DNA from: Clostridiales bacterium | Lineage (GTDB): Bacteria; Bacillota; Clostridia; Lachnospirales; CAG-274 | Assembly: GCA_021200955.1 (NCBI GenBank) | Contig: JAJQFU010000156.1 | Span: 1-40,538 of the forward strand | Length of the DNA: 40,538 bases | Direction: 5' to 3' | Shown: positions 1 to 40,538 of the stretch, in pieces | How positions within the stretch are numbered: position 1 is the first letter of the stretch | How the letters are laid out: each line of letters starts with the position of its first letter | The notes under the pieces: generated by a model | Told to the model about the DNA's origin: nothing | The model's input: only the letters and a program-made list of their open reading frames with translations | The model's database searches: none | Translations under genes and position numbers: made by a program

Positions 1-58
1 TATACATAATTCTTTTGTTATTTGCTCTGTCTACTTGACAGGGGTGGGTTCAATTTGC

Positions 59-172
59 TTACATCATAGGGTGGTCTTTTTTTGCAACATTTATCAACAA
101 TGCTATATACTTGATGTCATACAAAGTTTGCACAACAACAAAGTAAGCATTAATTAAGTCGAATGCTGTCAT
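59..172 (-). CDS. Small hydrophobic peptide, 37 aa, possible type I toxin or holin-like peptide
   Basis: A 37-codon frame begins with ATG at 172 and ends with TAA at 59-61. An excellent AAGGAGG site (181-187) lies 8 nt before the ATG. Upstream on the same strand are two TATAAT boxes, each preceded by TGn. The peptide starts MTAFDLINAYFVVVQTLY, has a hydrophobic middle and ends in a charged KKDHPMM tail. That layout (short, one membrane-like stretch, basic end, very strong ribosome binding site) is typical of Firmicute holin-like or type I toxins, but I do not recognise the family. No partner antisense RNA was identified. It is divergent from zapA. The coding potential rests on the translation signals, since the frame is too short for codon statistics. 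Confidence 0.5.
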   Translation of the reverse strand: MTAFDLINAYFVVVQTLYDIKYIALLINVAKKDHPMM

Positions 173-213
173 AGGTTTCACCTCCTTATAACAAAAGTCC
201 CACAGGTACTAAA

Positions 214-293
214 ATTATAACAGAAGTTCAGCCTAACCAACCCGTTAGTGATTACCTACTTGGCATTATATCAAAAATTTTGCCGAAAGTAAA
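214..293 (-). promoter_or_regulatory. Tandem promoters for the 37-aa ORF
   Basis: On the minus strand, TTTACT (288-293) lies 17 nt from TGATATAAT (-10 at 265-270). A second extended -10, TGTTATAAT (-10 at 214-219), follows with no convincing -35. The nearer one would start transcription about 35 nt before the ATG of the small ORF. Confidence 0.5.
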
Positions 294-400
294 GATAAAT
301 CAAAACTTTTAAAATTATTTTTGTTAGAGAAAAAATTGTTGAATGTAAAGATTAATTGAAATATTTTTTATTGTTCTGTATAAAATATATAAACCGCTAC

Positions 401-429
401 TTGAAATGCCCTTTTGAATGTGATACAAT
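401..429 (+). promoter_or_regulatory. Sigma-A promoter of the zapA operon
   Basis: TTGAAA (401-406), a 17-nt spacer and TGATACAAT (-10 at 424-429) form a near-consensus extended promoter. The predicted start near 436 leaves a leader of about 45 nt before the TTG start codon of zapA. Confidence 0.75.
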
Positions 430-479
430 CAAAGTATTAAGATTTTATTAATTCGTGTCACAACAGGAGGGTATTTGTT

Positions 480-1238
480 TTGGATTCAGAAAAGAAACTT
501 GTTGAGGTTATTATAAACGGAAAAGCCTATAAGCTTACGGCGGAGGACGGCGAAGACTATATCAAAACCGTGGCGGGCTATGTAGACCGAAAATACAGGG
601 AAATCACCGCAGGCTTAAGCACTGTCACGCGCCTGTCGGATTCGTTTCCCATAATGCTTGCTTTAAACATAGCCGACGACCTTTTTAAGCAGTCGGAGAA
701 AAGCGGTTCAAGCCTTAAGGCAAACGCCGACTTACAGGATAAAATTGCCAAGCTTCAAAAGGCTTTGGACGACGAAAAAAAGCTTTCGGAGGAAAAGAAC
801 GAAATTATAGAAAAGCTCCGTCAGGGCTCGGAGAATATTGTTTCCGACAAAAATCAGCTTGAAAAGGATATTTTGGCGGAAAAGGAAAAACTTGAAGCCG
901 CAAACACTGTTTTGGAAGCCCAAAAGTCCGAAATTAAACGCCTTCAGGATATAATTGCAGACGCAGGCTTAGTGCCTCCCGTTCCCGACAAAAACGGCAA
1001 AATTAAGGACAAGGACAAAGACAGAGAAACCCTTTTGAAGGAGCTTAACGACATAAAGAGCGAAAACGGACGCACAAAGAAGGAAAATAAGAGCCTTGCG
1101 GAAAAGCTTAAGGCGGCGGAGGACGAAATAGAGGTTTTGCGCAGCCAGTCTCCCACAAAAATTGAAGAGGACGGTCAGCTTGTTTTAAAGCCGGAAGCCC
1201 CCGTAAAAGAGATTAAAACCGCAGCTAAAAAGCAATGA
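480..1238 (+). CDS. zapA: Cell division protein ZapA with long coiled-coil extension
   Basis: The first about 95 residues match the ZapA fold: VIINGKAYKLTAEDGEDYIK, then the Y/V-D-x-K/Y helix region and the SFPIMLALNIADDL helix. ZapA binds FtsZ at midcell and bundles its filaments. Typical ZapA is 90-130 residues. This one has 252, the rest being a highly charged K/E-rich coiled coil (about 75-225). Translation starts at a TTG, chosen because AGGAGG at 465-470 sits 9 nt upstream and no ATG fits. Its stop overlaps the ATG of the U32 gene (ATGA), so the two are probably translationally coupled. The same transcript carries wall-synthesis genes, which fits a role in septation. The long tail could give a longer reach or different partners than short ZapA; that is inference. 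Confidence 0.85.
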   Translation: MDSEKKLVEVIINGKAYKLTAEDGEDYIKTVAGYVDRKYREITAGLSTVTRLSDSFPIMLALNIADDLFKQSEKSGSSLKANADLQDKIAKLQKALDDEKKLSEEKNEIIEKLRQGSENIVSDKNQLEKDILAEKEKLEAANTVLEAQKSEIKRLQDIIADAGLVPPVPDKNGKIKDKDKDRETLLKELNDIKSENGRTKKENKSLAEKLKAAEDEIEVLRSQSPTKIEEDGQLVLKPEAPVKEIKTAAKKQ

Positions 1239-3547
1239 AAAAATATGAAATTCTTGCGCCCTGCGGCAGCCCCGAAACCTTAAACGCAGCCCTTGCCGCA
1301 GGCTGCGACAGTGTATATTTGGGGGCAAAGGCTTATAACGCCAGAGCCTCCGCAGAAAATTTTAACTCCGATGAGCTTAAGACAGCCATTGCCGGCTGTC
1401 ACCTTTTGGGTGTAAAGGTTTATATTACCTTCAACACTCTCTATAAGGACGAAGAAACAAAAGGGCTTTTTGAACTGGCAAAATATCTTTATGAGCTTGG
1501 TGCGGACGCTTTCATAACCGCCGACATAGGCATTTTTAAAGCTTTCAAAAATTATTTTAAGGATATAAAAATTAACGCCAGCACTCAGATGTGCGTTCAC
1601 TCTTCAGACAGCGCAGAAGCCTTGAAGGCTTTGGGGGCTGACAGAATTATTTTGGCAAGAGAGCTGAGCCTTTCGGACATAAAGGCAATTTATAATGCCT
1701 TGGGAGACAGCCCCGACTTGGAAGCCTTCGTTCACGGTGCTTTATGCGTCAGCTATTCGGGCAGATGTCTTTTTTCGTCATTTATAGGCGGAAGAAGCGG
1801 AAACAGAGGCTGCTGCGCACAACCCTGCCGAATGGAGTATACCCTGCTTAAAAACAACAAGCCCTGCGCCAGCGGCGCTTTGCTTTCGCCAAAAGACATA
1901 ATGTGCGCCGAAAGCTTGGGGGATCTTGTTGCCGCAGGAGTTAAGGCTTTTAAAATAGAAGGCAGAATGAAAACCCCTCCCTATGTTTATGAAACAGTCA
2001 AAACCTATAAAAAATATTTATTAAAGGCACTTGAAGAACACAAAAACAGCAAAATATCTTCCGAAGACAAAAAAAATCTGCTTCAGGTTTTCAGCCGCGG
2101 GGGTTCATTCAGCGAGGGACTTTTGAACGCCCCAAAGGGAAAAAGCCTTCTTTCAAGCTCCGTTAAAAACAGCGGAAGAGAAATCGGCATAGTAACAGGT
2201 GAAGCAAAAAAGGGCTGTTATATTAAATTTTTCGAAAGCCTTATACCCGGTGACGGAATTGAAATTACAGCTGAAAACTCGGGCTGTTTTGTTTCAAAGC
2301 CTATAAAATCCGGTGAAAAGGTCTTTTTCCCGATTAAAGGAAGAAAAGGAGACAAGGCTGCCCTTTCCTATGACAAAACCCTCAACGACAATATAGAAAA
2401 GGAGCTTAAAACAGCCTCTCCCCAAAGGGAAATAACCGCTCACTTTAAAGCAAAAAGCGGCAAGCCCATAAGCCTGACATTAACAGCGGAAGAAGCTTCT
2501 GTCACTATAACAGGAGCAGAACCCTCCGAAGCCTTAAACCGCCCCTCCTCACAGGAAGAAATTGTTTCAAGGCTTAAGAAAACAGGCTCAACCCCCTTTA
2601 AAATCGGGTCAATAACAGCGGACACAGACGAAAATATATATTTGCCCGTTAAAGACTTAAACGCCTTAAGACGTGAAGCCTGTGACGCTTTGGAAAAGGA
2701 AATAACCGAAGCCTACAGAAGAACCTCACCTAAGCTGCCTAAAAAGCCCAATCTTGAGCCCAACACAGCAGCGCCCTTCCTTTCGGCTTTTGTCTCCACT
2801 GAGGATCAGCTTAAAGCCCTTAAGGGTCTGCCTGTTAAACGAATATATTCCGAAAGTCAGAAATTAATTAAAGCTGCCCTTAAGGATTTTCCGCAAAATA
2901 TCGAAATATATTTTGCTCTTCCCTATATAACAAGGGAGCATACACTGAAAGCCCTTAAGGAAACAATAAATACCTTAGACAAAACAAATATAACAGGTTA
3001 TCTGACACGAAACCTGACAGCAATTAAAACAGACAAGAAAATAATCTGCGACCATACCTTGGGTGTATTTAACTCCTATACGGTTGATACACTCCTGAGC
3101 ATTTATGACGGCGTGACACTTTCAACAGAGCTTTCCGCATCGGAGCTTAAGCCCCTGTGCACTGAAAACGCAGAGGTCATAGCCTATGGCAGACTGCCCC
3201 TTATGCTTACGGAACACTGCCCCATAGGCAATTTCTTAGGAGACAACAAGGGCAGACGCTTTTGCAGGCTCAAAGACTCAAAGGAGACTTTCGCCTTAAA
3301 GGACAGAACGGGAGCTGTTTTGCCCCTTATTCCTCACTGTGAAGAATGCTTCTGTGAAATTCAAAGCCCCCTTCCCCTTTCCGCTTCTCAGGCGGCAGGG
3401 CTTAACCCCTCCTCATTCAGGCTTGTTTTCACAGACGAAACCTGCGAAGAAACTATTGAAATTATCAAAAGCTTTTACAAAACACTTATAACAAAAGAGA
3501 AAGTAAAAAACATACCAAAGGGCAAAGCCCTAAAAGCGGTTAAATAA
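1235..3547 (+). CDS. U32 peptidase-family protein with C-terminal DUF3656-like region (RlhA/YdcP type)
   Basis: Residues about 1-300 are the U32 barrel (EILAPCGSPETLNAALAAGC, then YLGAKAYNARASAENF). The family signature is at about 163-200, with HGALCVSYSGRC followed by GNRGCCAQPCR. These cysteines fit the iron-sulphur site now attributed to U32 proteins. At 770 residues it has the long architecture of E. coli YdcP/RlhA, which makes 5-hydroxycytidine 2501 in 23S rRNA, rather than the short collagenase-like form. Many annotations say protease, but RNA hydroxylation is the better-supported role for this subgroup; assignment here is by length and architecture only. The start ATG overlaps the zapA stop by 4 nt. 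Clostridial genomes commonly pair zapA with a U32 gene. Confidence is high for family, moderate for substrate. Confidence 0.85.
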   Translation: MKKYEILAPCGSPETLNAALAAGCDSVYLGAKAYNARASAENFNSDELKTAIAGCHLLGVKVYITFNTLYKDEETKGLFELAKYLYELGADAFITADIGIFKAFKNYFKDIKINASTQMCVHSSDSAEALKALGADRIILARELSLSDIKAIYNALGDSPDLEAFVHGALCVSYSGRCLFSSFIGGRSGNRGCCAQPCRMEYTLLKNNKPCASGALLSPKDIMCAESLGDLVAAGVKAFKIEGRMKTPPYVYETVKTYKKYLLKALEEHKNSKISSEDKKNLLQVFSRGGSFSEGLLNAPKGKSLLSSSVKNSGREIGIVTGEAKKGCYIKFFESLIPGDGIEITAENSGCFVSKPIKSGEKVFFPIKGRKGDKAALSYDKTLNDNIEKELKTASPQREITAHFKAKSGKPISLTLTAEEASVTITGAEPSEALNRPSSQEEIVSRLKKTGSTPFKIGSITADTDENIYLPVKDLNALRREACDALEKEITEAYRRTSPKLPKKPNLEPNTAAPFLSAFVSTEDQLKALKGLPVKRIYSESQKLIKAALKDFPQNIEIYFALPYITREHTLKALKETINTLDKTNITGYLTRNLTAIKTDKKIICDHTLGVFNSYTVDTLLSIYDGVTLSTELSASELKPLCTENAEVIAYGRLPLMLTEHCPIGNFLGDNKGRRFCRLKDSKETFALKDRTGAVLPLIPHCEECFCEIQSPLPLSASQAAGLNPSSFRLVFTDETCEETIEIIKSFYKTLITKEKVKNIPKGKALKAVK

Positions 3548-3579
3548 GGCGAAGCCTTAAGACGCAAAAGGGAGACATT

Positions 3580-5046
3580 ATGACAGAACTGCTTATATTT
3601 TTATCCAAATATATTTTTATAATACTGATTTTCATTTTCTCGCTTCAAAGCCTTTATCTCATAAAGAGAGGAAGGAGCGACAACTACCCCTCTGACGAAA
3701 GCACCCACGCCGTCAGGCTTCAGCGAACCACAATAGTCCTTTTTCACATACTGGCGTATGCAGCTCTTAATTTTAACTCCGACATACCCTTAAAGGATTA
3801 TTTGACAACGGCTTTGGGGGGACTGGCTCTTGTGATTTTTATGCCCCCTTTAATTGCCCTTGTTTACGGAAAAATAAACGGCTTAGCCATAAACTGTATG
3901 TATTTTCTGACGGATATAAGCCTTGTTATACTTCAAAGACTTAACCCCGACTTGGCTCTTAAGCAAATGCTCTGCTTCTTTTTGGGCTCGGCGGTTATAC
4001 TTTTGGTTTATCCCGCTTTGAAGTATCTTAACAACCTTGAAAAAGCCAAATATTTTTATTTGAGTCTTGGCTTTATTCTTCTTTTGGTTACATTCATTTT
4101 CGGCACAACCACAAGAGGAGCCACAAACTGGATATACATAGGCTCGTTTTCATTTCAGCCCTCCGAAATCGTTAAGGTTTTGTTTGTATTTTATTTTGCA
4201 AGCGTTTTCTGTGTGGATAAAACCTTTAAAGAAACGGTTTTGCAGCTGCTTTTGGGCTGTGTTTTTGTAGTTATTTTGGTCTTGCAGAAGGACTTGGGCT
4301 CAGCTCTTATTTTCTTTATGACAATGCTTATAATGGTTTTCATTGCCACAGGCAGTCTTTTCATAACAGATTCAAGTCTTGGGGCTGCCGCCGTCGGCGC
4401 ATGCATAGCCTATAAGCTTTTTTCACACATTCAGGTGAGAGTTGCGGCTTGGCTTGACCCCTTCAGCGACATTTCAAACACAACCTATCAGATTGCCCAG
4501 TCCCTTTTTGCAATAGGCAGCGGCGGTCTTTGGGGCAGCGGCTTGGGAAAGGGCTATGCAACCTCTATCCCCATTGTGGAAACAGACTTTATTTTCTCCG
4601 CTATATGTGAGGAGTTCGGCGTAATTTTCGCAGTATTCATAATTTTTACTTATCTTACGCTTTTCTACTGCGGCGTCAGAAGTGCACTGAATACGCCATA
4701 TAAGTTCAATGCTCTTTTGGCGTCGGGGCTGACCGGGCTTATATGCTTCCAGACCTTCCTTATTATCGGCGGAACAACAAAGTTCATACCTATGACAGGT
4801 GTTACGCTTCCCTTTGTAAGCTACGGCGGAACATCGGTGGTTATGTGTTCTATGATTATAGGCATAATTCTGTTTATCTATGTTCCCAAAAATTCCGAGT
4901 CGGAAAACAAGCTTTCTCCCGGCGAAAAGCCCAAACGCCGCAGAAAAAGAAGAACTGCCCCTGAGGAAGGAAGAATAAAAAGGAGAACCGCCCCCGGGGA
5001 AGAGAGCGGACCTCTTAAAAACAGAGTAAGGGGTGAGAAACAATGA
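3580..5046 (+). CDS. SEDS peptidoglycan glycosyltransferase (FtsW/RodA/SpoVE family)
   Basis: This 488-residue polytopic membrane protein has about ten hydrophobic segments. SEDS marks are visible: FQPSEIVKVLFVFYFAS (about residues 193-209), ETDFIFSAICEEFG (about 335-348) with the conserved acidic loop, and FIPMTGVTLPFVSYGGTS near 400. SEDS proteins polymerise glycan strands from lipid II at the outer membrane face, working with a class B PBP. The gene overlaps such a PBP by ATGA, so the two are probably a cognate polymerase/transpeptidase pair. The start ATG follows a GGGAGAC site. The C terminus is a basic tail rich in KRRRKRR, probably cytoplasmic. Whether it acts in division (FtsW), elongation (RodA) or sporulation (SpoVE) cannot be decided from sequence alone; the zapA context leans towards division. 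Confidence 0.9.
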   Translation: MTELLIFLSKYIFIILIFIFSLQSLYLIKRGRSDNYPSDESTHAVRLQRTTIVLFHILAYAALNFNSDIPLKDYLTTALGGLALVIFMPPLIALVYGKINGLAINCMYFLTDISLVILQRLNPDLALKQMLCFFLGSAVILLVYPALKYLNNLEKAKYFYLSLGFILLLVTFIFGTTTRGATNWIYIGSFSFQPSEIVKVLFVFYFASVFCVDKTFKETVLQLLLGCVFVVILVLQKDLGSALIFFMTMLIMVFIATGSLFITDSSLGAAAVGACIAYKLFSHIQVRVAAWLDPFSDISNTTYQIAQSLFAIGSGGLWGSGLGKGYATSIPIVETDFIFSAICEEFGVIFAVFIIFTYLTLFYCGVRSALNTPYKFNALLASGLTGLICFQTFLIIGGTTKFIPMTGVTLPFVSYGGTSVVMCSMIIGIILFIYVPKNSESENKLSPGEKPKRRRKRRTAPEEGRIKRRTAPGEESGPLKNRVRGEKQ

Positions 5047-6758
5047 ATAACAACATAAAAAAGACATTTTGGGTTTTATTCGCTATGTTCGCCGCACTTA
5101 TTATATATTTGGGCTATTTTACAGTGGTGCGCGCCCCCGAAATCGTAAACAACCCCTATAATCTCCGCCTTTCGGCTAAAGAGGCTTCTATAAAAAGAGG
5201 AAATATTGAGGACATAAACGGCGTTGTTATTGCCGAAAGCACCCTTAACGACGAGGGGTCATATGAAAGGGTTTACAACTACCCCAGAATGTACTGCCAC
5301 ATAACAGGCTACACATCCAGCGGAAAAACAGCTGTTGAAAGCGCCTATAATGCCGAGCTTTTAACCCTTCACAACGAAACCCTTCAAAGGTTTTTATACA
5401 TTCTGACCAACAAGGTTTTCAAAAAAGGAGAATTTTCTCTTACAGGCTTAAACCCCTTTGAAACAGAGGTTTACGCTGTAGGCGATCTGCCCTATACCGA
5501 CTTTGACGATTTTTACGATGATACGGCTTCAGGGTCTGCCTTAGACATATCCGACGAAAAGGAAGAAACATCTGAGGAGACAACAGAAGAAATCACAGAG
5601 GAAACAACCGATTCCGAAATCGACGCCGAAATAAAGGATATTTACAACAATTTGGAAAATAACCCAAACGCAAGCCTTGACTCTATTGTTTCGGACGGCT
5701 ATCACTCGGAAAACGACCTTTTTGCCCCCTTGAAAAACGGCTATGTTTTAAAGGGCAACTCAATTGTGCTTTCCGTTGACCACAGAATACAGGAAAAAGC
5801 CTTTGAGCTTTTAGGCGAAAAAAAAGGCTCAATAATCGTTTCGGAGGTGAACACGGGCAAAATCAAAGCAATGGTTTCCTACCCCAACTATAACCCCGAA
5901 ACGGTAGCCGAAAACTGGGAATATCTCACAACAGACGAGGAAAATACTCCTCTTTTAAACAGGGCTTCACAGGGGCTTTATCCCCCCGGGTCGGTTTTCA
6001 AGATTGCTGTAGCCCAGCTGTTAATAGACACAAATCAGGAGGATATGACCTTTTACTGCGAGGGCACAAACCACTTCGGAAACAAGGTTCTCCGCTGTTA
6101 TAACGCAAACGTTCATGGCTCCGTAGACCTGACCTCAGCCTTCAGCAAGTCCTGCAACGGCTATTTTGCACAGGCTTCTTTAAATTTGGGAACGTCAAGG
6201 CTTTTAACCCAGGCTTTAAGCTTAGGCTTCAACAGTGACAACGGCTTCGCTTTGGAGCATTCCGCAAGCATTTTCAGCCTGACTGAGGACTCTGACAATT
6301 CTGAGCTTATAGACACAGCCATAGGTCAGGGAAAGACAATGGTTACTCCCTTAGACATAAATATGATAACCGCAGCTGTGGCAAACGGCGGAACAATGTA
6401 TACTCCCCAAATCGCAGAGGGAATTAAAAGCCCAAGCGGCAGTATGATAAAGGTATTTTCTCCCGAAGCAAGGGGGACTGTAATGTCCGAAGAAACCTCG
6501 GCAAAAATTCGTGAGCTTATGCGGTCAGTTGTTACAAGCGGAACAGCCACCGCCGCAGCCTCCGACCAAATATCAATTGCCGGGAAAACAGGCACAGCGG
6601 AAAACGGCACAGACAGCGACCACATTTGGTTTACCTGCTTTGCCCCCTATGACAGCCCGAAATACGCCGTAACGGTTATGCTTGAATACGCAGGCAGCGG
6701 CAGCCGAGCCGTACCTATGGCAAGGGAGCTTTTGGAATATATTAATACGTTGGAATAA
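5043..6758 (+). CDS. Class B penicillin-binding protein (transpeptidase)
   Basis: An N-terminal membrane anchor (about residues 8-28) is followed by a dimerisation region and a transpeptidase domain. The active-site motifs are SVFK (serine near residue 316), SCN (about 369) and KTG (about 514, in AGKTGTAENG). The enzyme cross-links peptidoglycan outside the membrane and would be acylated by beta-lactams. At 571 residues it resembles the small PbpA-like class Bs that pair with SEDS genes. An odd feature is a low-complexity acidic Glu/Thr-rich stretch at about 165-205, between the N-terminal module and the catalytic domain. The ATG overlaps the SEDS stop (ATGA), implying coupled translation and a fixed stoichiometry. 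Confidence 0.9.
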   Translation: MNNNIKKTFWVLFAMFAALIIYLGYFTVVRAPEIVNNPYNLRLSAKEASIKRGNIEDINGVVIAESTLNDEGSYERVYNYPRMYCHITGYTSSGKTAVESAYNAELLTLHNETLQRFLYILTNKVFKKGEFSLTGLNPFETEVYAVGDLPYTDFDDFYDDTASGSALDISDEKEETSEETTEEITEETTDSEIDAEIKDIYNNLENNPNASLDSIVSDGYHSENDLFAPLKNGYVLKGNSIVLSVDHRIQEKAFELLGEKKGSIIVSEVNTGKIKAMVSYPNYNPETVAENWEYLTTDEENTPLLNRASQGLYPPGSVFKIAVAQLLIDTNQEDMTFYCEGTNHFGNKVLRCYNANVHGSVDLTSAFSKSCNGYFAQASLNLGTSRLLTQALSLGFNSDNGFALEHSASIFSLTEDSDNSELIDTAIGQGKTMVTPLDINMITAAVANGGTMYTPQIAEGIKSPSGSMIKVFSPEARGTVMSEETSAKIRELMRSVVTSGTATAAASDQISIAGKTGTAENGTDSDHIWFTCFAPYDSPKYAVTVMLEYAGSGSRAVPMARELLEYINTLE

Positions 6759-6790
6759 TGAGAAAAATGACATAAAGAGAGGTATTTATT

Positions 6791-7927
6791 ATGAAACGAA
6801 AATTTTTTACACTGCTGCTTTTGGCAGCGGCGGTTTTGATTATATTTACCGCCTGCGGAAAGAGCGGCTCGGAGGAAGGGCTTTCCGAAGAAGCCGCTGA
6901 GGAAAAAGCCGCCGACGGCTATGACGACGATGAGCTTGTGGATATTGCCGACGAGGACAGGCTCAACATAGGCGTAAGCCTTCCATCACAGACAGAATAT
7001 ACTTCAAAGCTTGCAAGGGAGCTTACAAACAGGCTTTGGCGGAAGGGCTTCAACGTAATTCTTAAATATGCATCGGGTGATCAGTTGCTTCAGCAGCAGC
7101 AAATTTCGGAGCTTCTTTCTCAGGATATATGCTGTCTCATACTTTACCCCACTGAGGAAACAGGGCTTGACCTGACAGAGGTTTCCGCTGCGGAAATTCC
7201 TCTTATAAACATTGAGGTGCCTCTTGAAGGAGCTTCCCCTTCCGACATTTATATCGGCTTTGACAATGTAAAGGCAGGGGAGCAGATTGCAGAATATGTT
7301 ATAAACGAAAATCAGCTTAAAGCAGACAGACACTCAACAATAGAAATGCTTTTCGGAAAAACCGACCCTGTTTCAGAGGACATCTATACAGGAGTTATGA
7401 ACGGACTTTCAAAATATTTCGATGACGGAACACTCGTTTGCCGTTCCGGCAGAACAGAATTTGACGCCTGCACAACCACCTCTGAAAACGCCGTAGCCGC
7501 CTATAACGACCTTAACCGCATACTTTCGGGATATTATCTTGACCAAGACCTTGATATTTTAATTACCGGGGCTGATTATATTGCCAGCGGAGCAACGGTT
7601 CACTTCTTTTCACAGGGCTATACCTTAGACAAATTCCCTATTATTACAGGAGCAAACGGCGAACCCTCAGCCGTAAGAGACTTTGAACAGGGCTTCCTTT
7701 CAATGACCTCCTTCAAAGACACAAGAGAAGAGGCCAAGCTCTGTACAAAAGCCGCCGTATTTTTAACAGGCGGAAAGGAAATTGACAGCTTTTCGGAGGA
7801 AACAATAAAAAACGGCGAGGAGGAAATTCCCTCTGTGGTTTTGGAGCCTGAAGCCGTTGACCAAATAAACTATCTCGATGAGCTTATAAACAGTGAATAT
7901 TACACAGACAGCGAAGTCTATGAATAA
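6791..7927 (+). CDS. Sugar-type periplasmic-binding-protein lipoprotein
   Basis: The N terminus is a lipoprotein signal: MKRKFF, a hydrophobic stretch, then FTAC with the cysteine at about 22, followed by an acidic linker. The mature part resembles the Peripla_BP_4 (ribose/xylose-binding) fold: LNIGVSLPSQTEYTSKLARE, then LILYPTEETGL, YIGFDNVKAGEQIAEYV and ITGANGEPSAVRDFEQG. It should be anchored on the outer membrane face and bind a small sugar-like ligand. No ABC permease or ATPase gene is adjacent. It sits 32 nt after the PBP gene with its own AGAGAGG site and probably shares that transcript. It may therefore be an orphan sensor or wall-fragment binder rather than a transporter component; that is inference. 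Confidence 0.75.
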   Translation: MKRKFFTLLLLAAAVLIIFTACGKSGSEEGLSEEAAEEKAADGYDDDELVDIADEDRLNIGVSLPSQTEYTSKLARELTNRLWRKGFNVILKYASGDQLLQQQQISELLSQDICCLILYPTEETGLDLTEVSAAEIPLINIEVPLEGASPSDIYIGFDNVKAGEQIAEYVINENQLKADRHSTIEMLFGKTDPVSEDIYTGVMNGLSKYFDDGTLVCRSGRTEFDACTTTSENAVAAYNDLNRILSGYYLDQDLDILITGADYIASGATVHFFSQGYTLDKFPIITGANGEPSAVRDFEQGFLSMTSFKDTREEAKLCTKAAVFLTGGKEIDSFSEETIKNGEEEIPSVVLEPEAVDQINYLDELINSEYYTDSEVYE

Positions 7928-8017
7928 AACTAAAATTTTTGAAATATCCGTATAAATTTAAACTTAACTGTCAATAATAACCATAAAAACAAAAACAGAT
8001 TTTGTGAGGTGGTTATT

Positions 8018-8578
8018 ATGACAAAATACAGAATATGCCTGATTGCACTGCTGATAGCTTCTTTAGTTACTCTCGGTATGCTTTCGGGCTATTTTTTTCT
8101 TACTCCCGACCCTAAAACCATAGCCGCCGAAAATAAGGCTCTTAAGGCGGTTATCGAAGAAGCTGCTTCTGCCCCGGCGGAGGCTATAGGCTCTTCCACT
8201 AAAATAACCTATGAATATATATATTTGGGCGGTCATAAGGAAACAAGCGAAACACGAGCCCCTAAAAACTGGCAGGGTCTTACACTCACCGAATTTAAGG
8301 AAATTTTCGACGGCTGGCAGATTAAGGAGTTCAGCTCCGACGGGGTGGTTCTTGCAAAGGTGCTTAATGCCTACTCTCCCAAGCATTATGTTTTGGGAGA
8401 ATATGAGGGAAAGGTTGCTGTCTACCGCAAAAACGAGTTTGAAGAAAAGACTGTTAAACAGGTTACGGCTACGCCTGTGGAGTCTCTGCCCGAGGACGAA
8501 AGAAAAAGGCTTGAAACAGGCATAGATTTTTACGGCGATGAAGCACTGGTCAAAATTTTAGAGGATTATGAGACTTAG
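8018..8578 (+). CDS. BofC C-terminal-domain-like membrane-anchored protein
   Basis: The start was set at ATG 8018 because AGGTGG lies just upstream; the frame could be read from GTG 8009, but that codon overlaps the binding site. One N-terminal membrane segment (about residues 5-30) precedes an extracytoplasmic region. The sequence YEYIYLGGHKETSE, WQGLTLTEFKEIFDGWQIKE, KHYVLGEYEGKVAVYR and the ending with SLPEDERKRLETGI plus ALVKILEDYE fits the BofC C-terminal domain seen in many clostridia. In Bacillus BofC restrains the SpoIVB protease in forespore signalling. The B. subtilis N-terminal domain is not evident here, so function may differ. A short palindromic repeat begins about 20 nt after the stop. 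Confidence 0.7.
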   Translation: MTKYRICLIALLIASLVTLGMLSGYFFLTPDPKTIAAENKALKAVIEEAASAPAEAIGSSTKITYEYIYLGGHKETSETRAPKNWQGLTLTEFKEIFDGWQIKEFSSDGVVLAKVLNAYSPKHYVLGEYEGKVAVYRKNEFEEKTVKQVTATPVESLPEDERKRLETGIDFYGDEALVKILEDYET

Positions 8579-8600
8579 GGGCTGATGTAGTGCACTAAAG

Positions 8601-8650
8601 CCTCCCCTTGAGGGGAGGTGCCTACCGAAGGTAGGCGGAGAGGTGGAGCA
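8601..8650 (+). repeat. Two-hairpin intergenic repeat, copy 1
   Basis: A perfect stem CCTCCCC-TTGA-GGGGAGG (8601-8618) is followed by GCCTACC-GAA-GGTAGGC and then GGAGAGGTGG. The same layout occurs at 17935-17987, 21383-21430 and 31265-31312. The element lies just beyond the BofC-like stop codon. Confidence 0.85.
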
Positions 8651-8683
8651 GTTCTGATTTCCAAAAGACTTTTTGTATTAACA

Positions 8684-8712
8684 TTGACATTCCTCCTTCA
8701 ATATAGTATCAT
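8684..8712 (+). promoter_or_regulatory. Sigma-A promoter of the copper-amine-oxidase-N-like gene
   Basis: TTGACA (8684-8689), 17 nt, TATCAT (8707-8712). The start would fall near 8719, just before a short CCCC/GGGG inverted repeat (about 8726-8738) in the leader. Confidence 0.65.
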
Positions 8713-8761
8713 ATCAGTACCAAACCCCTTAACGGGGCAATGAAAAAAGGAGATGACTGAA

Positions 8762-9451
8762 ATGAAAAGAAAACTGATATTAACTACACTATTTGCCGCT
8801 TTGATGTCGGCAGGCGTTTACGCTGCGGAAGCAAAGCATATGGAGCTTGACTACAGCGAAATAGAAAACAGCGGCGTAATCGTTTACAAAGATATGAATT
8901 ATATGCCTGTGAGAACAGTAGCTGAAGCTATGGGGCTTAGCGTAGAGTGGCAGGGAGAAACCAAAACCGTCATTATTTCAAACGGCGGGCCCCTTTACAT
9001 AACATTTTCAATAGGCACAAACGGCTACACATTTGCCAAAACAGCCCCTGTTGCCTATGAGGGCGAGCCTGTTTTGGAGGGCGGCGTCACCTACATACCC
9101 GTTGACACATTCGAAAGCCTTATGGGATATGACATTGTTGAAACAGAAACGGCTTACAACATAATTACAATATATAATGAAGAGGAACAGCCGGGCGCTT
9201 CTGCCGAAACAGCAGTGGGCGAAGGATTTATAGCTTCTGTTTCCGAAAACGAAATTGTCATAAACGACAGCGAAAGAGGAGAGGTTGTTCTTATTATAAG
9301 CGAAGAAACAGCAATAACCGACGGTGACGGAAACCCCTTAGGCTCAGAAGCACTGACGGAAGGCACAAAAATTACAGTGGAATACGGAGAAGAAATGACA
9401 TTAAGCCTTCCTCCCGAAAACAACCCCGTTTCAATTGTTGTTACTGAATAA
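8762..9451 (+). CDS. Secreted copper amine oxidase N-terminal-like domain protein
   Basis: The start at ATG 8762 is preferred over ATG 8753 because AAAAGGAG ends at 8752, giving 9 nt spacing. A signal peptide is plain (MKRKLILTTLFAALMSAGVYA, cleavage after AYA-like residues near 21). Residues about 25-125 match the stalk-like domain pfam07833: MNYMPVRTVAEAMGLSVEW, then KTVIIS, and again YIPVDTFESLMGYDI. The domain is common in clostridial surface or wall-associated proteins and has no amine oxidase activity by itself. The remaining about 75 residues form a beta-rich tail (IVINDSERGEVVLIISEET) resembling the DUF-type domains that follow it in short family members. It is transcribed alone from its own promoter. 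Exact function is unknown. Confidence 0.75.
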   Translation: MKRKLILTTLFAALMSAGVYAAEAKHMELDYSEIENSGVIVYKDMNYMPVRTVAEAMGLSVEWQGETKTVIISNGGPLYITFSIGTNGYTFAKTAPVAYEGEPVLEGGVTYIPVDTFESLMGYDIVETETAYNIITIYNEEEQPGASAETAVGEGFIASVSENEIVINDSERGEVVLIISEETAITDGDGNPLGSEALTEGTKITVEYGEEMTLSLPPENNPVSIVVTE

Positions 9452-9611
9452 GGCGTCTAAATTCATCCGTCAAAAAATAAGCTTTGATTTTGACTTTGTT
9501 TGTGCAAAACACCTACACAAATTTCGGCGATTGTGCAACATAGCTAAAATTAAATTAAAATTTTGTTAATCTTAGGTCACACGTATTCTTGAAATCTGCT
9601 ATAATAATAAC

Positions 9612-9738
9612 TGTGAAAACTCTTAAACATTTTCACACACAGTTTATGACATCCCCCAATATGTTTAAACTGTAAAACCCCATAAAAATACCTTCTCTTT
9701 ATTGAAAAAAGGCTTCTCCACCCTGAGGAGCCTTTTTT
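9612..9738 (+). ncRNA. Candidate small regulatory RNA with C-rich loop
   Basis: An extended -10 (TGCTATAAT, -10 at 9600-9605, weak GTCACA 18 nt upstream) predicts a start at about 9612. Three stems follow. Stem 1 is TGTGAAAA/TTTTCACA (9612-9619 with 9630-9637). Stem 2 is ACAGTTTA/TAAACTGT (9639-9646 with 9666-9673), continued by ACAT/ATGT and closed by an 8-nt loop CCCCCAAT (9653-9660). Stem 3 is a strong intrinsic terminator. A second unpaired CCCC lies at 9678-9681. No ORF with a ribosome binding site is present. C-rich single strands are how RsaE/RoxS-type Gram-positive sRNAs contact Shine-Dalgarno sequences, which suggests a trans-acting regulator. No known family was recognised. Confidence 0.6.
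9705..9738 (+). terminator. Intrinsic terminator (bidirectional)
   Basis: The GGCTTCTC/GAGGAGCC stem with a 6-nt loop is flanked by six A and six T residues, so it can end transcription on either strand. It ends the candidate sRNA. Confidence 0.85.
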
Positions 9739-9825
9739 CGTTGCTTTTCTTTTCATTAAACACATCTGTCAGCAGCTTACGTATAATTTTTTCAAAAAAT
9801 CTTACAAAAAAATTTCAAAAACATA

Positions 9826-9854
9826 TGGAAATCTTGTTTGAAATGTGATAGAAT
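9826..9854 (+). promoter_or_regulatory. Promoter of pgi
   Basis: TGGAAA (9826-9831), 17 nt, then TGATAGAAT with the -10 at 9849-9854. The remaining sequence of 9452-9926 outside the sRNA and this promoter shows nothing else convincing. Confidence 0.55.
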
Positions 9855-9926
9855 AGTGGAAAGGGTATACTGTGCGTTATGCATATGTGCCAAACAGCAT
9901 TAAAAAATAATACGGAGGTATAAAAA

Positions 9927-11261
9927 ATGTCAATTAAACTCAAATTAGCAGGTGTTAAAAACTTTGTAAGGGACGAAGAGTATGCAAAGATTGAGCCTAT
10001 GGCAAAGCTTGCCGACAGCCTTGTATATTCAAAAGAGGGCGCAGGCAATGACTTTTTGGGCTGGGTAGACCTTCCCGTTAATTATGACAAGGAAGAAGTT
10101 GAAAGAATTAAAGCAGCCGGAAAGAAAATTCAGTCCGACAGCGAGGTTCTTATCGTAATCGGTATCGGCGGTTCTTATTTAGGCGGCAGAGCAGCCCTTG
10201 ACTTCATCAACGGTATGTTCTACAACAGCAAAAAGCACCCCGGTCTTCCCGATGTTTATTTCGTAGGCAACAACATCAGCTCAGAATATCTCACCGACAT
10301 TATCGAAATGATCGACGGAAGAGACTTCTCAATCAACGTAATCTCCAAGTCCGGCACAACAACAGAGCCTGCTATCGCTTTCAGAATTTTCAAGAATCTT
10401 CTTGAGAAAAAGTACGGCAAGGAAGAGGCTGTTAAGAGAATTTACGCTACAACAGACAAGGCAAGAGGAGCCCTCAAAAACTTCTCAGATAAGGAAGGCT
10501 ATCAGACATTCGTTATTCCCGATGACGTAGGCGGACGTTTCTCAGTACTTACACCCGTAGGTCTTGTTCTTATGGCAGCAGCAGGCATCGACATCGACGC
10601 AGTTATGCAGGGTGCAGCAGACGCAGCAGCTAAGTATAAGGGTCTTGACAACGACTGTGCTAAATATGCCATTACAAGAGCGCTTCTTAACAAGAAGGGC
10701 AAGGTTATCGAAATTCTTGCTAACTATGAGCCCTGTCTTACAATGTTCGGCGAATGGTATAAGCAGCTTTTCGCAGAGTCCGAAGGCAAAGATCAGAAGG
10801 GCACATTCCCTGTTTCCGCTAATTTCTCAACAGACCTTCACTCAATCGGTCAGTTCATTCAGGACGGAACAAGAAATATGTTCGAAACAGTTCTTTGGGT
10901 TAAAAACTCCAAGAAGGATCTTGAAATTCTCTTTGATGAAGAAAACATCGACGGTCTTAACTTTGTAGCAGGCAAGACTATGCAGTATGTAAACTCTAAG
11001 GCATACGCAGGCACATATCTTGCTCATATCGACGGCGGCGTTCCCACAATGGTTATCGAAATCGAAGACACAAGCGCTTACAGCTTCGGCGAAATCGTTT
11101 ACTTCTTCGAAAAGGCTCTTGCTATCAGCGGCTATCTCTTAGCTGTTAACCCCTTCGACCAGCCCGGCGTTGAATCTTATAAGAAGAATATGTTTGCCCT
11201 TTTAGGCAAGCCCGGCTATGAAGCTGACAAGGAAGCTCTTGAAGCAAGACTTATCGACTGA
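9927..11261 (+). CDS. pgi: Glucose-6-phosphate isomerase
   Basis: The enzyme interconverts glucose 6-phosphate and fructose 6-phosphate in the cytoplasm. The first signature [19 protein letters not shown] is at about residues 200-218, and the second ([18 protein letters not shown]) is near the C terminus. [12 protein letters not shown] carries the conserved catalytic glutamate region. At 444 residues it has the length of the short Gram-positive form. The ATG follows TACGGAGGTAT at good spacing. It is monocistronic, with its own promoter and two downstream hairpins. Codon choice is restricted and resembles the ribosomal and EF-Tu genes in this window, which suggests high expression. The other glycolytic gene here is pfk at about 31.3-32.4 kb. 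Confidence 0.97.
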
Positions 11262-11263
11262 TA

Positions 11264-11294
11264 AATTCGAAAAAATGCAAGCATTTTGCGAATT
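11264..11294 (+). other. Hairpin just after pgi
   Basis: AATTCG/CGAATT and AAAATGC/GCATTTT form one long interrupted stem (11264-11294) immediately after the stop. No U-run follows, so it is more likely a 3' stabiliser or processing element than a terminator. Confidence 0.55.
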
Positions 11295-11330
11295 GACTTC
11301 TACTTTTATAATTAATGCTTAATTAAAGAA

Positions 11331-11360
11331 GCCCCTCCTTTATCGGGAGGGACTTTTTTA
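11331..11360 (+). terminator. Intrinsic terminator of pgi
   Basis: CCCTCC (11333-11338) pairs with GGAGGG (11346-11351), followed by ACTTTTTTA. It lies between the convergent pgi and pnp genes. Confidence 0.8.
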
Positions 11361-11376
11361 TATACTTTATTTATTC

Positions 11377-13575
11377 TTAATCTTCTCTTCTGGGAGTTCT
11401 TTTTCTGGGCTTAAACTCTCCTCCGGATCTGCCTGATCTTTCCGGTCTTTCCTTATAGCCCTCGGGCTTAGGAAGGCACGCCTTTCTTGAAAGGTTAATT
11501 CTGCCCTGATCGTCTATTTCCTTAACCATTACGTTTACATAGTCACCCTCTTTGAGAATGTCCTCTGCCTTTTCAACGTATTTATAGTCAAGATCCTTCA
11601 TTCTGATAAGACCTTCCTTATCGGGAGCAATTTCAACGAAAACGCCGAAGCTCATAATCTTTGTTACCTTGCCCTCGAAGAAAGCGCCGGGCTCGGGATC
11701 GGTCACTATAGCCAAAATCATGCTGATAGCCTTGCCGATAGCTTCTGAGCTTGTGGAAGAAACATAAACCTTTCCGTCGTCCTCCGTGTCGATTTTGTCA
11801 ACGCCCGATTCCTCGATAATACGGTTGATTGTCTTGCCCTTTGAGCCTACAACCTCGCCTATTCTTGAGGGGTCGATCTGAACAAATTCAATCTTGGGAG
11901 AATATTCCGAAATATGGTCTCTGACCTCAGGTATAGCCTTAAGCATAACCTCGTCAAGAATATAAAGTCTTGCTTCGTGACATCTCTTTAATGCACCCAT
12001 AATAATTTCGGGTGTAAGACCGTGGATTTTAATATCCATCTGGATTGCCGTAATACCCTTGTGAGTACCGGCAACCTTAAAGTCCATATCGCCGAAGAAG
12101 TCCTCAAGACCCTGAATATCTGTTAAAAGAACAAAGTCGTCGTCTGTTTCACCGGTAACAAGACCGCAGCTAATACCTGCAACGGGAGCCTTAATAGGTA
12201 CACCGGCAGCCATAAGCGAAAGAGTTGAACCGCAGACTGAACCCTGTGATGTAGAGCCGTTTGAGCTTACAACCTCGGAAACAAGTCTTATTGCATAGGG
12301 GAATTCCTCTTCGGAAGGAATTACGGGAAGGAGCGCTCTTTCCGCAAGTGCGCCGTGACCGATTTCACGTCTGCCGGGACTTCTTGAAGGACGTGTTTCG
12401 CCGACTGAATAGCTGGGGAAGTTATAGTGGTGCATATATCTCTTGCTTGTTTCGTCCTCGTCAAGACCGTCAATTCTCTGACCGTCGCCCACTGTGCCTA
12501 AGGTAGTTATTGTAAGAACCTGTGTCTGACCTCTCTTGAAAAGACCTGAGCCGTGAACTCTGGGAACAACATCAACCTCGGCTGAAAGAGGACGAATTTC
12601 GTCAAGCTTTCTGCCGTCGGGACGCTTATGATCCCTAAGAATCATTCTTCTGACAGTTTCCTTTTCAAATTTATAAATTGCTTCGTCAATGTCAGCGCAG
12701 TATTTAGCCTCGTCATCACCGCAGAAGTCTGCTTTAAGTGCCTCCACTGTTTCGGCTGTTATGGCTGAAATCTGCTCGTCTCTGTCCTGCTTAAGCTCTG
12801 CAAAAACGGCTGTTTCCATTCTTTCGTCTGTAATAAAGCTCTTGATTGCTTCATAAAGACTGCTGTCAACAACGTGTTCTTCATATGAGTGCTTGGGCTT
12901 TCCTATTTTATCCTGAAGATCCTTTATAAATGAAGCAATTTTAACGTTCTCCTTGTGACCGAACATAATAGCTTCATACATTTCTTCGTCTGAAATTTCC
13001 TGTGCACCTGCTTCAATCATCATAACCCTGTCGGTTGTTGAAGCAACTGTCAGGGTAAGTCTTGACTTGGCTCTCTGCTCTCTGTTGGGGTTAATGATAT
13101 ATTCTCCGTCAACCATACCTACGTTTACTGCGCCTGTAGGGCCTTGGAAGGGTATATCCGAAATAGAAAGAGCGACCGAAGCACCTACCATAGCACAAAC
13201 CTCGGGGCTGTTTTCCTGATCTACGGAAAGAACTGTTGCGTTAATGCAGACATCGTTTCTGTAGTCCTTGGGGAAAAGAGGTCTGATAGGTCTGTCGATA
13301 ACTCTTGATGTTAAAATAGCGTGTTCGGAAGGTCTGCCTTCTCTTTTGTTGAAGCCTCCGGGGATTTTCCCTGCGGCATACATTTTTTCTTCATAATCGA
13401 TGCTTAAGGGGAAGAAGTCAATTCCTTCTCTGGGCTTTTCTGAAGCGGTCGCCGTAACAAGAACGGTTGTGTCGCCGTATCTTACGATAACAGCGCCTCC
13501 CGCAAGCTCCGCAACTCTGCCTATTTCAAAGGACATATCTCTTCCGCCTATTTCAAGTGAATAAGTCTGAAACAT
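11377..13575 (-). CDS. pnp: Polyribonucleotide nucleotidyltransferase (PNPase)
   Basis: PNPase degrades RNA 3' to 5' using phosphate and can add tails in reverse. The order is RNase PH domain 1 (to about 140), a helical linker, RNase PH domain 2 (about 320-540; GSGLFKRGQTQVL, ETRPSRSPGRREIGHGALAE, and DIQGLEDFFGDMDFK with the metal-binding aspartates), a KH domain (about 555-615, with GSKGKTI as GxxG) and an S1 domain (about 625-690). The C-terminal tail is rich in Arg, Lys and Gly (SGRSGGEFKPRKRTPRR), which may help bind RNA. The 732-residue length is normal. The ATG lies after AAAGGAG. It follows rpsO on the same strand, the classic order, separated by a terminator-like hairpin that may be attenuating or processed. 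Confidence 0.97.
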   Translation of the reverse strand: MFQTYSLEIGGRDMSFEIGRVAELAGGAVIVRYGDTTVLVTATASEKPREGIDFFPLSIDYEEKMYAAGKIPGGFNKREGRPSEHAILTSRVIDRPIRPLFPKDYRNDVCINATVLSVDQENSPEVCAMVGASVALSISDIPFQGPTGAVNVGMVDGEYIINPNREQRAKSRLTLTVASTTDRVMMIEAGAQEISDEEMYEAIMFGHKENVKIASFIKDLQDKIGKPKHSYEEHVVDSSLYEAIKSFITDERMETAVFAELKQDRDEQISAITAETVEALKADFCGDDEAKYCADIDEAIYKFEKETVRRMILRDHKRPDGRKLDEIRPLSAEVDVVPRVHGSGLFKRGQTQVLTITTLGTVGDGQRIDGLDEDETSKRYMHHYNFPSYSVGETRPSRSPGRREIGHGALAERALLPVIPSEEEFPYAIRLVSEVVSSNGSTSQGSVCGSTLSLMAAGVPIKAPVAGISCGLVTGETDDDFVLLTDIQGLEDFFGDMDFKVAGTHKGITAIQMDIKIHGLTPEIIMGALKRCHEARLYILDEVMLKAIPEVRDHISEYSPKIEFVQIDPSRIGEVVGSKGKTINRIIEESGVDKIDTEDDGKVYVSSTSSEAIGKAISMILAIVTDPEPGAFFEGKVTKIMSFGVFVEIAPDKEGLIRMKDLDYKYVEKAEDILKEGDYVNVMVKEIDDQGRINLSRKACLPKPEGYKERPERSGRSGGEFKPRKRTPRRED

Positions 13576-13724
13576 AAAAATCTCCTTTCAAGTTTAAGCA
13601 GATTTGTCTTTGATATATTTACTCGTTTCAAAAAGCCGTTATATTATAAAAACGAACTTTCTCAAACGAATAAATAGACTTTTTTATCTCCGCATAAAAA
13701 AGCTCAAAGCACAAAGTCTGCTTA

Positions 13725-13761
13725 AAAATAACGGGGCAAAGCCAACCGACCCTGCCCCGTT
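13725..13761 (-). terminator. Hairpin between rpsO and pnp
   Basis: On the minus strand AACGGGGCA pairs with TGCCCCGTT over 9 bp, followed by ATTTTTAAG. It could end part of the rpsO transcript or act as an RNase III-type processing site before pnp, as known for rpsO-pnp elsewhere. Confidence 0.7.
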
Positions 13762-13778
13762 TTAATGTTAAACAGTTA

Positions 13779-14036
13779 TTATTTTCTCAAGCCAAGCTCG
13801 GCAATAAGGTTACGATATTTAACAATGTCTTTTCTCTTAATGTAGTTAAGAAGGCCTTTTCTCTGACCAACCATTTTAAGAAGACCTCTTCTTGAGTGGT
13901 GATCCTTCTTATGAACCTTAAGATGTTCTGTTAAGTGGTTAATTCTTGCTGTTAAAAGAGCAACCTGAACCTCAGGCGAACCTGTGTCTGCTTCGTTTCT
14001 GCCGAATTTAGCGGCAATAGCTTTTTTGTCAATCAT
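13779..14036 (-). CDS. rpsO: 30S ribosomal protein S15
   Basis: S15 binds the central domain of 16S rRNA early in 30S assembly. The sequence is diagnostic: [59 protein letters not shown] and the end LIAELGLRK. It has 85 residues, slightly shorter than the usual 88-89, the difference being at the N terminus before KFGRN. The ATG follows CAGGAGGA. It is transcribed from a near-perfect promoter at 14142-14170 through a GC-richer, structured leader, and precedes pnp. Confidence 0.97.
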
Positions 14037-14049
14037 TTTAAATTCCTCC

Positions 14050-14125
14050 TGAAAATTAATTAATCCCCCGATACTGCGAGACGGCCGGAGATTCCAACCC
14101 CATAGTACGGGATAAACCTGTCAAC
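14050..14125 (-). promoter_or_regulatory. Structured rpsO leader, possible S15 autoregulatory site
   Basis: The transcript can form an outer stem between TCCCGTACT and AGTATCGGGGGA (one bulge), enclosing a GC-rich middle with GGGG/CTCC pairing. S15 is known to repress its own mRNA in several bacteria by binding a junction in the leader. The fit here is by position and foldability only. Confidence 0.45.
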
Positions 14126-14141
14126 AACAGTCAACTTGATT

Positions 14142-14170
14142 ATTATATCACGCCTTTTTCCCGATTTCAA
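14142..14170 (-). promoter_or_regulatory. Sigma-A promoter of rpsO-pnp
   Basis: On the minus strand TTGAAA (14165-14170), a 17-nt spacer, then TGATATAAT with the -10 at 14142-14147. The leader is about 100 nt. Confidence 0.8.
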
Positions 14171-14202
14171 GCCCTAAATCTTAAAATCTGAAAATATTTT
14201 AA

Positions 14203-14231
14203 TTTACAAACAAATAAAAATATGTCATAAT
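14203..14231 (+). promoter_or_regulatory. Promoter of the McrBC module
   Basis: TTTACA (14203-14208), 17 nt, TGTCATAAT with the -10 at 14226-14231. It is divergent from the rpsO promoter within a 270-nt gap. Confidence 0.6.
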
Positions 14232-14306
14232 AAAATCAATGTGTGATTTTCGAAACGAAAGCTTGAACCGATAAATTAAAAATCAAAATAATACGGAGGT
14301 ATTGAT

Positions 14307-15950
14307 ATGGCGGAAAATGAGAATAAGGAGAAATTTTTCCTTATCGTAACTTTGAAAAAAAGCGGAAAAGCAACAGACCCGACTGAGGTAATTTGGGACA
14401 ATAAAGGGGAATTAAAATATGATTTTTATGAATTAATGAAAGATCTGTCGGAGGGCAAACCGTTAGACAGTGACGATAAAAAGAAGTTCCTTGTTTATCT
14501 TAAAATCAGAACAACGGGCTGTTGGATGAATGTCGCCAATATCTTTAAAAAAGCCGTAGAAAATAAAGAAAAAGACTGCTATATTATGGCGAGATCCAAA
14601 AATAAAGTTTCAGCGGTATATAAGGTCGGAAATACGATTGAAGCCGACAAAATATTAAATATGGATGAAGAAGGCAAAAAAGATCTTCTAAACAGCTATA
14701 AAAAAATCGGCAATGAAGATGTAACTATTGATTTAAAAAATATAAGTCTTGCGGAAAAAGCGAATGCGGATCAAAAAAGAGTGAGATTTGAAGTCAGCGA
14801 CTGCGGCGATATTAATTTCATAAAAAAATGCTGTACTTCTGAATATAATACCGATGCAATCAGAAGCTATGGTTTTCCTGTTTTCAAAACCGAATGGGAC
14901 TTAGAAAGCAAATGCTTAGATACTGCGAAAGCAGCCGAAATAAACATAACGGATTTAATTTTAAGAGGCACAAAGCAGATTGTTTTGACAGGGGCGCCCG
15001 GTACGGGCAAAACCTATTTGGCAAATAAAATTGCCGAAAAATTAGCCCGGGGAATAACCCTTGAACAATTGCAGGAAGGTTCTTTTAATGATAAAGAAGC
15101 CTATTCAAGTGATCAAATAAAGCTTGTTCAGTTTCATTCAAGCTATGACTACAGCGATTTTGTAGAGGGCTTAAAACCCGCAGCCGCACCGGGCGGCGGA
15201 GTTGGCTTTGAGGTTAAGGACGGAACATTCAGAGCCTTCTGCAAAAGGGCGGCTTTAAACCTCGAAAAAAGATACATCTTTATAATCGATGAAATAAACA
15301 GAGCGGATTTATCAAAGGTTTTCGGTGAACTTATTTACGGCTTGGAATACAGAGACAAGCCCTTTACTACACAATATTCGCAGTGGAGAAAAGAAAAAAC
15401 ATCAGCCGACCCCAATTCTCCGGAGCTTAAAGAGGAAATTAAAGCCTTCGGCACAGACGGCGAATTTAAAATTCCCCAAAATGTTTATATTATAGGCACT
15501 ATGAACGATATCGACCGTTCCGTTGAAACCTTTGACTTTGCCTTAAGAAGAAGGTTTATGTGGCGTGAAATCAAAGCCACAGAGGGCTATAACAACTCCG
15601 TCATAAGAGCTGTGGTTAATAACAAAGATTTATGTAAAAAGCTGTGTGAATTTTCAAAAAAAGTAAATGAAAATCTTAAAGAAATAGGTAAGAAATATAA
15701 CATTGAAATTACAGAAGGTCACAAAATAGGTCCTGCTTATTTTGACCCCTATTATATTTATAAAGACGCAAAGGAAAATAAAGATAACGGTGAAGCTTTG
15801 GAAATTATTTCGGAAACAATAGAAAGGGATATTTGGGATTTGAGAATTGAGCCTATTATAAAGGAGTATGCAAGGGGCTACAGCAATGCCGAAGAGTTTG
15901 CCGAAGAGCTGAGAAAAGCGGTGTTTGAAAAAAATGGGAAACAAAAATAA
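14307..15950 (+). CDS. mcrB: McrB-like AAA+ GTPase of a type IV restriction system
   Basis: The C-terminal AAA+ motor is clear. Walker A is GAPGTGKT (about residues 229-236), Walker B lies in YIFIIDEINRADLSKVFGEL (about 323-342), and the McrB marker MNDIDRSVETFDFALRRRF follows near 399. In McrBC this motor hydrolyses GTP, translocates DNA and activates the McrC nuclease on modified DNA. The N-terminal about 210 residues do not look like the E. coli McrB 5-methylcytosine domain and I do not recognise them; they probably set target specificity. The ATG follows TACGGAGGTAT. The 3' end overlaps the next gene, the McrC nuclease. The pair sits between housekeeping genes, as expected of a small defence insertion. 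Confidence 0.88.
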   Translation: MAENENKEKFFLIVTLKKSGKATDPTEVIWDNKGELKYDFYELMKDLSEGKPLDSDDKKKFLVYLKIRTTGCWMNVANIFKKAVENKEKDCYIMARSKNKVSAVYKVGNTIEADKILNMDEEGKKDLLNSYKKIGNEDVTIDLKNISLAEKANADQKRVRFEVSDCGDINFIKKCCTSEYNTDAIRSYGFPVFKTEWDLESKCLDTAKAAEINITDLILRGTKQIVLTGAPGTGKTYLANKIAEKLARGITLEQLQEGSFNDKEAYSSDQIKLVQFHSSYDYSDFVEGLKPAAAPGGGVGFEVKDGTFRAFCKRAALNLEKRYIFIIDEINRADLSKVFGELIYGLEYRDKPFTTQYSQWRKEKTSADPNSPELKEEIKAFGTDGEFKIPQNVYIIGTMNDIDRSVETFDFALRRRFMWREIKATEGYNNSVIRAVVNNKDLCKKLCEFSKKVNENLKEIGKKYNIEITEGHKIGPAYFDPYYIYKDAKENKDNGEALEIISETIERDIWDLRIEPIIKEYARGYSNAEEFAEELRKAVFEKNGKQK

Positions 15951-17325
15951 GCTTATAAAAATTACGGCAAGGGATTTTACCGAATATAAACAGGAAGATA
16001 ATGTTTTCGGCAAAAAAAACTGGGACTTTTATGTGAATTTGTTTAGGGCGGTAAACAAAAAAATCCTTTCCCAAAAGAATTTGGTTTACTGCACTTCTCC
16101 GAAGTATAAAGAGGAAAGCCTTTCTGAGCTTTTTGAGATTACGCCCCATAGTATTTTTGTAAAGGGCTATGTGGGAAGAGTTTATGTTTCCGATATTAAA
16201 ATCAAGAATACTGTCTATGACGCCGAAATCACAATAAAATCAAGACTTGATTATGATGATAAAAAATATTTTCTCATTACGCTTTTAAGTCATGGAAGGC
16301 TTAACAATGCCTTCGGCGACAGCGAAATCATCGGAAAAAATGACAAAAGCTTTAAGCTTCTCATTATGTTTATGTATATAAACGCCTTGGAGGAAGCCCT
16401 CAGAAGCGGATTTTATAAGGAATATGTAAGATATAAAAGAAATGACCTGAATGTAAGAGGACGCATAGACGTTTCAAGGCATATTAAGGAAAACAGCTTC
16501 AGCCCGGACAGAATAGCCTATGAATACGGCGAACAGACCTATGACAACCCAATAAACCGCCTTATACTTGCGGCGGCTGACGTACTGAAAAAATATAATC
16601 TCAGCGGTTTTCTGCCTGTTAATCTTAAAAATGCTCTTTCGGAGCTGAAGCGGCAGTCCTTCGGCTACAGCTTTATGTCTGCGGCTGAAATAGGCAAGGC
16701 GGCTTCAAAACCTGTTGCAAAGTCATTTTACATAAAATATGAAGAGCTGAGGAAGGTCTGCCTTAAGGTTTTAAGAGATGAAGGGGTTAATATATTCGAA
16801 AGGGACCGAAGCAAAACAAAGGGTCTGCTTATGTATGTTCCCGAACTGTGGGAAAATCTGGTTTTGTATTATTTCGATAAAAATTTAAAGGGCTTTAAAA
16901 CGGAGTCTCAGGAGAGCTTCGATATTATGCTTAAAGAGGGAAAGCCTTGGGGCTTGGCGCCCAACAGCTCAAGACCGGATATGATAATTAAAAAGGACGG
17001 CAAAACAGCGGCGGTAATAGACGCTAAATATAAGCCGGGATGGATGGCAAAAAGCGAAGCCGCAGCGGGAAAAAGACGCTTGGATATTAATCAGGTTAAA
17101 GCCTATATGTATGACCTGAACTGCAAAAAAGGCGGCATAATTTATCCCACAGAAGAGGAAAGCCGCTTTCACAAATACAGCTCATCTGAATTTAACTCAG
17201 ATGATTTCTGCGTAATTGCCGTAAACATACCCAAAGCTAAAAATGCAGACGATAATTATTCACAGTGGCGGAAGGAGCTGGATAATTCTTTCGGAATTCT
17301 TTCGGAGTTGGAAAAATTTCTTTAA
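15934..17325 (+). CDS. mcrC: McrC-like PD-(D/E)xK nuclease subunit
   Basis: The protein has the McrC layout: an N-terminal beta region that contacts McrB, a middle segment with NVRGRIDVSRHIKEN (the common RGR-D motif) and a C-terminal nuclease core. Catalytic residues read D349 in SSRPDMIIKK and D363-A-K365 in AVIDAKYKP, numbered from the ATG at 15934. The start could instead be TTG 15925; ATG is preferred although neither has a strong binding site, and coupling to mcrB by overlap is likely. It would cut DNA only when driven by the McrB ring. Near the C terminus the heptapeptide YSQWRKE (Y442) also occurs in the McrB partner (Y357). Confidence 0.85.
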   Translation: MGNKNKLIKITARDFTEYKQEDNVFGKKNWDFYVNLFRAVNKKILSQKNLVYCTSPKYKEESLSELFEITPHSIFVKGYVGRVYVSDIKIKNTVYDAEITIKSRLDYDDKKYFLITLLSHGRLNNAFGDSEIIGKNDKSFKLLIMFMYINALEEALRSGFYKEYVRYKRNDLNVRGRIDVSRHIKENSFSPDRIAYEYGEQTYDNPINRLILAAADVLKKYNLSGFLPVNLKNALSELKRQSFGYSFMSAAEIGKAASKPVAKSFYIKYEELRKVCLKVLRDEGVNIFERDRSKTKGLLMYVPELWENLVLYYFDKNLKGFKTESQESFDIMLKEGKPWGLAPNSSRPDMIIKKDGKTAAVIDAKYKPGWMAKSEAAAGKRRLDINQVKAYMYDLNCKKGGIIYPTEEESRFHKYSSSEFNSDDFCVIAVNIPKAKNADDNYSQWRKELDNSFGILSELEKFL

Positions 17326-17349
17326 TAATTATAGTTTAATTTTTCTGAT

Positions 17350-17382
17350 GGACAACAAACTGTCCAACTGAAATGTTATAAT
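17350..17382 (+). promoter_or_regulatory. Promoter with palindromic operator-like site
   Basis: An extended -10, TGTTATAAT (-10 at 17377-17382), is preceded by the inverted repeat GGACA-6 nt-TGTCC (17350-17365). Its centre falls on the -35 position, so a bound repressor would block polymerase. It serves the 162-residue gene downstream. Confidence 0.55.
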
Positions 17383-17430
17383 ATAGTCGTAGGGTAAAGA
17401 AATATATATGCTTTTGGAGGTCGGAATAAA

Positions 17431-17919
17431 ATGAGTATAGGTGAATTCTTTGAGAAACTAATGAAAACGGATACAAATGCAAAAAACGAAAAAGATATTT
17501 ATAAAAGCCTTTTGAAAACTGCGGGAATTACAAATCCGAACAGCAGCGACAAGGCGGTTATTCGGACATTGGCTGAATGTATAGCGAAAAACAGCTTTGA
17601 TAAGCTGGACAGCCTTAACGATGTTTATATAAGCTCAAACAAGTGGCTGGGGGTTTTTACAGACCTTATTCCCGAAAAGTGGCTTATAAGCAGAAGGCAG
17701 ATCCCCATAATGGCAACCTTTACATATGAAAATTTTAAAGTAAAGGTAGGGGAATATGTAAAAAAAGGCACTTATATTGCGGATATAGTGTCTTGGGGCA
17801 AGGGAAAAGCCTGTGCAATGAAAAGCGGAGTTGTTTTGGAAACATCGCGCCATGGAGTGATTATAGGAAGTCCTTTTGATGATGTAAAAAAATTTAAGGC
17901 TTGGAAAAAATTAATGTAG
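17431..17919 (+). CDS. Unknown 162-aa protein next to McrBC
   Basis: I do not recognise this family. It starts at an ATG 10 nt after GGAGG. There is no signal peptide or membrane segment, so it should be cytoplasmic. The first about 60 residues are helical and charged. The second half holds KVGEYVKKGTYIADIVSWGK followed by GKACAMKSGVVLE and RHGVIIG. That spacing of glycines and valines resembles a biotinyl/lipoyl-type barrel-sandwich hairpin, but the lysine is not in a clear attachment motif, so the likeness may be structural only. It has its own promoter with a palindrome, so it is not simply the last gene of the mcrBC transcript. It could be a regulator, an accessory defence protein or unrelated. 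Confidence 0.65.
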   Translation: MSIGEFFEKLMKTDTNAKNEKDIYKSLLKTAGITNPNSSDKAVIRTLAECIAKNSFDKLDSLNDVYISSNKWLGVFTDLIPEKWLISRRQIPIMATFTYENFKVKVGEYVKKGTYIADIVSWGKGKACAMKSGVVLETSRHGVIIGSPFDDVKKFKAWKKLM

Positions 17920-17934
17920 CGGCTGATTGAAGAG

Positions 17935-17987
17935 GTGTACACCTCTCAGTCAGCTTCGCTGACAGCTCCCCTCAAGGGGAGCCTGTC
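17935..17987 (-). repeat. Two-hairpin intergenic repeat, copy 3
   Basis: On the minus strand GCTCCCC-TTGA-GGGGAGC (17965-17982) is followed by GTCAGC-GAA-GCTGAC and GAGAGGTG. It lies between the convergent stops of the 162-residue gene and nadC, in sense orientation to nadC. Confidence 0.85.
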
Positions 17988-18002
17988 GCTTGCCGAAAAT
18001 CT

Positions 18003-18854
18003 TTACCGACCTTTAACCCCGCAGTCGGTGTTAAAGCTTATATCCATAGGCGTAACAGTATGGGTCATATAGCCTGTTGAAATTACGTCCACTCCGCAGC
18101 CCTTAAAGCCTGAAATTGAATCGGGGGTTATTCCTCCCGAGGCTTCCGTTATAATTCCTTGGGGAACAAGCTTCACAAGCTCTTTAATTTCCTCAGGGGT
18201 GCGGTTATCAAACATAATAATATCGGCTCCGGCTTTAACTGCCTGTTTAACCTGTTCGGCTGATTCCGTTTCAACCTCTATTTTAACGGTGTGACCCAAC
18301 TGATCTCTCACAGCCTTAACGGCTTTTTCAATTCCTCCGGCAAAGGCTATATGGTTATCCTTAAGCATAACCCCGTCATAAAGCCCCATTCTGTGGTTAA
18401 AGCCCCCGCCGCATTTTACGGCGTATTTATCTAACATTCTAAGCCCGGGAAGGGTTTTTCTTGTGTCTACAAGCTTAATTGTCCGGTCGTCAAGCCTGTC
18501 CGTAAGCTCTCTTGTAATCGTTGCTATTCCGCTCATTCTCTGCATAAGGTTCAAAATAATTCTTTCACAGCTTAAAAGGGTTCTGACCCTGCCTTCCACA
18601 TGAGCCAAAATATCACCGGTTTTAACCCTGTCTCCCTCTTTAAAATTAAGCTTTACCTTAACATTGTCGTCGCCGAAAACTGAGTAAACCGTTTCTATTA
18701 ATATTCCTCCGCAGAAGACGCCGTCGGTTTTGGCTTTAAAGCTGCCTTTCCCCACTGTGTCCTTGTCGAAAACAAGCTCAGCGGAAAGGTCGCCCGTTCC
18801 CAAATCTTCATTTAAAAAAGTCTTTATTTGCTCTCTTAAAAGAACCTCATTCAT
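18003..18854 (-). CDS. nadC: Nicotinate-nucleotide pyrophosphorylase (quinolinate phosphoribosyltransferase)
   Basis: The enzyme joins quinolinate and PRPP to nicotinate mononucleotide with loss of CO2, the third step of de novo NAD synthesis. Typical motifs are EDLGTGDLSAELVF near the N terminus, ERIILNLMQRMSGIAT, TRKTLPGLRMLDKYAVKCGG, GFNHRMGLYDGVMLKDNHI, EVETES and DIIMFDN. The start was placed at ATG 18854, 4 nt after the nadB stop, with GGAGAGG inside the end of nadB as the binding site. This gives 283 residues, the usual size; a longer reading from 18890 would overlap nadB. It is clearly cotranscribed with nadB. Confidence 0.96.
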   Translation of the reverse strand: MNEVLLREQIKTFLNEDLGTGDLSAELVFDKDTVGKGSFKAKTDGVFCGGILIETVYSVFGDDNVKVKLNFKEGDRVKTGDILAHVEGRVRTLLSCERIILNLMQRMSGIATITRELTDRLDDRTIKLVDTRKTLPGLRMLDKYAVKCGGGFNHRMGLYDGVMLKDNHIAFAGGIEKAVKAVRDQLGHTVKIEVETESAEQVKQAVKAGADIIMFDNRTPEEIKELVKLVPQGIITEASGGITPDSISGFKGCGVDVISTGYMTHTVTPMDISFNTDCGVKGR

Positions 18855-18858
18855 AAAA

Positions 18859-20340
18859 TCAAACCTCTCCCTCAATATAGTGCGCTCCAAAGCTTTCCTT
18901 TCTTGCCTCAGCGGCTTTTGCTATAAGCCAGCCTGCCGTCAACATATTATAAATTTCAAGCTCCTCGTCGCTGACGCTTCTTGGGTCAATCCTTCCGAAG
19001 TCCTTACCCTCGGGCATATATTTTTCAAAAAATTCAACAGCCCTTTTAAGCTTTTCCTCGGTTCTGATAATGCCTACGCAGTTCATCATAACCCTTTTAA
19101 TTTCCTTCTTTGTGGGCAGAGGTCTTACAGGCTGAGTTTCGGGGAAAACATATTCGCACTCTTCAAGCTGTCTGTTTGAGTTAAGAATATTCTCTGCGGT
19201 AAGCTTTCCGAAAACAAGTCCCTCCAAAAGTGAATTGCTGGCAAGTCTGTTTGCGCCGTGAACACCTGTACAGGCTGCTTCGCCTACGGCGTATAAGCCC
19301 TCTACAGAGGTTTCCCCTGTAGGAAGAGCCTTTATGCCGCCCATATGGAAGTGGGCGCCGGGGGCAACGGGAATAAGGTTTTTCGACAGGTCGACGCCGT
19401 TGCTTTCGCAAATTTCGGACACGTAGGGAAATCTCTCTTTAAAGCCGCTTATGGCAGAAATATCCAAAAATATCTGTTCGCCCTTAAGGGTGTGGGTGTA
19501 GACTGCCCTTGAAACAACGTCTCTGGGGGCTAAGTCCTTCATAGGGTGAACCCCTTCCATTATTTTCTCGCCCTTTTCGTTTATCAAAACGCCGCCGTCT
19601 CCTCTGACGGCTTCTGTAATAAGCCCGAAGTTTTTGCCGTTGAAGGTAAGAAGGGTGGGGTGAAACTGAACAAACTCAAGGTTTTTAAGCTCTGCGCCGC
19701 ATCTGTAGCCCAAAGCTACGCTGTCGCCGGTTATAGTGCCGTCGTTTGAAGTGCCGGGGTAAAGATTGCCCACTCCGCCGCAGGCAAGAACCACGTAAGG
19801 CGCACAGTATGTATTATATTTGCCCTGTGCCGTTCTGGTAACAACGCCCTTAGCGGCTCCGTCCTTTAATATAACGTCTATAACGGGCTCGTTTTCAACA
19901 ATCTCCGCTCTGCCGTCTAAGTTTCTGTAGAGCTGCTCCATAACCTTAAGACCGGTTCTGTCGCCGCCGGCATGAATAACTCTGGCAAGCCTGTGGGCAG
20001 CTTCCTTTCCGAAGCTTATAGAGCCGTCGGGGTTTTTGTCAAACTCCATTCCCTTGTCTATAAATTCCCTTATGACATCGGGAGCGGTTTTAACAAGCTT
20101 TAAGGTAGATTCTTTGTTATTTAAGCCGCAGCCTGCCGTCAGAGTGTCCTCATAGTGCTGCATATAGCTGTCATTTTCACCTAAGGCAACGGAAATACCT
20201 CCCTGAGCCAGGGTTGAATTACAGTTTTCTTTTTTCGATTTTGTTATCATTATTACTTTTTTATCACTGTCTGCAAGCCTACAGGCTACCGAATGGGCGG
20301 CTATGCCTGCGCCGACAATGATAACATCGGCTGAAATCAT
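18859..20340 (-). CDS. nadB: L-aspartate oxidase
   Basis: NadB oxidises L-aspartate to iminoaspartate using FAD. The N-terminal dinucleotide fold is DVIIVGAGIAAHSVACRL, followed by NCNSTLAQGGISVAL, the RVIHAGGDRTG substrate-region motif, FVQFHPTL, and HFHMGGIK with AVGEAACTGVHGANRLASNS. The C-terminal helical domain is short. ATG 20340 was chosen over an earlier ATG at 20397 because GGAGGAAAAAG precedes it and the FAD fold begins at once; this gives 493 residues. The partner enzyme NadA (quinolinate synthase), often in the same operon, is not in this window. nadC follows 4 nt downstream. Confidence 0.96.
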   Translation of the reverse strand: MISADVIIVGAGIAAHSVACRLADSDKKVIMITKSKKENCNSTLAQGGISVALGENDSYMQHYEDTLTAGCGLNNKESTLKLVKTAPDVIREFIDKGMEFDKNPDGSISFGKEAAHRLARVIHAGGDRTGLKVMEQLYRNLDGRAEIVENEPVIDVILKDGAAKGVVTRTAQGKYNTYCAPYVVLACGGVGNLYPGTSNDGTITGDSVALGYRCGAELKNLEFVQFHPTLLTFNGKNFGLITEAVRGDGGVLINEKGEKIMEGVHPMKDLAPRDVVSRAVYTHTLKGEQIFLDISAISGFKERFPYVSEICESNGVDLSKNLIPVAPGAHFHMGGIKALPTGETSVEGLYAVGEAACTGVHGANRLASNSLLEGLVFGKLTAENILNSNRQLEECEYVFPETQPVRPLPTKKEIKRVMMNCVGIIRTEEKLKRAVEFFEKYMPEGKDFGRIDPRSVSDEELEIYNMLTAGWLIAKAAEARKESFGAHYIEGEV

Positions 20341-20496
20341 CTTTTTCCTCCATTTAGGGATCAAGGAATTACTGTTAAAGCAGTTTTCCTTAAACAATTA
20401 TTTTCAGGGAACCGCCGAGTGTTAATTCATCGTTTCCCAATTTCAAATGTAAACTTTTCTTAATACCATTATTACGCAAATTTCAAAATAAATCAA
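20341..20496 (-). promoter_or_regulatory. Promoter and folded leader of nadBC
   Basis: On the minus strand TTGATT (20491-20496), 17 nt and AATAAT (20468-20473) predict a start near 20461. The leader of about 120 nt can form GGGAA-rich and GGAA-ACTG/CAGT-TTCC hairpins (about 20407-20438 and 20365-20389). I do not recognise a known NAD-related riboswitch. Confidence 0.4.
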
Positions 20497-20607
20497 GTGT
20501 TTTAATAAAAATCTTTATATTTTTTGAGGAAAAATTGTTTGAAGTCTTTTCGAGCGGCATATATTAAGAAAAAGACGAATAGCAATATATAAAAAAGGTG
20601 AATATAT

Positions 20608-21375
20608 ATGTCAAAAATAATTATATGCGTTCTTTCACTTGTGTTCGGGCTGGAGCTTTTTTTCTGTATAAACGGAAGAGCAGACACATATACCAAAGAG
20701 GAAATTGAACAAGCCGCCGCAAAGGATGTTCCCTCGGCTGTTTTTGCGGAGGTAAAAAAGGGGTCAGGGCTATGCTCGGAAGCATCGGAGGCTTCCGTCA
20801 TAAAAACCCTGACACGAAAGGAAAGCGCCGAAATTTTAAAGGATTTCAGCTTAGAATGGTATTACATAAAAATTGACGGCGGCTCCTACTGGACAAAGGC
20901 GGAAAACCTGATTATTCCCCCTGACCCGAAAACCGCCGCCGATGAGCTTTCGGGGAGAGAAATTGAGTGCTATGTAAATTCAAAGGGCTTTAAAAGCAAA
21001 ACCGAATATTTTCTTTGGGCTGACCTTTACCGCCAGCGGCTTTATCTTTTAGAAGGGCAGAAGGGCAGCTTCAGCCTTAAAAGGCGGATAGTCTGCTCTT
21101 CGGGCAAAAACGTCTCCCCAACAACAAGAGGGCTTTTCGAAACCTCCGACAAGGGAGAGTGGTTTTATTCCGAAAGGCTTAAAAGCGGCGCGAAATACTG
21201 GATTCGCTTTAACGGCTCATATCTTCTTCATTCCGTGGCTATGGATAAAGACGGCAATATAACCGACCCTACTTTAGGAGTTCGCTCTTCAAGCGGCTGT
21301 ATCCGCATAAACCTTAAGGACAGCGAATATCTTTATAAAACTATTCCCAAAGGCACTGCTGTTTGGGTTAATTAG
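20608..21375 (+). CDS. Secreted L,D-transpeptidase (YkuD family)
   Basis: An N-terminal signal segment (about residues 1-25) directs export. The C-terminal half is a YkuD domain: LWADLYRQRLYLLEGQKG, then TTRGLFETSDKGEWFYSE, YLLHSVAMDKDG and the catalytic SSSGCIRINLKD with C231. Such enzymes make 3-3 cross-links in peptidoglycan or attach proteins to it, and are not inhibited by most penicillins. The N-terminal 120 residues have no domain I can name. The ATG follows AAAAAGGTG. It is divergent from nadB and stands alone. A palindromic repeat begins right after the stop codon. Confidence 0.85.
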   Translation: MSKIIICVLSLVFGLELFFCINGRADTYTKEEIEQAAAKDVPSAVFAEVKKGSGLCSEASEASVIKTLTRKESAEILKDFSLEWYYIKIDGGSYWTKAENLIIPPDPKTAADELSGREIECYVNSKGFKSKTEYFLWADLYRQRLYLLEGQKGSFSLKRRIVCSSGKNVSPTTRGLFETSDKGEWFYSERLKSGAKYWIRFNGSYLLHSVAMDKDGNITDPTLGVRSSSGCIRINLKDSEYLYKTIPKGTAVWVN

Positions 21376-21382
21376 CCGCAAG

Positions 21383-21430
21383 GCTCCCCTTGAGGGGAGC
21401 TGCTGAACGCAGTGAAGCTGAGAGGTGGAG
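21383..21430 (+). repeat. Two-hairpin intergenic repeat, copy 2
   Basis: GCTCCCC-TTGA-GGGGAGC (21383-21400) is followed by a weaker second stem (CTGC/GCAG), then GAAGCTGAGAGGTGGAG. It begins 7 nt after the L,D-transpeptidase stop, in sense orientation to it. Confidence 0.8.
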
Positions 21431-21481
21431 CGGCTTAAATTTTGATAAACTGCTTTTTGCCGAATTTCAACTTCGCCGATT

Positions 21482-24400
21482 TTAGCCAAAAAATTTAATT
21501 GTATAAGCGGAATTTTTTTCTGCGGAAAATGTAATAACGTCTTTATCGCCGTTTAAGCTGCTTTCAACAGCCTCTTCGTTTTCGTTATAAACAACGGCAT
21601 TTGCGGCATATTTGCTTCTTATGCTTAAATCTCCGCTTTCCGTTGTATGAATAACCGCTTCTGTGGGCACGCCCTTCTCCCACTTTAAGTCAACTGCTGC
21701 GCCGAGCCTTGTTTTAAAGCCCTTAAACGAGCCTGTTTTCCAGCTTGAAGGCAAAGCAGGCAGAAGGTCGATTGTTCCGTTATGGCTTTGTATGAGCATT
21801 TCTATAATACCGGCTGTCGCTCCGTAGTTTCCGTCAATCTGGAAGTTGGGGTGCTGGTCGAAAAGGTTGGGAGATGTTCTTGTGGTGAGAAGCTGTTCAA
21901 TCATATAGTCAGCCGCCTCGCCGTCAAGTATTCTTGCGTTTAAGGCTATTCTCCATGCAAGCCCCCAACCCTGACCTGTTCCGAAGCTTCTGGCATAAAC
22001 TGAATTTTTGAAGGCTTCGAAAACAGTCTGTTCCTCTTCGTCGTCACTGTAGGGGTTTAAATGAGTGCCGGGGTAAACCTCCCAAAGGTGTGAGCAGTGT
22101 TTATGGTTAGCCGCCGAGGTGTGGTCATAAACAGTTGAAACAACGGCTCTGAAGGGGTCGTTTACTGTCCACTTAATTTTTGTAACGTCGTCGGTTTCCG
22201 AAAGGTCAAAGATTACGTCTCCCCTTGCCCACTCGTCAACAAGTCCTTCGCTGTTAATAACGTTTGGAGCAATTTTCCCCTGCTCGTCTGCAAAATAGCT
22301 TGATGGCATTTGTTCCTTCATTGTTTCTATAAGCTCAGCATTTTCTTCTGTTTTTCCCAAAATTTCGGATGCCCGGATAACCATATCGTAGAGGTTTCTT
22401 ATAAGCTGGGTATCCATAGCCGCACCGGGCTGAACTCCGCCGTGTTCCGGCGAACAGGAAGCCGCGGTTATAAGATAGCCTGTTTTCGGGTCGGCAACAA
22501 GAAACTGTGTGAAGAACTTAGCAGAACCCACCATATAGGGGTAGACCTCAGCTAAATAATCCTCGTCCCGATTAAACTGATAATACTGCCAAGCGTGTTC
22601 AACAAGCCATGCTCCTCCTGTGGGCCATAAGCCTGCTGTGGCGTTGTCTATGGGCTGAGTTCCTCTCCACAGGTCGAAATTATGGTGGGTTACCCAAGGG
22701 TCACCCGGCTCATAGCTGTCGTCTCCCCTGTCGTTAAAAATTCCGTACTGGTTTGCGGCGGTTATGCTTCCGCTTTCGGCAAGCTCCTTAAATGTGTCTA
22801 TAAGGGGTCTTTCGCTTGAGCTTAAATTAAGAGGTTCTGCCGCCCAGTAGTTCATTTCGGTGTTAATATTTATGGTATATTTGCCCTTCCAAGCCGCAGA
22901 AAGTGAAGCGTTCCACTTTCCCGTAAGGTTCAGGGGCTGGCTCTCGGCTATGTCTATTTCGCTTTCGCCGCTTGCTTTTCTTCCGTCACGTGAGCCGCTT
23001 ATAATTAGATATTTTCCGTAGTTAAATTCAAGGGCTGCAAGCTGATTATCTCCCTGTGAATATGTGGATGAAACCCCTGCTGCGGCGGCTTCCTCCATAC
23101 TTGAGCCTGCTCCATTTAAAAAGCCGCTTTCGCCGTTAATATCCTTTCTTACTCTCTTTTCCGTAGGTGCTGCGGAAAAATCCGCTCCCTCTGTGTTTTC
23201 AATGGTTAAATCCGTTAAGTTAAACTGTGAAGAAAAGTATTCAAGATGTCTTGCCTTAATTATTTCGTATGATTTGCTCTTTATATTGCTTTCGTATCTG
23301 TCGCAGTCTGCCCCCTGTTTTGAATTGTCAAGGGTTAAATAGTCAACATAGTTTGTTGCCCCCACAACATAAATATTTGCACTGTTTCCCCCTGAAACAG
23401 AGACTGTTGTGTTGTCGGCTGAAACGGAAAAGCTTCCGTAGCCGTCTAAAATCATTCTCGCTTCAAACTGAATTGCGTTTACAGTGCCGGGGTAGTCATT
23501 GTCGCTGCTTCTGTCGGTAACGGCGGCTTTAACCTTAACCTCGTTGTCGCTTACCTTTTCGTATGTATAATAGTCCGCATTGCTGTTGTGATAAGTGTGA
23601 AGCTCCGCCGAAAAGTCAAGTGAGCTGTCGCTCTCTATGTGTGTAACCACTGCCTGATCGGGATAGCTTGCAAAGCTCTCTCTCTTAAAATGACTGCCCT
23701 TATAGTCATATTCTACGGTAACAATACCCTTTGTCATATCAAGGCTTTTAACATAGTTTTGGGCGTTTTCCGCTGTCTGACCGAAATCCAAATATACCTC
23801 AACAAATGACTTATAGGCTCTCTGGGTAGAGGGCTCGCCTAAAAAGGCATATTCGACTAAGCTTTCCATAGTCCACCTGTCCTGAACAGCTTTTTCATCT
23901 GCTGAGTTGTCTATATTTAAGGCTCTGTTGGCTATGCTCTTTGTAGAATATTCGCTGAAGTTCTGCTGAAATTCTTCATCCCCCACTGTGACATTGTCTG
24001 CCCCGATTTCAGCCGGGTTTCCCTCTTCGTCAGCCCCTCTGTAATATTTCCAGCCGTCCTCAATGCTTCCGCTTGTTTTGTAGGCTGTGGTAATTGTGTT
24101 TGCAGCATATGTAGCCGCAAGGGTGGCAAGGGTGTTTCCCTTTTCGTCTGCAAGAGTTCCGTAGGGCGAGCCGTCCCAAACGGTGTCTTCGTTTATCTGA
24201 ATAACCTCTTTGTCAATTCCCCCGGCAATCATAGCCGCCATTCTGCCGTTGCCTACGGGGTAGAAATGCGTCCAAATATATTCCGCATATTCCCACCCGT
24301 TATAAAGCGAGCCGTCGGTTTTATAGGGGTTTTGAGCCGCAACCTCTGTTTTTGCGGCGTTGGGGTTTACTTCAGAAGCGTCGGAATAAATTCCCGTTTC

Positions 24401-24562
24401 CGCAAGCACGTTTTCAATCGGGTTATCCGTCCACATAACCGTTTGGGGGTCAAAGTCTGCCCCCGCAGCCGACCCTGTATTTTCTTTCGCCATAATAGTT
24501 CCTCCCGAAATGCCCGAAGCCATAGTGACGGCTAAAAAACAGGCGCATATTCGTTTTAACAT
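21482..24562 (-). CDS. Secreted GH95 alpha-L-fucosidase
   Basis: The protein removes terminal, usually alpha-1,2-linked, L-fucose from glycans (some GH95 members act on galactose instead). A signal peptide (MLKRICACFLAVTMASG...) precedes a linker and the GH95 N-terminal domain starting FYPVGNGRMAAMIAGGIDKE and QINEDTVWDGSPYG. The helical catalytic domain shows NTEMNYWAAEPLN (about residue 569), TAASCSPEHGG with the expected acid (about 706) and NFQIDGNYGATAGIIEM with the aspartate (about 911). The end LLPALPSSWKTGSFKGF is standard. At 1026 residues it is longer than the usual 750-800, the extra being the N-terminal linker and inserts. No LPxTG or S-layer anchor was seen. AGGAGGAGAG precedes the ATG. 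It suggests feeding on mucin, milk or plant glycans. Confidence 0.9.
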   Translation of the reverse strand: MLKRICACFLAVTMASGISGGTIMAKENTGSAAGADFDPQTVMWTDNPIENVLAETGIYSDASEVNPNAAKTEVAAQNPYKTDGSLYNGWEYAEYIWTHFYPVGNGRMAAMIAGGIDKEVIQINEDTVWDGSPYGTLADEKGNTLATLAATYAANTITTAYKTSGSIEDGWKYYRGADEEGNPAEIGADNVTVGDEEFQQNFSEYSTKSIANRALNIDNSADEKAVQDRWTMESLVEYAFLGEPSTQRAYKSFVEVYLDFGQTAENAQNYVKSLDMTKGIVTVEYDYKGSHFKRESFASYPDQAVVTHIESDSSLDFSAELHTYHNSNADYYTYEKVSDNEVKVKAAVTDRSSDNDYPGTVNAIQFEARMILDGYGSFSVSADNTTVSVSGGNSANIYVVGATNYVDYLTLDNSKQGADCDRYESNIKSKSYEIIKARHLEYFSSQFNLTDLTIENTEGADFSAAPTEKRVRKDINGESGFLNGAGSSMEEAAAAGVSSTYSQGDNQLAALEFNYGKYLIISGSRDGRKASGESEIDIAESQPLNLTGKWNASLSAAWKGKYTININTEMNYWAAEPLNLSSSERPLIDTFKELAESGSITAANQYGIFNDRGDDSYEPGDPWVTHHNFDLWRGTQPIDNATAGLWPTGGAWLVEHAWQYYQFNRDEDYLAEVYPYMVGSAKFFTQFLVADPKTGYLITAASCSPEHGGVQPGAAMDTQLIRNLYDMVIRASEILGKTEENAELIETMKEQMPSSYFADEQGKIAPNVINSEGLVDEWARGDVIFDLSETDDVTKIKWTVNDPFRAVVSTVYDHTSAANHKHCSHLWEVYPGTHLNPYSDDEEEQTVFEAFKNSVYARSFGTGQGWGLAWRIALNARILDGEAADYMIEQLLTTRTSPNLFDQHPNFQIDGNYGATAGIIEMLIQSHNGTIDLLPALPSSWKTGSFKGFKTRLGAAVDLKWEKGVPTEAVIHTTESGDLSIRSKYAANAVVYNENEEAVESSLNGDKDVITFSAEKNSAYTIKFFG

Positions 24563-24636
24563 TTTTCTCTCCTCCTCTTAGAATTATAACATATTTTATA
24601 TAATAATTATAGAAGATTTTTCGATACAAAAACAGA

Positions 24637-24701
24637 CCCAGTTTGGTCAAATTTTTACCGCCCCAGTTTTTGTTGTATAAAAAAACCATATGTGATATAA
24701 T
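24637..24701 (+). promoter_or_regulatory. Promoter of mocR-type gene with direct-repeat operator candidate
   Basis: TTGTAT (24673-24678), 17 nt and TGATATAAT (-10 at 24696-24701) form the promoter. Just upstream, CCCAGTTT occurs twice (24637-24644 and 24662-24669), 25 bp apart. MocR-type regulators bind spaced direct repeats, so this may be the autoregulatory operator, also able to affect the divergent GH95 gene. Confidence 0.5.
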
Positions 24702-24728
24702 TAAAAAAAAGAAGGGAGGAGCCGAAAC

Positions 24729-26129
24729 ATGAACATAACAAGCCTGAAGCTTAATAAAAATTCAAACACACCCCTTTACATTCAGCTTTTTACACTTTTA
24801 AAAGAAAATGTTATAAGCGGAAATATTTCGGACGGTGAAAAAATGCCCTCACGCCGACAGCTTATGACGGAGCTTTCCTTAAGCAAAAGCACCGTTGAAC
24901 AGGCTTACGGACTTTTGGAAGAAGAGGGCTATGCCCTTTCAAAAGCCAAAAGCGGATATTACGCAAGAGCCGAAAGCCCCGTAAACACAGACATCGACGA
25001 GCCTGACTATTATTATAACGAGGGTATTGTAATAACAATGAGCCATCAGCTTACAAGCCCGGAATCATACCCTCAAAAGGAAATAACAAAGCTTTACAGA
25101 GACACTGTTTATGATATGCCCGAGCTTTTGGGCTTCGGTCATAAATTCGGCGAAAAGCCTTTAAGACAGGCAATTTCTTCGAGCCTTAACAGCCTTCACG
25201 GCTTCGGCTGCACCCCCGACAGGGTTATTATAGGCGCAGGAACCGATTATTTAATAGAGCAGCTTGCCCATACTCTGCCGTCTGACACTGTTTTCGGCTT
25301 TGAAAACGCCTGTTTTGCAAGAAGCTATGTTCCCGTCAGAAATTCGGGAGCTAAAATTACGCTTTTGGAAAACAGCCTTGAAGCCTTTTCTGTTGGCAAA
25401 TTAAAAAAAAGCAATATAGACATAATTTATACCTCTCCCGACGGCGGATACCCCACAAACTACAGAATGACGGCGGAAGAAAGAAAAGCCCTTTTAAGCT
25501 GGGCTTATGAAAAGGAAAACAGATATATTATAGAAGCTGATTTTGATTTGGATATTTCAAACAATAAAAATGCCGAAGCTTTATTCAGCTCCGACACTGA
25601 GGACAGGGTCATTTTTATGGGAACATTCGCAAAAAGCATTGCCCCCTCACTTAAAACAGCTTATATGGTTCTGCCGAAAAAGCTTAAAGAAGCCTTCAAC
25701 AAGACCCTGCCCTATTACACAAGCCTTTGTTCAAGATTTGAACAGCAGACAATCGCCAAATATATACAAAGCGGAAAATATGAGGGTCACTGCAATTATC
25801 TCAAAAAATTTTATAACCAAAGGAGAAATCTGCTCATAAAGGAGCTTAAAGCTTCTCCCCTTTGGGAGTATATAAAAATTTTTAACTGCCAAGGGGGAAC
25901 CTATTTCATCATTTCGGTAAACAACGGTATGAAGGAAGGGGAGCTTAAAGCCGCCGCCTATAAAAACGGCGTAAAGGTTATGCCCCTTTCCGTAAGCTTC
26001 ATAAAAGCCCAAAGCTTTCCCGAAAATTTGTTTATAACCGGCTTCGGAGCCTTAACCCCCTCGGACATTAAAAACGCCGTAAAGAGACTTGAAAAAGCCT
26101 GGCTTAATGTTAATACCACCGTGTCATAG
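24729..26129 (+). CDS. MocR-type transcriptional regulator (GntR HTH plus aminotransferase fold)
   Basis: Residues about 12-75 form a GntR winged helix (PLYIQLFTLLKENVISGNIS, DGEKMPSRRQLMTELSLSKS). The rest is a class I aminotransferase fold that binds pyridoxal phosphate; the Schiff-base lysine is probably K302 in MGTFAKSIAPSLK. Family members (PdxR, GabR) sense PLP or amino compounds and usually regulate a divergent gene. Here the divergent gene is a fucosidase, an unexpected partner, so the true target may be elsewhere. The ATG follows AAGGGAGGAG. Its 3' end overlaps the cfa 3' end by 20 bp, convergently. The family call is secure; the effector and targets are unknown. Confidence 0.88.
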   Translation: MNITSLKLNKNSNTPLYIQLFTLLKENVISGNISDGEKMPSRRQLMTELSLSKSTVEQAYGLLEEEGYALSKAKSGYYARAESPVNTDIDEPDYYYNEGIVITMSHQLTSPESYPQKEITKLYRDTVYDMPELLGFGHKFGEKPLRQAISSSLNSLHGFGCTPDRVIIGAGTDYLIEQLAHTLPSDTVFGFENACFARSYVPVRNSGAKITLLENSLEAFSVGKLKKSNIDIIYTSPDGGYPTNYRMTAEERKALLSWAYEKENRYIIEADFDLDISNNKNAEALFSSDTEDRVIFMGTFAKSIAPSLKTAYMVLPKKLKEAFNKTLPYYTSLCSRFEQQTIAKYIQSGKYEGHCNYLKKFYNQRRNLLIKELKASPLWEYIKIFNCQGGTYFIISVNNGMKEGELKAAAYKNGVKVMPLSVSFIKAQSFPENLFITGFGALTPSDIKNAVKRLEKAWLNVNTTVS

Positions 26130-27276
26130 GCAAATCATTGTTTACACCGTTTGAGAAAAGAATTTGGTGAAGGTCGATTATGCCGTTTTTAAATGTTGCG
26201 GCGCAGGCGCAGAGGTAAAGCTCCCACATTCTTGCAAAGGTATCGCCGAACATTTCCACAACCTCGTCTCTGTGCTCCTGAAAGTTCTTGTTCCAACAGA
26301 GCAGAGTTTTGCTGTAGTGGCGGCGGAGGCTTTCAACGTCAAGGGTGTAAAGCTTAAGCTCGCAGGCTATGCTTTCGATTTCTCTTATGCTGGGAACAAC
26401 TCCTCCCGGAAAGATGTATTTCTTTACCCATGGATCCCCGGGGCTTTCGTGAAGGGAGCTTATAAAGTGCAGGAGGAAAAGTCCGCCGGGCTTCAAAATT
26501 TGTTTCATGCTCGACATAAACAGCTCATAGTTGTCTCTGCCTACGTGTTCAACCATCCCCACGCTTACAACTCTGTCAAACTGAATGCCTTTCTTGGGCA
26601 AATCTCTGTAATCCATAAGCTCAACGCTTAAATAATCCTCAAGGTGTTCCTCTTTAATTCTCTCTTCAAATTTCTTTTTCTGTTCCTTGCTGAGGGTTAT
26701 GCCCAAGCCCTTAATCTTGTATTTTTTAGCCGCTTCTATGAGAAGAAAACCCCAGCCGCAGCCTATGTCGCAGAGAGTCATTCCCTCTTTAAGAAGGAGC
26801 TTTTCAAGTATTCTGTCTACCTTGTTATACTGGGCATCCTTAAGGCTGTCGTTCTCGGTCTTAAAATATCCGCAGGAATAGCTCATTGTTTCGTCAAGCC
26901 AAAGCTTATAAAAATCGTTTCCTATGTCATAGTGTGAGGAAACCTCTTTCTGCTGATTTTTCTTTGAAAGTGAGGTGAAAATCAGCTTTTTAAGGGATTT
27001 TCTGTCTGTTGAAAATTTATCCATCTGAGACAAAAAGTTTTCCAAAACCTCATATAAATCACCTTCGATTTCGATGTCCTTGTTCATATAGGCTTCGCCC
27101 AAAGCCAAAGACGTGCTCACAAGCAAATCCTTAACCGTCGGTGTTTTGTTTATTTTAACCGAAAATAAAGGCTCACCCTCCCCTATAATATGCTCTTCGC
27201 CGCCTATTGTCATTTTAAACGGTGCAGAATCAAACTTTTTCATAAAGCTTAAAAATTCTTTTTCAACCGCTGTCAT
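26110..27276 (-). CDS. cfa: Cyclopropane-fatty-acyl-phospholipid synthase
   Basis: The enzyme adds a methylene from S-adenosylmethionine to unsaturated acyl chains in membrane lipid. The SAM site is CDIGCGWGFLLIEAAKKYKI (about residue 167 on). Other marks are the upstream SSHYDIGNDFYKLWLDETMSY motif, the SVGMVEHVGRDNYELF segment and the C-terminal LCWNKNFQEHRDEV region. The ATG at 27276 was chosen because GGGAGG lies just before it; an upstream in-frame ATG at 27366 would add a leader-like hydrophobic stretch without a binding site. This gives 388 residues, the usual length. It overlaps the mocR 3' end by 20 bp and no terminator lies between them. It has its own promoter and a leader of over 100 nt. 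Confidence 0.93.
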   Translation of the reverse strand: MTAVEKEFLSFMKKFDSAPFKMTIGGEEHIIGEGEPLFSVKINKTPTVKDLLVSTSLALGEAYMNKDIEIEGDLYEVLENFLSQMDKFSTDRKSLKKLIFTSLSKKNQQKEVSSHYDIGNDFYKLWLDETMSYSCGYFKTENDSLKDAQYNKVDRILEKLLLKEGMTLCDIGCGWGFLLIEAAKKYKIKGLGITLSKEQKKKFEERIKEEHLEDYLSVELMDYRDLPKKGIQFDRVVSVGMVEHVGRDNYELFMSSMKQILKPGGLFLLHFISSLHESPGDPWVKKYIFPGGVVPSIREIESIACELKLYTLDVESLRRHYSKTLLCWNKNFQEHRDEVVEMFGDTFARMWELYLCACAATFKNGIIDLHQILFSNGVNNDLPMTRWY

Positions 27277-27395
27277 AATAACGCCTCCCGTAATCTTAAA
27301 AACATTAATAATATAATAGCCGAGTTTTTTGCCCTTTAACCATATTTTGGGACAAAATTTATTCAATACTGACAGCCCGGTTTATTTTATAAAGT

Positions 27396-27424
27396 ATTAT
27401 AGTTTTGTAAAAATGAAAATTCAA
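27396..27424 (-). promoter_or_regulatory. Sigma-A promoter of cfa
   Basis: On the minus strand TTGAAT (27419-27424), 17 nt, TATAAT (27396-27401). The predicted leader is about 110 nt; no clear riboswitch was seen in it. Confidence 0.7.
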
Positions 27425-27505
27425 CAATCATAAAAATGAAAAATTATGACGATGTCAAGGTTCGAAAAATTCGGCCGTGACAAATATATACAAAGATATG
27501 GGCAT

Positions 27506-27540
27506 ATAAAAAGCCCCTGTCCGGTTTTCAGACAGGGGGT
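27506..27540 (-). terminator. Intrinsic terminator of ppk
   Basis: On the minus strand CCCCTGTC pairs with GACAGGGG across a 9-nt loop, followed by CTTTTTATA. It lies 5 nt after the ppk stop. Confidence 0.9.
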
Positions 27541-27544
27541 TATG

Positions 27545-29665
27545 TTAATCTGTTTTTGGCTTATCCTTTTTAACTGCGGTTATGGGAATAAAGGGGTCAC
27601 GATCCGGCTTAGGGTCGGGCTTGTTTTTGGCTTTTGCGGCGTCATAGAAATACATCTGGGAATGAATCGGAGCTTTGCCTCTTCTGTCTGTGTGGCGGTA
27701 TGTTCCGTCGGGCAGCATAACCCTTGCCTTTATGGTGTCATTCAGAGTTGTTTCCAATATGTCCGAAACCTCTTTTTTTAGGTATTCGTCCTCTACCAGG
27801 AAAGCCGCTTCCACACGTCTGTCTAAATTCCTCGGCATCCAGTCTGCACTTGAAAGCCATATGTTGGGGCTTCCGCCGTTTTCAAAGCGGTAAATTCTGG
27901 AATGCTCCAAAAATCTGCCTACTATGCTTGTTACACGAATAGTCTCGCTTACTCCCTCAACTCCGGGACGCAGACAGCAAATTCCTCTGACCACAAGGCG
28001 GATTTCAACTCCTGCCGCAGCAGCTTCATAAAGAGCCTTTATAATGCCCTTATCTACAAGTGAGTTCATTTTAGCTGAAATTCCCGCTTTTAAACCTTGT
28101 CTTGCGTTTTGGGTTTCGTTTTTAATGCTCTTTATAAGCATATCTCTTAAGCCTGTGGGGGCTGCCGCAATTTTCTGAAAATCGGTGGATTTCGAATAGC
28201 CTGTAAGCACGTTAAACAGCTTCGAAACGTCTGCGCCGTAGGCTTCCTTAGCGGTGAACATACCCAAATCGGTATAAAGCTTAGCGGTTTTGTCGTTGTA
28301 GTTGCCTGTTCCCAAATGTACATATCTGTGTATTCCGTCAGGCTCTTTTCTGACTACCATACAAAGCTTGCAGTGAGTCTTTAAGCCAACCAAGCCGTAA
28401 ACAACGTGACAGCCTGCCTTTTCAAGCTTTCTCGCCCAGTTTATGTTGTTTTCCTCGTCAAAACGTGCCTTAAGTTCTACCAAAACAGTAACCTGTTTTC
28501 CGTTTTCAGCCGCCTGAATAAGAGCGCTTATTATAGGAGAATTACCCGAAACTCTGTAAAGGGTCTGTTTTATAGCCAAAACAAGAGGGTCTTTAGCGGC
28601 GGTTTTAACAAAGCCCACTACACAGTCGAAGCTTTCGTAAGGGTGGTGAACCAAAATATCCTTTTCCTTAATAGCATCGAATATTTTTTTATCCTTGAAA
28701 GCCTTAACGGCTACGGGAGGCATAGGTCCGTCGCAGAGAGCCTCGCAGCCCTTTATATCCGCAATGGCAAAGCCGGCGGTTAAGTCTAAAATTCCGCTTA
28801 TGTCATAAACATAGTCGGGGCTTACTTCTATTTTGTCAGAAAGGAAGCTGTAGGACTTTTTGCTTATGCCCTTTTCAACCTCAAGTCTGACAGGCTCGCC
28901 CCATTTTCTCTTTTTGATTGACTGCTCAATTTCCACCATAAGGTCATGGCGTTCGTCCTCATCGATTTCAAGGTCTGCATTTCTGGTTACTCTGAAAGCC
29001 GAAACCGAAACAACCTTAAACCCGGGGAAAAGCTTTGGGGCAAAATGCTTAATTATGTCCTCGGAAAACATAAAGATTCTTATTCCCTCTTCTGTTTGAG
29101 GAAGCTCTATAAGTCTGGGGGTTACGGTGGGCACCTCTATAACCGCAAAGCGGTCTTCCTCTCCCTCTATTTCAACAATCAGGTTAAGGCTCTTGTTATA
29201 AACCAAGGGGAAGGGTCTTGCGCCGTCAATAGCCATAGGCGTAAGTATGGGGAAAAGGGTCTGATCAAAATAGCTTTTTACAAAGTCCTTAGCGTTAGGG
29301 TCAAGCTCATCATATTTTTTAAAGCAAATTCCGTTTTCCGAAAGTGCGGGAATTAAGCTGCGGTTTAAACAGTTATACTGCTTTGCCACCATTTCATGAG
29401 TGCGTTCGGAAATTTTTTTAAGCTGAACGGAAGGGGTAAGACCCGATGAATCGGGGGTTGTTTTCCCTGCGTAAAACTGCTCCATAACGCCTGCCACACG
29501 CACCATAAAAAACTCGTCCATATTTGAAGCGGTTATTGCCAAAAACTTAAACCTTTCCATAATGGGGTTAGACTTGTCAAAAGCCTCTTCAAGAACTCTC
29601 TCGTTAAATTCGAGCCAGCTTAATTCTCTGTTTATATACAGTGCATGATTGTCAAGATCCGCCAT
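27545..29665 (-). CDS. ppk: Polyphosphate kinase 1
   Basis: PPK1 reversibly builds polyphosphate from ATP. The N-terminal domain is plain (YINRELSWLEFNERVLEEAF, then FLAITASNMDEFFMVRVAG). The two catalytic phospholipase-D-like domains carry the autophosphorylated histidine H450 in VHLGTGNYNDKTAKLYTD and a second conserved histidine in FLEHSRIYRF; RNLDRRVEAAF follows near the C terminus. The 706-residue length is normal. The start ATG lies 1 nt after the ppx stop, with AAAAGGAG inside the ppx end, so translation is coupled. Pairing with the exopolyphosphatase-type gene sets up synthesis and breakdown of polyphosphate in one transcript. Confidence 0.95.
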   Translation of the reverse strand: MADLDNHALYINRELSWLEFNERVLEEAFDKSNPIMERFKFLAITASNMDEFFMVRVAGVMEQFYAGKTTPDSSGLTPSVQLKKISERTHEMVAKQYNCLNRSLIPALSENGICFKKYDELDPNAKDFVKSYFDQTLFPILTPMAIDGARPFPLVYNKSLNLIVEIEGEEDRFAVIEVPTVTPRLIELPQTEEGIRIFMFSEDIIKHFAPKLFPGFKVVSVSAFRVTRNADLEIDEDERHDLMVEIEQSIKKRKWGEPVRLEVEKGISKKSYSFLSDKIEVSPDYVYDISGILDLTAGFAIADIKGCEALCDGPMPPVAVKAFKDKKIFDAIKEKDILVHHPYESFDCVVGFVKTAAKDPLVLAIKQTLYRVSGNSPIISALIQAAENGKQVTVLVELKARFDEENNINWARKLEKAGCHVVYGLVGLKTHCKLCMVVRKEPDGIHRYVHLGTGNYNDKTAKLYTDLGMFTAKEAYGADVSKLFNVLTGYSKSTDFQKIAAAPTGLRDMLIKSIKNETQNARQGLKAGISAKMNSLVDKGIIKALYEAAAAGVEIRLVVRGICCLRPGVEGVSETIRVTSIVGRFLEHSRIYRFENGGSPNIWLSSADWMPRNLDRRVEAAFLVEDEYLKKEVSDILETTLNDTIKARVMLPDGTYRHTDRRGKAPIHSQMYFYDAAKAKNKPDPKPDRDPFIPITAVKKDKPKTD

Positions 29666-29666
29666 T

Positions 29667-31187
29667 TTAGATCACACTCCTTTTTACAAGTACGGGCTTT
29701 ATTCCGAAAACATCGGCAAAAAGCTCAGACCTTGCTGCGAAAATGAGCTTTTCAAGCTCTATGTTTTTATATGTGGAAAGGGTAATTGTAAGCTTGCTCC
29801 CTTTCAGCTTTATGTTTATATCATCATATTTCTCTCCGTAGCCGCTGTTTACAGCCACTGCAAGACGCAGAATTGCACACAGCTTTGAAACAACGCTTCT
29901 GTCCTCAGAGCTCAGTGAAGAATATTCCTCATATTTCATATCCGGCATAGTGTTCCCGTGGAAGAAGGCGACAGCTGCCATAATCTGCTTTTCGCTGTCG
30001 TCAAGCCCAACTATGTCAAGCCCTCTGATTATGTTATAAGAATGAAGGCTGTGGCTTTTTTGGTTTATAAACTTGCCAATGTTGTGAAGGATTGCCGTCA
30101 TCTGCATAAGGAAGCGGCGGCGTTTGCCCAAGCCGTGAAGCTTCTTCAGCTTATCGAAAAGCATTAAGGCACAGGTTTCAACCTTTTTTGTATGATCTGT
30201 GTCCGCTCCGTATTTAGCGGCAATTTTCCAAGCGGAAATAATTGCGCTTTGCTCAAGAGAAGCCTGCAGAGCCGAGAAGCGTGTGGGGTTAAGCCCTTTT
30301 AAAACAAGGCTTTCACCGGCTGTTATTGGCAGGGCAATGATTTTTTCCGCCTTTGAATGCTTCAAAATACGGCTGCAAATTATGAGAGAGGGGGTTATAA
30401 TCTCCTGTTTTTCGTGGGAAATTCCGTATTTTTCCTCTAAAGCAACAGGAGATTTTTCCTTTGTCTGCTTATAAAAGGCGTTAAAGCTCTGCTTATCCGT
30501 TTCCACAACTCCTGCAGCCTGTTTTCCTCCGCAAAGGGCTGAAATAAGCTCTGCGTCTGCTCCGGTAATTATAACACCGTTAAGGCTTTCCGGCAGCATT
30601 GTTGTTATGGCTTCGGCGTAAGGACGCATATATTCTCTGACTACCTCGTGATAATTTTCTTCCCCCACCTCGTCAAACATATTGCTTAAACGCAAGCCCC
30701 CTGTCTTTATAATCATTGTGTCTGTTAAAAGGGCATTTTCCATAAGAGAAAGGCTTATGCTGCCTGCACCTAAGTGAATAACCGCCGCAGAAGCGGTGTA
30801 TTTTTGGGGCAGAACCGACAGCATAAGAGTGTTTATAAGGTTTTTCTCTTTATTGTCGTCTATAATGTTAATGTCAATACCTGTTTTGTTTTTAATCTGA
30901 TCCGAAAAATATTCCTTGTTGGCGGCTTCTCTTACGGCGGTGGTGGCTATGGCATAAATCTTTTCCACGCCGTATTCCTTCGTGACCTGAAGAAAGCCGT
31001 TTATTATTTCGGCAGTTTTATACATTGTTTCATAGCTGATTTTTCCCGTGCGGAAGGTATCTGCGCCGAGACTTAAGGGGTAGCTTAAGCCTTCGATTAT
31101 TTTTATGCCGTCGCCCTTTTTCTCGCCTATTTTAAGGCGAAGCTCACTTGAAGCAAGCTCTATAACCGCTGTAATGTTTTTTTTCAT
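29667..31187 (-). CDS. Ppx/GppA-type exopolyphosphatase with C-terminal HD domain
   Basis: The first about 300 residues are the Ppx/GppA ASKHA fold: AVIELASSELRLKIGE, then YAIATTAVREAANKEYF and AAVIHLGAGSISLSLME, with the phosphate-binding loops. The C-terminal part (about 320-500) contains an HD-like helical domain with ILHNIGKFINQKSHSLHSYN and AVAFFHGN. The enzyme removes terminal phosphates from polyphosphate or acts on pppGpp. In the first loop the usual D-x-G-S reads E-L-A-S-S, and the second motif reads HLGAGS rather than DIGGGS, so catalysis may be altered or lost; this deserves attention. The gene is immediately upstream of ppk. The start follows AGAGAGGACG. Confidence 0.85.
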   Translation of the reverse strand: MKKNITAVIELASSELRLKIGEKKGDGIKIIEGLSYPLSLGADTFRTGKISYETMYKTAEIINGFLQVTKEYGVEKIYAIATTAVREAANKEYFSDQIKNKTGIDINIIDDNKEKNLINTLMLSVLPQKYTASAAVIHLGAGSISLSLMENALLTDTMIIKTGGLRLSNMFDEVGEENYHEVVREYMRPYAEAITTMLPESLNGVIITGADAELISALCGGKQAAGVVETDKQSFNAFYKQTKEKSPVALEEKYGISHEKQEIITPSLIICSRILKHSKAEKIIALPITAGESLVLKGLNPTRFSALQASLEQSAIISAWKIAAKYGADTDHTKKVETCALMLFDKLKKLHGLGKRRRFLMQMTAILHNIGKFINQKSHSLHSYNIIRGLDIVGLDDSEKQIMAAVAFFHGNTMPDMKYEEYSSLSSEDRSVVSKLCAILRLAVAVNSGYGEKYDDINIKLKGSKLTITLSTYKNIELEKLIFAARSELFADVFGIKPVLVKRSVI

Positions 31188-31264
31188 AAAGGAACGTCCT
31201 CTCTTTTAATTACGCCTAAAACTTATTATCTTATTAAGCTTTCATTAAAGCCGAAAGCCTAAAC

Positions 31265-31312
31265 ACTTCCCCTTTTAAGGGGAAGTACCCGCGAAGCGGG
31301 GGATAGGGTGTG
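31265..31312 (+). repeat. Two-hairpin intergenic repeat, copy 4 (variant)
   Basis: ACTTCCCCTTTTAAGGGGAAGT (perfect 11+11 palindrome, 31265-31286) is followed by CCCGC-GAA-GCGGG and GGATAGGGTG. It shares the layout of copies 1-3 but differs in base sequence. It sits between pfk and ppx. Confidence 0.75.
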
Positions 31313-31330
31313 TTCCCAGCCAAATACTAT

Positions 31331-32407
31331 TCAATTTCCGAAGCTTACGCCTATGCTCCTTGCGGAGGCTATAACGGGGCAGTCCATAGGCACACTCTTA
31401 AGCTTGCCTGCCACCTCAGAAAGGGGAACAGGCACAACATCGTTGTTTTTCATACCTACCATATAGCCGTATTTTTCATTTTTTATAAGCTCCGCAGCCT
31501 TTGTGCCGAACATTGTGGAAAGAACTCTGTCATAGGGTGAGGGCGAACCGCCTCTTTGAATATGCCCGGGAACGGTCACTCTTACGTCATGCCATGTCTT
31601 TTTGGAAATTTCCTCCGCAACTCTGTAGCCTATGGAGAAATAAGAATTTTCGGCTCTTGCGGCTTTAAACTCCTTCTTGCTCATTTTGCTTTCTTCCAAG
31701 GACAAAGCTCCTTCGGCTACAGCCACAATTGAGAAAAGCTTTCCCTCTTTTGTTCTGTTGTCGATTACGTCTGTAATTTTGTCTATATCATAAGGAATTT
31801 CCGGAATGAGTATAATGTCCGCTCCTCCGGCAACTCCGGCATAGAGGTTAAGCCAGCCTGCCTTGTGACCCATAATTTCCACAACAAAAATTCTGCCGTG
31901 AGATGTGGCTGTGGTGTGGAGACGGTCGATAACGTCGGTAGCTACGTCAAGAGCCGAATAAAAGCCGAAGGTTACATCCGTTCCCCAAAGGTCATTGTCT
32001 ATTGTTTTGGGCAGTGTGACGATGTTTAAGCCCTCAATGCTCAAAAGATTGGCTGTTTTGTGAGTACCGTTTCCCCCTAAAATAACAAGGCAGTCAAGAC
32101 CCATTTGCTCATAGTTCTTTTTCATTGCCTTAACCTTGTCAACGCCGTCGTCGCCTACAATCTTCATCTGCTTGTAGGGCTGGCGCGATGTGCCTAAAAT
32201 TGTTCCGCCCATAGTCAGAATACCTGAAAAGGCAGATTTTTCCATAACCTCATATTCTCCGTCTATAAGTCCCTTATAGCCGTCTTTAATTCCGTAAATC
32301 TTAATGTCTTTTCCGAAGGTGTCGAAAAGCGCCTTTGCAACGCCTCTGATAGCAGGGTTTAAGCCCTGACAGTCTCCTCCGCTGGTAAGTATGCCTATTT
32401 TTCTCAT
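31331..32407 (-). CDS. pfkA: 6-phosphofructokinase, group III-like
   Basis: The enzyme phosphorylates fructose 6-phosphate in glycolysis. Motifs are ILTSGGDCQGLNPAIRGVA, GGTILGTSRQ, LGGNGTHKTANLL (about 110-122), LPKTIDNDLWGTD, FVVEIMGHKAGWLNLYAG and the C-terminal VPGHIQRGGSPSPYDRVLST. ATG 32407 was chosen because AAGGAGAGG precedes it and the nucleotide fold starts at once; it gives 358 residues. The phosphoryl-donor site is mixed: glycine in GGNGT (like ATP enzymes, G104 in E. coli) with lysine in PKTIDND (like pyrophosphate enzymes, K124). It also has asparagine at N113, where E. coli has aspartate. Donor preference is therefore uncertain. Confidence 0.92.
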   Translation of the reverse strand: MRKIGILTSGGDCQGLNPAIRGVAKALFDTFGKDIKIYGIKDGYKGLIDGEYEVMEKSAFSGILTMGGTILGTSRQPYKQMKIVGDDGVDKVKAMKKNYEQMGLDCLVILGGNGTHKTANLLSIEGLNIVTLPKTIDNDLWGTDVTFGFYSALDVATDVIDRLHTTATSHGRIFVVEIMGHKAGWLNLYAGVAGGADIILIPEIPYDIDKITDVIDNRTKEGKLFSIVAVAEGALSLEESKMSKKEFKAARAENSYFSIGYRVAEEISKKTWHDVRVTVPGHIQRGGSPSPYDRVLSTMFGTKAAELIKNEKYGYMVGMKNNDVVPVPLSEVAGKLKSVPMDCPVIASARSIGVSFGN

Positions 32408-32565
32408 AAAACAACCTCTCCTTCTTTCTTCATTGCAGTATTTTAACACATTTAAGGGATTTAGTATACAATTTTAATGTAAAATCTTTTTAAAATTTTA
32501 CTATCCAAAATCCCCTAAGCGCAATTTTACCAAAATAATATTAAAATTTTATTAAAATTTACAAA

Positions 32566-32594
32566 TTGATGAAAATATATTTTTGTTGTATAAT
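32566..32594 (+). promoter_or_regulatory. Sigma-A promoter of the purine permease
   Basis: TTGATG (32566-32571), 17 nt, TATAAT (32589-32594). The start near 32601 coincides with the first base of a 9-bp hairpin. The rest of 32408-32565 is A/T-rich, includes the weakly defined pfk promoter and shows nothing else. Confidence 0.75.
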
Positions 32595-32600
32595 ATGGAA

Positions 32601-32723
32601 AAGGCGTATTGATTTTATACGCCTTATAAGCTTATCTTTATAACTTTATTATTATGGAAGAAGTTGCAGAGATTTATCCTTATGCAATAGCTTCCTAAGT
32701 TTATTTTTCATAAGGAGGAAATT
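32601..32723 (+). promoter_or_regulatory. Structured leader of the purine permease, possible translational switch
   Basis: Hairpin 1 is AAGGCGTAT/ATACGCCTT (32601-32625) at the 5' end. Hairpin 2 pairs GGAAG/CTTCC and GTTGCA/TGCAAT (32656-32695). Its loop plus two stem bases, TCCTTATG (32677-32684), is exactly complementary to CATAAGGA (32709-32716), which is the start of the Shine-Dalgarno site. Pairing would hide the ribosome site. No purine riboswitch core was recognised. Confidence 0.5.
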
Positions 32724-34052
32724 ATGGAAAAATTATTCAAGCTTAAGGAACACGGAACTGACGTTAAGACGGAAATTCTGGCAGGTATAACCACCTTTCT
32801 TGCTATGGCTTATATCCTTGCGGTAAACCCCACCTACCTCGCAGCAGCCGGTATGGATCAAGCAAGCGTTTTCACCGCAACAGCTCTTTCCGCAGCTATC
32901 GCAACACTCTGTATGGCGTTTATTGCCAATTATCCCGTTGCTCTTGCTTCGGGTATGGGTCTTAACGCTTTCTTTGCTTTTACCGTTTGTCTCGGTATGG
33001 GCTACAGCTATAAGGTTGCCCTTACTGCTATCTTTGTAGAAGGTATTATTTTCATAATCCTTTCGTTCTTCAGATTCAGAGAAGCCCTTGTTAATAAAAT
33101 CCCCGCAAACCTTAAATTCGGTATTTCCGCAGGTATCGGTCTTTTTATTACAATCGTAGCTCTTGAAGGCTCCGGCGTTGTTGTTTTAAACGAGTCCACA
33201 ATTGTTGCTTTGGGCGACTTCTCTTCCGCAGCCTTTGTTCTTTCAATGGTCGGTCTTATGATTATTGCCGTACTTCAGCACTATAAGGTTCCCGGATCTA
33301 TTCTTTTGGGAATTATAATCACTTGGATTTTGGGCATTTTCGCTCAGCTTATCGGCTGGTATGTTCCCGCAGAGGGCACATCGCTTATCCCCAGTTTATC
33401 AAGCATCGGCATCGCCGCACCTACATTTTTTGCTTTTGACTTTAACTTTGTAACTCAAAACTTTGCAGCCTTCGCCGTAATCGTTTTCACATTCCTGTTT
33501 ACGGATATTTTCGATACAGTAGGTACTCTTATAGGCGTAGCAAGAAAGGCTGACCTTCTTGACGAAAACGGCGAGCTTCCCAATGCTAAGGGTGCTCTTC
33601 TTTCAGACGCTATCGGTACTGTTGTAGGTGCCTGCTTAGGTACATCTACGGTAACAAGCTACGTTGAGTCAACAGTAGGCGTTGCAGCCGGCGGCAAAAC
33701 AGGTCTTACAGCCCTTACAACAGCCGTTCTCTTTATCGTTGCTCTTATATTCGCTCCTATCTTCCTTGCTATCCCCACCTTTGCAACAACTCCCGCTGTT
33801 GTTTACGTAGGTCTTCTTATGCTCAGTGCAGTTAAAAAGGTTGATTTCGAAAGCGATATGGCAGATGCAGTTTCGGCTTTCCTTGCAATCGTTATAATGC
33901 CCCTTACATATTCTATTTCAAACGGTATTATGTTCGGTATTATTTCATGGGTTGTTATTAAGATATTCACAGGCAAAATTAAGGAAATCAACCCCATTAT
34001 GTGGATCTCCGTTGCTCTGTTTATACTTTACATAATCGTTCAGGTACTTTAA
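32724..34052 (+). CDS. Guanine/hypoxanthine permease, AzgA/PbuG-like NCS2 transporter
   Basis: A 442-residue membrane protein with about 12-14 hydrophobic segments. The N-terminal motif LKEHGTDVKTEILAGITTFLAMAYILAVNP is characteristic of the AzgA-like branch of NCS2, as are the later TDIFDTVGTLIGVARKADLL and SYVESTVGVAAGGKTGLTAL segments, which form the substrate site. It should import guanine or hypoxanthine (possibly adenine) with protons. The ATG follows AAGGAGGAAATT. It is a single-gene unit with its own promoter, an unusual leader and a terminator. Specificity among purines cannot be read from sequence. Confidence 0.92.
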   Translation: MEKLFKLKEHGTDVKTEILAGITTFLAMAYILAVNPTYLAAAGMDQASVFTATALSAAIATLCMAFIANYPVALASGMGLNAFFAFTVCLGMGYSYKVALTAIFVEGIIFIILSFFRFREALVNKIPANLKFGISAGIGLFITIVALEGSGVVVLNESTIVALGDFSSAAFVLSMVGLMIIAVLQHYKVPGSILLGIIITWILGIFAQLIGWYVPAEGTSLIPSLSSIGIAAPTFFAFDFNFVTQNFAAFAVIVFTFLFTDIFDTVGTLIGVARKADLLDENGELPNAKGALLSDAIGTVVGACLGTSTVTSYVESTVGVAAGGKTGLTALTTAVLFIVALIFAPIFLAIPTFATTPAVVYVGLLMLSAVKKVDFESDMADAVSAFLAIVIMPLTYSISNGIMFGIISWVVIKIFTGKIKEINPIMWISVALFILYIIVQVL

Positions 34053-34083
34053 AAATTAACTTTCTTCATTAATAAACAATAAT

Positions 34084-34119
34084 AAAACGCCTTTGGGAAT
34101 TTCCTCAAGGGCGTTTTTG
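34084..34119 (+). terminator. Intrinsic terminator of the purine permease
   Basis: AAAACGCC pairs with GGCGTTTT, with an inner TTG/CAA and GGAA/TTCC continuation, followed by a T-run. It lies about 30 nt after the stop. Confidence 0.85.
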
Positions 34120-34136
34120 TGTGCATTATGCTTTTG

Positions 34137-34514
34137 TCAGTCTATGGAAAGCATAGAAGCCATAATTATAATATTTATTATGTTTGAGACTATAAAAGGA
34201 ATAACAGCGTTAATTGCAGCGGATAAAACAGTTGAAACAATGTTATTAACTGCCTTCGGCAGACCGCCGCTGTTTTCCGTCAGCCTGTATGTAAGCTTAT
34301 TTACAAATCTGTATTTCATCATAAAGCCCGCAATAAACGAAAAAACAGCCAATATATATAAAATATAGGCATGGAATAATATGTGCGGACGACTGAAGGC
34401 AGTGCTGTAGAGATTAAATTTTTTAAGCAGACAGCAGTCAACTGTTAAATATTCCGCTATAGGCAGCAGACAAACAATTATTGTACCCCAAATAATACCG
34501 ATTTTCTTTTTCAC
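34137..34514 (-). CDS. Unknown small membrane protein, 125 aa
   Basis: No family was recognised. There are three likely membrane segments (about residues 5-22, 45-68 and 92-118), separated by a short basic loop (MKYRFVNKLTYRLTENSG). The start is GTG at 34514 with AAAGGAG in front. It begins 33 nt after the stop of the other unknown gene, so the two form a small operon. The stop lies 20 nt beyond the convergent permease terminator. It is probably an integral membrane protein of unknown role; the absence of neighbours with known function gives no hint. Confidence 0.7.
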   Translation of the reverse strand: MKKKIGIIWGTIIVCLLPIAEYLTVDCCLLKKFNLYSTAFSRPHILFHAYILYILAVFSFIAGFMMKYRFVNKLTYRLTENSGGLPKAVNNIVSTVLSAAINAVIPFIVSNIINIIIMASMLSID

Positions 34515-34547
34515 AGGCTTTCTCCTTTGCTGAGATATTACGATTTT

Positions 34548-35090
34548 TCAATAATCAATAACAGTGACTTCTGTAACAATATCATTTTCATCGAGAGTAT
34601 ATTCTGCGTGCTTATAATCATCGAAATAATGCAGCCCGTCCTCCTTGTCGCCGACGTTTTTCACTTTATAACATTTTTTATAGGCTTTTTCTATTTCACT
34701 TTTTGAAGAGCCTACACCTATATTGTCTCTTCCGAAACGAAATTCGGTTGAATATACGTATACAGCCGTAATCCTGTCCCCAATGTCTCCCAAAATAAGA
34801 TTATCCGAACTGAAAACAGCGGTCAATTTATCATCATATTTTGCCCAACAGCTGTATCTTCTTTCATCTCTTGCGTTGAGACCGGGTCTGACAGTAATTT
34901 CATCGGGCTTTCCGTAAATTGAAACAAGCTCACTGAACTGCGGATTTTTTGACAATGATAAACAGCCGTAATAGTCGGTTTCATAATATCTTGTAGCATA
35001 TCTGTAGCCGAAAACAACCGCCGCAGCCAAAAGAACAATTAAAATCAATATGGATATAATACAGCCCGTCTTTAAAGCCTTTTGTTCCAT
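34548..35090 (-). CDS. Unknown membrane-anchored protein, 180 aa, BamE/SmpA-like repeats possible
   Basis: I do not recognise the family with confidence. ATG 35090 is preferred over 35111 because GGGAGGAAAAA precedes it. One N-terminal membrane segment (about residues 9-32) is followed by an outside-facing domain. That domain contains two short units of the kind seen in BamE-like folds: FSELVSIYGKPDEITV and VGSSKSEIEKAYKKC, each a helix followed by strands, and ends EYTLDENDIVTEVTVID. Such folds bind other surface proteins or ligands; this is inference. It forms a two-gene operon with the 125-residue membrane protein. Two cysteines (in YYGCLSL and YSCWAKY) could form a disulphide. Confidence 0.7.
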   Translation of the reverse strand: MEQKALKTGCIISILILIVLLAAAVVFGYRYATRYYETDYYGCLSLSKNPQFSELVSIYGKPDEITVRPGLNARDERRYSCWAKYDDKLTAVFSSDNLILGDIGDRITAVYVYSTEFRFGRDNIGVGSSKSEIEKAYKKCYKVKNVGDKEDGLHYFDDYKHAEYTLDENDIVTEVTVIDY

Positions 35091-35133
35091 AATAGTTTTT
35101 CCTCCCATCAATTATAAAGAACAGATTTTTAAC

Positions 35134-35162
35134 TTGACACAATATAGCCTTTATGGTATTAT
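35134..35162 (+). promoter_or_regulatory. Strong sigma-A promoter with no long gene downstream
   Basis: TTGACA (35134-35139, consensus), 17 nt, TATTAT (35157-35162). It drives only a short transcript that ends at a terminator about 95 nt later. Confidence 0.75.
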
Positions 35163-35168
35163 AAAAAT

Positions 35169-35263
35169 ACAAAGAGGACTGATTTAATGAAGTTATTCCT
35201 CACCAAATTTTACAGTTTAAAATAACCGTTTTGGATTGGAAGCCCTTAGACGGTTATTTTTTT
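35169..35263 (+). ncRNA. Short transcript, candidate antisense RNA or 12-codon peptide mRNA
   Basis: The transcript runs from the promoter to a bidirectional terminator. It carries AGAGGA and a 12-codon frame (35187-35225, MKLFLTKFYSLK) whose stop lies in the terminator stem. Its 3' end overlaps the 3' end of the convergent 31-residue peptide gene, the arrangement of Fst/TxpA-type toxin-antitoxin loci. Whether RNA or peptide is the product is unknown. Confidence 0.5.
35220..35263. terminator. Bidirectional terminator shared by two convergent small transcripts
   Basis: AAATAACCG (35220-35228) pairs with CGGTTATTT (35251-35259), followed by seven T residues on the plus strand; an A/T-rich mirror end is present on the minus side. 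Confidence 0.75.
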
Positions 35264-35349
35264 GTTATGTTACGAATTATATTTATTATGCGTATTGCCA
35301 CTGAAATAATTACAGCAAGCACATATACGTCATAGATAATCGTTATCAT
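35254..35349 (-). CDS. 31-aa hydrophobic peptide, candidate type I toxin
   Basis: ATG at 35349 is preceded by AAAAAAGGAGGTGG at about 9 nt spacing. The peptide begins MITIIYDVYVLAVIISV, is almost wholly hydrophobic with three arginines and two lysines, and ends in NITKK. One membrane helix is expected. These are hallmarks of type I toxins (Fst, TxpA, Ldr-like), though no named family was matched. The stop codon lies inside the bidirectional terminator stem, and the last codons are encoded by the A-run that gives the terminator its U-tract. Upstream on the same strand a second site GAGGTGGTGCTT precedes the minimal frame ATG-ATT-TAA (35403-35395), a possible regulatory uORF. A promoter CTGAAA-17-TATATA (35422-35450) could drive it. 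Confidence 0.55.
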   Translation of the reverse strand: MITIIYDVYVLAVIISVAIRIINIIRNITKK

Positions 35350-35452
35350 AGACAATATCCACCTCCTTTTTTATATAATCCCGAAGATAAGAGCTTAAAT
35401 CATAAGCACCACCTCATTTCATATATAAGTAGGAAGGCGAGGATTTTCAGAA

Positions 35453-35579
35453 CTTTTGACTGCGTCAAAAGCCGGGCACGGCGTTTTTTTGTGGAAAAAA
35501 ATCAGCCGTGCCTGTCCCGACATCTTTCGGGTTCTTACCGCTTTTCAGGTCTCTTTGCTGAAATCCTTAAAAGGATTCT
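35453..35579 (-). ncRNA. Structured RNA of unknown family, five consecutive hairpins
   Basis: Read on the minus strand from a predicted start near 35579: AATCCTT/AAGGATT (35562-35577), TTTCAG/CTGAAA (35543-35563), CCCGA/TCGGG (35516-35531), GGCACGGC/GCCGTGCC (35475-35512, T- and A-rich loop) and CTTTTGAC/GTCAAAAG (35453-35471). An alternative stem GCCG/CGGC followed by TTTT competes with the fourth hairpin on the minus strand. On the plus strand the same GCCG/CGGC is followed by GTTTTTTT, a plausible terminator. No coding frame fits. It could be a stand-alone RNA or a long leader of the 31-residue peptide gene. Confidence 0.5.
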
Positions 35580-35585
35580 AAATAG

Positions 35586-35614
35586 AGTATAACATAAGGC
35601 TGTTAATAAAACAA
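35586..35614 (-). promoter_or_regulatory. Promoter of the structured RNA
   Basis: On the minus strand TTGTTT (35609-35614), 17 nt, TGTTATACT with the -10 at 35586-35591. The predicted start falls exactly at the first hairpin of the structured RNA. Confidence 0.5.
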
Positions 35615-35651
35615 CAAAAAGTTTTATTAAAACCGAAAATTTTTGTTGTTT
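35609..35651. repeat. 12-bp inverted repeat
   Basis: AAACAACAAAAA (35609-35620) is mirrored by TTTTTGTTGTTT (35640-35651), with an inner GTTTT/AAAAC. It covers the -35 of the minus-strand promoter and could be an operator or an A/T-rich hairpin. The remaining 35652-35750 is A/T-rich without other signals. Confidence 0.6.
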
Positions 35652-35750
35652 ATAAGAGTTGAATATATATTTTTATATTTTCTGTATTCAGTGCCATTGG
35701 CGGAGGCATAAAAGATTTTCGAAAAAAATTGGTAAAATTTCAAAAAAAAC

Positions 35751-35779
35751 TTGACTTTTGGTTTTAGGGGGGTTATAAT
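35751..35779 (+). promoter_or_regulatory. Sigma-A promoter of the str operon
   Basis: TTGACT (35751-35756), 17 nt, TATAAT (35774-35779). The leader before rpsL is about 57 nt. Confidence 0.85.
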
Positions 35780-35841
35780 ATTTTGGTGTCTGAAAATATG
35801 ACATGACAAAAGTATTAAGATTTTAAAAGGAGGTGCAGGGA

Positions 35842-36264
35842 ATGCCTACATTCAACCAGTTGGTAAGAAAGGGCAGAAGCACAAAGGTAACAAAGTCTAC
35901 GGCTCCTGCTTTGCTTAAGGGTTATAACACACTTAAGAAAAGAGCCACAGACGCAACTTCTCCTCAGAAAAGAGGGGTTTGTACATCTGTTAAAACAGCT
36001 ACGCCCAAAAAGCCTAACTCAGCTATGAGAAAGATCGCCAGAGTTCGTCTTTCCAACGGTATTGAGGTTACATCTTATATCCCCGGCGAAGGTCATAACC
36101 TTCAGGAGCACAGCGTTGTTCTTATCAGGGGCGGAAGAGTAAAGGATATACCCGGTGTACGTTATCACATCATCAGAGGTACACTTGATACCGCAGGTGT
36201 TGCCGACAGAAAGCAGGCCCGTTCAAAATACGGTGCTAAGCGCGGCAAGAAAAAGAAAAAATAA
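35842..36264 (+). CDS. rpsL: 30S ribosomal protein S12
   Basis: S12 sits at the decoding centre of the 30S subunit and is the usual site of streptomycin-resistance changes. The protein begins [12 protein letters not shown] and includes [20 protein letters not shown] with the decoding-loop lysine (wild-type KPNS), [41 protein letters not shown] and a basic tail. ATG 35842 follows AAAAGGAGGTGCAGGGA; an upstream GTG at 35833 lies within the binding site. The length of 140 residues is normal. It heads the str operon. Usually rpoB, rpoC and an L7Ae-like gene precede it; here they do not. Confidence 0.97.
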
Positions 36265-36269
36265 TTTGT

Positions 36270-36464
36270 GAGATTTTTAAATCTCGGTGCAGAGGAAATA
36301 TTTCCTATGCGCCTGCCTGTATCTAACTAATCTTACTTTTGTCAGTTTTATATATACAAAAGCTGGGGTCGGTAGTGCAAGGCATATGCAGAGGCTGTTT
36401 TTCAGCCTGTGAGTACCTGTGATTTAATAATGAAGATATGCTTAAGCTTAAGCCTAAAGCATAT
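36270..36464 (+). promoter_or_regulatory. Hairpin-rich spacer between rpsL and rpsG, possible S7 control site
   Basis: This 230-nt spacer is long for a str operon. It holds GAGATTT/AAATCTC (36270-36285), AGGAAA/TTTCCT (36293-36306), CTTTTGT/ACAAAAG (36336-36362), AGGCTG/CAGCCT (36392-36408) and ATATGCTT/AAGCATAT (36436-36464), the last just before the rpsG binding site. In E. coli S7 represses translation by binding this spacer. The same role here is inference. Confidence 0.45.
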
Positions 36465-36494
36465 TCTCAAATTTTGATTAAGGAGGGAAGAATC

Positions 36495-36965
36495 GTGCCA
36501 AGAAAAGGACATGTTTCAAAAAGAGAAGTACTGCCCGATCCTATGTACAAAAGCAAAATTGTAACAAAGCTTATAAATTCAATTATGCTTGACGGCAAAA
36601 AGGGTGTTGCTCAGAAGATTGTTTACGGCGCATTCCAGATTGTTGAAGAAAAAACGGGAACACCCGGTCTTGAGGCTTTCGAAACGGCGCTTAACAATAT
36701 TATGCCCGTTCTTGAGGTTAAAGCAAGACGTGTGGGCGGTGCAACCTATCAGGTTCCTATGGAAATCAGAGCCGACAGACGTCTTACACTGGGCTTAAGG
36801 TGGCTTACAACCTACTCAAGAAAGAGAAGCGAAAAGACTATGGATCTTCGCCTTGCCGGTGAAATTATGGACGCTATGAAGAACGAAGGCGGAGCCTGCA
36901 AGAAGAAGGACGAAACACACAAGATGGCAGAAGCAAACAAGGCTTTCAGTCATTTCAAGTGGTAA
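36495..36965 (+). CDS. rpsG: 30S ribosomal protein S7
   Basis: S7 nucleates assembly of the 30S head and lines the E site. The start is GTG 36495, right after AGGAGGGAAGAATC, giving [20 protein letters not shown] as the N terminus; a longer reading from 36438 would be non-homologous. Other marks are [48 protein letters not shown]-like [17 protein letters not shown] and [12 protein letters not shown] at the end. At 156 residues it is the standard size. Confidence 0.97.
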
Positions 36966-36978
36966 TAACAAAAAACAC

Positions 36979-37008
36979 ATTTTTCAAAGGAATTATCTTT
37001 TGAAAAAT
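36979..37008 (+). other. Hairpin between rpsG and fusA
   Basis: ATTTTTCAAA (36979-36988) pairs with TTTGAAAAAT (36999-37008). There is no strong T-run, so it is more likely a processing or attenuating element than a full terminator. Confidence 0.5.
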
Positions 37009-37031
37009 CTTACTGTTAAGGAGGATTTGTT

Positions 37032-39134
37032 GTGGCAGATAAAAGACAGGTACCTTTGGAGCTTACGCGTAACATAGGTATTATGGCACACATTGACGCC
37101 GGAAAGACAACACTTACCGAAAGAATACTTTATTATACAGGGCGTACCTATAAAATCGGCGATACCCATGAGGGTACAGCCGTTATGGACTGGATGGATC
37201 AGGAACAGGAAAGAGGTATTACAATTACCTCAGCCGCAACAACCACAATGTGGCATATCGGCGACGGTCCCAAACACAGAATCAACATTATAGATACTCC
37301 CGGTCACGTTGACTTCACGGTAGAAGTAGAAAGATCGCTGCGTGTTCTTGACGGCGCAGTAGCAGTTTTCTGCGCTAAGGGCGGAGTTGAACCTCAGAGC
37401 GAGACGGTTTGGCGTCAGGCTGAGAAATATCACGTTCCGCGTATGGCGTTTGTAAACAAGATGGATATTATGGGTGCTGATTTTTATCGTGTTGTAGATA
37501 TGATAAAAACAAGACTTAACGCCAACCCCGTTGTTGTTCAGCTTCCCATAGGCGCCGAAGATATTTTCGAAGGCGTTATAGACCTTATGGAAATGAAGGC
37601 TTATTATTATGAAGATAAGCTGGGAACAGACGTGGAAATCAGAGATATTCCCGAAGATATGGCTGAGAAGGCTCAGGACTACAGGGTAGAAATGGTTGAG
37701 GCAATTGCCGAGACAGATGAAGCCCTTATGGAAAAATATCTTGAAGAGGGAGACTTATCTGTTGAAGAAATGAAGAAGGCTTTAAGAGCAGCCTGCATCG
37801 CCTGTGAAGCAGTTCCCGTATTCTGCGGTTCCGCTTATAAAAACAAGGGCGTTCAGAAGCTTTTGGACGGCGTTCTTGAATATATGCCTGCTCCTACAGA
37901 TATTCCCGCAATTAAGGGTCACCGTCCCGGAGACGAGGAAGCGATTGTTGAAAAGCACGCTTCAGACGAAGAACCTTTTGCAGCCTTGGCATTCAAGATT
38001 ATGAATGACCCCTATGTAGGAAAGCTTGCTTTCTTCAGAGTTTACTCAGGCTGCCTTGAATCGGGTTCTTATGTATATAACTCCGTTAAGGGCAAAAAGG
38101 AAAGAGTAGGACGTATTCTTCAGATGCATGCCAACTCAAGACAGGAAATCGACAAGGTTTATGCCGGAGACATCGCAGCAGCGGTAGGTCTTAAAAACAC
38201 CACAACCGGCGATACACTTTGTACTGAAGAGGACGAGGTTATTCTCGAATCCATGAATTTCCCCGATCCCGTTATATCTGTTGCTATCGAGCCTAAAACA
38301 AAGGCAGGCAGAGACAAAATGGGTATCGCTCTTGCAAAGCTTGCTGAAGAAGACCCCACATTTAAGACTTATACAAATCAGGAAACAGGCGATACTATTA
38401 TCGCAGGTATGGGCGAGCTTCACCTTGAAATTATCGTTGACAGACTTCTTCGTGAATTTAAAGTAGAAGCCAATGTAGGCGCACCTCAGGTTGCTTACAG
38501 AGAGGCATTCGGCAAGAATGTGGACGTTGAAAGCAAATATGCAAGACAGTCCGGCGGCAGAGGTCAGTACGGTCACGTTAAGGTTAAGTTTGAAGTTATG
38601 GAAGCCAATGCGGAATCCACCTTCGAGTTCTCAAATGAAATCGTCGGCGGTGTCGTTCCCAAGGAATATATACCCGCTGTTGAAGCAGGTATTAAAGAGG
38701 CTATGCAGTCGGGCGTTATCGGCGGCTACCCCGTTGTAGGCGTCAGAGCAAGACTTTATGACGGTTCGTTCCACGAAGTAGACTCTTCCGAAATGGCATT
38801 CCATATTGCAGGTTCTATGGCGTTTAAAGACGCTATGAGAAAGTCAAGCCTCGTACTTTTAGAGCCTGTTATGAAGGTTGACGTAACAGTACCCGAGGAA
38901 TATATGGGTGATGTTATCGGCGATATGAACTCAAGACGTGGTAAAATCGAGGGTATGGAAATGGAAAACGGTTTACAGATCGTTCACGGCTATGTTCCCC
39001 TTGCGGAAATGTTCGGCTATTCCACAGACCTGAGAAGCAAAACACAGGGCAGAGGCACCTATGTTATGGAGGTTCACCACTATGAGGCAGTGCCTAAGAG
39101 CATTCAGGAAAAAATTGCTTCAGGCAAGGCTTGA
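37032..39134 (+). CDS. fusA: Elongation factor G
   Basis: EF-G drives translocation of tRNA and mRNA using GTP. The G domain has [19 protein letters not shown] (P-loop about 19-27), the switch region [31 protein letters not shown] and NKMD. Domains II-V follow, with PQVAYREAF and [15 protein letters not shown] in domain IV and [23 protein letters not shown] in domain V. The GTG start at 37032 is preceded by AAGGAGG. The 700-residue length is standard. It is cotranscribed with rpsL and rpsG; tuf downstream also has its own promoter. Features of the fusidic-acid-target EF-G rather than the FusA2 or tetracycline-protection branches are visible. Confidence 0.97.
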
Positions 39135-39176
39135 TAAAAAAGTCAACTTATTTTAATTAATTTTAATAATAAATAC

Positions 39177-39205
39177 TTGCAATTTATCGGCAAATTTTAT
39201 ATAAT
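39177..39205 (+). promoter_or_regulatory. Promoter of tuf
   Basis: TTGCAA (39177-39182), 17 nt, TATAAT (39200-39205), giving tuf a start near 39212 independent of the str operon. Confidence 0.75.
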
Positions 39206-39258
39206 AGGTTTAAGATTGTTTAAACTGTAAAATATCTTTTTAAGGAGGAAGTTTCAAA

Positions 39259-40446
39259 ATGGCAAAAGCTAAATTTGAAAGAAGCAAACCACATGTAAAC
39301 ATCGGAACCATCGGTCACGTTGACCATGGTAAGACAACTCTTACAGCAGCTATTACAAAGACTCTTCACGACAGAGAAGGTCTCGGTGAATTCGTAGAAT
39401 TCGATAAGATCGACAAGGCTCCCGAAGAAAGAGCAAGAGGTATAACTATCAACACAACTCACGTTGAATATGAGACAGCTAACAGACACTATGCTCACGT
39501 TGACTGCCCCGGCCATGCTGACTACGTAAAGAACATGATCACAGGTGCTGCTCAGATGGACGGCGCTATCCTCGTAGTTGCTGCAACAGACGGTCCTATG
39601 GCTCAGACAAGAGAGCACATCCTTCTTGCTCGTCAGGTAGGCGTTCCCAAGATCGTTGTATTTATGAACAAGTGCGACATGGTTGACGACGAAGAGCTTC
39701 TTGACCTTGTTGAGATGGAAATCACAGAACTTCTTGAAGAATACGGTTTCGAAGACTGTCCTATCGTTAGAGGTTCAGCTTATCAGGCACTTCAGGATAC
39801 TTCCAGCAAGTGGGCTGACGGCATCATCGAACTTATGGACGTTGTTGACAAGGAAATCCCCACACCCGAGAGAGACGCTGACAAGCCTTTCCTTATGCCC
39901 GTTGAGGACGTATTCTCAATCACAGGCCGTGGTACAGTTGCTACAGGTAGAGTAGAAAGAGGTCAGCTTAAGATTTCTGAGGAAGTTGAAATCGTTGGTA
40001 TCAAAGAAGAAGCACGTAAGGTTGTTGTAACAGGTATCGAAATGTTCCGTAAGCTCCTTGACTTTGCTCAGGCAGGCGACAACATCGGCGCACTCCTTCG
40101 TGGTGTTCAGAGAACTGAAATCGAAAGAGGACAGGTTCTTGCTAAGCCCGGTACAATCACACCTCATACACACTTCAAGGGTCAGGTTTACGTTTTGACA
40201 GCTGATGAAGGCGGACGTCATAAGCCTTTCTTCACAAACTACCGTCCTCAGTTCTATTTCAGAACAACAGACGTTACAGGCGTTATCACTCTTCCCGAGG
40301 GAACAGAAATGTGTATGCCCGGCGACAACGTAGAGATGGAAGTTGAACTTATTCAGCCTATCGCTATGGAAAAGGGTCTTCGTTTCGCTATCCGTGAAGG
40401 CGGCAGAACAGTAGGCTCAGGCGCTGTTACTGAAATTATCGAATAA
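39259..40446 (+). CDS. tuf: Elongation factor Tu
   Basis: EF-Tu carries aminoacyl-tRNA to the ribosome as a GTP complex. Diagnostic stretches are [69 protein letters not shown] and the beta-barrel domains II-III ([13 protein letters not shown], then [17 protein letters not shown] and [14 protein letters not shown]). The 395 residues end [11 protein letters not shown] as usual. The start follows AAGGAGGAAGTTTC. It has strongly biased codon use, typical of one of the most expressed genes. The leader shares a 15-nt word with the candidate sRNA at 9.6 kb. Confidence 0.98.
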
Positions 40447-40479
40447 TTTTAGATTAATAAGCTTAAAAAAGCATAATAT

Positions 40480-40513
40480 AAACCGCTGTCTTAATCAAGA
40501 CGGCGGTTTTTTT
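40480..40513 (+). terminator. Intrinsic terminator of tuf
   Basis: AAACCGC pairs with GCGGTTT, continued by GTCTT/AAGAC around an AATC loop, followed by seven or more T residues. The window ends shortly after. Confidence 0.93.
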
Positions 40514-40538
40514 GTCTGTAAAGCTATATATTTGCCTC

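Follow-up and report, generated by a model that had tools for sequence, protein, structure and literature searches.

The locus upstream of rpsL raises the question of whether a hydrophobic peptide gene and a short RNA on the opposite strand form a type I toxin-antitoxin pair. A preliminary description, made from the letters of the whole stretch of 40,538 nucleotides (the window), had proposed such a candidate at 35134-35450. Its elements, namely the peptide ORF, the Shine-Dalgarno (SD) site, the plus-strand promoter, the hairpin, and an ATG-ATT-TAA frame, are all present in the sequence (Table 1). In the present study, the candidate was supported because the frame, the convergent promoters, the terminator, and the structures of both RNAs are kept over dozens of loci. 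The frame is conserved in relatives, where length changes respect the reading frame and base changes compensate one another. Our best reading is a type I toxin-antitoxin system that is chromosomal and multicopy, with a probability of roughly 0.83. The comparative data raise the candidate peptide/antisense pair to a well-supported locus of this type, and this clostridial genome contains at least a dozen such peptide/small-RNA pairs. The pair very probably acts as known bacterial toxin/antisense-RNA pairs do, but with unrelated peptides and an unusual, mirror-image layout. The sequence anatomy, conservation, and covariation were directly established, as was the masking of the SD as a predicted structure.

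Table 1. Features of the locus upstream of rpsL (window coordinates).
Feature	Position	Strand	Basis
Antitoxin RNA promoter, TTGACA-17-TATTAT	35134-35162	plus	Consensus scan; kept in nearly all 30 copies tabulated
Antitoxin RNA, ~95 nt: 5' hairpin ending in TTATTCCTCACC, linker, terminator with U-turn loop	35168-35263	plus	RNA model R1
Bidirectional terminator common to both transcripts, region of full complementarity	35220-35263	both	Pair counts
Toxin candidate, 31-aa single-helix hydrophobic peptide	35254-35349	minus	ORF, paralogues, constraint, hydropathy
Toxin SD, GGAGGTG	35360-35366	minus	Sequence; cis pairing with leader anti-SD
Leader hairpin domain: P2 ATATA/TATAT (35426-35422 with 35377-35373), inner helix, tip GCTTA-TGATT-TAAGC (35407-35393)	35373-35426	minus	Pair count of 31 sequences
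Minigene ATG-ATT-TAA with its own SD, GAGGTG (35415-35410)	35395-35403	minus	Kept in about two thirds of ORFs
Leader anti-SD box, CCTCGCCTTCC	35432-35442	minus	Pairs and co-varies with toxin SD in nearly all copies
Dispersed palindromic repeat inserted into the toxin leader of this copy (5' hairpin loop)	35439-35534	minus	Same repeat at several unrelated genome places
Probable toxin promoter, TTGTTT-17-TATACT, extended -10	35586-35614	minus	Equivalent position in most copies; present at orthologous rpsL site of sister genome

The peptide ORF (translation MITIIYDVYVLAVIISVAIRIINIIRNITKK) has its stop codon within the terminator stem, in an arm of the hairpin at 35220-35259. Ten intact paralogues and one remnant were found in its own genome. 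The family occurs in six of the nine genomes of the genus and is confined to that genus among the 174 genera sampled in the order. The frame was open in all 25 aligned copies, in which length differences were multiples of three and substitutions were mostly conservative, hydrophobic for hydrophobic. The median dN/dS of these copies was 0.37. This signal is moderate, and the ratio alone is not decisive: of the two off-frame controls, one reached a comparable pN/pS (0.47), although that frame contains 58 stops. Taken with a hydropathy of 2.44 (17-residue window), these results give the ORF what a type I system requires, namely a gene for a small hydrophobic peptide whose coding constraint is conserved. 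Searches against Pfam, NCBIfam, and PHROGs profiles returned sub-threshold noise only; the view that the peptide belongs to no known family holds for these libraries. An Rfam search of the locus with gathering and relaxed thresholds gave no match.

On the plus strand, the consensus promoter proposed earlier was borne out by a consensus scan and by conservation across copies. It agrees with the consensus at 11 of 12 positions and is among the two best matches in 1 kb, being the only one of the two with an extended -10. A covariance model of the antisense RNA (R1), built from 29 copies, matched 35163-35267 with an E value of 4e-15, this copy itself being in the model. The promoter, 5' hairpin, linker, and terminator were maintained in the 29 copies, with 92.2% of cells paired (38-58% in slid controls). 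Moreover, 12 pairs were changed on both sides against 4.5 ± 1.3 in shuffles, and none of 500 shuffles equaled this number. The conservation of sequence, promoter, and structure points to an antisense RNA gene that overlaps the toxin mRNA, which is also required of a type I system.

The hairpin described as shared by both strands was likewise confirmed. Its inverted repeat, AAATAACCGTT...GACGGTTATTT, occupies 35220-35259, with T-runs on both sides, out to 35263. The 11 pairs were paired in 99.4% of cells, and five of them showed compensatory changes. A simple terminator scan did not list this hairpin because its loop exceeds the length allowed by the scan. On the antitoxin side, the loop has a YUNR U-turn in all but one of 29 copies (28; 19.1 ± 2.4 shuffled); the toxin-side loop shows no such feature (10 of 29). 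Recognition loops with a U-turn have been described for Fst and bsrG/SR4 (PMC7472228, PMC6562991). Separately, we noted that the ends of insertion sequences (TGAACTGCACCCAAAAA / TGTACTGACCCCAAAAA) start inside the terminator loop at seven loci, five on the toxin side (L002, L005, L007, L009, and L049) and two on the antitoxin side (L200 and L204). A protein fragment next to one such end matches rve_2. The hairpin thus seems to be a recurrent insertion site of IS3-type elements, which part toxin from antitoxin.

The extent first given for the locus contains the elements described, but misses the probable toxin promoter at 35614-35586, and the toxin transcript would therefore be longer than those coordinates imply. 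Transcription probably starts near 35578, and the mRNA would extend to ~35216, overlapping the antisense RNA at the shared terminator only. For the leader structure, minimum-energy folds of seven full mRNAs, RNAalifold on 34 leaders, and pair counts in 31 sequences were in agreement. In the predicted consensus, the anti-SD CUCACCUnCC pairs with the toxin SD at the base and is followed by ACAUA/UAUGU; a weaker helix then masks a second SD (GAGGUG) below the tip GCUUA-UGAUU-UAAGC. In the pair count, 92.5% of cells were paired, with compensatory changes in P2 (C-G to U-A in seven sequences) and in the tip (U-A to C-G in three). The leader motif had 11 copies in the genome and none in the reversed control; together with the ten peptide paralogues and the matches of R1 in all nine genomes of the genus, this goes well beyond what chance would produce. 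Cis pairing of anti-SD and SD was stronger for cognate than for non-cognate combinations (p=0.0002) and is thus locus-specific; it was present in the minimum-energy folds of most complete mRNAs tried.

The three-codon frame reported in the toxin leader exists, with its own SD, at 35403-35395; its setting has been corrected to the tip of the conserved SD-masking hairpin. This minigene was found in 31 of the 46 toxin ORFs of this class (30 counted and L036 by eye; anchored on the toxin alone). The remaining ORFs have another hairpin or an inserted repeat in its place, and the minigene is therefore a common but exchangeable part. A search for an SD followed by ATG-NNN(-NNN)-TAA/TAG found 39 leaders in two genera, although the pattern required a frame and was hence biased to intact minigenes. 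The second codon is variable (ATT, AAA, AGA, and ATT-GAT) and one copy has a TTG start, while start and stop persist, which favors translation. The minigene may also be an active part, either because translation of MI* drains peptidyl-tRNA hydrolase capacity or because it gates the toxin as mok gates hok. This proposal is compatible with our main reading and draws on the 39 leaders, the variable codon, the single TTG start, and the mok precedent (PMC4147584). However, we consider it unlikely: the search favored intact frames, about a third of the ORFs of this class do without one, and the position on a conserved hairpin tip accounts for much of the conservation.

Outside the terminator, the two RNAs are alike and not complementary, and both open with the same hairpin and anti-SD box. 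The 5' start of the toxin leader equals the antitoxin RNA module CAARAGGGARYAAC...GGUUNUUCCUCACC in the same sense, and at the DNA level the locus is an inverted repeat, co-varying from locus to locus, with differing middle parts. Among 47 loci, the local similarity of a leader was 14.3 to its own antitoxin and 10.4 to non-cognate antitoxins (p=0.0002 by permutation). When each type was represented by a single locus, the values were 15.3 and 10.2. Complementarity was 8.4 for cognate and 7.9 for non-cognate combinations in the 47 loci. Direct antisense pairing between the leader and the 5' region of the antitoxin did not exceed that of shuffles at most loci and was only weakly raised in the cognate/non-cognate comparison. 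Where the anti-SD box variants GCCCC, UAUCC, and GCUUCAC replace UUCCUCACC, both RNAs are in general changed. The antitoxin box would pair in trans with the toxin SD at 13.2 kcal/mol (10.2 kcal/mol shuffled); its cognate specificity is weak, with p=0.007 overall and no significance with one locus per type. We hypothesize that the antitoxin may block the toxin SD through the copied box. A long-range 5'-3' closure between leader CGGTTATT and terminator AATAACCG was dropped, as it is missing from the window copy.

We infer the transcription, pairing order, RNA decay, toxicity, and biological role of the locus as follows. The minus-strand mRNA would encode the membrane peptide with its SD locked in the leader hairpin by the anti-SD box (CCUCRCC). 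The antisense RNA of ~95 nt, whose promoter is nearer to the consensus, would run into the toxin mRNA, with the terminator in common. The two complementary terminator loops, with the U-turn on the antitoxin loop, would make the first contact, and pairing would then cover ~45-50 nt at the 3' ends of both RNAs. The duplex would subsequently be destroyed or held silent. If the antitoxin dropped, the leader would open and become accessible to ribosomes, which might enter through the MI* minigene. The peptide, once made, would depolarize or disturb the membrane. Recognition at the 3' ends together with a cis-locked SD is our best reading of the mechanism, and we are as confident of it as of the type I assignment.

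R1 matched all nine genomes of the genus, with 2 to 26 matches each and 90 in total (E <= 0.01). Across the bacterial family, it had matches in 22 of 48 genomes, which represent 7 of the 11 genera. In the rest of the order, a search with stricter filters found none in the 344 genomes sampled. Exact leader matches in named genomes fell in uncultured Clostridiales and Eubacterium sp. assemblies, with two further matches in Nostoc. The Nostoc matches (L112/L113) were taken as chance, and two other leader-motif matches, L083, which resembles part of a longer coding sequence, and L089, as chance or unsupported. No relatives were found in viral contigs, phage records, or plasmid records, and nothing therefore points to an addiction module of a phage or plasmid.

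The peptides opposite recognizable antitoxin RNAs include MIEIIYDIDVLIILIIIVIRIILYIITKR, MNNKDILYLTLVLIILYIIKTTA, MGYSELVLILILLFLIISANK, MENYLKLILLLMLIQNILALLIYIIK, and MIILIRDVQIFIIAIIIIFFIIKK and, in other genera, MGYYEYTYLLLLVIILIIAIKK, MNDTQITLLLLLLIIVYIKR, and MLSVDTFIGIVCLCATFFSLGYALGKNSTKK. Dissimilar hydrophobic peptides of 20-38 aa are held within the same RNA frame, and these alternatives had no match at the cut-off in the profile libraries. This exchange is indirect evidence that the peptide may be a membrane toxin that the frame keeps off. Since toxicity is itself deduced, the many paralogues might be condition-specific small membrane proteins, that is, peptides with a regulatory, non-toxic role under a cis-antisense RNA, or several related small regulators. 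We regard this as very improbable. Silencing is double, by a masked SD and by an antisense RNA with a promoter nearer to the consensus; dissimilar hydrophobic peptides are freely exchanged in the same frame; and the layout matches that of known type I systems. All three point to a peptide that needs to be kept off.

The type I reading implies a large toxin-antitoxin group, with homologous frames in six genera beyond the genus, that was overlooked by the family libraries searched. The conserved antisense frame with changing peptides suggests that searches by RNA frame, not by toxin sequence, should find more. In a joint reading, the antitoxin would be a trans copy of the cis lock of the mRNA besides the terminator complement, the minigene would be a gate, and the RNA frame would be the heritable unit in which unrelated peptides are swapped family-wide. 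This is possible, and we offer it tentatively, with more doubt than belief.

The preliminary description had likened the layout to that of Fst and TxpA. Convergent promoters and a shared terminator, both tested here, agree with it; the repeats outside the terminator are inverted, not direct. The par locus of pAD1 (Fst/Ldr superfamily, Gram-positive branch) has convergent promoters, a bidirectional terminator as the pairing site, a U-turn, an SD-masking 5' stem-loop, and a small hydrophobic peptide with a charged tail (PMC7472228). The present locus matches this published layout in part: it shares the U-turn motif, the charged-tailed hydrophobic peptide, and, by predicted structure and covariation, a 5' stem-loop masking the toxin SD. 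However, par pAD1 carries the complementary direct repeats DRa/DRb (PMC7472228), while the repeats here are inverted and in the same sense in both RNAs; the similarity and complementarity values given above do not indicate a second complementarity region of the Fst/Ldr kind. The antitoxin is ~95 nt here and ~40 nt in Fst/par pAD1, and the U-turn lies, unlike there, on the antitoxin side. The P-x-x-x-G core reported for Fst peptides is absent from the peptides here. The suggested comparison with Fst models gave no match at the cut-off for the Fst_toxin profile PF13955, a 21-position model of limited sensitivity that gave only sub-cut-off matches in control genomes.

In txpA/RatA, bsrG/SR4, and bsrE/SR5 of B. 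subtilis, toxin mRNA and antisense RNA pair through their 3' ends, as proposed here. The toxins of these systems are membrane peptides (30 aa in BsrE), and the SD is masked in bsrG (PMC6562991). In contrast, their 3'-3' overlap is 100-140 bp (PMC6562991), against ~45-50 nt here with only short complementarity outside the terminator. This short overlap, like the lack of a match to any known toxin family, counts against the type I reading. The toxin is unrelated to the txpA/bsrG type by Pfam/NCBIfam profile search, and the locus is chromosomal and multicopy and absent from the phage and plasmid records searched. In hok/sok with mok and at the tisB/istR standby site, a masked toxin start is likewise preceded by a frame in the leader or by an additional ribosome site (PMC4147584). 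However, the frame here has two codons only and lies within an apical hairpin, and the antisense RNA would contact the mRNA at the 3' end and not in the leader region. Besides the unmatched, dissimilar peptides in one RNA frame and the inverted same-sense repeats, this two-codon minigene is the third feature distinguishing the locus from Fst and TxpA. The same-sense 5' modules represent a regulatory design without a counterpart in the cited Fst or TxpA descriptions and provide a testable hypothesis, that of an antitoxin copying the mRNA's own lock.

In a sister genome whose S12 is 100% identical, the toxin promoter and early leader persist at 83% identity at the site orthologous to this one upstream of rpsL, but the peptide and antitoxin are gone. 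With the body lost there, the rpsL neighborhood is incidental and the locus dispensable. A link to rpsL was rejected, as other copies lie elsewhere and the sister genome lacks the locus body at this site. The sister-genome remnant upstream of rpsL is L164 (G005:C42, 1003-1212). In the window, just past the antitoxin promoter, the minus strand carries a 182-aa frame (34548-35096) that begins with a hydrophobic stretch in its N-terminal part and matches no Pfam model.

The locus is multicopy, with copies both scattered and in tandem and several of them at contig ends. Its two 5' modules are arranged as an inverted repeat, and its distribution is lineage-limited. These properties would also fit a MITE/REP-like element, mobile or repetitive, that is bounded by inverted repeats, has the peptide and promoters as passengers, and owes its copy number to transposition and not to a toxin-antitoxin function. 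We nevertheless give it only a slight chance: the peptide is under coding constraint, the structures of both RNAs covary, and the promoters and SD sites are conserved. The IS3-type element in the terminator loop accounts for several of the contig ends, and divergent copies across genera keep the anatomy and not the sequence, unlike a young repeat.

For the toxin-antitoxin loci as we read them, two or three lie within ~0.5-8 kb of each other at five places (G000:C108, G004:C72, G002:C22, G002:C59, and G005:C115), which suggests local duplication. Repeats of other kinds were also observed. A dispersed, REP/MITE-like palindromic repeat of ~100 bp, CCCGAAAGATGTCGGG...GCCGTGCC...TTTTGACGCAGTCAAAAG, lies in the leader of the window copy and of related copies. 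Another repeat, GTTCAGAATTTTTCC..., is located between the minigene hairpin and the toxin start in L051, L055, and L072 (ending in ...CTTTCGGGTTCTTGG in L051 and L055), where it cuts the native SD spacing.
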